64,000 nt of DNA from Cohnella laeviribosi DSM 21336 (GTDB taxonomy: Bacteria; Bacillota; Bacilli; Paenibacillales; Paenibacillaceae), in the NCBI RefSeq assembly GCF_000378425.1, contig NZ_KB899830.1, positions 1-64,000 of the forward strand, written 5' to 3'. Each line of letters opens with the position of its first letter. The first letter of the stretch is position 1. The position numbers and the translations under genes were made by a program. A model generated the notes under the pieces. That model ran no database searches. It had not been told where the DNA came from and saw nothing but the letters and a program-made list of their open reading frames with translations. Of the stretch, positions 1 through 64,000 are shown one piece after another.

Positions 1-497
1 TGAAAAATGTGTGTGAAACCACGAATATCAGCTTGCCGACCAACGTATTGCTTTTGCCTCTGAGCTAAGGAAGAATCCCCCCTTCCGTCCCCTAAAGGGG
101 AAACGCAGGGAGTACAACCCCCTGCACCCCGTTACTCGCCGTAAGGCAGGCCCGGCAAAAATGCCGGGTGACCTTGAAAGTATGGGCAAATGGAGTCGCC
201 TGTAAAGAAAAACGCTTGACAGGCTCTATTTAGGTGCGCCAAAAACAAGGCTGCCCACAGAATGGTTGACAGGTTTCGTTCATATCAACGGATTGTCTGT
301 CCGTTACCTACCCTCTTCCCTGCGCCGCCACCCTCTTGTGCACCCTCCCGTTCATCATTCAAAATAGCTCTTAGCCGCCCTCGGCAAACTGCCGTAACGG
401 ACATCGCGGACGCCGGGTATGGCCGGGAAGAAAACGACGCTGCCTGGATCGTGAAGGGCTTGAGGCCTTGAAAAGTATAAACACGCAGCACAAGGAA
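1..497. other. Intergenic stretch downstream of ypeB, no gene supported
   Basis: No open frame here has a convincing ribosome binding site or recognisable product. The left part (89-172) contains several consecutive small hairpins and is listed separately as a possible structured RNA. The rest (180-497) shows two copies of TTGACAGG (about 213 and 265) but nothing I can assign. Confidence 0.6.
89..172 (+). ncRNA. Possible structured RNA (cluster of small hairpins)
   Basis: On the plus strand four small stems follow each other: CCCC/GGGG with a TAAA loop at 89-100, GCAGGG/CCCTGC at 105-125, GCC/GGC closed by a GTAA (GNRA-type) tetraloop at 138-147, and CCCGGC/GCCGGG with a six-base loop at 151-168. 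GTTAC (131-135) can also pair with GTGAC (168-172) to enclose the last two stems as a three-way junction. It does not match any riboswitch class I know by eye. The minus strand would fold similarly, but the GNRA loop favours plus. Possibly only chance GC-rich pairing. Confidence 0.3.
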
Positions 498-537
498 AAG
501 TCAAACAGCGGTGCAGGGATACCCCCCTTGCACCGCC
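498..537 (-). terminator. Rho-independent terminator after ypeB
   Basis: GCGGTGCA (508-515) pairs with TGCACCGC (529-536). Read on the minus strand the stem is followed by a T-rich tail. It lies about 50 nt after the ypeB stop codon. Confidence 0.6.
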
Positions 538-584
538 ATTATTTTGCTTTTGGGACAGCCCCAGCGGGCGGCCTGCAACCGGGA

Positions 585-1952
585 TCAGCGTAAAATCGCC
601 TTCGCGGAGTCCGGTATTTTCTCGACTTCCTCTTCGAGTCCGGTATTTGCGTTGATGTAAATCCGGTACCGGTTGCCGTTGATTCTGCCGGTGAATTCGT
701 GGCAGAGCACCTGCTTTTCCTCTTCGTTCTCAATGACGGCCAGGTGGTGATCCTGCACCTCGAAATCCGGATTCAGCACATGGCGTGCCTCTTCCATTTT
801 CAGCTTCGGCTTTCCGGCCGACAAGGTTTTGGCGGCAAAAACGTGATCCGAAGCCTGCAGCCCGACCGCCTCCCCGTTGTCCAACGCAACGCGTACCGTT
901 ACTTTGTCCGGATAGATTCTCACGCCGTTTTGCTCCCGCACGAACGTGAACACCGCCACGTGATCGTATTCGTCATAGGTCACCGGAGTCATCTTCCCGT
1001 ACCCGTGACGGTCTAAATACTCCGCAGCCTTGGTCCGGGCTTGCGCGAAGTTCAGCTTGCGTTCTTTAACCGGCCTCGTGTTCATCATCCAGAGCAGTTC
1101 CCCGCCCTTGCGGGTAAAATCCAGCTGGACGTTGCCGCCGTTGCGGTTTTTGATCGTAACCGTATACGTCTGCATGTCGGTCCCCTTGCCGTTGGCGGAG
1201 ACGGTCACCTCATGTCCGGCCTCCGCATGAAGCGTCGGGCCGACGAACGAGAGCGCTTTTTGCCTGATTTGCTCTTCCGTCGCATCGGGCTTGCCGGACA
1301 GAGCCTCCAGCGTGCGCTTCCGGTTGGGCGACTGTGAAGAAGGCCCCCAGTCGTTTTCCGGGTAAGAGGCGATTTTCTTGTCTACCGCGCGGAAACCGTC
1401 GATGATCGTGTTGTCGTGCGGATCGTTTTTGCTCGCCATCGCCACTTCGACATCCATCCAGCGAAGCCGGTCCGTAAGAACCGCGTCTCTGATCTTGTCC
1501 ATTTCCCGATTGATGTCCGCCGCCTTCGCATAAAGCGACTTCATCGTTTTCGTCTCTTCCTTCGTCAGCGGCTGCTTGGTCAGATCCCGGACCGCCGTGC
1601 GGTAAGCGAAATCGGAAATCCGCGAAAGAAACTGCTCCGCTTTGTTGAACGGAAGCAAAGCCAGCGGCAGCTGATTGATTTCGTTTTGCGCCTCGCTGGT
1701 CAACCGCCATACGTTGACAAGGCTTTTCCGCTGCATGCCTTGAGACGCAGCCGAAACGGCCAGCGATTGTCCGAGTTCGTCGTGAAGCTTGCCCAAATGG
1801 TTGGTCAAATCGTGAAACGCCCGTTGATATTGGTTTTCCGCTTTGATCAGAATCGCGTTTTTCTCCTGATGTTCTTGGTATCCCCACAAGAGCGAGCCGA
1901 CGAGCATCAGAACCGCGATTGGAAATAACACCGAGCTAAGTCGTGCATACAT
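585..1952 (-). CDS. ypeB: Germination protein YpeB
   Basis: Spore protein that in Bacillus is required for stability and localisation of the cortex-lytic enzyme SleB; it sits at the inner spore membrane. The 455 residues match the family length (about 450). One N-terminal membrane segment (about residues 7-25) is followed by a helical region rich in Gln/Glu/Lys (30-230) and C-terminal PepSY-like repeats (about 255-455). In Bacillus ypeB lies directly behind sleB; here the next upstream gene is a tiny zinc-ribbon protein and no sleB is visible. A terminator follows the stop codon. Confidence 0.9.
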   Translation of the reverse strand: MYARLSSVLFPIAVLMLVGSLLWGYQEHQEKNAILIKAENQYQRAFHDLTNHLGKLHDELGQSLAVSAASQGMQRKSLVNVWRLTSEAQNEINQLPLALLPFNKAEQFLSRISDFAYRTAVRDLTKQPLTKEETKTMKSLYAKAADINREMDKIRDAVLTDRLRWMDVEVAMASKNDPHDNTIIDGFRAVDKKIASYPENDWGPSSQSPNRKRTLEALSGKPDATEEQIRQKALSFVGPTLHAEAGHEVTVSANGKGTDMQTYTVTIKNRNGGNVQLDFTRKGGELLWMMNTRPVKERKLNFAQARTKAAEYLDRHGYGKMTPVTYDEYDHVAVFTFVREQNGVRIYPDKVTVRVALDNGEAVGLQASDHVFAAKTLSAGKPKLKMEEARHVLNPDFEVQDHHLAVIENEEEKQVLCHEFTGRINGNRYRIYINANTGLEEEVEKIPDSAKAILR

Positions 1953-2028
1953 GCGAAAGCCGACCCCTTTCTTTCCCAGACTGCTTGTTGCGGTTAGTGT
2001 GGGACAAAGAGATCGGCTTTATGCACGG

Positions 2029-2181
2029 CTATTCTTCGATAATTTCAAACTCGTCCGTATTGTTGCAGATGCATTGTTTGAAGCCGGTGTCGATGCGGCC
2101 GCGTTCTTTGCGGCCCCTCAGCACGTATCTTTCGCCGCATTGCTTGCAGCGGATCACGACTTTCACCCGTTCGGTCGACAT
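2029..2181 (-). CDS. Small zinc-ribbon protein, 50 residues
   Basis: A compact frame between prsW and ypeB. It encodes 50 residues beginning MSTERVKVVIRC. It has a CxxC pair (Cys12, Cys15) and a CxC pair (Cys37, Cys39), which would form a single zinc ribbon, a basic middle and an acidic tail. The coding pattern and closely packed position on the same strand argue that it is real. The function is unknown to me; similar short zinc-ribbon proteins are annotated as hypothetical in Paenibacillus. It occupies the place where sleB stands in the Bacillus sleB-ypeB operon. Confidence 0.75.
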   Translation of the reverse strand: MSTERVKVVIRCKQCGERYVLRGRKERGRIDTGFKQCICNNTDEFEIIEE

Positions 2182-2213
2182 GGAACAAGCGCCAACTCCT
2201 TGCATGATTGGGG

Positions 2214-2933
2214 TTATTCAGAGTATGGCCGTGTCGCCAGCGATTTAACCTCATCGTCCCGATTGAGCAAGCGGAAGGGCGATACCGCGTTGGCGCGATT
2301 CACGTTGCGGATGGCGCGCAGCCAAAGCAAAAACATGAACGGAACGATGACCCAGATCCAGTCCTGCGGCACCGTCATCATGAGAAAATCGTACAAGCCG
2401 TGCCAGAACCAGGGCAGCAGAAACGCCATCCACAGGTTCCAACGGATTTGGTTGCCCTGGGCGAACTTGGCTCTGCCGAGCGAATATCCCATAAAGACGC
2501 CGAACAAGGCATGCCCGGATACGGGAAGCAGCGCCCGCGCGAGCAAAGAGCCGAATGTGATCGGTTCGAGAAAAGCGTACATCACGTTCTCGAGGGTGGC
2601 GAACCCGAGCGAGACGGCGGTGGAATACACGATGCCGTCGTAGGGTTCGTCGAATTCGGTATGGTTGTAAATGATGTGGAACAGGACAAACCATTTGAAA
2701 AATTCTTCCACGCCGGACGATATGACGAAGGAGAACAGAAACGGCGATTCACCCAGCCACAGCGTCAGGGCGCGCTGGACGATCATAATCGGCAGCACAA
2801 TCAGGACGCCGGTCAGAAACAGCTTCACGACCATCGACAATGGTTCCGCGTCATAACGGTCTTTCCAGTAAAAATAAGCGAGCAAGGCAAGTCCTGGCGC
2901 AACAGCGGCAGCCAGCAGCGAGAAACCCGTCAC
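2214..2933 (-). CDS. prsW: PrsW family glutamic intramembrane protease
   Basis: Polytopic membrane protease; in B. subtilis PrsW makes the first cut in the anti-sigma factor RsiW, and prsW lies beside sleB-ypeB there too. The 239 residues contain the family's EExxK motif (Glu76, Glu77, Lys80) in a membrane segment, and conserved His residues in the contexts SGHALFG and WFWHGLYDF. I chose a GTG start at 2933 because a G-rich ribosome site precedes it and the protein then begins like B. subtilis PrsW. An ATG at 2966 lacks such a site. The substrate here is not known. Confidence 0.88.
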   Translation of the reverse strand: MTGFSLLAAAVAPGLALLAYFYWKDRYDAEPLSMVVKLFLTGVLIVLPIMIVQRALTLWLGESPFLFSFVISSGVEEFFKWFVLFHIIYNHTEFDEPYDGIVYSTAVSLGFATLENVMYAFLEPITFGSLLARALLPVSGHALFGVFMGYSLGRAKFAQGNQIRWNLWMAFLLPWFWHGLYDFLMMTVPQDWIWVIVPFMFLLWLRAIRNVNRANAVSPFRLLNRDDEVKSLATRPYSE

Positions 2934-3002
2934 CCTTTCGTTCTCCCCCCCTCTCTTGAACACCATTATACAACGTCACGACTTTTCAGGCATCCGATTT
3001 CC

Positions 3003-3058
3003 AGCAAAAAACGGACATTCCCCGGACAACGTCGCCGTCATCCGGAAAATGCCCGTTT
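3003..3058 (-). terminator. Rho-independent terminator after mecA-like gene
   Basis: A 17-base inverted repeat with two mismatches (arms 3009-3025 and 3042-3058) is followed on the minus strand by a run of six T. It ends the mecA-like transcript. Confidence 0.75.
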
Positions 3059-3106
3059 CCGGCTTCCCGCAGGAAGCCGTTTTTGCCCAAGACAAGAATT
3101 TCAGGA

Positions 3107-3709
3107 TCAGCCAAAGTGTTCGGCAAGCGTCTTGACCGCTTGGGATGGGATGACCACTTGGCCGTATTCTTCCAATACCGCCGGCGTCACCGTGGACGCT
3201 TCGCCGTATTCCGCAAGCACGGCGATCAAGGCCTGGTAGGCGTTGTTTTCCCAGCCGGCCGGATCGAAGCAAAGCACCCAGTCGTCCTGGTAGCGGTACA
3301 GTCTTCCCTCGTCGGTGAGCCGGCCGGCCATCGTTATGGCTGCGCCGATCACGTGCTCAATGTCGCGGAAACGATATATGATGGCATCGCTCTGCTCGAG
3401 CGTAACTTCCATTTCATAAACGTCTTCGTCCAGTTCCTCTTCAGCGGACGGATCCGTTTCCCGGTCCAGCTTCCCTCGCGTCACGATGACGACCATGCCC
3501 TGAGCAGGCATTGCGAATACTTCGACGGCAAGGGGTCCGGAGGCGTCAAAGCCGAGTTCGTTGTAAGCTTGATCCATCATCTCGCTGAAAAGCTCGTGCA
3601 CTTTCGGGATTTCCCGCCACATGTCTTCTTTCTGGATTCCGCGTTCAGTCAAATCGTCAAACGTAAGGAAAATCCTTATCTTGTCTTGGCTCAGCCGTTC
3701 CATCCTCAT
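3107..3709 (-). CDS. mecA: MecA-like adaptor protein (negative regulator of competence)
   Basis: MecA delivers substrates such as ComK to the ClpC-ClpP protease. The 200-residue product has the family layout: an N-terminal substrate-binding half (about 1-75, starting MRMERLSQDKIRIFLTFDDL), an acidic linker with a stretch of Asp/Glu (about 80-105), and a C-terminal ClpC-binding half (about 110-200). The start at 3709 is fixed by GGAAGGAGG eight bases upstream; the longer frame to 3802 has no such site. It is monocistronic with its own terminator. The C-terminal half is diverged, so MecA versus a paralogue (YpbH) cannot be settled by eye. Confidence 0.8.
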   Translation of the reverse strand: MRMERLSQDKIRIFLTFDDLTERGIQKEDMWREIPKVHELFSEMMDQAYNELGFDASGPLAVEVFAMPAQGMVVIVTRGKLDRETDPSAEEELDEDVYEMEVTLEQSDAIIYRFRDIEHVIGAAITMAGRLTDEGRLYRYQDDWVLCFDPAGWENNAYQALIAVLAEYGEASTVTPAVLEEYGQVVIPSQAVKTLAEHFG

Positions 3710-3842
3710 GACAGGATCCTCCTTCCCCACACGATGGGTGATAACAGCGTATGATGCGGCATATAATGTGTGATTGAAATCTGTTTTACAACATGTTATC
3801 ACTTCTTCACATGAAATGCACTAGGAAAAAACACCGAAACGC

Positions 3843-3893
3843 AAAAAAAAGCGGCCCTTTCCTCCGATTTTTGAAGAGGATCGTGCCGCTTTC
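3843..3893 (-). terminator. Rho-independent terminator
   Basis: AAAGCGGC...GCCGCTTT pairing across 3847-3892, with eight T following on the minus strand. It belongs to the small membrane protein gene at 3940. Confidence 0.75.
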
Positions 3894-3939
3894 CCTGCCG
3901 CATGTTTTCCCCGGCGATCTTCCCGGAGCTTTAGCGGCT

Positions 3940-4275
3940 TTAATTCGTTTTTTTGGCATGTTCGTCCAGAATTTCGTTCACGTTCCGTTTCACTTCCGAG
4001 TCCTGCGCGGCCAAATGAGCCACCTGCTGAAGCCCGTCCATGCCGGACGCATCGCGGTCGCGAAACGCCTTAGCCTCGGAATCGCGTTCGCGTCCGGTCC
4101 TGGACTGAAAAAAACGGCCGAACGCCTCGTCCTTCATCATTTCTCCCGCTTTACGCTTCAGGGTTTGGCCCGCCATTCCGGCCATCGCCATGACGCGGCT
4201 GTTCCGTTGGATCATCATGACGGCCGCGGCCCCCGCCAGACCGCCGATCAGAAACGTTGCGAATCTCACGTTCAT
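3940..4275 (-). CDS. Small membrane-anchored hypothetical protein
   Basis: 111 residues with one N-terminal hydrophobic segment (about 5-22, FLIGGLAGAAAVMM) and a charged, helical cytoplasmic tail rich in Lys, Arg, Asp and Glu. It resembles YtxH-type proteins in layout, but I do not recognise a specific family. It has its own terminator and a purine-rich ribosome site (GAGGGATGAACG) just before the ATG. The tail ends NEILDEHAKKTN, suggesting a helical C terminus. Confidence 0.65.
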   Translation of the reverse strand: MNVRFATFLIGGLAGAAAVMMIQRNSRVMAMAGMAGQTLKRKAGEMMKDEAFGRFFQSRTGRERDSEAKAFRDRDASGMDGLQQVAHLAAQDSEVKRNVNEILDEHAKKTN

Positions 4276-4452
4276 CCCTCCTCTGTTCGATTTGCAACCC
4301 GCTTTAAGCGGGTATTGACAACGTTAGTGTGGCTCGCAACCATGCCGGACATGCTCCATCAAAAAAAGGAAGAAGGAACGCGCCAACGCGCGCCGGGCTT
4401 ATGGTAAGATGGAATACGAAAACACGACTAGGACAAAAAAGGAATTGAAACC

Positions 4453-5325
4453 ATGAAACGATGGATGATCGTCTTGTCCGCTTCTACTCTGGCCCTCGCT
4501 CTCGCTTCGTGCGCAAGCCGCGCGGCCGCTCCTCCGGAAGCATCGCCCTCCATAAGCGGGCGGCCGGCGGATGTTTCCGAAGCTTTGCCCTCTCCTTCCG
4601 AACAGAAGGAGGCGACAGGCTCCGATGAGACGGAAACCGCCAGCGCGAATCCGGCCCCTGCCGAGGTTCCGAAACGTTACAAAATGAACAAAAATTACGA
4701 TATCGTGCCCATCGATCCGCAGAAGACCGAACGCAAAGTGGTGCTGCTGACGTTCGACGACGGCCCCAAAAGCGCGGATACGCTCGATCCGATTTTGGAC
4801 AGTCTGGACAAGCATAAGGCGAAGGCGATTTTTTTCGTAAACGGCTTCAGGGTTCAGGAAAATCCCGAACTGCTTAAGGAAATCGACAAGCGCGGGCATG
4901 CTATCGGGAACCATTCGTGGGATCATATCAAGCTGGGCAAAGAAAAACCGGAAGTCGTCCGCAAGCAGATCGGCCGCGTGCAGGAAGCGGTTCAAAACCT
5001 GACCGGCAAAGCGCCCGTCTTCTTCCGCCCGCCTCACGCTTCCGGAAGCGACGTGACGCGCGCTGTCGCCAAGGAATACGGATTGCTCTACATGACGTGG
5101 TCGAACGGATCGCTCGATTGGGAAATGACCGGGGACGACATCAAGGACAAGCCGCAGGCGATTATCGACAACGTCCTGAGCCAGTTGCACGCCGGCAGCA
5201 ACATTTTGATGCACGAGCTGCCCTGGACCGCGGAGGGCCTGGACCGGCTGCTGACGGAGCTGGAGAAGAAAGGCTACGGCTTTGTCGATCCGGCGGCTAT
5301 CGAGCTGGACGAAGCGGGAAATTAA
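4453..5325 (+). CDS. Lipoprotein polysaccharide deacetylase (NodB homology domain)
   Basis: Secreted, membrane-anchored deacetylase of N-acetylated glycans, probably peptidoglycan or a cell-wall polymer. A lipoprotein signal ends with LASC (lipidated Cys20). A Pro/Ala/Ser/Glu-rich linker runs to about residue 90, then the NodB domain. The metal site is visible: TFDDGP (100-105, Asp102/Asp103) and NHSWDH (His154, His158). The third motif reads RPPHASG (from Arg192) instead of the common RPPYG. It is a single gene facing a convergent neighbour, with a palindromic repeat between them. The substrate cannot be told from sequence. Confidence 0.88.
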   Translation: MKRWMIVLSASTLALALASCASRAAAPPEASPSISGRPADVSEALPSPSEQKEATGSDETETASANPAPAEVPKRYKMNKNYDIVPIDPQKTERKVVLLTFDDGPKSADTLDPILDSLDKHKAKAIFFVNGFRVQENPELLKEIDKRGHAIGNHSWDHIKLGKEKPEVVRKQIGRVQEAVQNLTGKAPVFFRPPHASGSDVTRAVAKEYGLLYMTWSNGSLDWEMTGDDIKDKPQAIIDNVLSQLHAGSNILMHELPWTAEGLDRLLTELEKKGYGFVDPAAIELDEAGN

Positions 5326-5363
5326 CGAGCATGGAAATTTTCGCACAACCGCTCGGCGAGCCG

Positions 5364-5454
5364 TGTGCCCGATTTAATTGCCGCTATGGCACTTAAATCG
5401 GGGGCACGTACGAAATCGGGCGCTGCAGTTGCCGCTATAGCAACTACAGCGCCC
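5364..5454. repeat. Pair of large palindromes between convergent genes
   Basis: Two adjacent inverted repeats share the same centre CCGCTAT. The first (5364-5406) has arms built on GTGCCCGATTTAA/TTAAATCGGGGGCAC. The second (5418-5454) has arms GGGCGCTGCAGTTGC/GCAACTACAGCGCCC. The GCAGTTGC/GCAACTAC core recurs at 27.3 kb and 55.4 kb. The position between two convergent genes could let it act as a bidirectional terminator, although neither arm ends in a T run. Confidence 0.75.
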
Positions 5455-5475
5455 TCTCTGCCGTTCCGCCCCTGC

Positions 5476-5778
5476 TTATTCGCTGTAATATTGTTTGCCC
5501 AGCCAGAACATGAAGACGACAAGGCAGGTAAAAAGCGCGACGAGCGTCCGGTAGAACCAGCGGGAATAGCTTTTCCTGGCCGACTCATGCACCTCGGACC
5601 GAGGCGGCAGGCCGGTCTCCGGAATGCCGGACATTTCGGCCGTTTTCGCGATCAAAGCCTCCAGCTCCTCCAGCGTCAAAGCCGACTCGTCTTCCTTCGA
5701 ATTCGCCTCTTGCCCGAGCGCGATTCGCTTTGCTTCCTTGTAGCGCGCCCATACCGAAGAATGGTCGCTTTCTTTCAT
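5476..5778 (-). CDS. Hypothetical protein with C-terminal membrane anchor
   Basis: 100 residues: a hydrophilic N-terminal part (1-70) rich in Glu/Lys/Ala, then a single C-terminal membrane helix (about 78-95, FYRTLVALFTCLVVFMFWLG), so a tail-anchored topology. The ATG at 5778 overlaps the stop codon of the CPBP protease gene (ATGA), and GGAGGG lies about ten bases upstream. The two are therefore almost certainly translationally coupled. I do not recognise the family. Confidence 0.7.
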   Translation of the reverse strand: MKESDHSSVWARYKEAKRIALGQEANSKEDESALTLEELEALIAKTAEMSGIPETGLPPRSEVHESARKSYSRWFYRTLVALFTCLVVFMFWLGKQYYSE

Positions 5779-6374
5779 TGCTGCAAGTCCCTCCGTAAAC
5801 GAATGATCAGCCCCATGATGAAATCGAAGAGAAAATGCGTCATGATCGGCGCCCAGAGGGTGCCGGCAAATTCGTACAACAACCCGAGTCCGTAGCTGAT
5901 TCCGAACACCATCCCCGTCGGAATCCAGTGGCGCAAATACCTGACGTGAATGGCCGCGAATAAAATGCTTGTCCAATAAGGCCCGATGCTGCTCTGAATC
6001 GCGCCGCGGAACAGCAGTTCCTCGCAAATGGCGACAACCAGAGAAATCAACGCGATATGCCAGATCGGGCGCTTGCGGAAGATCCGTTCGTTGACCCCTC
6101 CGTCGTCCATCGCTTCTTCCGGCACCCACCGGGAAATGCCGAGGTCGAAGGCGATTACGGCGGCGGCCAAAGCGGCGGCCCATAGCGCGAAATCGGCGGA
6201 AGCGGGCGGAGCGAACAAATTTATCGCGTTTCGGCCCTGCAAAAACACCCACAACCATCCGATAATAAAAGTAAAGAGTTGGGTCAAGTACAAATTGACG
6301 AGCAGCATCCGGTCGTCGAGCTGATCGACGGTTACTTTGCGAATTTTGATCTTGCGGAAATCGAATTTTTTCAT
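5775..6374 (-). CDS. CPBP family intramembrane glutamic endopeptidase
   Basis: Membrane protease family (CAAX prenyl protease/bacteriocin-processing, ABI). The 199 residues contain several membrane segments and the three signature motifs: EExxxR (Glu118, Glu119, Arg123), a His in FAAIHVRY and a His in MTHFLFD. The start at 6374 (MKKFDFRK) is preceded by AGAGG. It forms a two-gene unit with the tail-anchored protein that follows. The substrate is unknown. Confidence 0.85.
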   Translation of the reverse strand: MKKFDFRKIKIRKVTVDQLDDRMLLVNLYLTQLFTFIIGWLWVFLQGRNAINLFAPPASADFALWAAALAAAVIAFDLGISRWVPEEAMDDGGVNERIFRKRPIWHIALISLVVAICEELLFRGAIQSSIGPYWTSILFAAIHVRYLRHWIPTGMVFGISYGLGLLYEFAGTLWAPIMTHFLFDFIMGLIIRLRRDLQQ

Positions 6375-6471
6375 GATACCTCTGCGGAATTCGGAATAGT
6401 TTCGTTGCCGTGCTTTGTTGCTTGACCTGCAAAACAAAACCCGTTCAATAACGTACTAAAAGGAGCAACCG

Positions 6472-7392
6472 ATGGAGAAACGACTGACTCGCACCGACCT
6501 CATGCTTGCGCTTGGATTCCTGTTTCTGCTGATCGTCGCGGTAGGAGCTTTCTTCTACGGGGTGATGGTCGGAACCGAAAGAACCGAAATGCGCTACGAA
6601 AAGAAAAACGCGTCCGCAACCGCCAAGCCCGCTTCGGAAACCGCCTACCAGCAGCAAGACCTGGTATCTTTTTATCATACCGTATTTTCGCCATATCGTG
6701 AATTCATGACCGAATGGACGGAAGCGAAACAGAAATGGCTGTCGGACGCGGCCGCCGACCGCTCCGCTTCCCTCAAGGAGCTGTCCAAATCGGCGAACGC
6801 CAAATACAAGTCGGCCAAAGTCGCCTACATCCCGCCGGTGTCGCCGCTTCTGCTGGAAGCGCAGACCGGCTATCTCAAGAGCCTCAAGCTGTTCGCGAAC
6901 AGCTTCGACTCGCTGGCCGCTTCCGCCAACGAAGGAACCGCCAGCGTCCTGCTGGGCAAAATCGCCGAAGACGCCTATTACAAGGAGGCCGTCAAGCAAG
7001 GGTTGTCCGCGCAGGAAAAATATTTCGCCTCGATGGTCAAATGGGCGGCCGCCATCGATCCGGACATCAGCGACACCAAGAAGCACTACACAAAAGTCGA
7101 TCTGACCTCGTGGAAATCGCTGCCCCTGGTCAACCGGAACGAGCTTTCCGCCGAATTTTTGAGCGAGAACGGACTTTTGAGCAATTATTTGCCGCAAGAT
7201 TTGACCGCCCGCATCGACGCCTTCATCGCTTCCGGCCAAGCCGGGAAGATGAAGCTGAAAACGGTGGGGGCCGTTGCGGAGCTCTTGACCCGGACGGAGG
7301 CCGTGCGCGACGCCGACTTCCTGCAACTGAAGAACCGGTTTTATGCCGATCAACTGCTGCCCCAGCTTCCGTTCTTCTATCCCGACAAGTAA
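6472..7392 (+). CDS. Hypothetical membrane-anchored extracytoplasmic protein
   Basis: 306 residues with one N-terminal membrane segment (about 10-33, LMLALGFLFLLIVAVGAFFYG) and a large, probably extracellular, helical domain rich in Ala, Lys and Leu. AAAGGAG lies seven bases before the ATG. No catalytic motif or known domain is visible. It stands alone between the divergent CPBP gene and serA. Confidence 0.7.
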   Translation: MEKRLTRTDLMLALGFLFLLIVAVGAFFYGVMVGTERTEMRYEKKNASATAKPASETAYQQQDLVSFYHTVFSPYREFMTEWTEAKQKWLSDAAADRSASLKELSKSANAKYKSAKVAYIPPVSPLLLEAQTGYLKSLKLFANSFDSLAASANEGTASVLLGKIAEDAYYKEAVKQGLSAQEKYFASMVKWAAAIDPDISDTKKHYTKVDLTSWKSLPLVNRNELSAEFLSENGLLSNYLPQDLTARIDAFIASGQAGKMKLKTVGAVAELLTRTEAVRDADFLQLKNRFYADQLLPQLPFFYPDK

Positions 7393-7431
7393 ATTTACGT
7401 CGATGTTCGTCGTTTTGTTGCGGTTTGACCA

Positions 7432-7461
7432 TTGCATTCGGCTGTCCGATTGCATTAAAAT
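7432..7461 (+). promoter_or_regulatory. Possible SigA promoter for serA
   Basis: TTGCAT (7432-7437) and TAAAAT (7456-7461) separated by 18 bases. If used, transcription would begin about 120 nt before the serA start codon and include the hairpin at 7493-7553. Confidence 0.35.
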
Positions 7462-7492
7462 AAGAATGCTTTGAATAACGACCCGCTTAAGT

Positions 7493-7553
7493 CCACCCTC
7501 AACGTACCGTTCGGCCGTAAGTTGGCGGTCGGAGGACCGATTGAGGGTGTTTT
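7493..7553 (+). terminator. Terminator-like hairpin in front of serA (terminator or attenuator)
   Basis: CACCCTCAA (7494-7502) pairs with TTGAGGGTG (7541-7549), and the right arm runs straight into TTTT. A smaller GGTC/GACC stem fits inside. It may simply end the upstream gene at 7392. Its place only 36 nt before the serA start, behind a candidate promoter, also suits attenuation of serA. Confidence 0.55.
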
Positions 7554-7588
7554 CAATATTGCCTACATCGAAACTAGGGGGATTATTC

Positions 7589-9181
7589 ATGTTCAAAGTA
7601 TTGGTATCGGATCCGATCAGCGATTTGGGGATCTCGCAGCTTGTGGAAGCGCCCGATATCTCCGTCGACAAGCGGATCGGTCTGAGCGAAGACGAGCTTG
7701 TCGCCGTGATCGGCGAATACGACGCGCTTCTCGTCCGCAGCCAAACCCGGGTAACCGAGCGGATCATGACCGCCGGCAAAAAGCTGAAAGTCATCGGCCG
7801 CGCCGGGGTGGGCGTGGACAATATCGACCTGGAGGCGGCGACGAAGCGGGGCATCATCGTCATCAACGCTCCCGACGGCAACACGATTACAACCTGCGAA
7901 CATACCTTCGCCATGATGATGGCGCTTGCCCGCCACATCCCCCAAGCTTACCAGAAGACCGTCAGCGGCGTATGGGACCGCAAATCGTTCGTCGGCGTCG
8001 AGCTTCGCAACAAGGTGCTCGGCGTGCTCGGCATGGGCCGCATCGGCAGCGAAGTCGCGACGCGCGCCAAGGCGTTCGGCATGACCGTGCTCGGCTACGA
8101 CCCGTTCCTGACCGAAGACCGCGCGCAAAAGCTCGGCGTCAAGCTCGCCTCGGTTGACGAAGTGATTCGGACGGCGGATTTCATTACCGTGCATACGCCG
8201 CTGACGCCGGAAACCCGGCACATGATCGGCAAGGAACAATTCGCGGTCATGAAGCCCGGCATGCGGATCATCAACTGCGCCCGCGGCGGCATTATCGACG
8301 AGAAGGCGCTCGTCGAGGCGATCGACGCCGGCATCGTGGCGGGAGCCGCCTTCGACGTCTTCGAGGAAGAGCCGCCGAAGCCGGATCATCCGTTCCTGTC
8401 GCATCCGAAAATCATCGTGACGCCTCACCTCGGCGCTTCGACCGTCGAAGCGCAAGAGAACGTGGCCATCGACGTATCCGAGCAGCTTCTGCACATTTTG
8501 CGCGGCGAACCGTACAAGAACGCCGTAAATATGCCGGCGGTTCCCGCCGACGTGCTGGCCAAGCTTGAGCCGTACTTCTTGCTCGGCCGCAAGCTCGGCA
8601 GCTTCGCGGCGCAAATCACCGAAGGCCCCGTCAAGGAGATCGTCGTCGGCTACGCAGGCGAACTTGCGGACGTGGATACGCAGCCGCTGACCCGCCATAT
8701 CGTCCAAGGCGTTCTGTCCTATCATCTGGGCGCCGAACAGGTCAACGCGGTCAACGCCATGCACCTGGCCAAAAAACGCGAAGTCAACATCGTCGTCAAC
8801 CAGTCGACCGCAAGCAAAGGCTTTACGAACCTTGTGACGGTTACGCTGCGTTCGGCCAAAGAAGAGCGCATGGTCGCAGGCGCCCTGCTCAACGGCTTCG
8901 GCGCCCGGATCACGCAAATCGACAAGTACCCGGTCGACGTCGAACCGCAAGGGCATCACGTGCTGATCTCGCACAACGACAAGCCGGGCATTATCGGCCG
9001 CGTCGGCACCCTGCTCGGCACGAACGACATCAATATCGCGACGATGCAGGTCGGCCGCAAAATCGTCGGCGGCGCCGCGATCATGGTGCTCGGCGTCGAC
9101 AAGGCTGTCCCGAAAGACGTTCTGGCGCAGCTTGAACAGCTTCCGGATCTCGTCAAGGCAAAGGAAGTTCAACTGATCTGA
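7589..9181 (+). CDS. serA: D-3-phosphoglycerate dehydrogenase
   Basis: First step of serine synthesis: oxidises 3-phosphoglycerate to 3-phosphohydroxypyruvate with NAD+. The 530-residue product is the long form. It has a split substrate-binding domain, an NAD-binding fold with GMGRIGSEVA (about residue 150), the catalytic Arg in ARGGIIDE, the catalytic His in PHLGAST, an intervening domain (about 320-450) and a C-terminal ACT domain (about 455-530, starting near HVLISHNDKPGIIG) that usually binds serine for feedback control. The start at 7589 (MFKVLVSD) follows AGGGGGA. A terminator follows directly. Confidence 0.95.
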   Translation: MFKVLVSDPISDLGISQLVEAPDISVDKRIGLSEDELVAVIGEYDALLVRSQTRVTERIMTAGKKLKVIGRAGVGVDNIDLEAATKRGIIVINAPDGNTITTCEHTFAMMMALARHIPQAYQKTVSGVWDRKSFVGVELRNKVLGVLGMGRIGSEVATRAKAFGMTVLGYDPFLTEDRAQKLGVKLASVDEVIRTADFITVHTPLTPETRHMIGKEQFAVMKPGMRIINCARGGIIDEKALVEAIDAGIVAGAAFDVFEEEPPKPDHPFLSHPKIIVTPHLGASTVEAQENVAIDVSEQLLHILRGEPYKNAVNMPAVPADVLAKLEPYFLLGRKLGSFAAQITEGPVKEIVVGYAGELADVDTQPLTRHIVQGVLSYHLGAEQVNAVNAMHLAKKREVNIVVNQSTASKGFTNLVTVTLRSAKEERMVAGALLNGFGARITQIDKYPVDVEPQGHHVLISHNDKPGIIGRVGTLLGTNDINIATMQVGRKIVGGAAIMVLGVDKAVPKDVLAQLEQLPDLVKAKEVQLI

Positions 9182-9194
9182 ATGGACGACATTT

Positions 9195-9244
9195 AAAAAA
9201 GGTTGAGCGGGTGGAAGCTTGCTTCCTCCTGCCCAACCTTTTTT
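9195..9244. terminator. Bidirectional rho-independent terminator
   Basis: AAAAAAGGTTG...CAACCTTTTTT with a GC-rich inner stem. There are T runs on both strands, so it can end serA from the left and the MFS gene from the right. Confidence 0.85.
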
Positions 9245-9273
9245 CGTTCGCGGACGGCGTTTGGCCGATCCGC

Positions 9274-10566
9274 CTAGCCTTTCAGCGCTTCGTTGTCCGC
9301 TCCGGCCGCCGGCCTAAAGCTCCCGCCCTTGCCGCCGACAAGACCGACGATGGCGAATTGCAGCAGCGACGCTGCCACAAGCACGACGGGCAGCGCCGCC
9401 GAATCGGGACGGTCCGCGAATACGATCAGCGCATAAATCGACAGCACGCGCCCGATATTGAGAAACAATTCCCGAATAACCACCGATTCGATCCGGAACT
9501 GGCCTTTAAGCGGCAGAACATCCATCAGCCTGTAATAGTAAACGTTTAACGAATTGATCGTCAGCGGATTAAAAATCGAAAAGACGACCATAAAGACGAG
9601 CACCGTCCACCACGCGACATCGATCAGAAGCACGCAAGATGCGGCCGCCACGAACAGCGAGGACCAGAATACGTCGGACCGGACGCGGTCGTGCGATTTT
9701 CGCCGGGATACGGTGAATGCGGTTCCAATCGTAATGAGCGCAAAAAGCACGGTAAGCAGCCCGACCCAATCTTCCCGGCCGTACGTCTGATAAAGCAAAA
9801 TATTCGGCAAAAACAGCATGATCCCCTGGAACAGGCCGAGAACAAAATAACCGAACAGCGATTTCAGCCACAGCCGATTCCGCTTCATCATCCCGCCCGC
9901 ATATTTCAGGTAATAGGCGCGATGGCGCGGCTTCAGCGCACCGATCTTCAGACTGAACGCGGACGCGAGCGCAAACATGGCAAACGCGACGGCGAACGTC
10001 ACGATATACCCCTGCAAGCCTTCGAACCGTCCGATCAGCAGCCCCGACAGCGCCGGCCCCGCGAGACCGGCGGAGTTGAACACGATCAGGTTCAGCGCCA
10101 GAAAGCGGCCCCGGTTCCGCTCGCTCGTCACATCGTACATGAGCACGATATAACCGGTCCAGTAGAGCCCCAGCGCGATTCCGTTAAACAGCGCGAAAAC
10201 CGGATAGTAAGCCGCGACCTGCTCCCGCGCGAAAATGACGCACAAGTAAAACAGCGCAATCAGCATGATGCCGAGACGGTACGTAACCATCCGGTCTTTC
10301 TTTTTCGCAATGTAGCCGCCGGCGGCGAACGCCAAAGGCGTGATTCCGTACACGATCATATTGAACATGCCGTTGATCCATAAGTCTTCGGTCAGGCGCC
10401 ATAAGTACAGGTTGAGAAAAAGACCCGACATCGAGGCTCCGAACTGGAAGCAGCCGTGAATAAACAACGTGATGTACGCTTCCGGTTTCAAATCGTCCTG
10501 CCCGATTGCGCCCGTTCCCCGAAGCCGGGCTTTCCAAGCTCGAAGTCTCACCGGTTGTTCCCCCAT
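9274..10566 (-). CDS. MFS family transporter
   Basis: Major facilitator with about 11-12 membrane helices over 430 residues. A cytoplasmic loop motif of the MFS type (GYIAKKKDRMVTYRLG) lies after the second or third helix, and SERNRGRFLALN lies further in. The ligand cannot be deduced. The ATG at 10566 is taken as start; a TTG three codons upstream is also possible. It follows resE on the same strand after about 50 nt and may be read through from the res operon. It ends at the shared terminator with serA. Confidence 0.8.
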   Translation of the reverse strand: MGEQPVRLRAWKARLRGTGAIGQDDLKPEAYITLFIHGCFQFGASMSGLFLNLYLWRLTEDLWINGMFNMIVYGITPLAFAAGGYIAKKKDRMVTYRLGIMLIALFYLCVIFAREQVAAYYPVFALFNGIALGLYWTGYIVLMYDVTSERNRGRFLALNLIVFNSAGLAGPALSGLLIGRFEGLQGYIVTFAVAFAMFALASAFSLKIGALKPRHRAYYLKYAGGMMKRNRLWLKSLFGYFVLGLFQGIMLFLPNILLYQTYGREDWVGLLTVLFALITIGTAFTVSRRKSHDRVRSDVFWSSLFVAAASCVLLIDVAWWTVLVFMVVFSIFNPLTINSLNVYYYRLMDVLPLKGQFRIESVVIRELFLNIGRVLSIYALIVFADRPDSAALPVVLVAASLLQFAIVGLVGGKGGSFRPAAGADNEALKG

Positions 10567-10617
10567 CGGATTCAAATCGCCTGTTGCGGTTTGCCGCCCG
10601 GCGAGCGTGCGGAGCGC

Positions 10618-12054
10618 TTAACCCTGGCGCCGGGTATCGCCGCTTACCGGCAGCGTAATCGTGAACGTCGTTCCGCTGCCCGGCTTGCTTTGAACGCGTA
10701 TTTTGCCCCTGTGGGCTTCCACAAGCGTCTTGACGATAAAAAGCCCAAGTCCGGTGCCGCCGCTGGACTCGCGTTTGCGCGCCTTGTCGGCTTTGTAGAA
10801 CCGCTCGAAAATGTATGGCAAGTCTTCCGGAGGAATGCCTTCCCCCTCATCCTGCACCGTAATTTCCAATTGCTCCCCGTCTTGCGAAGCGATCTTTTTC
10901 GCCCCGAGGAGAATGCGGGCCCCAGGCGGCGTATGCCGGATCGCGTTGTCCAGCAGATTGGTCAGCACCTGCTCCAGACGGTCTCTGTCCGCCGATTCCA
11001 GCACCAGCGTTTCATCGTCTTCCGACTTCACCAGGAGGATGCCTTTTTCCTTGGCCATGGCCGCGAATTTGCGGTATACCCTGCCCAGCAGCGCATTCAT
11101 GTCCAGCCTCTCGTAATTCATTTCCAGATGGCCGGCTTCCATGCGGGCAAGATCGAGCAAATCTTTCACAAGCCGGCCCATCCGCAGCGACTCGTCGTAA
11201 ATAACCTGAACCAGCTCGCGCCGCTCTTCCGGAGAGGCGGCGATGTCGTCCAGCAGCGCCTCGCTGTACCCCTGCACCATCGAGAGCGGCGTGCGAATTT
11301 CGTGCGACACGTTGGCGACAAAGTCGTTGCGCAGCTTGTCCACCCGGTGCTCCTCGGTCACATCGCGCATGACCGCCACCACGCCGCGGATGCCGCTGGT
11401 CGACGCCAGCGGCGTAAGGGCGACGGACCAGACCTCGTTTTTGACGTTGAGCTTGGTCGTCATTTCCTTGCCGTGCGCAATCACGCTGCGGAACGATTCG
11501 AGCAGCGGCTCCGGCACGCGTCCGACCTTGCCATGGCCGTCTTCATCGTCCCAGCCGACGTCGTTCCATTCCTCGAGCAGGTTCTGCCCCTGCGGATTGG
11601 TCAAAATCACGCCGCCTTCCGCATCGAACGAGATGACCGCATCCGTCATGCTGCGCAGCACGCTGCTCAGGTGATCCCGTTCGTGCTCGAGAATGCGGAT
11701 CAGCGAATCGATCTCGGACGCCATCTGGTTAAACGTGTTGGCCAGGTCGCCGATTTCGTCCAACGAGCGGATCGCGACCCGCACCGTGTAGTCGCCCTGC
11801 GCGATTTGGTCCGCCGCCTCTTTCATTTCGCGCAGCGGCTGGGTAATTTTGGTCAGCAGAAAAAACGCGAAAAAGGTTGTCAGCAAAAAACCGACAGCCC
11901 CCGCAACCGTAAACAAATGTTTGACCTTCACCGAATTTTCGAACGTGATATCGATATATTGCAGCAGAAACAAGCCGATGGTGCAGATGACGACGGCGAC
12001 CAGGCCCATGATCGTCAGCCAAATTTTACCGACTACCGTTCTCCAGATCGCCAT
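10618..12054 (-). CDS. resE: Sensor histidine kinase ResE
   Basis: Membrane sensor partner of ResD, controlling aerobic/anaerobic respiration genes in Bacillus. The 478 residues show two N-terminal membrane segments (about 12-33 and 45-69) with only a very short stretch between, a HAMP linker (70-120), a PAS-like domain (about 130-230), the phosphorylated His in NVSHEIRTPLS (about residue 250), and ATPase boxes NAIRHTPP, DEGEGIPPEDL and GGTGLGLFIV. The short extracellular loop suggests sensing inside the membrane or cytoplasm. It follows resD after a few bases. Confidence 0.9.
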   Translation of the reverse strand: MAIWRTVVGKIWLTIMGLVAVVICTIGLFLLQYIDITFENSVKVKHLFTVAGAVGFLLTTFFAFFLLTKITQPLREMKEAADQIAQGDYTVRVAIRSLDEIGDLANTFNQMASEIDSLIRILEHERDHLSSVLRSMTDAVISFDAEGGVILTNPQGQNLLEEWNDVGWDDEDGHGKVGRVPEPLLESFRSVIAHGKEMTTKLNVKNEVWSVALTPLASTSGIRGVVAVMRDVTEEHRVDKLRNDFVANVSHEIRTPLSMVQGYSEALLDDIAASPEERRELVQVIYDESLRMGRLVKDLLDLARMEAGHLEMNYERLDMNALLGRVYRKFAAMAKEKGILLVKSEDDETLVLESADRDRLEQVLTNLLDNAIRHTPPGARILLGAKKIASQDGEQLEITVQDEGEGIPPEDLPYIFERFYKADKARKRESSGGTGLGLFIVKTLVEAHRGKIRVQSKPGSGTTFTITLPVSGDTRRQG

Positions 12055-12057
12055 CGT

Positions 12058-12777
12058 TTATTTGTTAACCTCCAGCTTGTAGCCGACGCCCCAGACGGTC
12101 GTGATCATCGCCGCGGCTTCGGCGGAAACGCGGTTCAGCTTTTCCCTCAGCCGCTTCACGTGCGTGTCCACCGTCCGCAAATCGCCGAAGAAGTCGTAGT
12201 TCCATACGTCCTTCAACAGCTCCTCGCGCGAAAAGACTTTGTCCGGCGAGCTGGCCAAATAATGCAGCAGCTCGTATTCCTTCGGCGTCAGATTGACTTC
12301 GTGTCCGCCCGCCGTCACCCGGTGCGCGTCATGCTCGATGACCAGGTGCGGAAACACGATGTTGTTGCTAGCGTTCAATTCTTTGGACAGGAACGCCGTT
12401 GCCGACGAGCGGCGCAAGATCGCCTTGATCCGGTAGATCACCTCGCGCGGGGAGAACGGCTTGACGACATAGTCGTCGGCGCCGACCTCGAACCCCTGCA
12501 CCCGGTTGACTTCCTCGCCCTTCGCCGTCAGCATGATGACCGGCGTGGCCTTGCTCTGGCGCAGACGGGTGCATACCTCGATGCCGTCCATGCCGGGCAG
12601 CATCAAATCGAGCACAATCAGATCATAATTGTCCTGGAGCGCTTTCCGGAGCGCCGTCTCTCCGTCCTCGGCCTCCTCGACCGTGTAACCCTCCTTCTCC
12701 AAATACATTTTGAGCAAGCGGCGAATCCGCTCCTCGTCGTCCACGACCAGAATCCGGCTGTCTGCTTGGCTCACCAT
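12058..12777 (-). CDS. resD: Response regulator ResD
   Basis: OmpR-family regulator: receiver domain with Asp13/Asp14 and phospho-acceptor Asp57 (in LIVLDLMLPGMDG), Thr and Lys of the receiver pocket (LTAKGE, VVKPFSPREV), and a C-terminal winged helix (about 135-239). The start is at ATG 12777: GGAGGG lies eight bases upstream, whereas a TTG at 12783 would be too close. The preceding genes are resC, resB and resA, as in B. subtilis resABCDE. Confidence 0.93.
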   Translation of the reverse strand: MVSQADSRILVVDDEERIRRLLKMYLEKEGYTVEEAEDGETALRKALQDNYDLIVLDLMLPGMDGIEVCTRLRQSKATPVIMLTAKGEEVNRVQGFEVGADDYVVKPFSPREVIYRIKAILRRSSATAFLSKELNASNNIVFPHLVIEHDAHRVTAGGHEVNLTPKEYELLHYLASSPDKVFSREELLKDVWNYDFFGDLRTVDTHVKRLREKLNRVSAEAAAMITTVWGVGYKLEVNK

Positions 12778-12821
12778 AACCAAATCCCTCCGTTCGATTG
12801 CATGTCCGATTCCTTATTAGC

Positions 12822-14084
12822 TTACACTCCCGCGTAGGAATGCAAACCGGCAATGACCAGGTTGACGCCGATCAGCGTAAAGAGCACGATGATAAACCCG
12901 ACGACGGCAAGCCACGCCGACCGCGTTCCCTGCCAGCCGCGCGACAGGCGCAGGTGCAGATAGGCGCTGTAGAACAGCCACGTGATCAAAGCCCAAACCT
13001 CTTTCGGGTCCCAGCCCCAGAACCTGGACCAGGCGATCTGGGCCCAGATCATCGCAAAGATCAGCGCCCCCAGCGTAAACACCGGGAAGCCGATGGCGAT
13101 CGCGCGGTAGGAAATTTCGTCCAGATCGTCCGGATCGATTCCGTCCAAATGCGGGTGAATGACCGCCGCCAGCGGCTTGCGCGCGATCAGCCGCATGATG
13201 CCGTACAGGATCAGGCCGCTGATCAGCGACCAGATAATCGTGTTCAGCTTCCGTCCGGCATTGACGCCGTTCATCCAGGAAGGCGCCTCGAACAGCGGCT
13301 CCTTCAGGCCGAGGAAGGGGTCCATCGACAGCTTCTCGCTGTTGTACGGCGCCACGATCGGAGGCAAACCGTACTCGACCGTCTGCACGATCGTCTCTCC
13401 CTGTCCCTGAAGGTCGATCCGAAAGGTCTCCTGCCGGAACTGCGCTTCGTACCCCGCGGCGCGGAAGCCGAAGACGGAGACGAGAAAGCCGATCACGACG
13501 ACGATGACGACGAGCATGAATTCCGTCCAGAACTGCGCGCGGCGGCCGGCCTTGTCCGTCCGCGAGTAGTCGACGACCCGGATCAGATGCACGAGCGCGG
13601 CGGCGAAGCCGACGGCAAAGAACGCTTCGCCGAGCGCGGCCGTCGTCACGTGGATTTTCAGCCAGATCGAGTTCAGCGCCGGTATGAGCGGCTGCACCTC
13701 GGACGGGAATACCGAAGCGTAGGCGATAATAATAATAACCAAAGGGACCGCGAATGCCCCGAGTAATACTTTGCGGTAAATCAGATACACGATAATGAAC
13801 GCGAACATGATCGCCATGCCGAGAAAGGTCATGAACTCGTACATGTTGCTCGTCGGAATATGGCCTCCGCCCTTCCAGCGCGTAAAGAAAAAGGCCAAAT
13901 GGGCGAGCCAGCCGAGCGCCGCCAGCGCAAAGCCGATGCGGCCCCACCGCTTGGCATGGCCTTCCGGATCGCGGTTGCTCCATCTTTTGCCCGCGACCGC
14001 GATCGCATACCCGATAAATGCCGCGCAGTATAGAAAGAATGCTGCGATAAAGGCGTTGCTGCTAAAATTCAGCCAGTCGTTCAA
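12822..14084 (-). CDS. resC: Cytochrome c biogenesis protein ResC/CcsB (CcsA family)
   Basis: Haem-handling membrane subunit of the system II cytochrome c synthase, working with ResB to attach haem to apocytochrome c on the outer face. The 420 residues contain about eight membrane helices and the haem-binding tryptophan motif WGWDPKEVW (about residue 355), with conserved His residues. The ATG overlaps the resB stop codon by four bases. A long hydrophilic loop (about 170-260) lies between helices. Confidence 0.9.
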   Translation of the reverse strand: MNDWLNFSSNAFIAAFFLYCAAFIGYAIAVAGKRWSNRDPEGHAKRWGRIGFALAALGWLAHLAFFFTRWKGGGHIPTSNMYEFMTFLGMAIMFAFIIVYLIYRKVLLGAFAVPLVIIIIAYASVFPSEVQPLIPALNSIWLKIHVTTAALGEAFFAVGFAAALVHLIRVVDYSRTDKAGRRAQFWTEFMLVVIVVVIGFLVSVFGFRAAGYEAQFRQETFRIDLQGQGETIVQTVEYGLPPIVAPYNSEKLSMDPFLGLKEPLFEAPSWMNGVNAGRKLNTIIWSLISGLILYGIMRLIARKPLAAVIHPHLDGIDPDDLDEISYRAIAIGFPVFTLGALIFAMIWAQIAWSRFWGWDPKEVWALITWLFYSAYLHLRLSRGWQGTRSAWLAVVGFIIVLFTLIGVNLVIAGLHSYAGV

Positions 14085-15766
14085 CGTTTATTCCTCCTGT
14101 TATCGAGCGCCTTCGGCTCGACGGCGATGCCGGTTCGGCCGAGCGCCGCCGCCACTTCCGCCCGAATGCCGTACGTGTTCTTGTTCGTATGCGCCCCGAG
14201 AGTAAGCGCGCGGCCGTCGATCCGAAGCCAAATCCGGCGATGCTGCCAGTAGAATCCCATCACGAGGCCGATCATCGAAATGGCGGCTCCGACCCAAATG
14301 TACGGCATCGCGCGGTCCACCCGGACGTTCAGGGTCGACGTGTATTGGGAGAACGAGACGTTCTCCATGCCGTTCACTTCGAAAGCGAAACGTCCCGAAT
14401 TGCTGCCCAGCTTGCGGAAGCTTTCGTTGAGCTGGTCCTGCAGCTTCTTGTTTTCCGCCGACGGCATCGGGAAATAAATGTACATTTCGCCGCCCGCCGC
14501 AAGCCCCGGTCCCGTCACCACGAATACGAAAGCGGGATTGTTCGGATCGCGCGACTTGGTCATCGGGCGGTTCTGCTCGTCCAGGCCGAAATCGGGATAA
14601 ACATCGCTCAATTTCAGCGTATAAGGCCCTGCTTTATAAGTCAATGGCGGATCGGTCATCGGCAGTTCGAAAGGTCCGTAGGACCGATTGTTCGTCTTGT
14701 CCACCAGCATCGGCTTTACGGAAATGAGCCGAATCCGTTCTTCATAGTTGTACTGGTACAGCTTCAGGCCTTTGTAGGACAGCGGGCTGTTCACCTGGAT
14801 ATTATGCTGTTTCACCGGCACCAGCACCGGGTCTTTCACCGGGTCGTCGCAGTCGGCCGTGCAGGTGTAAAGGGTCGCCTTCGTTTCGTAAAGCTTCGGC
14901 CTCAGCGTGCCTTTCAGCCGCTCGGGAAGCTCGTCGTCCGAATAAAATTCGACCGTGAACTTTTCGTTCTTCACGTAATACGGCGTATCCGGAATCTGCT
15001 TGATTTGCCCTTCATCGAGCGAAACGTATTTGTCCATATGCCATGCGGGCACGGCCCGGGCGAGCACCGCAAGCAGGAACACGATCAGACCGATATGGTT
15101 AATGTAAGGCCCCCAGCGGCTGAACCGGTTTTTTTCGGCGAGCAGCGCCATTCCGTCCTTCCGGTCGATCCAGACCCGGTAACGCTTTCGCTTCAGCTCG
15201 CGGGCGAACTTCTCCACCCATTCCGCCGGCTCGGTCTGAAGCGTCGTTTCATACACCGTCTGCTGGCGCCGCAGAAAGTTCAAATGCTTGCGGACCTGCT
15301 GCTTCGACAGCGCCTTGTATAGCGGAAGCACGCGGTCGAGGCTGCAGATGACGAGCGAAGTGCCGATCATGACGAGCAGGCCGATGAACCACCACGATTC
15401 GTACGTTCTCGACAAGCCGAGGAAGTGGTAAATCATCCCCCACGTGCCGTATGTATCCTTGTAATATTGAGCCGGATCGTCCAGATTGACAAACGAGCTC
15501 TCCTGCGGATAAATGGTGCCGAGCGCGGCGCCGATCAAGGTGATGACGATCAGCCAGACGGCCACCTTGACGGACGAAAAAAAGTTCCACACCCGGTCGA
15601 TCAAATCCGGATTTTGCTTTTGCGAACGGCGAGCGGCTCCGTCGTAACGCATCTCGAGCGGACTGTCCGGCGGCAAATCGTCGACGAGCGGATTGCCGCA
15701 GGCTTCGCACAGCACCGTTCCCGTCGGGTTCTGGTGCCCGCATTCGCATTTCGTGTTCTGAAACAA
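14081..15766 (-). CDS. resB: Cytochrome c biogenesis protein ResB, with N-terminal zinc ribbon
   Basis: Partner of ResC in cytochrome c maturation. The 561 residues have the ResB core (membrane segments near 70-95, 130-155 and 215-235, a large extracellular domain at 240-500, and a last segment near 500-520). It begins with a zinc-ribbon-like motif (Cys7, Cys9, Cys20, Cys23) that B. subtilis ResB lacks as far as I recall. ResA, the thiol-disulfide reductase that prepares apocytochrome, is encoded about 25 nt upstream. Confidence 0.9.
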   Translation of the reverse strand: MFQNTKCECGHQNPTGTVLCEACGNPLVDDLPPDSPLEMRYDGAARRSQKQNPDLIDRVWNFFSSVKVAVWLIVITLIGAALGTIYPQESSFVNLDDPAQYYKDTYGTWGMIYHFLGLSRTYESWWFIGLLVMIGTSLVICSLDRVLPLYKALSKQQVRKHLNFLRRQQTVYETTLQTEPAEWVEKFARELKRKRYRVWIDRKDGMALLAEKNRFSRWGPYINHIGLIVFLLAVLARAVPAWHMDKYVSLDEGQIKQIPDTPYYVKNEKFTVEFYSDDELPERLKGTLRPKLYETKATLYTCTADCDDPVKDPVLVPVKQHNIQVNSPLSYKGLKLYQYNYEERIRLISVKPMLVDKTNNRSYGPFELPMTDPPLTYKAGPYTLKLSDVYPDFGLDEQNRPMTKSRDPNNPAFVFVVTGPGLAAGGEMYIYFPMPSAENKKLQDQLNESFRKLGSNSGRFAFEVNGMENVSFSQYTSTLNVRVDRAMPYIWVGAAISMIGLVMGFYWQHRRIWLRIDGRALTLGAHTNKNTYGIRAEVAAALGRTGIAVEPKALDNRRNKR

Positions 15767-15791
15767 TCGAGCTAACGCCTCCTTGCCGCGA

Positions 15792-16319
15792 TTACGGCTG
15801 GAAAAGCCGTTCGACGCGCTGTTCGATAAAGGATTCGCTCATCGGTCCTCCGACGGCGATTTCCTGAATGGTTCCGTCCGGGCGGATAAAAAACGTCGTC
15901 GGATATTCTTTCAACCCGTACAACCGCTCGATTTTCCGGTTTTTGTCGAGCAAAATCGGAAAATTCACGCCGTAGCTCTTGGCGAAGCTGCGCACGCTGA
16001 TCCTGTCTTCGCTCAGGTTGATGCCGACGACCTGAAGCCCCTGGCCTTGCCATTTCTCGTAAATGCGCTGCAAATCGGGCATTTCGTCGCGGCAGGGAGG
16101 GCAGAAGGTTCCCCAGAAATTCAGGACGAGCGGCTTGCCTTTGTAGTCGTCCAGCCGGTGCGTCTGCCCGGACAAATCGGCCAGCGTAAATTCGGGCGCA
16201 GCCTCGCCGGCTTTGAGCACCGTCGATTTTTTAAAAAACGACTGGCCGATCGCATATCCCCCGATAAGCACAACAAAAGCGAGAATAATATACTGGATGG
16301 GCTTACGGTAACGTTTCAC
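15792..16319 (-). CDS. resA: Thiol-disulfide oxidoreductase ResA
   Basis: Membrane-anchored thioredoxin-like protein that reduces the CxxCH disulfide of apocytochrome c outside the membrane. The 175 residues have one N-terminal anchor (about 9-27) and a thioredoxin fold with the active site CPPC (Cys73, Cys76, in NFWGTFCPPC). The cis-Pro region PTTFFIRPDG is present. The GTG at 16319 is preferred: a GGCGGTG ribosome site lies before it and the protein then starts like B. subtilis ResA. An ATG at 16337 is the alternative. First gene of the res operon. Confidence 0.9.
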   Translation of the reverse strand: MKRYRKPIQYIILAFVVLIGGYAIGQSFFKKSTVLKAGEAAPEFTLADLSGQTHRLDDYKGKPLVLNFWGTFCPPCRDEMPDLQRIYEKWQGQGLQVVGINLSEDRISVRSFAKSYGVNFPILLDKNRKIERLYGLKEYPTTFFIRPDGTIQEIAVGGPMSESFIEQRVERLFQP

Positions 16320-16430
16320 GCTTTCACCGCCGTACATGTTTTCGCCGAACCGTCGAATTGATTATAACGAAAATACCGGGGTCAGAGACGACCGCCTCGA
16401 CCTCCGGTTATGAACATTGTGTGACTTTGA

Positions 16431-17165
16431 TCACGATTCGCCTGCGCCGCTTGCGGCATTTTTCAGCATGCGGACTTCCTCGGCCGACAGCTTGCGGTAC
16501 TTGCCCCGCTGCAGATTGTCCAGCGCAAGGCCCGCAAACGCGATTCGCTTCAGCCGGATAACGGGATGATGAATCGCTTCGAACATGCGGCGAATCTGGC
16601 GGTTGCGCCCTTCCCGGATCGTAATGCGGATGGTCGCCTGATTTTTGTCCGGATCCACGTCGTGATATTCGACTTCGGCCGGAGCCGTCATGCCGTCCGA
16701 AAGCCGGATTCCCCGCTGCAGCTTCTCGAGCGCCTCGCCGTGCGGCACCTTTTCCACGGTGGCAAGATACGTCTTCGGAACGTGATGGCGCGGATGCATC
16801 AGCTTGTGGGCGAGCTCCCCGTCGTTGGTCAATAGAAGAAGCCCTTCCGTATCGTAGTCGAGACGGCCGACCGGATAGACCCGTTCGCTTACGCCTTTCA
16901 GGTAGTCCGTCACGACCGGGCGGCCTTTCGGATCGTAAACGCTGGTGATGACGCCCTTGGGCTTGTTGAACATCAAATAAATTTTGGACTCGGATTGAAT
17001 CCGCCTTCCGTTCACCGCGATTTCGTCTTTTTCCGGATCGGCTTTCGCCCCGAGTTCGGTCACGACCTCGCCGTTGACCGTCACCTTGCCTTCCCGGATC
17101 AGTTCCTCGCATTTGCGCCTTGAAGCCACGCCGGCGGCCGCGAGCACTTTCTGCAATCGTTCCAA
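16431..17165 (-). CDS. rluB: Ribosomal large subunit pseudouridine synthase B
   Basis: Makes pseudouridine in 23S rRNA (position 2605 in E. coli numbering). The 244 residues have an N-terminal S4 RNA-binding domain (about 1-60, MERLQKVLAAAGVASRRKCEEL) and a catalytic domain with the Asp motif VGRLDYDTEGLLLLTNDG (about residue 100). The gene sits between spmB and resA as in B. subtilis. Confidence 0.93.
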   Translation of the reverse strand: MERLQKVLAAAGVASRRKCEELIREGKVTVNGEVVTELGAKADPEKDEIAVNGRRIQSESKIYLMFNKPKGVITSVYDPKGRPVVTDYLKGVSERVYPVGRLDYDTEGLLLLTNDGELAHKLMHPRHHVPKTYLATVEKVPHGEALEKLQRGIRLSDGMTAPAEVEYHDVDPDKNQATIRITIREGRNRQIRRMFEAIHHPVIRLKRIAFAGLALDNLQRGKYRKLSAEEVRMLKNAASGAGES

Positions 17166-17205
17166 TGAAGTTCACCTCACCCTTCATCATACATGGACGA
17201 AGGGT

Positions 17206-17736
17206 TTAAAACAACAGCAGGCAGACGGCGATAGCCGCGAAAAAACCGACCGCGTCGGAAAACAGGCCGACCTTGAGCGCGTAGCCGGTCCTGCGGATGC
17301 CGATCGCGCCGAAATAGACCGTCAGGACGTAAAGCGTCGTATCCGTGCTGCCCTGGATCGTAGAAGCGATGCGGGCGATCATCGAATCCGGCCCGTGCTC
17401 TTTGATCAGATCGGTCGTGAACGCAAGCGAACCCGCTCCGGTAATCGGGCGGAGAAGGCCGAGCGGAAGCACGTCCCCGGGCACGCCCAGCCGTTCGAAA
17501 AACGGCCGGACCAGATCGACGAGCGCGTCGAGCGCCCCGGAAGCGCGGAACATCCCGATCGCGGTCATCATGCCGACCAGATGCGGGATGATGCCGATCG
17601 CGGTCTGGAAGCCGTCTTTGGCCCCGTCGACGAACGTTTCGTATACGGGAACTTTGCGGAACGCGGCGTACAGCGGAATGGCCACGACAAGCATCGGGAT
17701 CGCCCATGCGGACAACGCATGAAGAAAGGAGAGCAT
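17206..17736 (-). CDS. spmB: Spore maturation protein B
   Basis: Membrane protein of 176 residues, needed with SpmA for proper dehydration of the spore core. It is a nucleoside-recognition/gate-domain protein with about four membrane segments, and the motif RPITGAGSLAFTTDLIK around residues 95-115. It starts three bases after the spmA stop codon. Confidence 0.92.
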   Translation of the reverse strand: MLSFLHALSAWAIPMLVVAIPLYAAFRKVPVYETFVDGAKDGFQTAIGIIPHLVGMMTAIGMFRASGALDALVDLVRPFFERLGVPGDVLPLGLLRPITGAGSLAFTTDLIKEHGPDSMIARIASTIQGSTDTTLYVLTVYFGAIGIRRTGYALKVGLFSDAVGFFAAIAVCLLLF

Positions 17737-17739
17737 CGC

Positions 17740-18369
17740 TTACCCTCCTTTGGTTTCCGTTTGAGCCGGGCCGATCGTGACCGGCGGCAGCCTGCCGCTG
17801 CGCCTTCTGTACCATTTGTCGGCCAAAATGGCCGCGCCTGTGGAGACGATCGTCGCAAGCAGCGTCGAGGAAATAATATCGGCGGGATGCGCCGAGCCGA
17901 AATTCATCCGGACGGCGATCAGCGTCGTCGGCACAAGCGTGATGCTGGCCGTATTCAGCGCAAGCAGCGTGCACATCGCCGGCGTTGCCTTGGACGGGTC
18001 GGGATTCAGCTTCTGCAGTTCCTGCATCGCCCGTATCCCCATCGGCGTCGCGGCATTCCCGAGACCCAGCAGATTGGCGCTCATATTCGATAAAATAAAG
18101 CCGAAGGCGGGATGGTTCCGGGGCACGTCCGGAAACAGCCAGCGGACGACGGGGGCAACCGCCCGGGACAACGCGCCGACAAGCCCGGACGCTTCGGCTA
18201 TGCGCATCATGCCGAGCCAGAACACCATGATGCTGATCAATCCGAAGCAAACGGTAACGCCGGTCTGCGCGCCGCTGAAGGCCGCTTCCGTTACTTGCTG
18301 AATGCGGCCGTTCGCGGCGCCGTAGGCTACGCTGACTACAATCATCCCAAGCCAAATCCAGTTGACCAT
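17740..18369 (-). CDS. spmA: Spore maturation protein A
   Basis: Partner of SpmB, a 209-residue membrane protein of the same gate-domain superfamily (motif NMSANLLGLGNAATPMGIRAM around residues 90-110). It lies about 40 nt behind dacB in the B. subtilis order dacB-spmA-spmB, expressed in the mother cell under SigE there. Confidence 0.92.
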   Translation of the reverse strand: MVNWIWLGMIVVSVAYGAANGRIQQVTEAAFSGAQTGVTVCFGLISIMVFWLGMMRIAEASGLVGALSRAVAPVVRWLFPDVPRNHPAFGFILSNMSANLLGLGNAATPMGIRAMQELQKLNPDPSKATPAMCTLLALNTASITLVPTTLIAVRMNFGSAHPADIISSTLLATIVSTGAAILADKWYRRRSGRLPPVTIGPAQTETKGG

Positions 18370-18407
18370 TGGAACCGTCCTCTCCCCTCAAAAAAATCGT
18401 TGCCGAT

Positions 18408-19514
18408 TTATTTTTTCTTGTCCTCCGGAGGCGCTTGAGCCACAAGCCCAACCGATCCGATCGGCTGTTCCCCTAGGCGGAACTCAAGCTTTCCCCGGTA
18501 GCCGAAGGCATACGCCACGCTTGTCGATGCGACCGGAACAAAATGCGCGGTCAGCTTCTCCCGCTCCCCTGCGGCGAACGGATACTTGAAGTCCGCAACC
18601 GCGACGTAGGGATACCCGGCAAAGGACTCCCCTTTTGCCATCACGAGCTGCAGCGGATAAGCGGCGAATCCGTAGTCGAGCAGTTTCCGGTGGTCCTGCC
18701 AATCGTCCCCGTCGTTGAGCGTGACGGCGACCAGCTGCTGGCCGCCTCGCGTCGCCGAGCTGACCAGACAGCGAAGCGCTTTTTTCGTATAGCCGGTTTT
18801 GACCCCGTCCGCTCCTTCGTACTGAAGCAGCATTTTGTTTTTGTTCACCCATTTGTAATCCCATGGCTCGTACGGATTCGGAGCGGTACGGACCTTGGTG
18901 CGCACGATTTCGCGGAATACCGGGTTATGCAAGGCATACGCGGTCAACCTGGCCATATCGTTAGCGGACGAATAGTGTCCTTCCTGGTCCAAGCCGCTCG
19001 GATTGGCGAAGTGCGTATGCTCCAGGCCGAGCTGTTCGGCTTTTTGGTTCATCAGAAAAACAAAGCCTTCGACCGAACCGCCGACATGCTCGGCAACGGC
19101 GGTCGCCGCGTCGTTTCCGGAGCGCAGCATCAGGCCGTAAAGCATGTCCAGCAGTTTCATTTTCTCGCCGGCTCTCAAGTAGATGGAAGAGCCTTCTTTG
19201 CCCGCAGCCCGTTTGCTTACGGTAACGATGCTTTGCAGGTCCCCATGCTCGACGGCGACGATTGCGGTCATAATTTTCGTCAGGCTGGCGATGCGCATCT
19301 CTTCGTCGCCGTTTTGGCTGACGAGAAGGCGGCCGGACTGAACGTCGATAAGCGCCGCCGCTTTGGCGTGGGTTGCCGGTGCCGGCGGCGGACCGGAAGG
19401 GCTTGGCTTAGCCGTTCGGCCTTGCGCATACGCGATTGCCGGGGCAAACGCCAGCAACGCGATAAGCATGGCTCCAAGCGCATAACGTCGGATCGATCTT
19501 GCTGCGTATTTCAT
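18408..19514 (-). CDS. dacB: D-alanyl-D-alanine carboxypeptidase, sporulation type DacB
   Basis: Penicillin-binding protein 5-like enzyme that trims peptide stems of spore cortex peptidoglycan. The 368 residues carry a signal peptide (about 1-30), the catalytic SxxK (Ser77, Lys80, SLTKI), SGN (Ser132-Asn134), a KTG motif in the context DGVKTGYTK (about residue 240) and a C-terminal beta-rich domain. The start at 19514 is fixed by AGGAGG seven bases upstream; the longer open frame to 19640 has no ribosome site. First gene of dacB-spmA-spmB. Confidence 0.92.
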   Translation of the reverse strand: MKYAARSIRRYALGAMLIALLAFAPAIAYAQGRTAKPSPSGPPPAPATHAKAAALIDVQSGRLLVSQNGDEEMRIASLTKIMTAIVAVEHGDLQSIVTVSKRAAGKEGSSIYLRAGEKMKLLDMLYGLMLRSGNDAATAVAEHVGGSVEGFVFLMNQKAEQLGLEHTHFANPSGLDQEGHYSSANDMARLTAYALHNPVFREIVRTKVRTAPNPYEPWDYKWVNKNKMLLQYEGADGVKTGYTKKALRCLVSSATRGGQQLVAVTLNDGDDWQDHRKLLDYGFAAYPLQLVMAKGESFAGYPYVAVADFKYPFAAGEREKLTAHFVPVASTSVAYAFGYRGKLEFRLGEQPIGSVGLVAQAPPEDKKK

Positions 19515-19662
19515 CTGCGAGCCTCCTGAGTTGCCTGTACCGGGTGTCGGCCTCTTCGTCCGAAACGGACGTCTTTGATTAAAAGGTATGTCTGCATGTC
19601 CAAAAGTATGTCCAAGCCGGACGGACGGGATCGGAAACAAACGTAAGTTCCGGCACCGTCAT

Positions 19663-19692
19663 TGAAAAACCGGCCTGACGGCCGGTTTTTTC
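19663..19692. terminator. Rho-independent terminator between ytfJ and dacB
   Basis: Perfect AAAACCGGCC/GGCCGGTTTT hairpin with a four-base loop and T runs on both sides. It ends the ytfJ transcript on the minus strand. Confidence 0.85.
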
Positions 19693-19719
19693 CCTTTCAC
19701 GAAGTCCAGCCGCGGAACT

Positions 19720-20181
19720 TTACATCAGGCTGTCCCTGGACGAGGACGACGTTTCGATGGTCAGCTTTTCGTTGTTCCTGTCGCGAATCAGTTCCTGGAT
19801 TTTGTCGGCCCATTTCGGGGCGGCATCGATCAGCCGTTCCAGCAGATGGGTTTGATTGTCCAGCGGAACGACTTTCACGCCCTGGTTGCCGACGACCAGG
19901 AAGGCGATCGGCGTAATCGAAACGCCGCCGCCGCTGCCGCCGCCGAACGGGAGCGCGACGGTTGCGTTATGGGCGTCGGAACGGGCGTCTTGGCCGTTTT
20001 CTTCAAAGACCTGAAACTCGCTGCCGCCGGCCGCAAAGCCGAAACCGACTTTCGAGATCGGCATAATGACGCTGCCGTCCGGCGTCTGAACCGGTTCGCC
20101 GACAATGGTGCTGACGTCCACCATTTCCTTAATATTTTCCATCGCGGTTTGCATAAGACCTTTTATGGGATGTTCGGACAT
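19720..20181 (-). CDS. ytfJ: GerW family sporulation protein YtfJ
   Basis: Spore protein of 153 residues, start MSEHPIKGLMQTAMENIKEM, with a Gly-rich middle (about 60-100, including GGGSGGG) typical of the GerW/YtfJ family, which is needed for efficient germination with some nutrients in Bacillus. The start at 20181 follows AGGAGG by seven bases. Upstream lies a DUF2953 gene (YtfI type), the same pair as ytfI-ytfJ in B. subtilis. Confidence 0.9.
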   Translation of the reverse strand: MSEHPIKGLMQTAMENIKEMVDVSTIVGEPVQTPDGSVIMPISKVGFGFAAGGSEFQVFEENGQDARSDAHNATVALPFGGGSGGGVSITPIAFLVVGNQGVKVVPLDNQTHLLERLIDAAPKWADKIQELIRDRNNEKLTIETSSSSRDSLM

Positions 20182-20284
20182 GCTGGTGCCTCCTCCTGCT
20201 TTCATTTGGGGTTGGATTCCTTGCGAAAAACGTTCGTCGCTCATAGGATGCTCTACCGCGCGGACCTTTATGAATGGCGGAGCT

Positions 20285-20974
20285 TTAGGCGTGCTTGGGT
20301 TTCGACGGCCCGATTTGCAGCGCCCGCACAAACTTGGCAAGCCGGACCGTCCGCCTGCCAAGCAGGACCAGCGACGCCAAGACGGTCCCGAACCGGATGC
20401 GAAAATCGGCTTCCCACACGATGGACAGCTCCTCCCCTTGATAGTTGGGCGTCACGCTTCCGTGCGGATGGGCTTTAAGCGAAACGAACTGACCCGTGAC
20501 CGCCGCCGCGCAACCGAGCAGCGACCAGGCGAGTCCGGCCGCTACGCCGGTCAATGCCGCATCGCCGAGTCCGATCCCGATGTCAAGCCGCCACCGGGTG
20601 CATTCCACTTTCCGCATCGTAGAGCGAAACCAGGTTTTGAACTGCCGGACGGAGTCCAGCATCATGCGGTAATTCGCGGCCATCCGGCGAATGGTGCGGA
20701 AGCCGATCCGGCGGGTGTCCCGCTTGTCTTTCGTCTTGAGGCCCGCCGCTGTGCTTTTGTTCTTCTGCTGGTAGAGGATGTCGAATCCTTTGACGATAAT
20801 CGAAGGGATCGCCGATTGAAATTGTACGATTCCAAATAAGGCCCGAACGATGATGACCAGTTGGTCTTGCTGCCCGCTGCGCGAATACCGGATGCGGAAA
20901 CGTATCGGCGAAAACCATGCCAGGACCGCAGCCGACAACACCGCCGCAACCGCTAAAATAACCCAAAAAGCCAT
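20285..20974 (-). CDS. ytfI: DUF2953 domain-containing membrane protein
   Basis: 229 residues with an N-terminal membrane segment (about 2-20, FWVILAVAAVLSAAVLAWF), a beta-rich region, a basic linker (about 60-110) and a second hydrophobic stretch (about 155-180). This is the layout of YtfI/DUF2953 proteins, which accompany YtfJ in spore formers. Start MAFWVILA at 20974 has a GGCGGG element upstream. The role is not established. Confidence 0.8.
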   Translation of the reverse strand: MAFWVILAVAAVLSAAVLAWFSPIRFRIRYSRSGQQDQLVIIVRALFGIVQFQSAIPSIIVKGFDILYQQKNKSTAAGLKTKDKRDTRRIGFRTIRRMAANYRMMLDSVRQFKTWFRSTMRKVECTRWRLDIGIGLGDAALTGVAAGLAWSLLGCAAAVTGQFVSLKAHPHGSVTPNYQGEELSIVWEADFRIRFGTVLASLVLLGRRTVRLAKFVRALQIGPSKPKHA

Positions 20975-21050
20975 ACTTTTCCCGCCTTTCGTCTGGGAAT
21001 AGTATGGCCTATTGCGGATGCCGTTCATACCGTTGGCATCGATTCAACGA

Positions 21051-21677
21051 TTATCCGGCTTCGGAGTCGTCCAATACCCGGTTCAAATCGTCCATCGTCA
21101 ACTGCCGGCCTTCGATCCGTTCGAACAGCAGCTTCGTGCGTTCCTCGAGCTCGTCTTCCCCTTCGCCGACCATCGGATCCGGCAGATGGTCGAGATCGGG
21201 CAGGCCGAAGTAATCGAGAAACGTTTTGGTCGTGCCGTACAAAATCGGCCGTCCGATCGCATCGGCCCGCCCGACCTCTTCGATCAGGTCTTTGGCGATG
21301 AGCGACTGAATCGGCCGGTCGGCCTTCACGCCGCGGATCTCCTCGATTTCCACGCGGGTGATCGGCTGCCGGTAAGCCACGATGGACAGCGTCTCCAATG
21401 CGGCCTGGGAAAGGGCGGAGCGGGCCGGAGAATAAGCAAGCTTCTGCAGGAAGGGCGCGTGCTCGGGGGCCGTCGTCAGTCTGAAGCCGCCCGCGACTTC
21501 GGATATTCGAAGCCCTCTGTTCTGCCGGACAAAGTCGCTTTGCAGATCGCGCAGCACGTCGAGCACGACTTCTGCGTCCATCTCCACCACATCCGCCATC
21601 GTCTTGACGCTGATCCCTTCGTCGCCGGAAACGAAAAGCAGCCCTTCAAGTACCGACTTCAAGGTCGAATAATCCAT
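21051..21677 (-). CDS. scpB: Segregation and condensation protein B
   Basis: Kleisin-interacting subunit of the SMC-ScpA-ScpB condensin that organises the chromosome. The 208 residues form two winged-helix domains, with family motifs LEGLLFVSGDEGIS near the start and QAALETLSIVAYRQPITR in the middle. The start lies inside the end of scpA (about 32 bp overlap), implying coupled translation. Confidence 0.94.
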   Translation of the reverse strand: MDYSTLKSVLEGLLFVSGDEGISVKTMADVVEMDAEVVLDVLRDLQSDFVRQNRGLRISEVAGGFRLTTAPEHAPFLQKLAYSPARSALSQAALETLSIVAYRQPITRVEIEEIRGVKADRPIQSLIAKDLIEEVGRADAIGRPILYGTTKTFLDYFGLPDLDHLPDPMVGEGEDELEERTKLLFERIEGRQLTMDDLNRVLDDSEAG

Positions 21678-22440
21678 CGTCCCCCTCCTTTCCGGTCCAC
21701 ACGACGACGATATCGTCGAACAGCCTGTTCTGGTGGCAGTGCACCCAGCGGCGCTTCATCAGTTCCAGGATCGCCAGAAACGTCGCCACGATCCCGGTCC
21801 GGTCCATCCGGTCGCCGATCAACTGGGAAAACAGCAGCTTGCCCTCGCCTTCCGCCGCTTTCCGTTTCAGCGCGTCCATTATATCGCGAATGCGGTCCTT
21901 GACGGAAATTTCGTCGCGGTGGATCGAAGCGACCCGGTTGCGTCCGGCCGCACGCCGGAGCGCTTTGCGGTAAGCCCGGACGAGGTCGTCCACATGGAGC
22001 CCTTGCACCGGATTGACTTTCACGTCGGGAATGTACGGGGTCAAATCGACGGGCTCGCGGGTGAACACCCGGCTCCGCTCGTATTCGTGCTCGCGGAGCT
22101 GATTGGCGATCGCTTTGTATTTCCGGTATTCGATCAGCTTCCGGATCAGTTCCTCGCGGGGATCCTCCCCCTCCTCCTCGACGGTCATCCAGGGCTCGTC
22201 CGTCACCGGAGGCTTGGGCAAAAGCTGCCGGCTCTTCATCGACAGAAGCGTGGCGGCCATGACGAGAAACTCGCTCGTCACGTCCAGCTCCAGCTCCTGC
22301 ATCGCTTCCAGGTAAGCCATATATTGATCCGTGATCTCGCTGATGGAAATGTCTTGAATGTCGATTTCCGCTTTGTCGATCAGGTGAAGCAGCAGATCGA
22401 GCGGTCCTTCGAACGTTTCCAGCTTGTATAGCACCGTCAC
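21646..22440 (-). CDS. scpA: Segregation and condensation protein A
   Basis: Kleisin subunit of the SMC condensin. The 264 residues contain the signature FEGPLDLLLHLIDKAEIDI near the N terminus and a C-terminal winged helix that contacts SMC heads. The start codon is GTG. It follows ribH by about 80 nt with no obvious terminator, so it may share the riboflavin transcript. Confidence 0.94.
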   Translation of the reverse strand: MTVLYKLETFEGPLDLLLHLIDKAEIDIQDISISEITDQYMAYLEAMQELELDVTSEFLVMAATLLSMKSRQLLPKPPVTDEPWMTVEEEGEDPREELIRKLIEYRKYKAIANQLREHEYERSRVFTREPVDLTPYIPDVKVNPVQGLHVDDLVRAYRKALRRAAGRNRVASIHRDEISVKDRIRDIMDALKRKAAEGEGKLLFSQLIGDRMDRTGIVATFLAILELMKRRWVHCHQNRLFDDIVVVWTGKEGDDGLFDLEVGT

Positions 22441-22522
22441 GCCGTTATGTCACCCTTCCTGCGAAGCGTCTTCATTCCGTTGAAAGAAGGCGCGCGGTGC
22501 CGCAAGCCCCGTTCACGCCGCT

Positions 22523-22993
22523 TCAGCCCTTGAGCGCACGCGTCAGATTGGCCATTTCGATCGCCGTGACGGCCGCTTCCCAACCTTTGTTCCCGGCCTT
22601 CGTTCCGGCCCGCTCGACCGCCTGCTCGATGCTGTCGGTCGTCAGCACGCCGAAAATCGTCGGAACGCCGGTTTTGAGCGAAATCGCCGCCACGCCTTTG
22701 GCTACTTCGTTCGAAACGTAATCGAAATGCGGCGTGGAACCGCGAATGACGGCGCCGAGCGTGACGACCGCGTCGTACTTGCCGCTTTCGGCCATCTTCT
22801 GGGCAATCAGCGGAATTTCGAACGCGCCGGGAACCCAGGCGATCTCCACATCGTCGTCCCCCGCGCCGTGGCGCTTGAACGCGTCCAGCGCGCCGCTGAG
22901 CAGCTTCGACGTAATAAATTCGTTAAACCTGCCGACGACGACTCCGTATTTTAACCCTTGGGAAATCAGATTGCCTTCGTATACGACTGCCAT
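22523..22993 (-). CDS. ribH: 6,7-dimethyl-8-ribityllumazine synthase
   Basis: Condenses 5-amino-6-ribitylaminouracil with dihydroxybutanone phosphate, the penultimate step of riboflavin synthesis; assembles as a 60-mer capsid or pentamers. The 156 residues contain the substrate motifs [16 protein letters not shown] and [14 protein letters not shown] (catalytic His). Last gene of the rib operon. Confidence 0.95.
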
Positions 22994-23000
22994 ATTATAT

Positions 23001-24284
<1,284 letters not shown>

Positions 24285-24333
24285 CTTGTTGTCCTCCTTT
24301 GCGTTGGTGCTGTCCCGATCCGGGAACCCGTTG

Positions 24334-25014
24334 TCAAAAGCCGTATTCGCGCAGCAGCGCTTCCGTCAATCCCCCTGCGGACCGTTGGGGTTTGGGCTCA
24401 GCCGGCCGTTCTCCTTCGCGGAGACGGAGCAGATGGTCGATGTATTTGCCCAGAATATCGCATTCGACATTCATCGTATCTCCCGGCTGCTTGAATCGGA
24501 TCACCGTTTCCTTCAACGTATGGGGGATGATGGAGACGGTAAACGTTTCGGCTTCCCGGTCCGCCGATACGATCGTCAGGCTCGTGCCGTCCAGCGTGAC
24601 CGAGCCTTGCGGAACCATATGGCGGAGAAGGGCCGGGTTGTGCGGCCGGATGGTAAACACGACGGCGTTCGCCTCCGGCTTGCGGCCGACGATCGTAGCC
24701 GTGCCGTCCACATGGCCCTGCACGATGTGGCCGCCGAAACGGCCGCCGGCCTGCATCGCCCGCTCCAGGTTGACCGGATCGCCGGGCTTCAGCTCGTGCA
24801 GGTTCGTATGGCGGAACGTCTCCGGCATCACATCCGCCGTGAATGCGCCCGAATCATGCGAGACGACGGTCAGGCATACCCCGTTCACCGCAATGCTGTC
24901 TCCGATCTTGACGTCCTCCAGCACTTTCTTGGCGGCGATCGTCAGCACCATCGCCTCTCCGCGGCGCTGGACGCGCCGCAGCGTGCCGATTTCTTCGACC
25001 AGTCCCGTAAACAA
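24334..25014 (-). CDS. ribE: Riboflavin synthase alpha chain
   Basis: Dismutates two lumazine molecules to riboflavin. The 226 residues contain two lumazine-binding repeats, beginning [11 protein letters not shown] and [11 protein letters not shown]. The start is a TTG at 25014, placed seven bases after AAAGGAGG, and gives the conserved MFTGLVEE N terminus. The open frame runs on upstream across ribD but that part is out of frame with RibD and not family-like. The C terminus has about 15 extra residues. Confidence 0.93.
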
Positions 25015-25043
25015 GCCGATTCCTCCTTTCCCCGCGCGAATGG

Positions 25044-26228
25044 TTACGTCTTGGCCGGATATCCGCTGACGCACCAATCGTCGCCAAATCGTTCGATTTC
25101 GACCCGCTCGATCCGGATCGCCTCGCCCATCCTCTCGGGGCCTGGGAAGGCAAACGCCGAAGGCGCTTCTCCTCCGACCAGTTTGGGCGCGTAGAAAAGC
25201 ATAAGCTTGTCGACCAGACCCGCCTCGAGCAAGCTTCCGTTCAGGACGCCGCCCCCTTCGACCAGCACGGACGCGATCTCCCGGCGCCCCAGTTCGGCGA
25301 GCGCGGCGGCAAGATTGACCTTCGGGCCGCCGCCGCACGGAATCACCTCGACGCCTTTGCTCTCCAGCAGGCGGATTCGGCTGGCGTCTGCGCTCTCCGT
25401 CGTCAGCACGACCGTCTTCGCCTCGCCGTTCAGCACGCGGGCGGAATCGGGGATGCGCAGCCGCGAATCGACGACCACCCGAACCGGGTGCAGCCCGGGC
25501 ACGCTGAGCCTCGTGGTCAGCTCCGGGTCGTCCGCCAGCACGGTTTCCACGCCGACCATGATGGCGTTATTCCGGTGGCGCAGCGTGTGCACGGCTTCTC
25601 GCGCCTCGGGCCCCGTGATCCATTTGCTGTGGCCGCTTCGGGTCGCGATTTTGCCGTCGAGCGTGACGGCCGTCTTGACGGTGACAAACGGCATGCCGGT
25701 GACGATGTATTTGTTGAACGCTTCGTTCAGTCTGCGCGATTCCTCCTCGAGCAGACCGACCTGAACGTCGATGCCCTCTTCACGAAGCCGGGCGATGCCT
25801 CTGCCCGCGACCTTCGGATTCGGATCGGCCGTCGCGACGACAACGCGCGCAACGCCCTCGCGGATGAGCCGCTCGCAGCAGGGCGGCGTTTTGCCGTGGT
25901 GGCTGCACGGCTCCAGCGTCACGTAAACGGTGGCGCCTCGGGCCTCCGCGCCGGCCATATCGAGCGCATGCACCTCGGCGTGAGCCTCCCCTCTGCGGAG
26001 ATGCGCGCCGATGCCGACGATTCGCCCTTCCTTGACCACGACGCAGCCGACCATCGGGTTGATGCCCGTCTGACCGGCGGCGGAAGCCGCCATATTCAGC
26101 GCGAGCCGCATATAATACTCGTCGTTGATGCTGTCTTTCAGGCCGGCGCAGTCGTTGGGGATGCGATCCTTTAGCCCGCCATAATCGTTAGGTATGTGAT
26201 CTTTCAGCCTGCCGCGGATGTCGCCCAT
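25044..26228 (-). CDS. ribD: Bifunctional riboflavin biosynthesis protein RibD, with N-terminal repeats
   Basis: Deaminase plus reductase acting on the GTP cyclohydrolase II product. The deaminase half has the zinc site HAEVHAL and [11 protein letters not shown]; the reductase half begins near [15 protein letters not shown] and has [12 protein letters not shown]. The start is ATG 26228 behind AAGGAGG (a GTG at 26270 is an alternative). Residues 6-38 are three 11-residue repeats ([33 protein letters not shown]) before the conserved YYMRLAL start of the family, so the N terminus is extended by local duplication. First gene of the rib operon. Confidence 0.93.
26115..26213 (-). repeat. Three tandem 33-bp repeats at the 5' end of ribD
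   Basis: Three in-frame 33-base units each encode an 11-residue block of the form x-x-L-K-D-x-I-(P)-N-D-x. Units one and two are closest; the third grades into the normal start of RibD. It looks like slippage or duplication of the gene's own 5' end. Confidence 0.8.
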
Positions 26229-26298
26229 AAATCCTCCTTGGATGTCCGTCGGACTTACGTGGATGCCCACCGCTCCTCCCGGAAATTGCTAAAGCTAA

Positions 26299-26363
26299 TG
26301 CTAATGCTGCTTGCGCGCCCGCATTAGCGTCAAAAAACCCCCAGGGCGCTGCCCCGGGGGTTG
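26299..26363 (-). terminator. Terminator hairpin upstream of ribD
   Basis: On the minus strand ACAACCCCCGGGGC pairs with GCCCTGGGGGTT, followed by TTTTTT (26332-26363). A second hairpin, CTAATGC/GCATTAG (26299-26328), follows towards ribD. It lies about 100 nt before the ribD start and may be the expression platform of the FMN riboswitch, despite the long distance from the aptamer. Confidence 0.75.
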
Positions 26364-26871
26364 TCACACAGCGTTTTGATTCCGATTTACGCGGCATTAG
26401 GCAAATGTGAACCGAATCATCTCCAGCCGGAAATCTTCGGACATCGAATGCAAAACCGACAAACGCCCGACGCAAACGGCCTAACGGCGGTCGTCCGGCC
26501 AGTCCGCCTTGAATGCGGGAACGTTCGGAACGGGAACGGGCCTGTACCCGCAGTTCCTTCCGAATCGTTAACGATATCGCCAGAATTCCGCCCCGCATGA
26601 TCGTTCGAATCCTGTTCTGCACATCTTGCGCGTATGATCACGTCTTGCACGTATTCCGTTTAGCGCGCATCGCGCATTTTGCTCGCATTCGCGCTTACCA
26701 CGTCATGTACGTGGCGTATTGCCATGTTTTGCGAGCATTCGTGCATTGATCATATTTTGCGCGCATTATTGTGAAAAATAGAACAAGAAGATCCGGCTTA
26801 AGGACAGCAGTCGGCGCATATCCCGTGCGTTATCGGTTGCATGCCTAATGACGCGGCTCGGCCGCGCTGCG
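26364..26871. other. Long leader between FMN aptamer and terminator, no gene supported
   Basis: About 500 bases without a convincing reading frame on either strand. The part from 26628 to 26777 is built from degenerate short motifs (GCGCAT, GCGTAT, GCACGTA, TTTTGCG), giving many partial palindromes. If the rib operon is transcribed from in front of the aptamer, all of this is leader RNA. Confidence 0.6.
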
Positions 26872-27064
26872 CTTCCTTCTCCCATCCAGACTGTTACTGT
26901 CGGTCCCGGACTCGCACCGGGTCCACCGCATCACGCCCGCCGGTTATCCGGTAGCTGCGATGACGGGTCACGGACTGACGACGGCCGCTTTGCGCCGATA
27001 GTGCCTCGCTCGGCTGGCACCGCCGATCACCGCCGGTGGGGAATTGCACCCCGCCCCGAAGGTA
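26872..27064 (-). promoter_or_regulatory. FMN riboswitch (RFN element)
   Basis: On the minus strand the conserved RFN blocks are present in order: 5' ACCTTCGGGG (27055-27064), the AATTCCCCACCGGCGGT block just inside it, and the 3' end GTCTGGATGGGAGAAG (about 26875-26891). A variable arm of about 40 bases enlarges the element. FMN binding normally represses riboflavin genes, and the next genes on this strand are ribD-ribE-ribBA-ribH. The aptamer ends roughly 640 nt before ribD, much further than usual. Confidence 0.93.
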
Positions 27065-27315
27065 AGTCGCTGATTGAATGCAAGTTTACCACTCGTTTTC
27101 ACAAATTGCAAGAGCCCAGTCAAAGCGGAAACGCCTGCTTTGGGCTTCGCAAACGGTTTCATCGAAAAATATTATCAATTCTTTTGGGCCGACCCGATCA
27201 CGTTTCCGCTGACGCGCTTTTCTTACGGCACGTTTCTGCGGGTACGTTTCTTCTGGCACGTTTTTCGCCCACGTTTTTTAGGTGCGTTTCTGCAGATAGG
27301 TTCGGGCACCATTTT

Positions 27316-27448
27316 TAATTGCCTCAAACGCAATTATTTGTCCGGTATTCCGCTTGTTCGTGCATGCAGTTGCTTTTACGGCAATTAAAAGCCCGACCTT
27401 ACGGTTTTATCGGCTCGAGACAGGTTCTAGTTGCCTTAAATGCAATTA
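27316..27448. repeat. Dispersed palindromic repeat family, locus 2
   Basis: Three imperfect inverted repeats: TAATTGC...GCAATTA at 27316-27336, GCAGTTGC...GCAATTAAAA at 27366-27390, and TAGTTGC...GCAATTA at 27428-27448. Each has about 8-base arms around a small loop. The middle one is preceded by GTGCATGCAG, close to the CGCATGCAG unit at 55.5 kb. Confidence 0.7.
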
Positions 27449-27586
27449 AAACGCGGCCTTCCGCAGAACATGCCATTGCAATTGCTATAAAGTCACTTAT
27501 TTTTCAGCAAAGTGAACGACGCGACAGCCACGGCAGCCATGCGCCTACTTCGGCGGGCGGACAGCCGGCCGTGAAACTGTATGCTG

Positions 27587-27740
27587 CAGCCGGACAGGCA
27601 ATCGCCGTGCAAAAGCCAGCCATGGTGCAGCGGCCCAAATAGGCAAACACCGTGCAGCATCGTGCAGCTGCTGCCGGACAAGCAGACGTCGTCCAGCCGG
27701 ACAGGCAATCGCCGTACAGCCGGTAGCCGTACAGCAACCG
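27587..27740. repeat. Direct repeats with GCCGGACAGGCAATCGCCGT core
   Basis: A 24-base unit (CAGCCGGACAGGCAATC plus GCCGTRCA) occurs at 27587-27611 and again at 27694-27717, 107 bases apart. Short CCGTACAGCAA copies follow tandemly at about 27727-27748. Between them are further degenerate GTGCAGC words. Confidence 0.7.
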
Positions 27741-27782
27741 TACAGCAACGACCTCCGCGAAGGACGAGCGCCGTCGGCCAAC

Positions 27783-27844
27783 CAAAAAGCCCGCAACACC
27801 TCCCCGGCGCCGAAAACGGCGCGGGCCGAAGCGTTTGCGGGCTT
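27783..27844 (-). terminator. Rho-independent terminator after ppiB
   Basis: AAGCCCGCAA (27835-27844 on the minus strand) pairs with TTGCGGGCTT (27787-27796) and runs into TTTTT. The stop codon of ppiB lies about ten bases upstream. Confidence 0.8.
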
Positions 27845-27852
27845 GCCGCGCA

Positions 27853-28287
27853 TCACACCACTTCGCTGACGCGAACCGATTCCATTTTGTCGCGGCCTTT
27901 GAACGCGTCGACATGCTCCATGCCGGACGTGACTTTGCCGAACACGGTATGGACGCCGTCCAAATGCGGCTGCGGCGAATAGACGATGTAGAACTGGCTG
28001 CCGCCCGTATTCGGACCGCGGTGCGCCATGGCGACGCTGCCCCGCTCGTGCTTGTTCGGGTTGATTTCGCACGGGATTTCATACCCCGGCCCGCCGGTGC
28101 CGTCGCCGTTCGGGCAGCCGCCCTGCGCAACGAAGCCGGGAATGACGCGGTGAAAAACAAGACCGTCGTAGAATCCCGAGTTTGCCAATTTTTCAAAGTT
28201 CGCCACCGTGCCCGGAGCGTCCTTTTCGAACAATTCGATGACGACCTCTTTGCCGCCTTCCAGCGTGATGACCGCTTGCTTGGCCAT
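27853..28287 (-). CDS. ppiB: Peptidyl-prolyl cis-trans isomerase, cyclophilin type
   Basis: Cytoplasmic cyclophilin that speeds proline isomerisation during folding. The 144 residues carry the active-site motifs [13 protein letters not shown] (catalytic Arg) and SQFYIV, with a Gly-rich loop [10 protein letters not shown]. No signal peptide. It sits between lysA and the rib genes, as in B. subtilis. Confidence 0.94.
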
Positions 28288-28317
28288 ATTTCCCTCTCCC
28301 TCTCCGCTCGTTGGGGT

Positions 28318-29649
28318 TTACTTTGCTACGGCCTGCTTCCGGAGACGTTCCGGGATGATGTCGTTGCCGACAATGTCTTCGAACGACTCGCGGGCCACGA
28401 CCAGGTCGGCCTGTCCGTCGCGCACGAAGACGACGGCCGGGCGGCGAATCCGGTTGTAGTTGCTGGCCATTGCATAATTGTACGCCCCCGTGCAGAATAC
28501 GGCAAGCAGATCGCCCTGCTTGACGGCGGGAAGCTTCAGGTCCCAGATCAGCATGTCGCCGCTTTCGCAGCATTTGCCCGCGACGGATACCACTTCCTCC
28601 GCAGGGTCGTTGCAGCGGTTGGCCAGCACCGCTTCGTACTTGGACCCGTAAAGTGCCGGACGCGGATTGTCGGTCATGCCGCCGTCGACGGCGATATATT
28701 TGCGCACGCCGGGGATGTCTTTGCTCGTGCCGACCGTGTAAAGCGTCGTGCCGGCATCGCCGACGATGCTCCGGCCCGGCTCGATCCAGATTTCCGGCAG
28801 CGGGTAGTCGTTCGCCTTGAAATTGTCAACGATCGCGTCGGTGATCGCTTTTACGTAAGTGGCGACCGGCAGCGGTTTATCCTCTTCGACATAGCGGATG
28901 CCGAAGCCGCCGCCCAGATTGATGACCGGGAACGTTACGCCGAATTTCCCGCGCACTTCGATGGAAAACGCCGCAACCTTCTCGACGGCCATGCGGAACC
29001 CTTCCACCTCGAAAATTTGCGAGCCGATATGCGAATGCACGCCCAGCAGCTTGAGCTGCGGCTGCTTCAGCGTTTCCTCCACCGCACGCAGCGCGGTGCC
29101 GTTGCTGACGTCGAAGCCGAACTTCGAATCCTGCTGGCCGGTCGAAATATAATCGTGCGTATGCGCTTCGACGCCGGGCGTGACGCGGAGCAGCACGTTC
29201 ACTTGCTTGCCCTTTTCCGCGGCGAGCGCGTTCAGCATGTGCATTTCGACGAAGTTGTCCACGACAAAGCAGCCGATGTTCGCGTCAAGCGCCATCTCGA
29301 TTTCCTGCGGCGTCTTGTTGTTGCCGTGAAAATGAATCCGCTCCGCCGGGAACCCGGCTTGAAGCGCCGTGTACAATTCGCCGTCCGACACGACATCGAG
29401 GCTCATGCCCTCTTCTTCGGCCAAGCGGCACATCGCCATGACGCAGAACGCCTTGGACGCGTACGCGACCTGAAAACGCAGCCCCGTGGCGCGGAAGGCT
29501 TCGATATATTCTCTTGCGCGCTGACGGACAAGCGCTTCGTCCACAATGTAAAGCGGCGTTCCGAACTGCTTCGCCAGCTCGGTTACGTCGCAGCCTCCGA
29601 TCTCCAGATGGCCCAGCTCGTTGATACGGCTCGTTCCGTGCAGATACAT
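28318..29649 (-). CDS. lysA: Diaminopimelate decarboxylase
   Basis: PLP enzyme for the last step of lysine synthesis (meso-diaminopimelate to lysine and CO2). The 443 residues form a fold type III barrel with the PLP lysine in YASKAF (about residue 60), the phosphate-binding GGGFGIRY and the active-site Cys in CCESGDML. The start at 29649 (MYLHGTSRINELGHLEIGG) follows AAAGGGGA. spoVAF lies upstream, matching the B. subtilis spoVAF-lysA order. Confidence 0.94.
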   Translation of the reverse strand: MYLHGTSRINELGHLEIGGCDVTELAKQFGTPLYIVDEALVRQRAREYIEAFRATGLRFQVAYASKAFCVMAMCRLAEEEGMSLDVVSDGELYTALQAGFPAERIHFHGNNKTPQEIEMALDANIGCFVVDNFVEMHMLNALAAEKGKQVNVLLRVTPGVEAHTHDYISTGQQDSKFGFDVSNGTALRAVEETLKQPQLKLLGVHSHIGSQIFEVEGFRMAVEKVAAFSIEVRGKFGVTFPVINLGGGFGIRYVEEDKPLPVATYVKAITDAIVDNFKANDYPLPEIWIEPGRSIVGDAGTTLYTVGTSKDIPGVRKYIAVDGGMTDNPRPALYGSKYEAVLANRCNDPAEEVVSVAGKCCESGDMLIWDLKLPAVKQGDLLAVFCTGAYNYAMASNYNRIRRPAVVFVRDGQADLVVARESFEDIVGNDIIPERLRKQAVAK

Positions 29650-29714
29650 AAGAATTTCCCCTTTGACAAATAAAGTTCGGATTGACAGGCCGGACCGCAA
29701 AGAGCCCCGAATCC

Positions 29715-29733
29715 GGTAAATTCGCAATTTACC
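29715..29733. promoter_or_regulatory. Palindrome in the lysA upstream region (operator-like)
   Basis: Perfect inverted repeat with arms GGTAAATT and AATTTACC around CGC. It begins four bases downstream of a TATACT that could be the lysA -10 element on the minus strand (29737-29742). The position suits a repressor operator; the regulator is not known and no -35 element is clear. Confidence 0.45.
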
Positions 29734-29821
29734 CTGAGTATATCCGAAAATCGCCGCGAGGGGAAATGGAGGAAATGCCAAAACATTTGCATTCGTCCGT
29801 CAGGCGTGCCGTCCGTTTGCC

Positions 29822-31564
29822 TTATCCCGGCTGCCTTTCGTTGTCCCGAACCCGGTTGATGGAAGGGCGATATCGGTTTCTGGGCAGCGGACGCCTGAAC
29901 AGGACGGACAGCAAGGCGTTTAAGTTAAACGGAACAAGCGGCCACAAATACGGCACGTTGAAGGAGCGCACGAATACCAGCGAGACGAAAATCAGCGTGG
30001 CGCAAACCACGAACCCGGGAATGTTGAACAAAAAGGCGGAAAGCAGCAGCGCAATCCGCACGATCCGGTTGGCGATCCCGAGCTCGTAGCTGGGCGTAGC
30101 GAACATGCCGACCGCGGCAACCGCCATGTACAGAATGACCTCGTTGATGAACAGTCCGGTCTTCACCGCGATGTCACCGATCAGGATGGCCGAGATCAGC
30201 GACATCGCCGTCACAAGCGGAGCGGGCGTGTGCACCGAGGCGAGCCGCATGACGTCGACGCCGACTTCGACCAGCAGAAACTGCAGAATCAGCGGCAGAT
30301 CGCCGAGTTTGTCCGCGCCGATGAACCAGAGCCAGCCCGGTCTTAGCTGAGGATTCTGCGCGTACAGATACCAAAGCGGCAGCATGAACACCGACGCCAG
30401 CATGCCGAAAAAACGCACCCACCGCAAATACGTGCCGATAAACGGGCTTTGGCGGTTTTCCTCGGCGTGCTGCACGAGATCGAAATACGTCGTCGGCAGC
30501 AGGACAAGGCTCGGCGACGTGTCGACGATCAGCGTTACGCTGCCGTCCAGCAGATGCGAGGCGACGACGTCGGGCCGTTCCGAATACCGCACGAGCGGGA
30601 ACGGATTCCAGCCCGACTTGACGGTCATTTCTTCAAGCTGCTTGTCCGCCAACGGAATGCCGTCGATGTTGATCGCCTTGATCTTGTCGCGCACCGACTC
30701 GACCAGATTGCGGTCCGCGATATCCTCGATATACCCGATCGCCACGTCCGTCTTCGTCCGCGTGCCGACTTTCAAGATTTCGAACCGCAGCTTCGGATCG
30801 CGGAGCCGCCGGCGGATGAGAGCCACGTTGGTGAGCAGCGTTTCGACAAAGCCGTCCTTGCTTCCCCGCACCACCTTCTCCAGCACCGGCTCGTCCGGAG
30901 TGCGGGTCGGATAGTTTTTGACGTCGATGAGCATGACCGTGTCTTCGCCTTCCACGTAGAAGGCCGAGTTGCCCATCATGACGTCGTTGATCATTTCGGC
31001 CATCGAGCGGGATTTGCGGACTTGGATCGCCGGGATGTAGTGGGTGAAAAAAGATTCCAGCGCATCCTGGCTCAGCGAATCGGGCTCCAGAAACGTCAGG
31101 CGCTTTATGATTTCGGTCAGCGAGGTATCTTTCGCAAGCGAGCTGAGAAAAAGGATGCCCGTCTTCCGCTCTCCGAACGTCATTTGCCGCAGCTGAACGT
31201 CGAAGTTGATTTCCAGGCCGATGCGCTTGCGGAGCTGGTTCGTCCATTCGTCCATGTTCGGGGAGATTCGGTCGTCCGGCGGAACCTCCTGCACGGTTTG
31301 TCCGCCTCCTCCGCCGGGCTTGCCGGCATCCGCTTGCCTTTCCGCCTTCCCGGCATCCGCTTGACGATCCGCCCTCCCGGCATCCGCCTGACGGTCCGCC
31401 CCCCCATCCTCTCTCGGAGTCCCGTCTTGCTGCGGCGGCTCCCCGATTTTCTTCGGCCGCTTCAGCGCCGGCATTCCGTCCCTATCGCCGGATAAGCCCT
31501 CGTTCGGCTCCGGCATCCAGGACTTTTTCTCCATGTTCTTGTCTTCCTGCCCGGTCGTTTCCAT
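29822..31564 (-). CDS. spoVAF: Spore germination protein SpoVAF (GerA family)
   Basis: GerA-type A-subunit membrane protein encoded with the spoVA genes; in Bacillus SpoVAF is linked to dipicolinic acid release and faster germination. The 580 residues have an N-terminal hydrophilic domain (about 100-340), then five or six membrane helices (about 370-550) and a basic tail. Residues 56-82 are three near-identical nonapeptides (A-D/E-R-Q-A-D-A-G-R/K) inside a disordered extension of about 95 residues. spoVAC, spoVAD and spoVAE are not between it and spoVAB. Confidence 0.88.
   Translation of the reverse strand: METTGQEDKNMEKKSWMPEPNEGLSGDRDGMPALKRPKKIGEPPQQDGTPREDGGADRQADAGRADRQADAGKAERQADAGKPGGGGGQTVQEVPPDDRISPNMDEWTNQLRKRIGLEINFDVQLRQMTFGERKTGILFLSSLAKDTSLTEIIKRLTFLEPDSLSQDALESFFTHYIPAIQVRKSRSMAEMINDVMMGNSAFYVEGEDTVMLIDVKNYPTRTPDEPVLEKVVRGSKDGFVETLLTNVALIRRRLRDPKLRFEILKVGTRTKTDVAIGYIEDIADRNLVESVRDKIKAINIDGIPLADKQLEEMTVKSGWNPFPLVRYSERPDVVASHLLDGSVTLIVDTSPSLVLLPTTYFDLVQHAEENRQSPFIGTYLRWVRFFGMLASVFMLPLWYLYAQNPQLRPGWLWFIGADKLGDLPLILQFLLVEVGVDVMRLASVHTPAPLVTAMSLISAILIGDIAVKTGLFINEVILYMAVAAVGMFATPSYELGIANRIVRIALLLSAFLFNIPGFVVCATLIFVSLVFVRSFNVPYLWPLVPFNLNALLSVLFRRPLPRNRYRPSINRVRDNERQPG
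31319..31399 (-). repeat. Three tandem 27-bp repeats in spoVAF
   Basis: In-frame repeats encode ADRQADAGR, ADRQADAGK and AERQADAGK (residues 56-82), followed by a poly-Gly run. They lie in a low-complexity region outside the conserved GerA domain. Confidence 0.85.
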
Positions 31565-31586
31565 CGAATCCCTTTCCTTTCCGGTC

Positions 31587-32015
31587 TCATTTGGGCTGCA
31601 AAAGCAGCCAGTCCACGATTGATCCCGCCATCTTGCCGAGCACCATCGCGATCAGCAGCGCGAACAAAAAACGGTCCAGCCCGAGCCGTTTGGCGAAAAT
31701 CGGAATGACGTTGAGCACTTCCGTCAAGGCGGCCGCCATCATGCCGACGAAGATGCCGCTGAGCGCGGACGGCAGAAGCAGGGACAAACGGGGCAGCGGC
31801 GTTACCCAGCGGAACAGATCGGCCGAGCTCCAGTACAACGTGCCCAGCAGCAGCGCCGATTCGAAAACGGCCGAGCGCCGGTAAGCGCGCGTCAGCTGCA
31901 CGAGCCGGGGAACGACGTCCAGCACGATCAGCAGGGCGACAAAAGCGCTCCCGACCGCAACCCCGCCCGCAAGTCCGGCCACGGCCAGGCCGATGCCGCC
32001 CAACAGCTCACGCAC
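31587..32015 (-). CDS. spoVAB: Stage V sporulation protein AB
   Basis: Membrane protein of 142 residues with four hydrophobic segments, including GIGLAVAGLAGGVAVGSAFVA near the start and GIFVGMMAAALTEVLNVIPIFAKRL in the second half, characteristic of SpoVAB. The GTG at 32015 is preferred: it overlaps the spoVAA stop codon and AAGGCGG lies eight bases upstream. An ATG at 32036 is possible but has no ribosome site. Part of the forespore SpoVA channel for dipicolinic acid. Confidence 0.85.
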   Translation of the reverse strand: MRELLGGIGLAVAGLAGGVAVGSAFVALLIVLDVVPRLVQLTRAYRRSAVFESALLLGTLYWSSADLFRWVTPLPRLSLLLPSALSGIFVGMMAAALTEVLNVIPIFAKRLGLDRFLFALLIAMVLGKMAGSIVDWLLLQPK

Positions 32016-32640
32016 GGCGCCGGCCGCCTTCGGCATCGTGTTGTTTGCGGTACTCTTCGGTAATGACGTAGTGATTGACGTTTTCCTGATACATGAACAT
32101 TTCCACCTCGAGCGGGTTCGGTTCGTCGTTTAACCTGCGCCGGAACAGGCGGTTGAAAAACAGCAGCATCCCCAGTCCGAGGCCGAGCGAATACGGGATT
32201 TGAAACAGCCAGGGGTGCCATTCCCTCTTCCCGGTCATCAGCTCGGTGATTCTTTTCTGAACTTCGGGCATGTCCACGTCCGCATGAAAATTGATGATCG
32301 TCATGCCGGAGCCGAAAAACAGCACGAGCCAGGCAACGACCAAGAGCGCCCGCCTCGGCTTCACCTTGCCTCCATCCGCCACCTCGACCAGCACATGGGG
32401 TTCGCCGAACGTTTCCACAACGGCGTCCGGCCATGCTTCGCGGATTTTGCGGACGATCAGCAGCATGTCGATGACAAGCAGGCTGCCGTCCGCGGGCTTT
32501 ACCCGCAGCAGAGGCAAAGACGCAAGACGTTCCTTCAGCGCCGGTCCGGTTTCCAGGACCGCGACGTCGCCGAGCGTGATTTCCGCTTCCGGCGGCACGA
32601 CGATCCGGCGCCGCAGACGCAAATATATCGTTTGATCCAT
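32008..32640 (-). CDS. spoVAA: Stage V sporulation protein AA
   Basis: 210 residues: a cytosolic N-terminal half (about 1-90, beginning MDQTIYLRLRRRIVVPPEAEI), then two membrane segments (about 95-120 and 145-165) and a charged tail. This is the SpoVAA layout. The start at 32640 follows GGGAGGAG by seven bases. It lies behind the sigF terminator, so it probably has its own forespore promoter; CATACTA at 32708-32714 matches a SigG -10 box but I see no matching -35. Confidence 0.9.
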   Translation of the reverse strand: MDQTIYLRLRRRIVVPPEAEITLGDVAVLETGPALKERLASLPLLRVKPADGSLLVIDMLLIVRKIREAWPDAVVETFGEPHVLVEVADGGKVKPRRALLVVAWLVLFFGSGMTIINFHADVDMPEVQKRITELMTGKREWHPWLFQIPYSLGLGLGMLLFFNRLFRRRLNDEPNPLEVEMFMYQENVNHYVITEEYRKQHDAEGGRRRA

Positions 32641-32724
32641 CCGCTGCTCCTCCCTTCCGCATCTTTCGCGTCGGAATGCCAGCCGCAGCCGGCGCAGACA
32701 TATTCTGTAGTATGAGACGTTCGG

Positions 32725-32776
32725 GCGCAAAAAAAACGCCGGGGACGCAAAGCGCTCGGCTAAGCGTCCCCGGCCC
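32725..32776 (-). terminator. Rho-independent terminator after sigF
   Basis: CCGGGGACGC/GCGTCCCCGG stem followed on the minus strand by eight T. It separates the spoIIA operon from spoVAA. Confidence 0.85.
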
Positions 32777-32777
32777 G

Positions 32778-33536
32778 TTATTGGGCGATTTGGTCTTTGA
32801 TGTTTTGCAGGATTTTTTTCTCCAGCCGGCTCACCTGCACCTGGGAGATGCCAAGCCGGCTGGCGACCTCGGACTGGGTCTGGTCGCGGAAATACCGCAG
32901 AAACACGATCAGCCGCTCCCGGTCGTTCAAGCTTTGGATCGCTTGGGTCAACGCCATTTTGTCGAACCATTTCTCCTGCGTATCGTCGGCGATCTGATCC
33001 ATGAGCGTAATCGGATCGCCGTCGTTCTCGAACACCGTCTCGTGGATGGAGGCGGGAGGCTTGTTCGCTTCCTGCGCGAAGACGATGTCTTCCGGCGTCG
33101 TGCCGATCTCTTCCGCAACCTCGCCGATCGTCGGCTGGCGGCCGAGCCGCTTGGACAGCTCGTCCTTCGCCTTGCGGATGCGGTTGGCCATCTCCTTCAG
33201 CGACCGGCTCACTTTAAGCGTGCCGTCGTCCCGCAAAAAACGCTGGATTTCGCCGATGATCATGGGCACCGCATAGGTGGAAAATTTGACGTCGTATCCC
33301 AGGTCGAATTTGTCGACCGACTTGAGCAGTCCGATACAGCCGATCTGAAACAAATCCTCCGCATCGTAGCCGCGTCCCGCGAACCGCTGAACGACGGACC
33401 AAACAAGCCGGATATTGTTCGATACCAACGTTTCCCTCGCCGCGCTGTCTCCGGATTGGCTGAGCGCAATCAGGCGCTTCACTTCCGCATCGTCCAGATA
33501 CCCCGGCGGCGACGTTCGCTTCGCTTCCCGTTCCAT
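32778..33536 (-). CDS. sigF: Sporulation sigma factor F
   Basis: First forespore-specific sigma factor, held inactive by SpoIIAB. The 252 residues show regions 2 (about 40-105, DLFQIGCIGLLKSVDKFDLG), 3 and 4 (last 60 residues with helix-turn-helix QSEVASRLGISQVQVSRLEKKIL). It is the last gene of spoIIAA-spoIIAB-sigF, directly followed by a terminator. Confidence 0.96.
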   Translation of the reverse strand: MEREAKRTSPPGYLDDAEVKRLIALSQSGDSAARETLVSNNIRLVWSVVQRFAGRGYDAEDLFQIGCIGLLKSVDKFDLGYDVKFSTYAVPMIIGEIQRFLRDDGTLKVSRSLKEMANRIRKAKDELSKRLGRQPTIGEVAEEIGTTPEDIVFAQEANKPPASIHETVFENDGDPITLMDQIADDTQEKWFDKMALTQAIQSLNDRERLIVFLRYFRDQTQSEVASRLGISQVQVSRLEKKILQNIKDQIAQ

Positions 33537-33560
33537 GCTTCCAACCCCTGCCGCGCGGTT

Positions 33561-34010
33561 TTAATTGTACAACGCTTTTTTGGATTCGATGCGCTTTTTC
33601 ATCCGGAGCTGCGTGCCTTTGCCCGGTTCGCTGGCCACTTCGAATTCGTCCATGAAGTTTTCGATGATCGTAAAGCCCATCCCCGACCTTTCCAGCTCGG
33701 GGCGCGACGTATAAAGCGGCTGGCGGGCCAACTCGATGTCCTCGATCCCCCGTCCCTCGTCGCTGACCGTAATCGAGACGGTGTCTCCTTCGATTGCGGC
33801 TTCGACGGTGACCACCCCCGACGGATCGTTCTCGTAACCGTGAATGATCGCATTCGTCACCGCTTCCGACACGACCGTCTTGATGTCGTTCAGTTGTTCC
33901 ATCGTCGGGTCGAGCTGCGCAACGAAGGCGGCGACCGCAACGCGCGCGAAAGCTTCGTTTTCCGAACGGCTTGCGAACGAGAGTTTCATAAAATTATTCG
34001 CTGCGCTCAT
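33561..34010 (-). CDS. spoIIAB: Anti-sigma F factor / serine kinase
   Basis: Binds and inhibits SigF and phosphorylates SpoIIAA. The 149 residues have the GHKL ATP fold with N box [15 protein letters not shown]1 box DEGRGIED and G2 region SGMGFTII. The start at 34010 follows GGAGG by seven bases and overlaps the spoIIAA stop codon by four bases. Confidence 0.96.
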
Positions 34011-34360
34011 GATACGACCTCCAGACTGGCCAGCGCCGAACGTTCCGTGTCGTAGAAGGAGATGATCTTGAACAAACCCGACAGTTCGAACAGCCGCTTG
34101 ACGTTCGCGTGCGTATCGCATACGACCATTCGGCCTCCGCGGCTTTTGATCAGCTTGTACCGGCCCAGAATGACGCCAAGGCCGGAGCTGTCCATAAACT
34201 GCAAATCTTTCAAACTGAGCAACACATGCTCGCAGCGGCCGCGCAAAATCGCATCCTCCATTTTGAAACGGACGATATCCGCGGTATGGTGATCCAATTC
34301 CCCTCTCAAGCGAACGATGAGCACGTTGCGATGCTGCTCCAGCTCCACTTGCAAACTCAT
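34007..34360 (-). CDS. spoIIAA: Anti-anti-sigma factor SpoIIAA
   Basis: STAS-domain protein that frees SigF when dephosphorylated. 117 residues with the phosphorylatable Ser in [12 protein letters not shown] (Ser58/Ser59), matching Ser58 of B. subtilis. GAGAGGAG lies before the ATG and a SigH-type promoter lies about 55 bases upstream. Confidence 0.96.
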
Positions 34361-34415
34361 GCCGATTCTCCTCTCATCCAGCTTCCCCGGCGCTGTTCCC
34401 CGGCTGTTACACTCC

Positions 34416-34445
34416 CAATTCTACGGCGGCAAGCTTCATTCCTGC
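34416..34445 (-). promoter_or_regulatory. SigH-type promoter of the spoIIA operon
   Basis: On the minus strand GCAGGAATG (-35) and GTAGAATTG (-10) are separated by 12 bases, close to the SigH consensus RnAGGAwWW / RnnGAATww. The spoIIA operon of B. subtilis is SigH/Spo0A dependent. Transcription would start about 50 bases before the spoIIAA start codon. Confidence 0.75.
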
Positions 34446-34537
34446 CCTCCGACAAAACTAGAAGCAGCCCCTGTCCACGCGACAAAATACGGCAAAGAGG
34501 CGGGGACGCCAAACCGTCGCACCGCCCGTAAGCCCGG

Positions 34538-35752
34538 TCAATTTGTCATGAACAGCTTGCCGGCCGAACGCTTGAACAGCGTCCACCAGCCCGCGCGGCC
34601 GACGTTTTCCGGCGCTTCGACCGCAAATTCGGTCATCACCTCGGGGCCGCGGTAGACGATCACCTTGCCGACCCGCTGTCCGGCCTTCACCGGCGCGACT
34701 ACGCCGCTGTCAAGCACCAGCTCGTGGCGGATGTTCGATCCGGCGTCGCCTTTGCGGACCAGCACGCTGTAGGAACGCTGCGCGACAAGCGGAAGGTTGG
34801 CCTTCTTCCCTTTCTCCACCTTCAGCGTTCCGATGACGTCGCCCTTCTTGTAAATCGGCACGTTTGTAAATTGGGCGAACGCGTAATCGAACATTTTCGA
34901 AACCTCCGCGTTCCGGGTTTTCGTATCGGGCTCGCCCAGGACGACCGCGATCAGGCGCAGATTGTCGCGGCGGGCCGTCGCCGACAGGCAGAATTTCGCC
35001 TCGCCCGTAAAGCCGGTCTTCAGCCCGTCCGCTCCGTGATAAAAGCGCACCAGCTTGTTCGTATTGACCAGCCAGAACGGCTTGGGCGAATCCTTGCGCA
35101 AATAATCCTGGTACATGCCCGTATACTTCGTAATGGCCTCATGCTTGAGCAGCTCCCGCGACATCAGCGCGATGTCCCGGGCGGAGGAGACGTGGCCCTG
35201 GGCCGGCAGCCCGTTGCAGTTGACGAATTTCGTATTCGTCATGCCCAGCTCCTTCGCCTTCTCGTTCATGAGCTTGACGAATTCCTCCTCGCTGCCGGCG
35301 AGCTTCTCGGCAAGCGCAACCGACGCGTCGTTGCCGGAGGCGAGCGCCACGCCTTTGAGCATATCCTCCACGGTCATCTGTTCGCCGGGCTCCAGAAAAA
35401 TTTGCGAACCGCCCATCGATGCGGCATACTCGCTGGTCTGTACGGGATCCGTCAGCTTGAGCCGGCCCTCGTCGATCGCTTCCATGACGAGCAGCATCGT
35501 CATGATTTTCGTAATGCTGGCGGGCGGCAGCGGCTCCTGGCTGTTCTTCTCGTAGATTACGGTTCCGCTGTCCGCATCCATCAAAATCGCGGAACGCGCG
35601 GACTGGGCGAGTTCGGTCTGCGGACGGTTCGGATTGGCCTTGCCTTCCTCGGCCAACGCTTGATTCGGTTGGATCGCAAATACGGCCGTTGACGCCGACA
35701 ACAACACCGCCGCCAACGTTCGCGTCCATGGACGGTTGCGAGATGCGTTCAT
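34538..35752 (-). CDS. dacF: D-alanyl-D-alanine carboxypeptidase DacF
   Basis: Forespore-expressed penicillin-binding protein that regulates cortex cross-linking. The 404 residues have a signal peptide (about 1-35), SxxK (Ser79, Lys82, SITKI), SGN in LASGNDAS, KTG in DGLKTGFTG and a C-terminal PBP5 beta domain. It lies upstream of spoIIAA as in B. subtilis. Together with DacB the window encodes both sporulation carboxypeptidases. Confidence 0.92.
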   Translation of the reverse strand: MNASRNRPWTRTLAAVLLSASTAVFAIQPNQALAEEGKANPNRPQTELAQSARSAILMDADSGTVIYEKNSQEPLPPASITKIMTMLLVMEAIDEGRLKLTDPVQTSEYAASMGGSQIFLEPGEQMTVEDMLKGVALASGNDASVALAEKLAGSEEEFVKLMNEKAKELGMTNTKFVNCNGLPAQGHVSSARDIALMSRELLKHEAITKYTGMYQDYLRKDSPKPFWLVNTNKLVRFYHGADGLKTGFTGEAKFCLSATARRDNLRLIAVVLGEPDTKTRNAEVSKMFDYAFAQFTNVPIYKKGDVIGTLKVEKGKKANLPLVAQRSYSVLVRKGDAGSNIRHELVLDSGVVAPVKAGQRVGKVIVYRGPEVMTEFAVEAPENVGRAGWWTLFKRSAGKLFMTN

Positions 35753-35808
35753 GGTGGATTCGTTCCCCTCCGGAAAAGACTTGTAATGGCTTGGTTTTCG
35801 CTTCCAAA

Positions 35809-35838
35809 CAGTTTTCCCCGGAGATGAACAAATTATTC
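35809..35838 (-). promoter_or_regulatory. Possible SigF promoter of dacF
   Basis: On the minus strand GAATA (-35) and GGGAAAACTG (-10) are 15 bases apart, similar to the SigF pattern GYATA / GGnnAyAMTw. dacF is SigF dependent in B. subtilis. The -10 has two mismatches. Confidence 0.45.
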
Positions 35839-35878
35839 CAGCCTTATTCCGGTCCGCCGCCCGTCATGCTGCCGCCCG

Positions 35879-37543
35879 TCATTCCGCCGCCGGGCGAGTC
35901 GCCTCCTCCAGCCGCTTATCCATTTCGGCGGCGAAAGCGTGAAGCTGCTCGTCCGTCCAGTTCAATTCGCCGCCCATCGCGGCCGCGACATGGTCTTTCC
36001 AACGGCGGACGGAAGCGATATCGAAAAACAGCCTGCTCGTGCGCCGGATGAGAAAATCCGCGGGCGTCGCGGCCATTTCGGCTTCGATCGCATACAGCAG
36101 CTCCGCCCCGATCCGCACGGGAAGCCCGTAACGCTTCTCCAGCTCCCGCGCCCGGTCCGCGTACGCGAACACCTTGGACGCGTTGGAGCCGTAGCGCCGC
36201 GCGATCGCCTCCGCATCCGCCGGCTCAAAGCCGAGCTTCGCCCCTTCGCCGGCCGCCTTCGCCGCGTACCGCTCCCAGCCGGCGGACCCGCCGACGTCGC
36301 CGCCGGAAATCGGAAGCTCCCGCGTGCGCGACGGGCCGAACGACGCTTCGCCCGCCGCGCTCAACGTTTTGACCGCGGCGTCCACGACCGATTCCGCCAT
36401 TTTGCGGTAACCCGTCAGCTTGCCGCCAGCGATCGAGATGAGGCCCGATTCCGACACGAAGATTTCATCCCGCCGGGAGATTTCGGACGGGCTCTTGCCC
36501 TCCTGCTGAATGAGCGGGCGTAGCCCGGCCCAGCTCGACTCCACGTCGTCCGCGGTCAGCTTAAGCTGCGGAAACATATAATTGGCGGCGTCCAGCAAAT
36601 ACTTCCGGTCCGCTTCGGTCATGCGCGGCAGCGCCGTATCGCCCGCGTAATCGGTATCCGTCGTGCCGACGTACGTCTTGCCGTCGCGGGGAATCGCGAA
36701 CACCATCCGCCCGTCGGGCGTGTCGAAGTAAATCGCCTGGCGCAGCGGAAACCGCCCTTGGTCGAACACGAGATGGACGCCCTTCGTCAGCCTCAGCGTC
36801 TTGCCCCGCTTGGAGCGGTCCATCTCCCGCACCCCGTCGACCCACGGCCCTGTCGCGTTCACGACCGCGCGCGCCCGGACCGCATACGTCGCCCCGCCGA
36901 GCAGATCGCGAACGATCGCGCCCCGGAGCTTACCCGCTTCGTAGATAAACGATTCGGCCCGCGCGTAGTTGACGGCAAGAGCGCCCAGCTCGGCCGCCTT
37001 TTTCATTACCTCGATCGTAAGCCGCGCATCGTCCGTCCGGTATTCGACGTAATAGCCGCTGCCCTTCAAGCCGTCGCGCTTCAGCAGCGGCTCCTTGGCG
37101 AGCGTCTCGTTCGGCCCGAGCATATGGCGGCGTTCCTCTTTTTTGACGCCGGCCAAATAATCGTACAGGCGCAAGCCGAGCGACGTGGAAAATTTCCCGA
37201 ACGTGCCGCCGGCATACAGCGGAAGCAGCATCCACTCCGGCGTCGTGACGTGCGGGCCGTTCTCGTAGACGATGGCGCGCTCTTTTCCCACTTCGGCGAC
37301 GACGCCGATCTCCAGCTGCTTCAAGTAGCGAAGGCCTCCGTGCACCAGCTTGGTCGAGCGGCTCGACGTTCCCGCCGCGAAGTCCTGCATTTCCACCAGC
37401 GCCGCGCGCATGCCCCTTGAAGCGGCATCCAGGGCGATCCCGGCGCCGGTAATGCCTCCGCCGATAATGAGCAGATCGACCGTCTGCTCCTGCATTTCGG
37501 ACAGAATGCTGCTGCGACGGGTAACGGAAAACGGGTATTTCAT
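35879..37543 (-). CDS. glpD: Aerobic glycerol-3-phosphate dehydrogenase
   Basis: FAD enzyme at the membrane, oxidising glycerol 3-phosphate to dihydroxyacetone phosphate and passing electrons to quinone. The 554 residues have the N-terminal FAD motif IIGGGITGAGIALDAASRG (from about residue 25), the family stretch STKLVHGGLRYL and the C-terminal helical domain. The start at 37543 (MKYPFSVTRRS) follows AAAGGAG; the longer frame upstream is leader. A terminator leader that resembles the one before glpP precedes it. Confidence 0.94.
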   Translation of the reverse strand: MKYPFSVTRRSSILSEMQEQTVDLLIIGGGITGAGIALDAASRGMRAALVEMQDFAAGTSSRSTKLVHGGLRYLKQLEIGVVAEVGKERAIVYENGPHVTTPEWMLLPLYAGGTFGKFSTSLGLRLYDYLAGVKKEERRHMLGPNETLAKEPLLKRDGLKGSGYYVEYRTDDARLTIEVMKKAAELGALAVNYARAESFIYEAGKLRGAIVRDLLGGATYAVRARAVVNATGPWVDGVREMDRSKRGKTLRLTKGVHLVFDQGRFPLRQAIYFDTPDGRMVFAIPRDGKTYVGTTDTDYAGDTALPRMTEADRKYLLDAANYMFPQLKLTADDVESSWAGLRPLIQQEGKSPSEISRRDEIFVSESGLISIAGGKLTGYRKMAESVVDAAVKTLSAAGEASFGPSRTRELPISGGDVGGSAGWERYAAKAAGEGAKLGFEPADAEAIARRYGSNASKVFAYADRARELEKRYGLPVRIGAELLYAIEAEMAATPADFLIRRTSRLFFDIASVRRWKDHVAAAMGGELNWTDEQLHAFAAEMDKRLEEATRPAAE

Positions 37544-37565
37544 CTTTGTTCGACTCCTTTCGAAA

Positions 37566-37666
37566 TAAAAAAAGAAACCGCAGCAAACCCTCCCGGCACC
37601 GAATTCGGGCAGGGAACGAACACCGCGGTTTCTCCAAAAAGATCTCCAACCGGATATGAACTTGTT
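37566..37666 (-). promoter_or_regulatory. GlpP-type antiterminator leader of glpD
   Basis: On the minus strand: AACAAGTTCATATCCGG, TTGGAGA, then TGGAGAAACCGCGG (37624-37666), followed by a terminator stem GAAACCGC/GCGGTTTC with a T run (37566-37632). The same blocks occur in the glpP leader at 39842-39936. In B. subtilis GlpP with glycerol 3-phosphate prevents termination in the glpD leader. A -10-like TATAAT lies just upstream of the element, near the glpK stop codon. Confidence 0.8.
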
Positions 37667-37679
37667 CGCTATTATTATA

Positions 37680-39233
<1,554 letters not shown>

Positions 39234-39267
39234 TCAGCCAACCATAACTGAATTCATTCGGCTGTCG

Positions 39268-39819
39268 TCAGGGAAGCTGCCAAAGCTCCCGCCGCGACGT
39301 GGTCACGGCCGCCGCTCCCGCTTCCAGCGCCCGCTCGGCATCCTGCCGGGTGCGGATCAGGCCTCCGGCGATGACCGGCAATCCTGAATTCGCTTTCACT
39401 TCGGCGATGAGCTGCGGCATAATCCCCGGAAGCACCTCCAGATAGTCCGGCTGCGTCTTCTCGATCAGCGCGTAGCTTTGCTCGAGCGCGCTCGAATCGA
39501 TCAAGAACAGCCGCTGGATCGCGATCAGCTTGTTCTGCTTCGCTTTCCGGATGGTCGAAGCCCGCGTCGAGATCAGGCCCGCCGGCCGGACTTGCTGGCA
39601 CAAAAACTCCGCCGCGTATTCGTCGTTTTTAAGTCCGTCGATCAGGTCTGCGTGCAGCAGCACCCGCTTGCCGTGGCTACGGGCCAGATTGACGATCGGT
39701 GCCATTTGCCCCAGGTGGCCTCCGAGCAGCACGATATAAGAGACTTGAGTCTGAAGCAGCGACTCCAGATCCTTCAGCTTGCGGACGGCGGGCAGTATGC
39801 GCTGCGCACCGAAGTCCAA
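39268..39819 (-). CDS. glpP: Glycerol uptake operon antiterminator GlpP
   Basis: RNA-binding antiterminator activated by glycerol 3-phosphate. The 183 residues form the GlpP TIM-barrel-like fold, with RILPAVRKLKDLESLLQ at the start and GLPVIAGGLIRTRQDAERALEAGAAAV near the end. The start is TTG at 39819 behind a G run (eight bases). It heads the cluster glpP-glpK-glpD and has its own terminator leader, suggesting autoregulation. Confidence 0.92.
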   Translation of the reverse strand: MDFGAQRILPAVRKLKDLESLLQTQVSYIVLLGGHLGQMAPIVNLARSHGKRVLLHADLIDGLKNDEYAAEFLCQQVRPAGLISTRASTIRKAKQNKLIAIQRLFLIDSSALEQSYALIEKTQPDYLEVLPGIMPQLIAEVKANSGLPVIAGGLIRTRQDAERALEAGAAAVTTSRRELWQLP

Positions 39820-39841
39820 TACAATCGCCCCCCCAATCCAA

Positions 39842-39936
39842 ATAAAAAGAAACCGCGGTTAAACAGCCCCGCCCGAAAGGACGGGGAACGGCGCCGCGGT
39901 TTCTCCAAGGATTCTCCAACCGGATATAAACTTGTT
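39842..39936 (-). promoter_or_regulatory. GlpP-type antiterminator leader of glpP-glpK
   Basis: On the minus strand AACAAGTTTATATCCGG, TTGGAGA and TGGAGAAACCGCGG (39894-39936) precede a terminator stem GAAACCGCGG/CCGCGGTTTC with TTTTTATT (39842-39903). It is almost the same as the glpD leader. Confidence 0.8.
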
Positions 39937-39946
39937 AACGTTATCG
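39933..39946. promoter_or_regulatory. Candidate catabolite-responsive element (cre)
   Basis: CGATAACGTTAACA (minus strand) fits the cre consensus TGWAANCGNTNWCA at 12 of 14 positions. It lies at the presumed start of the glpP transcript, where CcpA binding would repress glycerol use in the presence of glucose. Confidence 0.5.
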
Positions 39947-40093
39947 TACTACATTTTTTCCTGAATTTCCATACGGTCGAAAGATTTCGAGGCGAATTTC
40001 CGCGCTTTAGGCCGATTGCCCGTCATGCGCCGGTCCGCGATCCGAAAGGCTAACCGCCGGCCTTTGCCGAGTACGCGAACCTGCCGCCGACGA

Positions 40094-41404
40094 TTACGAA
40101 ATGATCTCGTAGATCAGCGGCCGCTTCTCCGGCGCTTCCCCGCCGATCCGGTAAGCCGCGGCCAGCAGCCGCGCCGCTTCGCCGGCGGTTGCGCCGTCTT
40201 CTTGCGCATGCAGATACGCCAGCGTGTCCCCGGCCCGCACGCGCTCGCCCCGCTTGCGGACGAGCTCGACGCCGACCGCGTAGTCGATCGCATCGTCCTT
40301 GGCCGCACGGCCCGCGCCGAGACGCATCGCAGCCAGGCCGACGCTTTCCGCGTCGATGCCGTGCACATACCCGTCCGCCGCGGCGGCAACGGGAAGGCGC
40401 AGCTTGGCCTGCGGCAGCAGCGACTCCGGCCGCTCCGCCACCGCCGGGTCGCCGCCCTGCGCCTTGACGAGAGCGGCGAACTTCTCAAGCGCCGCGCCCG
40501 AAGCGAGAGCCGCCTCGAGCCGCCGGCGGGCGCCGGCCGCGTCTTCCGCTTGGCCGCCCAGCACCAGCATATGTCCGCCCAGTTCGAGGCACAGCTCGCG
40601 CAGATCGTCCGGTCCTTCGCCGCGCAGCACGCCGATCGCCTCCCGCACCTCCAGCGCGTTGCCGACGGCGCGGCCGAGCGGCTGATCCATATCGGTAATC
40701 GCCGCCACCGTGCGCCGGCCGACCTCCCGGCCGATGGCGACCATCGCCCGCGCGAGCGCTCTGGCGTCTTCCGGCGTCTTCATGAAGGCGCCGCTGCCGA
40801 ACTTGACGTCGAGCAATATCGCATCGGCTCCGGCCGCGATTTTTTTGCTCATGACGGAACTGGCGATCAGCGGAATCGACTCGACCGTTCCGGTGACGTC
40901 CCGCAGGGCGTACAGCTTCTTGTCCGCCGGCGCGATGTTGCCGCTCTGGCCGATGACGGAAACGCCGATTTCATTCACCTGCGCGAAGAACCGCTCGCGG
41001 TCGAGCTCGGTGCGAAAGCCGGGGATCGCTTCCAGTTTGTCGATCGTGCCGCCGGTATGGCCGAGTCCGCGCCCGCTCATCTTCGCGACCGGCACGCCGC
41101 AGGCGGCGACCATGGGACCCAGAATCAAGGTCGTTTTGTCTCCGACGCCGCCCGTGCTGTGCTTGTCCACCTTGACGCCGCGAATGGCCGACAGATCGAC
41201 CCGGTCCCCCGAATCGGCCATGGCGAGCGTCAGCTCGGCCGTCTCGCGGTCGCTCATCCCGGCGAAGCAAACCGCCATCAGCCAAGCCGACGTCTGGTAA
41301 TCCGGAATGGCGCCCGACACGACCCCTTCGACCACGAACCGGATTTCCTCGCTCGACAGCTCGGCGCCCGATCTTTTTTTCCGAATGATCTCCACCATGC
41401 GCAT
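40094..41404 (-). CDS. deoA: Pyrimidine-nucleoside phosphorylase
   Basis: Splits thymidine, deoxyuridine and uridine with phosphate. The 436 residues contain the family signature [20 protein letters not shown] and the phosphate site [13 protein letters not shown] (near residue 85). Downstream of punA and deoB on the same strand, forming a nucleoside salvage group. Very GC-rich 3' part. Confidence 0.93.
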
Positions 41405-41497
41405 GCGCTTTCGCCTCCTTCGGCAGCGTGTAAAACCCGTCGGTTAAACGTGAACGAAACGCCGGACCCTGCGTCCGGCATCGAAACGGCGTCCGCG

Positions 41498-42322
41498 TCA
41501 CAGCTTCGGCAGCAGCGCCATGACAAGCTGGATGAACCGGGACTTGACCCGCTCCGTCGTCTCCATCACTTCTTCGTGCGACAGCGGCTGATCGAGAATG
41601 CCCGCCGCCATGTTGCTGATGCAGGAAATGCCCAGCACGTCCAATCCGGCATGCTTGGCCACGATGACCTCGGATACCGTCGACATGCCGACCGCGTCGG
41701 CGCCGAGCACCCGGAGCATGCGGATTTCCGCCGGCGTCTCGTAGTTGGGGCCGAGCAGCCCGGCATACACGCCTTCCTGCACCGGAATGTTCAGCTCCGC
41801 AGCCGTCTCCTTGGCGATCTCCCGGAGCCTGCGGGCGTAGGCGTCGGACATGTCCGGAAACCGCACCCCGAGCGCGTTGTCGTTCGGCCCGACCAGCGGA
41901 TTGCGCCCCGTCAAATTGAGATGATCGGAGATGATCATCAGATCGCCCGGCTTATACGACAAATTGACGCCGCCCGCCGCGTTGGTCACAAGCAGCGTCC
42001 GGACGCCCAGCTCCTTCATCACGCGGACCGGCAGCGCGGTGCGCTCCGGCTCGTAGCCTTCGTACATATGGAACCGCCCCCGCATCAAGGCCACGGCGCG
42101 CCCCTGCAGCTTGCCGATCACCAGCTCTCCCGCATGCCCTTCCACGGTCGACACCGGAAAATGCGGGATATCGCCGTATGGAATCGTAACCGCGTCCTCC
42201 ATATCATCGCCGATCACGCCGAGCCCCGAGCCGAGAATAAGGCCGATTTCAGGCTTGAGCGGGGTGAGCTTCGCGATGTAGGCCGCCGATTCGTCGACGA
42301 CGCTTTTCGTGGAATACCTCAT
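41498..42322 (-). CDS. punA: Purine nucleoside phosphorylase
   Basis: Cleaves inosine and guanosine (trimeric class). The 274 residues contain LILGSGLG near the start, the motif GRFHMYEGYEP (catalytic His), VTNAAGGVN and the base-binding region GPNYETPAEIRML. deoB lies upstream, as drm-pupG in B. subtilis. Confidence 0.93.
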   Translation of the reverse strand: MRYSTKSVVDESAAYIAKLTPLKPEIGLILGSGLGVIGDDMEDAVTIPYGDIPHFPVSTVEGHAGELVIGKLQGRAVALMRGRFHMYEGYEPERTALPVRVMKELGVRTLLVTNAAGGVNLSYKPGDLMIISDHLNLTGRNPLVGPNDNALGVRFPDMSDAYARRLREIAKETAAELNIPVQEGVYAGLLGPNYETPAEIRMLRVLGADAVGMSTVSEVIVAKHAGLDVLGISCISNMAAGILDQPLSHEEVMETTERVKSRFIQLVMALLPKL

Positions 42323-42342
42323 CCTATGGCTCTCTCCCTTAT

Positions 42343-43518
42343 TTATCGAATATCGTTCAAAAAGCTGTCGCCGTATGCGGGAGCCGTGACGCTAAAATTG
42401 GCCGCGATCGTGGCGGCCAGATCCGCGTACGTGCGGCGGACGCCCAGGCTGCGGGGCGAACGGACGGCCGGACTGAAGGCCAGAAGCGGCACGTATTCCC
42501 GCGTATGGTCCGTGCCCGTATGTACGGGATCGTTGCCGTGGTCGGCGGTAATGACGAGCAAATCGTCGTCGCCCAGCCGCTCGAGCAGCGCCGGCACGGC
42601 GCGGTCGAACTCCTCCAGCGCGCGGGCGTAGCCGACCGGGTCGCGGCGATGTCCGTAAAGCGAATCGAAATCGACCAGATTCGTAAACAGCAGCCCGCGA
42701 AAATCCTTGGCCAGCTCTTGGACCGTGACGTCGATGCCGTGCGCGTTGCTTTTGGTCGGAATGGCCCGCGTAATGCCTTCTCCGCTGAAAATATCGTTGA
42801 TTTTGCCGACCGCAATCACGTCGTAGCCGCCCTTTTGGAGCGCGTTTAGAACCGTCGGCTGCGGCGGCTTGATCGCGTAGTCGTGCCGGTTCGGCGTCCG
42901 GACGAACGCGCCCCGCTTGCCCACGAAGGGCCTGGCGATGACCCGGCCGACCGTGTAGGGCTCGTGCATCGTCAGCCTGCGCGCCGTGCGGCAGGCGCTG
43001 TACAGCTCGTCCAGCGGGATGATGTCCTCGTGCGCGGCGATCTGGAACACGCTGTCCGCGGACGTATAGACGATCCAGGAGCCGCTGCGCATCTGCTCCT
43101 CCCCGAGCTCTTCCAGAATTTCCGTGCCCGAAGCCGCCTTGTTGCCGATGACCGAACGGCCCGTTTCGGCTTCGAACTTCGCGATCAGCGCGTCCGGAAA
43201 TCCGTTCGGAAACGTCCGGAACGGCGTCTCGATTTTCAGCCCCATCAGTTCCCAGTGTCCGGTCATCGTATCTTTGCCGGCCGAGATTTCGGCCATTTTG
43301 CCGTAGCAGGCGGCCGGCTGCGCCTCCGGCTCCCAATCGGCGATCGGGGCGATGTTCGCCAGGCCCAGCCGGCGAAGATTCGGAAGCTGCAGGTCGCGCA
43401 CCCGCTCCGCGATATGCCCGAGCGTATTGGCTCCGGCATCCCCGTAGGCGCCCGCGTCGGGCAGCGCCCCGATGCCGACGCTGTCCAGCACGATGACGGC
43501 AACGCGTCGAAACGTCAT
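42343..43518 (-). CDS. deoB: Phosphopentomutase
   Basis: Interconverts (deoxy)ribose 1- and 5-phosphate, feeding products of the phosphorylases to central metabolism. The 391 residues belong to the alkaline-phosphatase metalloenzyme family: [16 protein letters not shown] (metal Asp), [10 protein letters not shown] (nucleophile Thr) and ITADHGNDP (metal ligands). Its ATG overlaps the xerD stop codon. Confidence 0.95.
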
Positions 43519-44432
43519 CTGTTTCTACCCCCTTGTTTAGATCCGGCGCCCCTAGGATGGGCACGCTCGTATTCTTCCTTGATCCGGATTCGGGCCGCCG
43601 GCTGATAAAGCTGCGTAGTGGCCGGATCGGCATGCCCCATCATCTCCTGCACCGCGCGCAAATCCGCACCGCCCGCAAGCAGATGCGCGGCAAACGAATG
43701 CCGAAGCGTATGCGGAGTAAACTCCGATTGAATGCCGGCTTCCCGCGCCATCTTCTTGATCAGCTTCCAGCAGCCCTGCCGCGTCATTCGGCCGCCGAGA
43801 CGGTTCAGGAACAAAGCCGTTTCGGCGGAGCCTTCCCGCACCAGCTGCGGGCGCGCCTCCGTCAAGTATTTGGCCATCCACTCCGCGCAGACAGGACCGA
43901 TCGGCACCATGCGCTCCCGGCCTCCCGGACCGACGCATACGATAAATCCGAGGTCAAGACGGATATGTTCCACGTTCAGCGCAAGCAGTTCGGACACCCT
44001 CAACCCGCACGCATACAGCAGCTCGAGCATCGCCCGGTCGCGAATGCCGCCCGGATGGTCCGTCCGGGGCGCTTCGAGAAGCTTCTCCACCTCATGCACC
44101 GGGAGCACCTGCGGCGCTTTCCGCTCCGTCTTCGGCGCTTCCAGCGACAGGGCGGGATTTTCCCCGATTCGTTTTGTCAACTGCAGATAATGGAAAAAAG
44201 CCCGGATCGACACGACTCTTCTCGAGAGCGTCGCATTGGAGCGGGCTTGTCCGCGAAGCTTTTGCAAATAGCCCGCCAAGTGGTAAGGACGAACCTCCCG
44301 AATGTCGGCGATCCCTTGCGCCTTGAGCGCGCCGGCGAGATCGCGCAAATCCCTCCCGTACCCGTCGAGCGTATTGGCCGCCAATCCCCTTCCCTGCAAA
44401 TCCCCGATAAAGGCTTCGATTTCGTTTTGCAT
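43515..44432 (-). CDS. xerD: Site-specific tyrosine recombinase XerD
   Basis: Chromosome dimer resolution recombinase. The 305 residues have an N-terminal SAM-like domain (about 1-90) and a catalytic domain with [15 protein letters not shown] (Arg), [12 protein letters not shown] (His, Arg), MMGHAD (His) and the Tyr nucleophile in TTQLYQP. Position between yqzK and deoB equals ripX of B. subtilis, so a housekeeping gene rather than a phage integrase. The C terminus carries about 20 extra Arg/Gly-rich residues. Confidence 0.93.
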
Positions 44433-44506
44433 CCCCCGTTATCCTTTCCGTTGTTCATGACGGCAATGTGTTTTATTCCACATCCGAAGGCGGAATCCTT
44501 CCCCCT

Positions 44507-44737
44507 CTATTCCCCCAGCCAAAAAAACAGCTTGAGGCGATCCGCCGGCGACGTTCCGGCCTCTTCGCCTCCCGCCCGGAAAACTTTGGCCGCCCCGCCT
44601 TCGGGAATTTTGTACGGATCGACCGGCGAAAGCCAAGTGTGAATCCAACCGAACAAATGATGCATAAGCACGGTCAAGACGAGAAAAAGGAGCGTAAATT
44701 GCAGACGTTCCGCCCATCTGCTTGAAATTCCCTTCAA
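44507..44737 (-). CDS. yqzK: DUF4227 family membrane protein (YqzK-like)
   Basis: 76 residues with one membrane segment (about 13-33, LQFTLLFLVLTVLMHHLFGWI) and the motif SPVDPYKIPEGGAAKVF. Size and position between fur/ohrR and xerD match YqzK of B. subtilis. Function unknown. Confidence 0.85.
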   Translation of the reverse strand: MKGISSRWAERLQFTLLFLVLTVLMHHLFGWIHTWLSPVDPYKIPEGGAAKVFRAGGEEAGTSPADRLKLFFWLGE

Positions 44738-44885
44738 CCTGTCCGCCTCCCCTCCGGTTTGCTTTAGTACAACCGTATGTAAGCGGGAGAAAGACTAGAC
44801 CAAGCGTCCGCGCTCAACGCGCTTCAAGCGGAAGACTTCGGCGATGTCGGAGCAGCTGGGCCGTCGTTTCGCCAAGCCGGCGCGC

Positions 44886-44930
44886 AGCAAAAACGCCTCC
44901 GACGCCTAAAAGCGTCATGGAGGCGCCTGT
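44886..44930 (-). terminator. Rho-independent terminator after ohrR
   Basis: On the minus strand GGCGCCTCC and GACGC pair with GCGTC and GGAGGCG, then TTTTTGC. It closes the ohrR transcript. Confidence 0.75.
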
Positions 44931-45005
44931 TCAAAGGCCCGAACCCGCTCTCGTGCAGCCGCTTGGCCCGCCGGCCGGAGCCGGGCCGGTTTGCGGCAGC
45001 GGGCT

Positions 45006-45455
45006 TCAGGTCGGCTGATGGCGAAGCTGGATTTTGTTCAACAAATCCGCCAAATCATCCCGAAGCTTCTCCGCCTCCTCCGCCGAAAGGCCCAATTGGC
45101 GGACGATCGCCATGGGAATGCCGCAGGCCTTCTCTTTCAGCTTCCTGCCTTCGTCCGTCAAGGAGATGAGCACGTTGCGCTCATCCCGGCTATCGCGCGT
45201 TCTCGCGACCAAGCCTTGGGATTCCAGCTTTTTGAGCAGCGGGGTGAGCGTCCCCGAATCCAGGTACAGGCGCTGACCGAGCTCCTTTACGCTGACCCGG
45301 TCCTTTTCCCACAAAGCCAACAGCGTTACGTATTGGGTATACGTGAGGCCCAGTTCTTTCAGCAAAGGGGTATACAGCTTCGTGATTTCCCTCGTGCACG
45401 CGTAAACCGCAAAACAAAGCTGGTTGTCCAGCTTCAGAAGCTCATCCTGTTTCAT
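45006..45455 (-). CDS. ohrR: MarR family organic peroxide sensor OhrR
   Basis: Repressor inactivated by oxidation of one cysteine. The 149 residues start MKQDELLKLDNQLCFAVYACTREITKLY, placing the reactive Cys (Cys14) exactly as in B. subtilis OhrR (Cys15), and include the winged helix with LYLDSGTLTPLLKKLE. The start at 45455 follows GGGAGG. It is divergent from a glutathione peroxidase gene, with a matching operator in between. Confidence 0.9.
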   Translation of the reverse strand: MKQDELLKLDNQLCFAVYACTREITKLYTPLLKELGLTYTQYVTLLALWEKDRVSVKELGQRLYLDSGTLTPLLKKLESQGLVARTRDSRDERNVLISLTDEGRKLKEKACGIPMAIVRQLGLSAEEAEKLRDDLADLLNKIQLRHQPT

Positions 45456-45519
45456 TTCTGCCTCCCGAACGCATGACAAAGCCGCATGGCGGAGCCTCGG
45501 CGGTCCCCGCCGGCGGCTC

Positions 45520-45556
45520 TTGACTTTCCAATTTAATTTTATACAATTTTATTGTA
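45520..45556 (+). promoter_or_regulatory. Promoter with overlapping OhrR operator for the peroxidase gene
   Basis: TTGACT (45520-45525) and TACAAT are 16 bases apart. The -10 lies inside the perfect inverted repeat TACAAT-TTT-ATTGTA (45542-45556), which is very close to the known OhrR box TACAATTAAATTGTA. OhrR bound there would block the promoter. Confidence 0.8.
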
Positions 45557-45581
45557 TCATATTCTTTAGGGGAGGGAAACC

Positions 45582-46058
45582 ATGTCGATTTACGACTTCG
45601 AAGTCCGGACGATTCGCGGCGAACCGGAAAAGCTGGCGAAATACGAAGGCCAAGTGCTTCTGATCGTCAACACCGCCACGCAATGCGGATTCGCGCCGCA
45701 ATTTCAAGGCCTGCAGAAGCTTCACGAGCAGTACGCGGACAAAGGGCTTGCCGTGCTGGGCTTTCCGTGCAACCAGTTCAAAAACCAGGAGCCCGGGAAC
45801 AATGCGCAGATTTTGGAAACGTGCCAAATCAACCACGGCGTGACGTTTCCTTTGTTCGCGAAAATCGACGTCAACGGCCCGGACGCCCATCCGCTTTACC
45901 GGTATTTGAAGGAACAGGCCCCGGGTTTCCTCGGGTCCAAGCCGATCAAATGGAATTTCACGAAGTTTCTCGTCGACCGGCAAGGCCGGATCGTCAAGCG
46001 GTACTCCCCGATCGTCAAGCCCGAGCGGATCGAGCGCGACATCCGAAAGCTGCTGTAA
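45582..46058 (+). CDS. gpx: Glutathione peroxidase family thiol peroxidase
   Basis: Reduces organic hydroperoxides, in Firmicutes usually with thioredoxin or bacillithiol-linked reductants. The 158 residues have the peroxidatic Cys in NTATQCGFAPQF (about residue 36), the GFPCNQF motif and the WNFTKFLVDRQG motif. It faces away from ohrR, and the operator suggests peroxide induction. The usual ohr target gene is not present here. Confidence 0.92.
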   Translation: MSIYDFEVRTIRGEPEKLAKYEGQVLLIVNTATQCGFAPQFQGLQKLHEQYADKGLAVLGFPCNQFKNQEPGNNAQILETCQINHGVTFPLFAKIDVNGPDAHPLYRYLKEQAPGFLGSKPIKWNFTKFLVDRQGRIVKRYSPIVKPERIERDIRKLL

Positions 46059-46060
46059 AA

Positions 46061-46112
46061 TTTAAAAGGGATGCCGCATCGCGCTTTCGGCGCTTTTGCC
46101 GCATCCCCCGGC
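46061..46112. terminator. Bidirectional terminator between gpx and fur
   Basis: GGGATGC.GCA arms with one internal mismatch around a GCGC-rich inner stem. On the minus strand it is followed by TTTTAAATTTT, ending fur. Confidence 0.7.
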
Positions 46113-46115
46113 CGC

Positions 46116-46610
46116 TCACACCTCGGAAGAAACCTTGTCCTCCGAGCTGCCGCCAGCCTCCTGTTCTTTCAGCTTTTCGTTGCACTTGGCGCAGATGCCC
46201 TGAAAATCGAGACGGTGGTCGAGAACCGTAAAACCGTACTCCTTCTCCAGCCGTTCCTCCAGGGGGGTCAGCCAGTCGTCCATAATCTCCGACATGGAAC
46301 CGCACTGCACGCAAATCAAGTGGTGATGATGGTGCTTGTTCGTCTCCGCGCGCAAATCGTAACGGGCAACCCCGTCGCCAAAATTCAGCTTTTCCACGAT
46401 ATGCATTTCGCTCAACAGTTCCAGCGTGCGATATACCGTGGCAAGGCCGATCTCGGGCGCAATTTCCTTTACAAGCATAAAAACGTCTTCCGCGCTGAGA
46501 TGGTCTTCTTCGTTCTCTAGGAGCACCCGGACAGTCGCTTCCCGCTGCGGAGTCAATTTGTAGCCCTGCGCTTGCAGTTGTTGTTTCACTTTCTCAATTC
46601 GGGCTTCCAT
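46116..46610 (-). CDS. fur: Ferric uptake regulator Fur
   Basis: Iron-responsive repressor. The 164 residues have an N-terminal winged helix (LTPQREATVRVLLEN), the metal site HHHHHLICVQCGS and a second Cys pair CAKC near the end for structural zinc. Start MEARIEK at 46610 follows a GGGGGA site. Its location between spoIIM and yqzK is that of fur rather than perR or zur in B. subtilis. Confidence 0.9.
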   Translation of the reverse strand: MEARIEKVKQQLQAQGYKLTPQREATVRVLLENEEDHLSAEDVFMLVKEIAPEIGLATVYRTLELLSEMHIVEKLNFGDGVARYDLRAETNKHHHHHLICVQCGSMSEIMDDWLTPLEERLEKEYGFTVLDHRLDFQGICAKCNEKLKEQEAGGSSEDKVSSEV

Positions 46611-46730
46611 CGTCTCTCCCCCTACAGCCGAACGGCGCACTTGCTACCATTATAGGGGGAGGCCCTTGGCGAAGTCAAACTTTCCTCGCGCGGATTCCGC
46701 ACGAATCGCCCGTCTTCCGCATCTTTCGCG

Positions 46731-47381
46731 CTAACGCGGAACGCTTTCCGCTCCGGACGGAACGATTGCCGTCAGGCGTTCGAGCAGCATCGGGGACAGG
46801 TACGCTTCGTACAGCGCCGCGCAGCCGAGCAGCAGCAGCATGGTCAGCGCGACGGCCGTATGCTGCAGAAACGGAGGAAGCAGCTTGCCTTTTTTCCGGA
46901 ACAGCCGTTCGCGAACGATGTAGTAGGCGAAGCGCGAAGCCGAAACGCTGGCGATCATGAGCGCGGGGACGACGATCGCGTTTTGCGGCGCTATGGCGGC
47001 AAGCGAGACCGCGACGCCCTTCCATTCCAGCTGCCGGACGATCGACCCGACCGTGAAGCCGATCAGCATGCCCTTCATAAAGTCGAGCGCAAGCACAAGC
47101 GGCAGCCCGATGACGGAAAGCCCGAGCAGCCAGATCAAGCCGAGCCATTTGAAATAAAGGCCGAACCGGTCCCAAAAAGCCGCGCCGGCCTGCAAGGACA
47201 AAGGATCTCCCACTTTCGCCAAATACGCGTTCAGCTCGTCCGCCAGTCCCTGCTGCTGCTCGAACGTCAGCGCGTTGACAAGCAGCGCGCCGAATACGGC
47301 GCCGGTCAGCATCAGCACGCCGATAAACACATACAAGTTCAGGTTGTCGCGCGCCGACAGGCTCCACGGACGAACGCTCAC
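46731..47381 (-). CDS. spoIIM: Stage II sporulation protein M
   Basis: Part of the SpoIID-SpoIIM-SpoIIP engulfment machinery in the mother cell membrane. The 216 residues have five or six membrane segments (for example LYVFIGVLMLTGAVFGALLV and LGLIWLLGLSVIGLPLVLAL). The start is GTG at 47381, with GGGAGGGAGC eight bases upstream; it gives VSVRPWSLSARDNL. Confidence 0.9.
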   Translation of the reverse strand: MSVRPWSLSARDNLNLYVFIGVLMLTGAVFGALLVNALTFEQQQGLADELNAYLAKVGDPLSLQAGAAFWDRFGLYFKWLGLIWLLGLSVIGLPLVLALDFMKGMLIGFTVGSIVRQLEWKGVAVSLAAIAPQNAIVVPALMIASVSASRFAYYIVRERLFRKKGKLLPPFLQHTAVALTMLLLLGCAALYEAYLSPMLLERLTAIVPSGAESVPR

Positions 47382-47446
47382 CCAAGCTCCCTCCCCATCC
47401 TGGACGACCCTTGCTGTTGTTAATGTGTATGTCGGACAAGGAAGGT

Positions 47447-48631
47447 TTATGCGTCGCGGACTTTGCCGTAGGTTCCTCCGGCGCCCGGGGCAAGGTCGAT
47501 GTCGCCGCTTCGGGCCCGCACGATGCGCGAGGCGATCGCTTCGCCCGCAACGGCGGCAAGACGATGCTCGGGGACCAGATGCAAAATGTTCATCTCGGTG
47601 CCGAAAGCGTCCAGCAGCTTGTCCAACGTGCGGGGACCGAGCCCCGGAAAGAAGGAGAGCGGAACCTGGCGGCGGTACGGAGGGCGGTGCGGCGGATGGA
47701 CCGCCGCTTCCCTGTCGGCGAGCCGGTCGATGCGGCCGGCTACGCCCCGGATCAGCCGTTTGCTTCCGCAGCCGGGGCAGGCGTCGGCGGACTCCTCCTC
47801 CTTCCGCAGCGGCCTTCGGCAGGAGGCGCACTGCGTACCGTGGTACTTGCCGAGCAGCGGATGCAGGCCGATATTGGCCGCAATGCGGCGCCCTCCCTCG
47901 CCGGAAAGCGCCATGGCCCATTCGGCGAACGAAGGCTCCTTGAGCATCAGCTCGTTGCATTCCCGGCCGATCATCCGGGTGGAATGGGCGTCGGAATTGG
48001 TCAGGAAGGCATAGCGGTCCAGCTCGGACAGCCTGCCCGCCATGTCGCTGTCGGCGCTCAGGCCCAGCTCGACGGCGGCGATGCCGCCGGGATCGAGCCT
48101 TGCGCCGAGCCGGTCGGCCGCGCAGCCGAGCAGCCCCCGGTGCGGCGTAAACACATGCGCCGGAACCAGCTTCCCGCCCCGCGCGATCAGCTCGGCCTGC
48201 ACTTCCCGCGCGCTCGCGCGAACGCGCTGGGAGCTGAGCCTGACGTTGGCCGTGCGCGGCCGCAGCCATTCGGTCCATTCCTTCATCGCCCGGAAAGTCG
48301 GCAAAAACGCCAGCAGGTGAAACGGACCGCCCCCGGGCTCCCGAATCTCGAGCTCGCAGCCGAGCAGAATGACCGTCCGGCGGTAGCGGATGCCTCCGCC
48401 TTCAAGCTCCTCCATTTCGCCGCTGTCGAGACAGCGGGCGATATCCTCCTGCACCGGCGGAGAATGGCAGTCGATCACGCCCACCAGCTCGATTCCCTTG
48501 CGCTCCGACGCTTCCTGCGCGATCGAGCGGAACGTCAGGTTCCGGCTGGCGCTGATTTTGACGGCGTCGCCGGACTCGCTGCTGCCGATGTGCACGTGCA
48601 GATCGGCAAAGACGCGTCTTAATCCCGCCAC
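47447..48631 (-). CDS. endoQ: Endonuclease Q family protein
   Basis: PHP-domain nuclease that in archaea and Bacillus nicks DNA 5' of deaminated bases. The 394 residues have the N-terminal metal motif FADLHVHIGSSESG, further His/Asp ligands (VIDCHSPP, LTNSDAHST), a zinc ribbon (CASCRRPLRK...CPGCGSKR, about 280-310) and a C-terminal helix-hairpin-helix region (FPGLGPRTLDKLLDAFG). It begins with GTG one base behind the nudF stop codon. Confidence 0.9.
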   Translation of the reverse strand: MAGLRRVFADLHVHIGSSESGDAVKISASRNLTFRSIAQEASERKGIELVGVIDCHSPPVQEDIARCLDSGEMEELEGGGIRYRRTVILLGCELEIREPGGGPFHLLAFLPTFRAMKEWTEWLRPRTANVRLSSQRVRASAREVQAELIARGGKLVPAHVFTPHRGLLGCAADRLGARLDPGGIAAVELGLSADSDMAGRLSELDRYAFLTNSDAHSTRMIGRECNELMLKEPSFAEWAMALSGEGGRRIAANIGLHPLLGKYHGTQCASCRRPLRKEEESADACPGCGSKRLIRGVAGRIDRLADREAAVHPPHRPPYRRQVPLSFFPGLGPRTLDKLLDAFGTEMNILHLVPEHRLAAVAGEAIASRIVRARSGDIDLAPGAGGTYGKVRDA

Positions 48632-48632
48632 T

Positions 48633-49199
48633 TCAGAACGCTCCCGTCAGCGACTTGAGGCGCCACATCTGCACGGCAAGCAGCGTTTTGGCGTCGTAAA
48701 TCCGGCCTTCGCGGATGTAGGCTTCGGCCTGCTCCAGCGTAATCGCTTCGCAGGTCAAAAATTCTTCCGCATCCAGATGAACTTTACCGGGCGTAAGCTC
48801 GTCCGTGTAGTACAAATGGATGACCTCTTCCGTAAAGCCCGGCGCGGTCGCAAACGACTGCAGATGCCGGATGGACTTCGCCCGGTAGCCGGTCTCCTCC
48901 TCCAGCTCGCGCAGCGCGGCCTGCTCCGGATCCTCGCCCGGTTCCAGCTTGCCGGCGGGAATTTCCACCTCGACCCGCTCAAGCGGCTTGCGGAACTGCT
49001 CCACGACGAGCATCTTGCCCTCCAGCAAGGCGAACACGGCAACCGCTCCCGGATGGCGGACGATTTCCCTTGTCGCGGTTTCGCCGTTCGGCAGCCGCAC
49101 CGTATCCACCTGCAGCGAGATCATTCGTCCTTCGAAGATCGGCTTTGTTTCTATCGTTTCCTCATAAAAAGGATGTCGCTTCGCATCCGTTCGATCCAT
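48633..49199 (-). CDS. nudF: ADP-ribose pyrophosphatase (Nudix)
   Basis: Hydrolyses ADP-ribose to AMP and ribose 5-phosphate. The 188 residues contain a full Nudix box GKLEPGEDPEQAALRELEEETGY (starts about residue 82) and the ADP-ribose family Pro about 15 residues after it. The start at 49199 lies ten bases after AGGAGG; an in-frame ATG further upstream overlaps the ribosome site. Confidence 0.92.
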   Translation of the reverse strand: MDRTDAKRHPFYEETIETKPIFEGRMISLQVDTVRLPNGETATREIVRHPGAVAVFALLEGKMLVVEQFRKPLERVEVEIPAGKLEPGEDPEQAALRELEEETGYRAKSIRHLQSFATAPGFTEEVIHLYYTDELTPGKVHLDAEEFLTCEAITLEQAEAYIREGRIYDAKTLLAVQMWRLKSLTGAF

Positions 49200-49331
49200 T
49201 TGTCCATATCCTCCTGTCATGAAAATGCGCAAAACGTCATAGTTTCAACATAAAGGCATGTCCGACGGAATGCAAGCCGATTTGCCTTTGGCCCCCTATT
49301 CCCGTTCGGGCAAAGTACAGGAGGAATGGCT

Positions 49332-49517
49332 ATGCTGAAGCGTTACACGGCGCAGGACCGCGTTCATTGGGTAGGCAAAGCGTGGGAGGTGCGGCATGCC
49401 CTCCGCCAGGCCAAGCGGCAAAACGGCCGGGAAACCCGGCTCGCCGACTGGCTGTCGGCATCCGCTTCTCCCGCCCGCAACCGTGAGGCGGCAAAAGGTT
49501 ACGGCATCGGCAAATAA
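49332..49517 (+). CDS. mciZ: Z-ring inhibitor MciZ-like protein
   Basis: 61 residues with the core VHWVGKAWEVRHALRQ, closely matching the FtsZ-binding segment of B. subtilis MciZ (VGKAWEIRAKLKE), followed by RLADWLS where MciZ has YVKDWIS. MciZ caps FtsZ in the mother cell during sporulation. The second ATG (49332) is used because AGGAGG is seven bases upstream; the first ATG is too close. It is next to nudF, its location in B. subtilis. It has about 20 extra C-terminal residues and overlaps the anti-sigma gene tail to tail by 19 bp. Confidence 0.82.
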   Translation: MLKRYTAQDRVHWVGKAWEVRHALRQAKRQNGRETRLADWLSASASPARNREAAKGYGIGK

Positions 49518-50263
49518 GCGACCACCGCCGCATCCGGCGCCGTAGGGGATTCGCTTCCGCCCTTGGGCTCGATCGTGAGCGCGATCGCCTCCCACAGCTC
49601 GGGCCGAACGCCCCTGCTGTACAGATGCGCGTGGTTCTCGTTGAATTCCAGCACGCCCAAATTCGCTTTCCGCCCCTGAATCAGGGCCCAGGCCTGCACG
49701 TCCAGCTTATCCGACGGCAACATGCCGTCCAGCAGCAGGAACACCTCCCGGGTCCGCACGTTAATCCATACCGTCTGCGTCGTTCCTCCCGTCAAGGGCG
49801 CATGCGCCGCCCCGATTCCCGTTCCCGATCTGTACATCACCGTATCCGGCCGGTTCATCACCGCTTCGCCGCTTGGCACGTGTTGCTGCGCATAGCGCTG
49901 GGAGTCGAGCAGTTTTGGGTCCTGTTTCGGCAAATGCAGCAGCAAGACCGCACAGGTCAGGATCGCGGCGCCCAGCATCGCCGTCACGCCGACGGGCCGC
50001 TTCAGCCGGAAGCCGGGCTTCAGCTTCGCCTTTAGGCCGCGCCACCGCACGGCCGTCCGCAAGAGGCGCCTTTGCCACGGACGCAGCGACGGCTCGGGTC
50101 CGGGCGTCCGGCTGAGCAGCCGGCTCCATTCCTCGCAGCAGGCGGCGCAATCCGGACAAGTCTCGCGATGGCTCTCCAGCGCCGCCTTATGCGCCGGCGC
50201 CAACCGCCCGAGATGATAATCAATCCAGCTTTCCTCCGGCACTCCGCATTTCCGGTTGTCCAT
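49499..50263 (-). CDS. RskA-like anti-sigma factor
   Basis: Membrane anti-sigma factor for the ECF sigma encoded just upstream. The 254 residues have an N-terminal zinc-binding anti-sigma motif (HxxxCxxC in SHRETCPDC, about residues 31-38), a basic segment, one membrane helix (about 93-110, VTAMLGAAILTCAVLLL) and an extracellular RskA-type beta domain (about 150-254). Its start lies 44 bases inside the sigma gene, implying coupled translation. Confidence 0.85.
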   Translation of the reverse strand: MDNRKCGVPEESWIDYHLGRLAPAHKAALESHRETCPDCAACCEEWSRLLSRTPGPEPSLRPWQRRLLRTAVRWRGLKAKLKPGFRLKRPVGVTAMLGAAILTCAVLLLHLPKQDPKLLDSQRYAQQHVPSGEAVMNRPDTVMYRSGTGIGAAHAPLTGGTTQTVWINVRTREVFLLLDGMLPSDKLDVQAWALIQGRKANLGVLEFNENHAHLYSRGVRPELWEAIALTIEPKGGSESPTAPDAAVVAYLPMP

Positions 50264-50861
50264 CGCAAGCCCTCCCCTCCGATTCCGCCCAGCCCATTTT
50301 GATCAGCGACCGTTTCAGATGGTTGAGCCCGTAGCGCATCCGCGACTTGACCGTGCCGAGCGGCACCTGCCACGCTTCGGCCAGTTCGCTCTGGCTGCGC
50401 GAGGCGAAATACGCCTCGGCCAGCGTTCTCCGCTGCATGCCGGGCAAGTCCTGCAGCGCTCGGCGCAGCGCCTCTCCTTCCAGCTTGGACAGCACCGTCT
50501 CTTCGGGCGAACGGTTGCGCGCGCTTTCGCTTTTTTCCTCCATGCCGACCCGCTCCTGCAGCAGAACCTTCTTTTTGCGGCGCAGCCGGTCCAGACTGCG
50601 GCTTTTGGTCTGCACGCCGAGCCACGCCTCGACCGAACCCCGGGCCGGATCGTACTTGTCCGGATGCGAGATGACCGCAAGCAGCACGTCGTGGCACACG
50701 TCTTCCGCTTCCATCCGGTCCCCGAGCAGCTTCAGCGCGATCGGCAGGATCAGAGGCACGGCCGAAGCGTAAAAACGGTCAAACGCCTCCAGCGAGCCTT
50801 CGCTCATCTCCCGCAGGCACTGCGCCAGCCCGGAAGCCGATGCATTCCCGATCGTTTCCAT
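50220..50861 (-). CDS. ECF RNA polymerase sigma factor
   Basis: Extracytoplasmic-function sigma factor of the SigK type. The 213 residues have region 2 (about 25-95, VCHDVLLAVISHPDKYDPARGS) and region 4 (about 125-190, helix-turn-helix AEAWQVPLGTVKSRMRYGLNHL). Partner of the RskA-like protein. The divergent NEW3/ABC operon is a possible target, but I could not identify a shared promoter sequence. The stimulus is unknown. Confidence 0.88.
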   Translation of the reverse strand: METIGNASASGLAQCLREMSEGSLEAFDRFYASAVPLILPIALKLLGDRMEAEDVCHDVLLAVISHPDKYDPARGSVEAWLGVQTKSRSLDRLRRKKKVLLQERVGMEEKSESARNRSPEETVLSKLEGEALRRALQDLPGMQRRTLAEAYFASRSQSELAEAWQVPLGTVKSRMRYGLNHLKRSLIKMGWAESEGRACDGQPEMRSAGGKLD

Positions 50862-51068
50862 TTCGCTCCCCCGTTATTTCTGTTCGCTACTTCATTCATA
50901 GCAGAAACGATTTTTTTTGAAAATGTCGCCCGATCTATTTTTACCTCCCTTTAAGCTGTTTTTAATCAAATTTTTATCTGCCGGCCAAGGGCCGACTTAA
51001 ATCCGATCGCCGTTTCGGCGCGTATACCCAATGAAAAAATATTACAGCCTCGGGAGGGGTCGAATGCC

Positions 51069-52232
51069 ATGATCAACTTGTTCAAAACCGGAACCAAACG
51101 GATGGCGGGGATCGCCGTGCTGCTGTGCATCAGCCTGCTCGCTTTCTCCGCGCCCGCCTTCGCCGTAAGCGGGGTCAAGATTTACACGCCTTATACGAGC
51201 CTGTCCGCCGCGCCGGGGGAAACGATCAGCTACGACATCGATTTGCTGAACGGTACCGATTCGATCCAAATCGCGGACCTTTCGGTCGACAAGGGCGGCA
51301 CGGACTGGACGGCGGAGCTGACCGCGGGCGGCCATCCGATTCGCCAAATCGCGGTGAAGCCGCAGGACGAGCAGTCGGTCAACCTGTCCATCACCGTCCC
51401 GTACGAAGTGAACAAAGGCGACTATCTCTTCAAAGTAAACGCCGGAACGTTCGGTTCGGTCAGCTTGAAAATCAACGTAACGGAGCAGGGCACGTACAAA
51501 TCCGAGCTGACGACCGATCAGGTGAACATGCAAGGCCATACCGATTCGACGTTCACCTACAGCCTGACGCTGAACAACCGGACGGCAAACAAGCAAAACT
51601 ACGCGCTCTCGGCGGAAACGCCCGCCGGCTGGTCCGCGACGTTCAAGGTCGGCGGCAACAGCGTGACGGCCGTCGAAGTCGACGCCAACTCGTCGACATC
51701 CATCACCCTTGAAATCACGCCTGCGCAAAGCGCGAAAGCCGATACCTACAAAATCCCGGTACGCGCCACGAACAACAGCACGACGGCCGAAGCGACGCTG
51801 GAAGCGGTCATTACCGGCACGTACGACTTGCAACTGACGACTTCCGACGAGCGCCTCAGCACGAGCCTTACGGCCGGCGGCACGCGCAACCTGGAACTGG
51901 TCGTGAAGAACACCGGCACGTCCGACCTCAGCAACGTCAGCCTGACGGCGACGACGCCGACCGATTGGGAAGTGACGTTCGAGCCGAAAACCATCGCTTC
52001 GCTGAAAGCGGGCCAATCCGTTCCGGTTACCGCCACGATCAAATCCGCCAAAAGCTCGATTACCGGCGACTACGTGGTCGGCATGACCGCCCAGTCCACG
52101 GAGAAAACGGCCGAAGCCGCCATTCGCGTAACGGTCAAGACGTCCGTCCTGTGGGGCTGGATTGGCGTCGTCATTATCATTGCGGTATTCGCGGGCATTT
52201 ACGCCCTGTTCCGCAAATACGGGAGGAGATAA
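51069..52232 (+). CDS. NEW3-domain membrane-anchored surface protein
   Basis: 387 residues: signal peptide (about 1-32), three or four beta-sandwich repeats of the NEW3/COG1470 type (for example ETPAGWSATF and TTPTDWEVTF repeats) and a C-terminal membrane anchor (about 360-380, LWGWIGVVIIIAVFAGIYALF) with a basic tail. GGGAGGGG precedes the ATG. It is four bases from the ABC ATPase gene, so it probably acts with that transporter as an extracellular accessory. The ligand is unknown. Confidence 0.82.
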   Translation: MINLFKTGTKRMAGIAVLLCISLLAFSAPAFAVSGVKIYTPYTSLSAAPGETISYDIDLLNGTDSIQIADLSVDKGGTDWTAELTAGGHPIRQIAVKPQDEQSVNLSITVPYEVNKGDYLFKVNAGTFGSVSLKINVTEQGTYKSELTTDQVNMQGHTDSTFTYSLTLNNRTANKQNYALSAETPAGWSATFKVGGNSVTAVEVDANSSTSITLEITPAQSAKADTYKIPVRATNNSTTAEATLEAVITGTYDLQLTTSDERLSTSLTAGGTRNLELVVKNTGTSDLSNVSLTATTPTDWEVTFEPKTIASLKAGQSVPVTATIKSAKSSITGDYVVGMTAQSTEKTAEAAIRVTVKTSVLWGWIGVVIIIAVFAGIYALFRKYGRR

Positions 52233-52235
52233 CCG

Positions 52236-53252
52236 GTGGTGGAACCCGTCATCGAACTGGCGCAGCTCACGAAAAAATACGGCGATTTTACGGCCGTAAA
52301 CAAGCTTGATCTCTCGATTCGCCCGGGAGAGATCTTCGGTCTGCTCGGACCGAACGGCGCCGGCAAGACGACGACGATCCTGATGATGCTCGGGCTGACG
52401 GAGCCCGATTCGGGAACGGCGACCGTCTGCGGCGTCGACGCCACGCGCAACCCGATACAGGTCAAGCGCCGCGTCGGTTATATGCCCGACGACGTCGGCT
52501 TTTACGAGGACCGCTCCGGGCTTGACAACCTGATCTATACGGCCCGGCTCAACCTCATTCCGGAGAAGGAAGCGCGCGAGCGCGCGCTCGAGCTGTTGAA
52601 GCGGGTCGGACTGGAGGCGGCCGCCCACAAAAAGGTTGGCGCCTATTCCCGCGGGATGCGGCAGCGGCTCGGCCTTGCCGACGTCCTGATCAAGAAGCCG
52701 GAAGTCATTATCCTCGACGAACCGACGCTCGGCATCGACCCCGAAGGGGTGCGGGAGCTGCTCGTGCTGATCCGGGATTTGAGCCGCAACGAAGGGCTGA
52801 CCGTGCTGCTGTCTTCGCACCATCTGCATCAGGTGCAGCAAATTTGCGACCGGGTCGGCATCTTCGTCAGAGGCCAGCTCATCGCGGTCGGCGATCTTGA
52901 CGAGCTGACCCGCCAGTTGGAGACGAAGGCGAACTACAAAGTCGAGATGGATCTGGCGGGCTGGAGCCCCGAATTGGAGGAAGCGCTGAAGCGGATCGAC
53001 ACGGTCATGGAGGTCGGCCTGACCGAATCCGACGCCTTGACCGGCGGCGCTGCGCCCGCAAACGCGTCCGCGGCGGGAGGCAAATACGTTACCGTGCGCG
53101 TCATCAGCGGCTCGGACGTTACGCCGCAGCTGGCCTCAACCGTTGTCGGGCACGGCGCCTCGCTGTACGGACTGAGGCCGGTTCGCTACGGACTCGACGA
53201 TATTTACCACCGCTATTTCGAAGGAGGGGAAAGCCGTGAGCGCGTGGATTGA
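52236..53252 (+). CDS. ABC transporter ATP-binding protein
   Basis: 338 residues with Walker A GPNGAGKTT (about residue 40), signature YSRGMRQRLGLA, Walker B VIILDEPTLGID and H-loop SSHHLHQ. The C-terminal 110 residues form an extra regulatory domain. The start is GTG with GGGAGGAG upstream. It ends 17 bases inside the permease gene. Confidence 0.93.
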   Translation: MVEPVIELAQLTKKYGDFTAVNKLDLSIRPGEIFGLLGPNGAGKTTTILMMLGLTEPDSGTATVCGVDATRNPIQVKRRVGYMPDDVGFYEDRSGLDNLIYTARLNLIPEKEARERALELLKRVGLEAAAHKKVGAYSRGMRQRLGLADVLIKKPEVIILDEPTLGIDPEGVRELLVLIRDLSRNEGLTVLLSSHHLHQVQQICDRVGIFVRGQLIAVGDLDELTRQLETKANYKVEMDLAGWSPELEEALKRIDTVMEVGLTESDALTGGAAPANASAAGGKYVTVRVISGSDVTPQLASTVVGHGASLYGLRPVRYGLDDIYHRYFEGGESRERVD

Positions 53253-54312
53253 GAAGCTTCGCACCTCTTGGACCGGCCTGCTCCGTTCGCGATCGGACGG
53301 CCGCAGTCCGGCCAAAGCCGAAACGCAGTCCGGCTCCCGAACGCTTTCGCCGTTTTGGGTCATGGTCCAGAAGGAATTCGGCGACCATATCCGCAGCTGG
53401 CGTTTTATCATCTTGCTGTCGATCGTCACGCTCGCCTGCATCGGCTCCATCTATGCGGCGGTTACCGCGCTCAAAAACGGCACGAACAGCGCGAACAACT
53501 CGAACAACTCGTCCATCGGCGAGACGTTCCTGTTTCTCCGCATGTTTACCGAATCGGACGGCTCGCTGCCCAACTTCCTGACGTTCTTGTCGTTTCTGGC
53601 GCCGCTGATCGGAATCGCGCTCGGCTTCGATGCGGTCAACTCCGAACGCAACAAAGGGACGCTCAGCCGCCTGATGTCGCAGCCGATCTACCGCGACGAT
53701 TTCCTCGTCGCCAAGTTTGTCGCGGGCTTGCTGCTGATCGCCGTCGTCATCTTCTCGCTGGGCTTTCTGGTGATGGGGATGGGACTGTTCACGATCGGCT
53801 TCCCGCCGACGCCCGAGGAATTCTGGCGCGTCTTCGTCGCCTTGGTCATCACGACCATCTACGTCGGCATGTGGCTGAACCTGTCGATTTTCTTCTCGGT
53901 CCGCTTCCGCCAGTCGGCGACGTCCGCTCTGTCCGGGATCGCGGTCTGGATTTTCTTTCTGGTCTTTTACGGCATGATCGTCAACCTGATCGGCAACTTG
54001 ACGCTGCCCGGCGATTTGACGGACTCGAAGGCCTACATCGACCAGCAAAACAACCTGCTGCTCCTGTCGCGGCTGTCGCCGGCGTACCTGTTCCAGGAAG
54101 CGGCGTCGACGCTGCTGCTGCCCGACGTCAGAACGCTGAACCCGTTCATCACCCAGGATCAGGCGTACCTGGCCGTCAACGCGCCGCTCTCGTTCGGGCA
54201 GAGCCTTCTGCTCATCTGGCCCCAGGTGACGGCGATCGTCGCCGAAACGGCGCTGGTGTTCGCCGCTTCCTACGTTACGTTCATGCGGCAGGAGATTCGT
54301 TCCCGGTCCTGA
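53236..54312 (+). CDS. ABC transporter permease (ABC-2 type)
   Basis: 358 residues with a charged N-terminal part (1-50) and about six membrane segments (starting near residue 55, FIILLSIVTLACIGSIYAAV), consistent with NosY/CcmB-like ABC-2 permeases. A large loop follows the first helix. It completes a three-gene unit (NEW3 protein, ATPase, permease). Export of an envelope component or drug is plausible but unproven. Confidence 0.88.
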   Translation: MSAWIEKLRTSWTGLLRSRSDGRSPAKAETQSGSRTLSPFWVMVQKEFGDHIRSWRFIILLSIVTLACIGSIYAAVTALKNGTNSANNSNNSSIGETFLFLRMFTESDGSLPNFLTFLSFLAPLIGIALGFDAVNSERNKGTLSRLMSQPIYRDDFLVAKFVAGLLLIAVVIFSLGFLVMGMGLFTIGFPPTPEEFWRVFVALVITTIYVGMWLNLSIFFSVRFRQSATSALSGIAVWIFFLVFYGMIVNLIGNLTLPGDLTDSKAYIDQQNNLLLLSRLSPAYLFQEAASTLLLPDVRTLNPFITQDQAYLAVNAPLSFGQSLLLIWPQVTAIVAETALVFAASYVTFMRQEIRSRS

Positions 54313-54372
54313 TGTCCGTGCGGCAAAGCCGAAAGGCGCAAACCGCATTTCGTCCTTCGAGCCAAAAGGCGC

Positions 54373-54413
54373 AAAACCGCCTCCCGCCCTTCGCGGCGGA
54401 AGGCGGTTTTTTT
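54373..54413 (+). terminator. Rho-independent terminator of the ABC operon
   Basis: AAAACCGCCT / AGGCGGTTTT with an inner CCCGCC/GGCGG stem and seven T. About 60 nt after the permease stop. Confidence 0.85.
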
Positions 54414-54499
54414 ATGGCTTATTGCGCTTCAAAACAACAAAACGCCTATCGCCCGTCCGCAAAAACCGTTTTTGCCAGCCCAAAAACCATATATTGACT

Positions 54500-54814
54500 C
54501 GATATATCGCGTTCCGGGTCGTTCAGGGCATCGGCTCCGGTTCGATCATGCCGATCGCCTTTTCGATTATTTTCACCCTGTTCGCCGATCCGAAGCATGC
54601 CGCCAAGCTGTCCGGCGTCATGGGCGCGGTCTTCGGCCTGTCGTCCGTCGCCGGGCCTCAGATCGGCACGCTGATTGCCGACGATTTAAGCTGGCGCTGG
54701 TGCTTCTACGTCAACCTGCCGTTCGGCATCGCCTCTTTCCTCGTGCTGCTGTTCGCCTTGTCGGAGTTGACCGCCCGGACGGAGAGCGGCGCAAGCGCCG
54801 GGCATTCGGTTTGA
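54500..54814 (+). pseudogene. Fragment of an EmrB/QacA-type MFS drug transporter
   Basis: About 100 codons encode middle helices of a DHA2 family pump: FRVVQGIGSGSIMPIAFSI (typical of helix 4), GAVFGLSSVAGPQIGTLI and LSWRWCFYVNLPFGI. The first three helices and everything after about helix 6 are missing. No start codon with a ribosome site precedes it. This is a remnant of a larger gene left after deletion. Confidence 0.85.
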
Positions 54815-54842
54815 CCCGGAAAACCTGTCCCCATATAAGAAC

Positions 54843-54885
54843 AATGAACCTCCAACCATCACCGTAAAAGTGAGATTGGAGGTTC
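54843..54885. repeat. Strong palindrome behind the MFS fragment
   Basis: Perfect 11-base arms TGAACCTCCAA and TTGGAGGTTCA with a partly paired inner part (TCAC/GTGA). No T run on either side. It may be the end of a lost insertion, a protein-binding site or an RNA hairpin. Confidence 0.75.
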
Positions 54886-55433
54886 ACTATTAAGAAGGAC
54901 CGCCCCTTGTCCCTTCTCTGCCGCCGCCTCGCAAGCCGCCGGAACATGTGGCGCGCGGTCGCTCAAGCGGCATCCGTTCTTTCGTCCGGGATTTTACCTT
55001 AACTCCCCCGTATCGGGCGCCATCCGCCTTTTTCCCGGTATCCCGTCCGCTCAGGCTCGTCTGTTGCGCAGGATCGTCCTGTTCGGTTCCGTTTCGTTTT
55101 GCCCGGTTCTGTCTAGTTCGTGTTCTGTCCGTGTCCCATCCAGTTCCGACCGGGGTCCGATCCGGCTCCTGTCTAAATTCGTCCGTTTCCTCTCCGTTGT
55201 TTCTCGGTTGCACCTCTAGTTCCCGTTCGTGCCTTGTCCGTGTCCTTTACGGCTCCAACTCGAGATCCGGTCCGATTCGTTTTCCGGCTTCTGCTTGACT
55301 CTGTCGGCAACCGACGCGTACTTTTTGACTTTGCCTGGCCGCAAACTCGTCCTCGCCTTTCGCATGCCGGATCGCCCATTACGTTTATGCGTGCCGGATA
55401 CGTTCCAGGGGTTGCGAGGATTGTTGGGGAAAT
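54886..55433. other. Gene-free, A-poor skewed tract
   Basis: About 550 bases with no supported gene. From about 54990 to 55330 the plus strand is strikingly poor in A and rich in T, C and G, made of degenerate words such as GTTCCGTTTCG, CGGTTCTGTC and GTCCGTGTCC. The peptide read on the minus strand is rich in Arg, Thr, Asp and Gln, a product of this bias rather than a recognisable protein. Confidence 0.6.
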
Positions 55434-55677
55434 TAGTTGCGCAAAAAGCAACTGCTTGGCCCCCTTCCCCCTTTTTCGCGCATGCAGTTGCTTTTGTGGC
55501 AATTAGAATGTCCGGCAACTCGGAGGGCCGGCCGAAACGGGGCTGTAGTTGCAAAAAAAGCAATTGTACGGCTCAATTCCCTTTTTTCGCGCATGCAGTT
55601 GCTTTTGTGGCAATTGGAAGCCCCGGTAACTCGTATAGCCGCACGGGACGGGGCTGTAGTTGCGCAAACTCGCAGGA
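55434..55677. repeat. 110-bp tandem repeat with palindromic cores (locus 3)
   Basis: Two element types alternate: TAGTTGC...GCAACTG / GTAGTTGC...GCAATTG (55434, 55544 and a decayed copy at 55654), and GCATGCAGTTGC...GGCAATT (55480 and 55590). The spacing between equal elements is 110 bases, so this is a tandem repeat of a little over two units. The cores match those at 5.4 and 27.4 kb. Confidence 0.8.
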
Positions 55678-55711
55678 CCGCCGGGTCATTGTGGTGCAAA
55701 CGCGTCACACG

Positions 55712-55775
55712 GGCGAAACCCGGCGAAACCTGGCTAAACCTACGCAAACCTGCCTAAACTCTGTGAAACCCTCAC
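55712..55775. repeat. Six-copy decamer array next to the peptidase gene
   Basis: Consecutive 10-base units of the form GCGAAACCCG, GCGAAACCTG, GCTAAACCTA, CGCAAACCTG, CCTAAACTCT, GTGAAACCCT. It ends six bases from the peptidase stop codon on the opposite strand. Confidence 0.75.
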
Positions 55776-55780
55776 CCAGT

Positions 55781-56920
55781 TCAATTCCGGTTACGGCTCA
55801 GAACCTCTTCGGCAAGGGCGAGAACAAGCTCGGCCGTCTTGACAAGATTGTCCGCCTTGATCCGTTCCTCCGTCGTATGAATGCGCTCGTACCCTACCGC
55901 GAGGTTCAAGGTCGGCACGCCCTTGCCGTTGAAAATGTTTGCGTCGCTGCCGCCGCCGGATTTGAACGTTCTCGGCGTCGCCCCAATGCGGGAGATCGCC
56001 GACTTGGCGATCTGCACCACTTCGTCGTCCTCCGCGAACCTAAACGACGGATACACGATTTCGCTCGTGAATTCCGCTTCCGCCCCGAACTCGCGCGCCG
56101 CCGATTCCACCGCCTCGCGCATCGCGGCGATCTGCCGGTGAAGCTTTTCGGTCACGAGGCTCCGCGCTTCCGCTTCCAGCGTGACGTAATCGCACACGAT
56201 ATTGGTCGGACCGCCGCCGGCAAAACGGCCGATATTGGCGGTCGTCTCCGCGTCGATTCTGCCGAGCGGCATGCGGGAGACGGCTTTGGACGCGACCTGG
56301 ATGGCGCTGATGCCGTCCTCCGGATTGACGCCGGCGTGCGCGGACCTGCCTTTGATCGCGATTGCGATTTTCGCCTGCGAAGGCGCGGCCACCGCGATGT
56401 CGCCGATGCTGCCGTTGGAATCGAGCGCGAAGCCGTATCGGCCGCGCAGCCGGTCCGCGCTCATCGCCCTTGCGCCGACAAGTCCGGATTCCTCGCCGAC
56501 CGTGATGACGAACTGGATCGGGCCGTGCGGCAGTTCCCGTTCCCGGATGACGCGCAGCGCTTCGAGCATTGCGGCCAGCCCGGCCTTGTCGTCGCTGCCG
56601 AGAATTGTCGTACCGTCGCTGCGGATGTACCCGTCGTCGTCAAGCCTGGGCTTGATTCCCTTCCCCGGCGCGACCGTATCCATATGCGAGGTGAGCAGCA
56701 GCACGGGCACCGCTTCGTTCCCGGGGCTGGCCGGCAGCCAGGCGAACAGGTTGCCCGCGCCGTGCCCGGTCTTCTCCTTGGCGTCGTCCTCGGTCACTTC
56801 GCAGCCAAGCGCGGAGAACTTTGCCTGCAGCGCCCGGCTAATGTCCTGTTCGAACCCGGTCTCGCTGTCGATTTGAACCAATTCCATAAACTCGCGGATG
56901 AGCCGTTCCCGCTGAACCAT
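55781..56920 (-). CDS. M20 family zinc peptidase (peptidase T-like, YqjE type)
   Basis: 379 residues with the metal motifs of M20 aminopeptidases: LLTSHMDTVAPG, ILGSDDKAGLAAM and ITVGEESGLVGARAM (general base Glu), plus a dimerisation domain (about 180-290) and SGGGSDANIFN near the end. Cytoplasmic, likely tri- or dipeptide hydrolysis. The start follows GGGAGGAGA. It is the B. subtilis YqjE/PepT-like type by appearance. Confidence 0.88.
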   Translation of the reverse strand: MVQRERLIREFMELVQIDSETGFEQDISRALQAKFSALGCEVTEDDAKEKTGHGAGNLFAWLPASPGNEAVPVLLLTSHMDTVAPGKGIKPRLDDDGYIRSDGTTILGSDDKAGLAAMLEALRVIRERELPHGPIQFVITVGEESGLVGARAMSADRLRGRYGFALDSNGSIGDIAVAAPSQAKIAIAIKGRSAHAGVNPEDGISAIQVASKAVSRMPLGRIDAETTANIGRFAGGGPTNIVCDYVTLEAEARSLVTEKLHRQIAAMREAVESAAREFGAEAEFTSEIVYPSFRFAEDDEVVQIAKSAISRIGATPRTFKSGGGSDANIFNGKGVPTLNLAVGYERIHTTEERIKADNLVKTAELVLALAEEVLSRNRN

Positions 56921-57030
56921 CGTCTCTCCTCCCGAACTCGCCTTCGCTCCCCTTATGCGTTAAAATATAGGATAGCGAAGGCTTTCGTATGCCAAAAAAA
57001 CCTATTTTCGATAAACAAAGGATGGAGACC

Positions 57031-57126
57031 ATGAACAAACGCTTGTTCAAAATTGTCGTTTACTTGATGCTGTTTGCCATGATCGCCTCAACCGTGCTGA
57101 TGTCCATCGGTTCGCTGGTCGGCTGA
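57031..57126 (+). CDS. prli42: Prli42-like stressosome-associated small membrane protein
   Basis: 31 residues, MNKRLFKIVVYLMLFAMIAS followed by a hydrophobic stretch ending in SLVG: a positively charged N terminus and a single membrane helix, the pattern of Prli42, which anchors the stressosome in Listeria. GGATGGAGACC precedes the ATG. Its last 67 bases lie antisense inside the 3' end of lipB. The membrane-protein pattern and conserved style support it despite its size. Confidence 0.75.
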   Translation: MNKRLFKIVVYLMLFAMIASTVLMSIGSLVG

Positions 57127-57797
57127 ACCACGTTTTCGTAACCGAACACCCGGGCAAAATGGGGCAGCAGACGTCCGGCGATGTCAAACACGTCCATCTC
57201 GCGGCCCGTCAAGGCTTCCAGTGACGTAACGCCATACTCGCTGATGCCGCAAGGCACGATTCCCTGGAATCCTTCGGTTTCCACTTGGCGCTTGACGTTC
57301 AAGGCGAATCCGTGGCTGGTGACGAAGCCTCTCCGGGTCCGCGCCCGGTTGAATTTGACGCCGATGGCGGCGATTTTTACATCTCCGACCCAAACGCCGG
57401 TATATTCCGGCTTGCGTCCGCCCTCGATGCCGAACTCCGCGAGCAGCCCGATGATCGCTTCTTCCAGGTTGCGCAAATAGGCGTGCAGGTCGAGACCGAC
57501 CGCATCCAGATACAGCAGCGGGTATCCGACGAGCTGTCCCGGACCGTGGTAGGTGATGTCGCCTCCGCGGTCGATGTTGTACACGGCGATTCCCCTGCGC
57601 TTCAATTCCTCCGGCCCGAGCAGCAAATGCTCCGGATGCCGGTCCGTGCCAAGCGTGTAGGTCGGCGGATGCTCCAGCAGCAACAGCGTGTCTGCGAGCT
57701 GCTGCCGATCGATCTCCCGGACGAGGCGCTTCTGGAACTCCCATGCTTCCCCGTAATCGACACGCCGCACGCAAACAGCCGACAACGTCTTCTTCAT
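57060..57797 (-). CDS. lipB: Octanoyl-[acyl-carrier-protein]:protein octanoyltransferase
   Basis: Transfers octanoate from ACP to lipoyl domains. The 245 residues contain RGGDITYHGPGQLVGYP, the catalytic Lys in IAAIGVKF and the catalytic Cys in GIVPCGISEYGVTSL. The start follows GGGAGG. It stands directly downstream of the bkdB gene (a lipoylated E2), so it probably lipoylates that complex. The 3' end overlaps prli42 on the other strand. Confidence 0.93.
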   Translation of the reverse strand: MKKTLSAVCVRRVDYGEAWEFQKRLVREIDRQQLADTLLLLEHPPTYTLGTDRHPEHLLLGPEELKRRGIAVYNIDRGGDITYHGPGQLVGYPLLYLDAVGLDLHAYLRNLEEAIIGLLAEFGIEGGRKPEYTGVWVGDVKIAAIGVKFNRARTRRGFVTSHGFALNVKRQVETEGFQGIVPCGISEYGVTSLEALTGREMDVFDIAGRLLPHFARVFGYENVVQPTSEPMDISTVEAIMANSIK

Positions 57798-57901
57798 GAT
57801 AACCGCCTCCCGAATTTTGCAGGTCGAATCTCAAGCAGCGACGGCTAAGGACCGCCCGGCCAACGCGCAAAGGCGGGCGGAACGGTCCTTGAACCCTTTC
57901 G

Positions 57902-59404
57902 TCAATACAGCTTCGTATTCACATTGTAGCTTTCCAGATTGGCTTTGACCCTCTGGTGGAACTTGCCGCAGATGACGCCGTCCAAAATGCGGTGGTCGAA
58001 CGACAGGCACAAGTTGACCATCGAGCGGATGCCGATCATATCGTTGATGACAAGCGGGCGCTTGACGATCGCCTCGAACGTCAAAATCGCGGCCTGCGGG
58101 TAGTTGATAATCGGAACCGACTGCACCGACCCGAACGTGCCCGTATTGTTGATCGTGAACGTTCCGCCCTGCATGTCGGACAGCTTCAGCTTGTTCTCGC
58201 GCGTTCTCTTCGCCAAATCGTGAATCTCGTGGGCGAGGCCGACGATGCTTTTCTGGTCGGCGTTGCGGATCACCGGCGTCAGGACCGAATCCTCGGTGCC
58301 GACCGCCAGCGAAATGTTGATGTCGCGCTTGACGATGATTTTGTCGTCGGCCCATACCGAATTCATGATCGGGAATTCCTTGAGCGCGCCTACGACCGCA
58401 TGCACCACGAAAGGCATGTAGGTCAGATTGATGCCTTCCTCTTTTTGAAACTCGTGCTTCCACTTGTTCCGCAGCTCGACCAGATTGGTGATGTCCACTT
58501 CGACCATCGTCCACGCATGCGGAATTTCGCTGACGCTTTGACGCATGTTTTTCGCGATCGTCTTCCGGATCGGCGTGACGTCGATATAGTATTCGCGCCC
58601 CGGCGAAGATTTGCCCTCCACTTCGACCCTCGGCAAACGCGCGGAAGGGTCGGCGTCCGCTGCGGACGGATTCGCTTGAGCCGCCGCGGGCACCGAGAAC
58701 GGCTGCGCTGCCGGCGCGGCGGCGGAACCCGTTGCGAGCGACCCCGGCGCGGGTGTAGCCGACGCAAGCGAAGCTGACGCGAACGGAGCCGACATGGGCG
58801 AACCAGACGCGGACGAAGCCGATGCAGGCGAAGCGAAAGAGGCCGAAGATGCGGCTGCGCCCCCCTTCTCCACGGCGTTCAATACGTCCTTGCGGGTAAT
58901 GCGTCCGCCCATGCCGGTTCCGGAGACCAGATTCAAGTCGATCCCGTGTTCGGCCGCGAGCCGCTGCACCGCCGGCGAATACCGGTGACGCATCGGCGCC
59001 TGAGGATCGAACGCGGCCGCGCCGGCTGCTGCCGCGGCGGGACGCGCGGATGGCGCGGATGGCGCCGAAGCCGCAGCCGTTGCCGCAGCCGCCGACGGAG
59101 CCGGAGCCTCTTGCGCGTACGGCGCTTCGGGCGCCGCGAGGCCTTCGGCCGCTTCGGCCTCCGTCTCGATGAGGCCGATTGCCGTTCCGACCGACACCTC
59201 TTCTCCCTCTCCGACCAGCTTCTTGACCAGAATGCCGGATACGGTGGACGGCAATTCGGCATTCACTTTATCCGTCTGCACTTCGCATAAAGGCTCGTAC
59301 AATTCCACCCTGTCGCCCGGTTCCTTCAGCCAACGGTCGATCGTCGCCGACACCAGCGATTCGGCCAGCTGCGGCATGACGACTTCCACGATTTTTTTCG
59401 CCAA
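57902..59404 (-). CDS. bkdB: Branched-chain 2-oxoacid dehydrogenase E2 component
   Basis: Lipoamide acyltransferase core. 500 residues: lipoyl domain with Lys46 in EVQTDKVNAEL, an Ala/Pro/Ser-rich linker, a peripheral-subunit binding domain (about 135-175, YSPAVQRLAAEHGID), a second Ala/Ser/Pro linker (about 180-260) and the catalytic domain with SFDHRILDG. A TTG at 59404 is favoured because AAAGGAG is about eleven bases upstream; a GTG at 59416 is too close to that site. Confidence 0.9.
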   Translation of the reverse strand: MAKKIVEVVMPQLAESLVSATIDRWLKEPGDRVELYEPLCEVQTDKVNAELPSTVSGILVKKLVGEGEEVSVGTAIGLIETEAEAAEGLAAPEAPYAQEAPAPSAAAATAAASAPSAPSARPAAAAAGAAAFDPQAPMRHRYSPAVQRLAAEHGIDLNLVSGTGMGGRITRKDVLNAVEKGGAAASSASFASPASASSASGSPMSAPFASASLASATPAPGSLATGSAAAPAAQPFSVPAAAQANPSAADADPSARLPRVEVEGKSSPGREYYIDVTPIRKTIAKNMRQSVSEIPHAWTMVEVDITNLVELRNKWKHEFQKEEGINLTYMPFVVHAVVGALKEFPIMNSVWADDKIIVKRDINISLAVGTEDSVLTPVIRNADQKSIVGLAHEIHDLAKRTRENKLKLSDMQGGTFTINNTGTFGSVQSVPIINYPQAAILTFEAIVKRPLVINDMIGIRSMVNLCLSFDHRILDGVICGKFHQRVKANLESYNVNTKLY

Positions 59405-59478
59405 TTGGCCGTTCACTCCTTTCCTGCCTATTTCGTCCGTTCCAATCCGTGATCGCTTTGCCCCATGAAAATGAAGGA

Positions 59479-60465
59479 TTAATAGCGGGCAAGCTCAAGC
59501 ATGGCGGTTTTCAGTTTTTCCTTGTTCAGCATAAAATGCTTTTCCCCCGGCGGGTTGATCGGCATGGCCGGAACGTCGGGACCGCACAGACGGCGAATCG
59601 GGGCGTCGAGATCGTACAGCAGCTCCTCGGCGATGATCGCGGCGACTTCGGCGCCGATGCCGCCCGTCTTGTTGTCCTCGTGCACGATCAGCACCTTGCC
59701 CGTACGGGAAGCGGCCTCAAGAATGCCCTCCCGGTCCAGCGGCTGCAGCGTGCGCAAGTCCAGAATGTGGGCCTCCACTCCTTCTTCCCGGGCCAGTTCC
59801 GCCGCGGCTTCCATGGCGAAATGCAGCGGCAGGCTGTACCCGATCACGGTAATGTCGTCGCCTTCGCGCATGACCCTGGATTTGCCGATCGGAACGGTGT
59901 ATTCGCCCTCCGGAACCTCGTCGCTGATCAGGCGGTAGCATTTCTTGTGTTCAAAAAACAGCACCGGATCCGGATCGCGAATCGCCGATATGAGCAGGCC
60001 CTTGGCGTCGTACGCGGTCGCCGGCGCAAGGATCTTAAGCCCCGGCGTCCCGAAAAACACCGATTCCGGGCACTGCGAATGGTACAGTCCCCCGAACACC
60101 CCGCCCCCGATCGGCGCGCGGATGACGACCGGGCAATCCCAGTCGTTGTTGGAACGGTACCGGATTTTGGCGGCTTCGCTGATGATCTGGTTCGTCGCCG
60201 GGAACATGAAGTCCGAATACTGCATTTCGGCGATCGGCCGCAGGCCCGCCATCGCCGCGCCGATGGCGACGCCCGCTATCGCGGACTCGGACAGCGGCGT
60301 GTCGAGCGCGCGAAGTTCGCCGAACTGCTCCTGCAGCCCTTTTGTCGTCGTAAACACGCCGCCTTTAAGCCCGACGTCCTCGCCCAGCACGAACACGCGG
60401 CTGTCCCGCTCCATCTCTTCCTTCATCGCCGAGCGAATCGCTTCGATATATTCGATAACCGGCAT
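59479..60465 (-). CDS. bkdAB: Branched-chain 2-oxoacid dehydrogenase E1 beta subunit
   Basis: 328 residues of the transketolase-like beta chain: FVLGEDVGLKGGVF near the N terminus, PLSESAIAGVAIGAAMAGLRP and the C-terminal PAMPINPPGEKHF segment. Together with BkdAA it decarboxylates branched 2-oxoacids derived from Leu, Ile and Val, supplying primers for branched-chain fatty acids. The start at 60465 lies two bases after the bkdAA stop codon. Confidence 0.94.
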   Translation of the reverse strand: MPVIEYIEAIRSAMKEEMERDSRVFVLGEDVGLKGGVFTTTKGLQEQFGELRALDTPLSESAIAGVAIGAAMAGLRPIAEMQYSDFMFPATNQIISEAAKIRYRSNNDWDCPVVIRAPIGGGVFGGLYHSQCPESVFFGTPGLKILAPATAYDAKGLLISAIRDPDPVLFFEHKKCYRLISDEVPEGEYTVPIGKSRVMREGDDITVIGYSLPLHFAMEAAAELAREEGVEAHILDLRTLQPLDREGILEAASRTGKVLIVHEDNKTGGIGAEVAAIIAEELLYDLDAPIRRLCGPDVPAMPINPPGEKHFMLNKEKLKTAMLELARY

Positions 60466-60467
60466 AC

Positions 60468-61502
60468 TCAACGTCCCTCCCCGGAGGACGGCTCTTCCGC
60501 ATAGACGTAACGGAACGCATCCTCCACCGATTGGAACGGCGCGCGTTCCGCATAAGCCTGAGCTTCGTCCAGCTCCTTGCGGATTCTGGCCTGCAGCTCG
60601 TTCTCCCGTTCTTCGTTCCATAGTCCGGCCTCCGTCAAATAGTTGCGGAATGCCGGAATGCCGTCATTTTTCCGGTGCGCCTCCACTTCCTCCTTGGTCC
60701 GGTAGGCCAAGTCGTTATCCGAGGTGGAATGCGGCGAAAGACGGTAGGACATCACTTCGATCAGCGTCGGGCCTTCGCCGTTCAGCGCCCGTTCGTGCGC
60801 TTCCTTCATCACGCGGTACACTTCCAGCGGGTCGTTGCCGTCCACGCGCACGCCGGGGAAGCCGTAGCCGATCGCCCGGTCGGAAATCCGCCCCGCCGTC
60901 TGCTTGGACAGCGGCACGGAAATCGCGTAGCCGTTGTTCTCGCAGACGAAAATGACGGGCAGCTTGTGCACGCCGGCAAAGTTGCACCCCTCGTGGAAGT
61001 CTCCCTGGTTGCTGGACCCTTCGCCGAACGATACGTACGCAACGGAGCTTTCGCCGCGAAGCTTGGCCGCGTAAGCGAAGCCGACCGCATGCGGCACCTG
61101 CGTCGTCACGGGGCTCGAGCCGGTCACGATGCGCAGCCGCTTGCAGCCGAAATGCCCCGGCATCTGGCGGCCGGCGCTGTTCGGGTCTTCGGCTTTGGCG
61201 AACAGGGAAAGAAACAGCTCCTTCAACGTCATTCCGACCGTCAGCACGAATGCGTAATCCCTGTAATAAGGAAGAAACCAATCCTTCTCGAAATCCATTG
61301 CAAACGCCATCGCCACCTGGGACGGTTCCTGGCCGATTCCGGAAATATGAAAGTTCACCTTGCCCGCCCGCTGCAGGAGCAGGCATCTTTCGTCAAAACG
61401 GCGGGCCCGCATCATCGTTTCGTACATCTCGATCACTTGCCGGTCCGTAAGACCGAGCGCGGCATGCCGGGATTGCTGCCGAACGGCGCCTGTCTGGGTC
61501 AT
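60468..61502 (-). CDS. bkdAA: Branched-chain 2-oxoacid dehydrogenase E1 alpha subunit
   Basis: 344 residues with the thiamine diphosphate motif (GDFHEGCNFAGVHKLPVIFVCENN) and the phosphorylation-loop region YRLSPHSTSDN. The start follows CCAGGAGGGA. A TATAAT-like sequence lies upstream (61567-61572), but no proper -35 or the -24/-12 type promoter of the Bacillus bkd operon was found. Confidence 0.94.
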   Translation of the reverse strand: MTQTGAVRQQSRHAALGLTDRQVIEMYETMMRARRFDERCLLLQRAGKVNFHISGIGQEPSQVAMAFAMDFEKDWFLPYYRDYAFVLTVGMTLKELFLSLFAKAEDPNSAGRQMPGHFGCKRLRIVTGSSPVTTQVPHAVGFAYAAKLRGESSVAYVSFGEGSSNQGDFHEGCNFAGVHKLPVIFVCENNGYAISVPLSKQTAGRISDRAIGYGFPGVRVDGNDPLEVYRVMKEAHERALNGEGPTLIEVMSYRLSPHSTSDNDLAYRTKEEVEAHRKNDGIPAFRNYLTEAGLWNEERENELQARIRKELDEAQAYAERAPFQSVEDAFRYVYAEEPSSGEGR

Positions 61503-61650
61503 GGCTCGTCCCTCCTGGCTAATGGCTTAGTTTTATAACCTGGTCTTAATACTTGAATCTAAACCTATTATACTCCCCTTCCAAGCAAAAAGAAACGTCC
61601 AAACCCGCGGCACAAAGTTGCGTCGGCAGGTTGGCCGTTTCCGCGAGCGG

Positions 61651-63087
61651 TCAGACGTGGCCCGCTCCCTCCAGCGCCGCCATCACTTCGGACAGCGCTT
61701 CGGACAGCGTCGGATGCGGATGGATCGCGCGGCCGATTTCCCACGGCACCGCGTCGAGCAGCTTCGCCAGCGACGCTTCCGCGATCAGGTCGGTCGCGTG
61801 CGCGCCGACCAGATGGATGCCGAGCAGATCGCCCGTCGCGCGATCGGCCACGACTTTGGCGAATCCTTCGGGTTCGCCGAATACGAGCGCTTTGCCCAGC
61901 ACGCGCATGGGAACGCGCGCCGTCTTGACGTCGAAGCCGCTTGCCTTGGCGGCGGCTTCGGTCCACCCGATGGCCGCCGCTTCCGGCCGCGAGTAGACGC
62001 AGCGGGGAATGTCGCGGTCCGCCGACCGGACCGTCGGTACGGGCGCGCCGAGCAGATGGTCGACCGCGACGGCGGCCTCGTGCATGGCCGCATGCGCCAG
62101 CTGCACGCCGCCGATGCAGTCGCCGATGGCGTAAATATGGCGCTCGCCGGTCTGCAGCGTTTGCGGATCGACGGCGATAAAGCCGCTCTCCGTTTTGATG
62201 TCGGTGTTTTCGAGCCCGATCCCTTCGACGTTGCCCTGGCGGCCGACGGATACGAGCATGCGCTCGGCCGAAAGCGCGGCTTTGCCGCCGGCGGACGTTT
62301 CGATCTCCGCCGTCACGCCGTCTTCCGCAAGCCGGACCGAATCCGTATCGAGCCGCGCTCCCGTGTGGATGGCGACGCCGCGCTTTTGCAGCGACTTGTG
62401 CAGTTCGGCCGAAATATCCCGGTCCTCGCCCGGAAGCAGCCGCTCCGCCGTCTCGACCAACGTGACCTTGCAGCCGAAGTCGCTCAACATCGACGCCCAT
62501 TCGACGCCGATGACGCCGCCGCCTACAATCAGAATGGAGCGCGGCATGGTTTCCCAGGACAGCGCCTCGTCGCTTGTCACGACCGTATGTCCGTCGTAAG
62601 GAAGCCCTTCGAGCCTGCGCGGCCTGGAGCCGGTGGCGATGATCAGATGGCGCGGCACGACCATCTCCGACTCGCCGCCCGCCAGCTCCACCGCGACCGA
62701 ACCGCTGCGCGGGGAGAAAATGGAGGGCCCGATGATCCGGCCGCTGCCTTCAAGCACCCGAATGCGGTGCTGCTTCATCAGCGCCGCGAGCCCGCGGTGA
62801 AGCTGATCGACGATGGCCTGCTTGCGGGACATGACCGCGGGCCAATCGACGGCCACGCCGTCCGGGGACACGCGGATTCCGTACGCTTCGGAGCCGCGCA
62901 CGGTCGCATGCACCTCCGCGCTGCGAAGCAGGGCTTTGGAGGGAATGCAGCCTCTGTGCAGGCAGGTTCCCCCCAGCTTCTCCTTCTCGATGATAACGAC
63001 GCTCCGTCCGGCTTGCGCCGCCCGCACCGCCGCCGTGTAGCCGCCCGGTCCGCCTCCCAGCACGGCGACATCCGTTTCTATAGGCAT
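61651..63087 (-). CDS. lpd: Dihydrolipoyl dehydrogenase (E3)
   Basis: 478-residue flavoprotein that reoxidises dihydrolipoamide. FAD motif VLGGGPGGYTAAVRAAQAG at the start, redox-active disulfide GGTCLHRGCIPSKALL, NAD motif ILIVGGGVIGVEWASML and a C-terminal His-Pro-His (AIHPHPTLSEAL). It is the first gene of lpd-bkdAA-bkdAB-bkdB-lipB, so this is the E3 for the branched-chain complex. Confidence 0.94.
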   Translation of the reverse strand: MPIETDVAVLGGGPGGYTAAVRAAQAGRSVVIIEKEKLGGTCLHRGCIPSKALLRSAEVHATVRGSEAYGIRVSPDGVAVDWPAVMSRKQAIVDQLHRGLAALMKQHRIRVLEGSGRIIGPSIFSPRSGSVAVELAGGESEMVVPRHLIIATGSRPRRLEGLPYDGHTVVTSDEALSWETMPRSILIVGGGVIGVEWASMLSDFGCKVTLVETAERLLPGEDRDISAELHKSLQKRGVAIHTGARLDTDSVRLAEDGVTAEIETSAGGKAALSAERMLVSVGRQGNVEGIGLENTDIKTESGFIAVDPQTLQTGERHIYAIGDCIGGVQLAHAAMHEAAVAVDHLLGAPVPTVRSADRDIPRCVYSRPEAAAIGWTEAAAKASGFDVKTARVPMRVLGKALVFGEPEGFAKVVADRATGDLLGIHLVGAHATDLIAEASLAKLLDAVPWEIGRAIHPHPTLSEALSEVMAALEGAGHV

Positions 63088-63204
63088 AATCTCTTCCTCC
63101 GATCGATAAACCTCGTTCTCGTCGCAACGAAATCCATGAATCTATGTATGGTCCGCCTTCTATTGTAACGTTTTTTGTCCGCACAGTCGATTTTCGGCCT
63201 GCAA

Positions 63205-63233
63205 TGGACAGATTCGGCCAAAATCGGTATGAT
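63205..63233 (+). promoter_or_regulatory. SigA-type promoter for the DUF2627 gene
   Basis: TGGACA (63205-63210) and TATGAT (63228-63233) with a 17-base spacer, each one mismatch from consensus. The gene starts about 20 bases after the expected transcription start. Confidence 0.65.
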
Positions 63234-63259
63234 AAAAGAAGTGGAAGGAGAGGTGTCCG

Positions 63260-63580
63260 GTGAGACTTGTTTTTTCCCGCCTTATCGCCATTTTACTCCT
63301 TGTCGTGCCCGGTTTGGCCGCGGCGTACGGATTTCTGCTTATGAAGGATGCATTGTTCGAGTATTTCGCTCAGCTTGGAAACGTTGAGCTGCAGAATCCA
63401 AGCTTCGAGTGGCTCTCGTTTGCCTTTGGCTTCGTTTTGTTTATGGCGGGTGTCGGCTTTATCGGCGGCTGGATTTTTTTCCGCGACCGCAAGCACAACT
63501 ACGTAGCGTCCCGATTTATGCCGAAACGCCCTCGGCCCCCCCGGCCGTCCAACTCCGACAACGGAGGAACGGTCGAGTAG
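63260..63580 (+). CDS. yqzF: DUF2627 family membrane protein
   Basis: 106 residues with two membrane segments (about 8-30 and 52-73) and a basic, Pro-rich tail. The family is found next to bkd genes in Bacillus (yqzF). GTG start behind AAGGAGAGG. No function is established. Confidence 0.8.
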   Translation: MRLVFSRLIAILLLVVPGLAAAYGFLLMKDALFEYFAQLGNVELQNPSFEWLSFAFGFVLFMAGVGFIGGWIFFRDRKHNYVASRFMPKRPRPPRPSNSDNGGTVE

Positions 63581-63601
63581 CGCACGATTTGTCCATCCTC
63601 G

Positions 63602-63637
63602 AAGGCCCTGCGCCGATTCCCGGCGCGGGGCCTTGTT
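63602..63637 (+). terminator. Rho-independent terminator after the DUF2627 gene
   Basis: AAGGCCCTGCGCC / GGCGCGGGGCCTT hairpin followed by GTTT. It can also serve the convergent AraC-type gene. Confidence 0.65.
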
Positions 63638-63999
63638 TATTTGCGGACGGGCCCAGCGTATCCCCGGCTTTTGCGGTACGCCGACGGGGTGCAATCGTAT
63701 AAAGCCCGGAACAATTTGCTAAAATAGCTGAAGTTGTCAAAGCCCGCTTCGGCCGCCACCTCGCCGACGGTCGCGTCGGAATCGGCAAGGCGCCGGGCGG
63801 CGTACCGGAGGCGGAGCAGGTTGACGTACTCGACGGGCGTTCTCCGCATATATGCCTTGAACAGGCGGCTGAAATGCCCCTCGCTCATCCCGGCGGCATC
63901 CGCCAGCTCCCGGACGGTGAGCTTGCGCCCGAAATTCTGTTCGGCCACCTTGAGCGCTTCCTTCAGCCGCTCCAGCGTTCGGGCTTCGGACGGCGCTTC
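63637..63999 (-). CDS. AraC family transcriptional regulator (5' end outside window)
   Basis: The last about 120 codons of an AraC/XylS regulator: two helix-turn-helix motifs (TVRELADAAGMSEGHFSRLFK and ATVGEVAAEAGFDNFSYFSK) and the family signature RLRYAARRLADSD. The frame is open to the right edge, so the sensor domain is not visible and the ligand cannot be inferred. Stop codon at 63637. Confidence 0.85.
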   Translation of the reverse strand, partial: EAPSEARTLERLKEALKVAEQNFGRKLTVRELADAAGMSEGHFSRLFKAYMRRTPVEYVNLLRLRYAARRLADSDATVGEVAAEAGFDNFSYFSKLFRALYDCTPSAYRKSRGYAGPVRK

Positions 64000-64000
64000 A

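Follow-up and report, generated by a model that had tools for sequence, protein, structure and literature searches.

An FMN riboswitch in Cohnella laeviribosi DSM 21336 with probable control over a terminator some 500 bases downstream

FMN riboswitches of the Bacillus subtilis ribD type (RF00050) are among the closest described relatives of the leader analysed here. FMN stabilises helix P1 of the aptamer, and without ligand P1 is unstable and J1/2 flexible (PMC7573352), so that the parts stabilised by FMN are those on which the usual OFF logic turns. The B. subtilis ribD switch has been described as kinetically driven (PMC11476745), and a NusG-dependent pause in it raises termination (PMC12288461). 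In the compact FMN switches that we examined, the terminator lies about 20–85 nt past the aptamer (L206, L208, L211 and L212 from Bacilli, L001 and L004 from Cohnella, and switches from Clostridia). A first-pass annotation of the present locus had held that riboswitch platforms are normally adjacent to their aptamers, which is correct for these compact switches but not for the ribD leaders of Paenibacillales.

The window is a stretch of 64,000 nt from the genome of Cohnella laeviribosi DSM 21336, in which the following elements were located by computation.

26870..27067, minus strand: FMN riboswitch aptamer (RFN element) with enlarged variable arms (Rfam RF00050)
26332..26362, minus strand: intrinsic terminator T2, AACCCCCGGGGCAGCGCCCTGGGGGTTTTTT, with its 5′ arm at 26359–26352 (terminator search and folds)
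25044..26228, minus strand: ribD, heading a ribD-ribE-ribBA-ribH operon that reaches 22523 (Pfam)
27107..27112, minus strand: −35 element TTGCAA of the predicted leader promoter (sequence pattern)
27084..27092, minus strand: extended −10 element TGG-TAAACT (sequence pattern)

RF00050 was the only Rfam match in the window, scoring 89.3 bits against a gathering score of 66.2 and covering the full length of the model (1–138); the aptamer is thus complete, as had been annotated, and would be expected to bind FMN. Cohnella ribD aptamers are 169–203 nt long owing to their enlarged variable arms. The element sits upstream of the riboflavin genes ribD, ribE, ribBA and ribH, and the ribD product carries a RibD_C domain (198 bits) and a deaminase domain according to Pfam; its nearest named relatives come from Cohnella species. 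T2 (AACCCCCGGGGCAGCGCCCTGGGGGTT-TTTT, 26362–26332) begins 507 nt past the aptamer, and the ribD ATG at 26228, preceded by the RBS AGGAGG (26238–26233), lies 641 nt past it; no second strong terminator was found between aptamer and ribD with a home-made terminator finder. The earlier figures of a sole terminator about 500 bases downstream and a ribD start at about 640 were therefore accurate. The sequence running from the aptamer to T2 is predicted to fold more stably than shuffled sequences (z −6.5), as one large hairpin; all folds reported here are nearest-neighbour predictions, and the tests share related sequences. An inverted repeat, GCTAATGC...GCATTAGC, was seen in the fold at 26294–26328, between T2 and the ribD RBS.

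The predicted promoter, TTGCAA-17-TAAACT with an extended −10, lies 15 nt before the aptamer, and transcription of the leader likely starts near 27077, judging from these elements. Many Cohnella genomes have a similar promoter (TTGCAA-17-TAMACT, extended −10), which in some is placed further upstream and in a few was not found. The region between ppiB and the rib promoter contains a 14-nt tandem repeat, an inverted repeat TTTTAATTGC / GCAATTAAAA in three related copies and short CCGTACAGCAA arrays; the repeat regions are at 27227–27263, 27313–27451 and 27673–27749.

The distance between aptamer and terminator was compared in 37 Cohnella genomes (that of the window and 36 others), each with a ribD aptamer. 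A strong terminator was found 155–507 nt past the aptamer in all 37 (median 217), the gap in the window being the longest, and gaps of 85–390 nt are common in the ribD leaders of Paenibacillus and other Paenibacillales. At 507 nt, the platform in the window falls well outside the roughly 100 nt within which compact FMN switches place their terminator. The home-made terminator finder made some evident errors (hairpins within the platform helix among them), and so the tabulation of compact against long platforms was used for its trend only. The aptamer–terminator distance is a trait of the genus and largely of the order, and chance is ruled out as its explanation. In some of the Cohnella genomes there is also a second, compact FMN switch (L001, L004).

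The RNA between the aptamer and T2 appears to be looped out through conserved pairing of its ends, in which the following segments would take part.

26865..26872, minus strand: A, GCGCAGCG, aptamer 3′ edge and 5′ half of the bridge helix (covariation with C)
26366..26373, minus strand: C, CGCUGUGU, 3′ half of the bridge helix, just 5′ of T2 (covariation with A)
26842..26855, minus strand: 5′ arm of a second long-range helix, 13 of 14 positions paired in the window genome (inverted repeat and fold)
26390..26403, minus strand: 3′ arm of the second long-range helix (inverted repeat and fold)

In 28 dissimilar leaders from outside Cohnella, the longest stem between native A and C averaged 7.8 bp, compared with 6.4 bp when partners were exchanged, and none of 20,000 permutations reached the native value (p = 5e-5), a result unchanged when the Cohnella leaders were added. 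This statistic was one of three tried; it was picked after weaker tests based on energy, and it handles phylogeny solely through the removal of similar sequences. Duplex energies compared with exchanged partners were biased by composition outside Cohnella and gave only modest z values against shuffles (−1.7 and −1.2), and consequently stem length with permutation was used. Clades in which the sequences of A and C are wholly different still pair (GCGCAGCG:CGCUGUGY, AACGCGAA:UUCGUGUU and AAAGCGGGAA:UUCCCGCUUU). Within Cohnella, clear covariation was limited to one pair (G-C in 24, A-U in 6 and G-U in 5), and the A:C duplex of the window taken alone was not better than shuffles (p 0.43). No clear A:C stem, or just a weak T2 call, was obtained for some relatives (L121, G042). 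The sequence GGUCUGUUU directly precedes C in most relatives and is absent from the window. In compact relatives the counterpart of A:C, judged by eye, is a short local hairpin, and it therefore seems that the loop of this hairpin has been expanded.

When the leader was folded only as far as the end of the T2 5′ arm (CCCCGGGG, 26359–26352), this arm was predicted to pair with the 5′ strand of the aptamer.

27054..27061, minus strand: aptamer 5′ strand CUUCGGGG (end of the P1 5′ strand plus J1/2), predicted antiterminator partner (fold of the leader ending after the T2 5′ arm)

Over 76 leaders folded to the end of the arm, the mean probability of pairing with the aptamer 5′ strand was 0.62, compared with less than 0.06 for any other region; the aptamer 3′ strand, considered as a partner, was rejected as its pairing was weak in the folds (mean 0.05). 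The pairing folded for Cohnella joins CUUCGGGG to CCCCGRGG, a motif found in 21/36 T2 arms and absent from all 313 background terminators, which were taken from five Cohnella genomes (464 kb of the window genome and 400 kb of the four others); CCCC occurred in 30/36 and 18/313, respectively. Divergent T2 arms keep the same aptamer partner (CCCCGAAGG in L077, CCGAA in G047), and the arm pairs with the aptamer likewise in several compact FMN switches of Clostridia and Bacilli. The energy of the T2–aptamer duplex was a weaker signal (13 of the 36 rank within the top 5%, and 24 of 177 background terminators do as well as T2 of the window), and hence we rely on the enrichment of the motif and the constancy of the partner. 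The complementarity of T2 to the aptamer is unexceptional in the window, where 19 of 93 of its own GC-rich terminators match as well. The near invariance of the aptamer 5′ strand puts the antiterminator beyond a covariation test. With only the window to go on, neither A:C nor the antiterminator stands out, and the case made from these sequences is a comparative one. When full-length leaders were folded, most of those tested favoured T2 over the antiterminator (the difference being 11.8 kcal/mol in the window), and the antiterminator must therefore form kinetically, during transcription. The predictions thus give a mutually exclusive antiterminator that shares a strand with the aptamer.

We consider it likely that this is a genuine transcription-terminating FMN OFF riboswitch of ordinary type, in which the parts of the platform have moved far apart along the sequence while staying close in the folded RNA. 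Compact FMN switches have a hairpin directly after the aptamer; here that hairpin, formed by A and C, would have been retained while its loop grew to hundreds of nucleotides, and A:C would keep T2 beside the aptamer. Binding of FMN would occupy P1 and the J1/2 core and leave the T2 5′ arm free, so that T2 could form and transcription would stop before ribD. When no FMN is bound, the aptamer 5′ strand, CUUCGGGG, would be released and pair with the T2 5′ arm (CCCCGRGG), and the resulting antiterminator would let the rib operon be transcribed. The computation establishes the positions, the conserved layout, the covariation of A:C and the complementarity between T2 and the aptamer; we infer from these that FMN is bound, that the operon is regulated in this way and that the decision falls while the leader is being transcribed. 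Control by a distant terminator, one of the possibilities raised in the first-pass annotation, is supported by the spread of the long distance through the genus and much of the order, and by the complementarity of the T2 5′ arm and its flank to both ends of the aptamer. The comparison of leaders in relatives, proposed there as a check, gave a distant T2 in 37/37 Cohnella genomes and a bridge helix that covaries across families.

The other readings of the locus concern mainly the contents of the loop, in which three features were recognised.

26404..26841, minus strand: looped-out region, 438 nt (genome comparison and Pfam)
26620..26772, no strand assigned: diverged short repeats with units of 12–19 nt (repeat analysis)
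26769..26786, minus strand: B, TTGTTCTATTTTTCACAA, a conserved 18-mer with an operator-like dyad TTGTN-N8-CACAA (Cohnella comparison)

An insertion of repetitive DNA between aptamer and ribD had been put forward to explain the gap, and if recent it could have left the switch uncoupled or dead. The window does have the longest gap among the 37 genomes and diverged short repeats at 26620–26772, which may account for that record length, and to this local extent the suggestion was right. The arrangement itself is not accounted for in this way, because distant terminators also occur in relatives that have no such repeats; the gap, the bridge and T2 are kept throughout the genus, and the looped-out region (26404–26841) has no further copy in the genome, which makes a recent insertion very improbable. 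The repeat units include AATGCGCGCAAAA (minus strand), with no second copy elsewhere in the genome, and the small ORFs of the loop had no Pfam match. We also see little prospect that ribD has a separate promoter past the aptamer, a start site that the first-pass annotation had named as contrary evidence: the single promoter-like match in the window loop (TTTTCA-17-TATGAT, 26777–26749) is at the level expected by chance (p 0.30) and would still be upstream of T2, and Cohnella loops have no excess of promoters (mean p 0.69). The predicted promoter lies upstream of the aptamer instead.

The conserved 18-mer B is open to two further readings. It matches TTGTG-N8-CACAA at eight or more of ten positions in 32 of 37 Cohnella leaders, compared with about 5% of shuffled leaders; B of the window has one mismatch to this 18-bp dyad, which is perfect in six relatives. 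Redox repressors of the Rex type bind the operator TTGTGAANNNNTTCACAA, and B might be an operator for Rex, or for a Crp/Fnr relative with the same spacing, acting as a roadblock inside the transcribed leader. This is possible, if doubtful; were it true, the operon would read both FMN and redox state, and the repressor would supplement the riboswitch rather than replace it. It is a serious lead because the same dyad precedes nadA, ndh and ctaA in other Cohnella (in the window genome the intergenic dyads precede nadA and, with one mismatch, ctaA), because exact copies of the common ribD version of B precede mqnE-like (G013) and cyoA/qoxA-like (G008) genes, and because the genome has a rex-like gene (PF06971, 75 bits); the genes at these other sites were, however, named by reading translations, without family searches. 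With at most one mismatch the dyad has 14 matches genome-wide, including B, compared with 4 for a control pattern. The Rex- or Fnr-like dyads outside the ribD leader are those of the Cohnella loci L223, L225, L229, L230, L232, L237, L238, L260 and L265 (genes read as nadA, ndh, ctaA, mqnE and cyoA/qoxA). Against an operator, the left half of B is TTGTT or TTGTC rather than TTGTG in most leaders, operators do not usually lie as far as about 290 nt inside a transcript, and the T-run of B is on the transcript strand in every case. Alternatively, B could be an RNA polymerase pause of the NusG type, like that known from B. subtilis ribD (PMC12288461), or could belong to a weak initial terminator some 80 nt past the aptamer, either of which would buy time for FMN binding with T2 as the main stop. 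This reading, which we regard as rather unlikely, draws on a TTNTTT motif within B in 28/37 Cohnella and on weak hairpins ahead of the U-run in many leaders (e.g. G008, G032), but B of the window has no TTNTTT on the non-template strand and no hairpin was found before it. Moreover, six genomes have lost the T-run and yet keep the dyad, in perfect form, which favours an operator, and the exact motif is almost confined to ribD leaders, unlike a general pause signal. Two other roles for B were rejected. An anti-P1 role was suggested by complementarity between the U-run and the aptamer 3′ strand, yet the two paired in only a minority of folds ending just after B and not in the window, and as an RNA hairpin, its stems extend far past TGT/ACA in few relatives only. 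More speculatively, and with the chances rather against it, leaders across Paenibacillales could be two-input devices in which FMN binding and a redox-repressor roadblock (Rex or Crp/Fnr type) in the opened loop jointly set rib transcription.

The likely OFF switch with its separated platform suggests that a riboswitch platform need not adjoin its aptamer in sequence, and that a short bridge helix may suffice across 150–500 nt. Searches for terminators limited to the first 100–150 nt past the aptamer would miss leaders of the Paenibacillales type. The long gap makes kinetic control with a long delay testable, and the conserved 18-mer B allows a possible connection of riboflavin synthesis with redox state to be tested directly.

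We found no description of the looped-out arrangement in the literature searched, many subscription papers being outside that search. Another known system resembles the window in the length of its platform; it differs in having two terminators 28 bp apart, and its abstract describes no looped-out bridge. The Rex and Crp/Fnr operators share with B the geometry of an 18-bp dyad and the presence of comparable sites in front of the genes read as nadA, ndh and ctaA; they differ in that one half-site of B is imperfect in most leaders and that B lies inside a transcribed riboswitch leader. The additional FMN switch of Cohnella (L001, L004) has the same aptamer class and, like the window, a helix with a U-rich segment followed by a GC-rich terminator, but it is compact, with the terminator about 46 nt past the aptamer. 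With the B. subtilis ribD type (RF00050) the window has in common the aptamer, the rib operon as target, the predicted terminator/antiterminator logic and a helix directly after P1; in B. subtilis the terminator is tens of nucleotides away rather than 507, whereas the helix in the window has a loop of hundreds of nucleotides that contains a conserved 18-mer.
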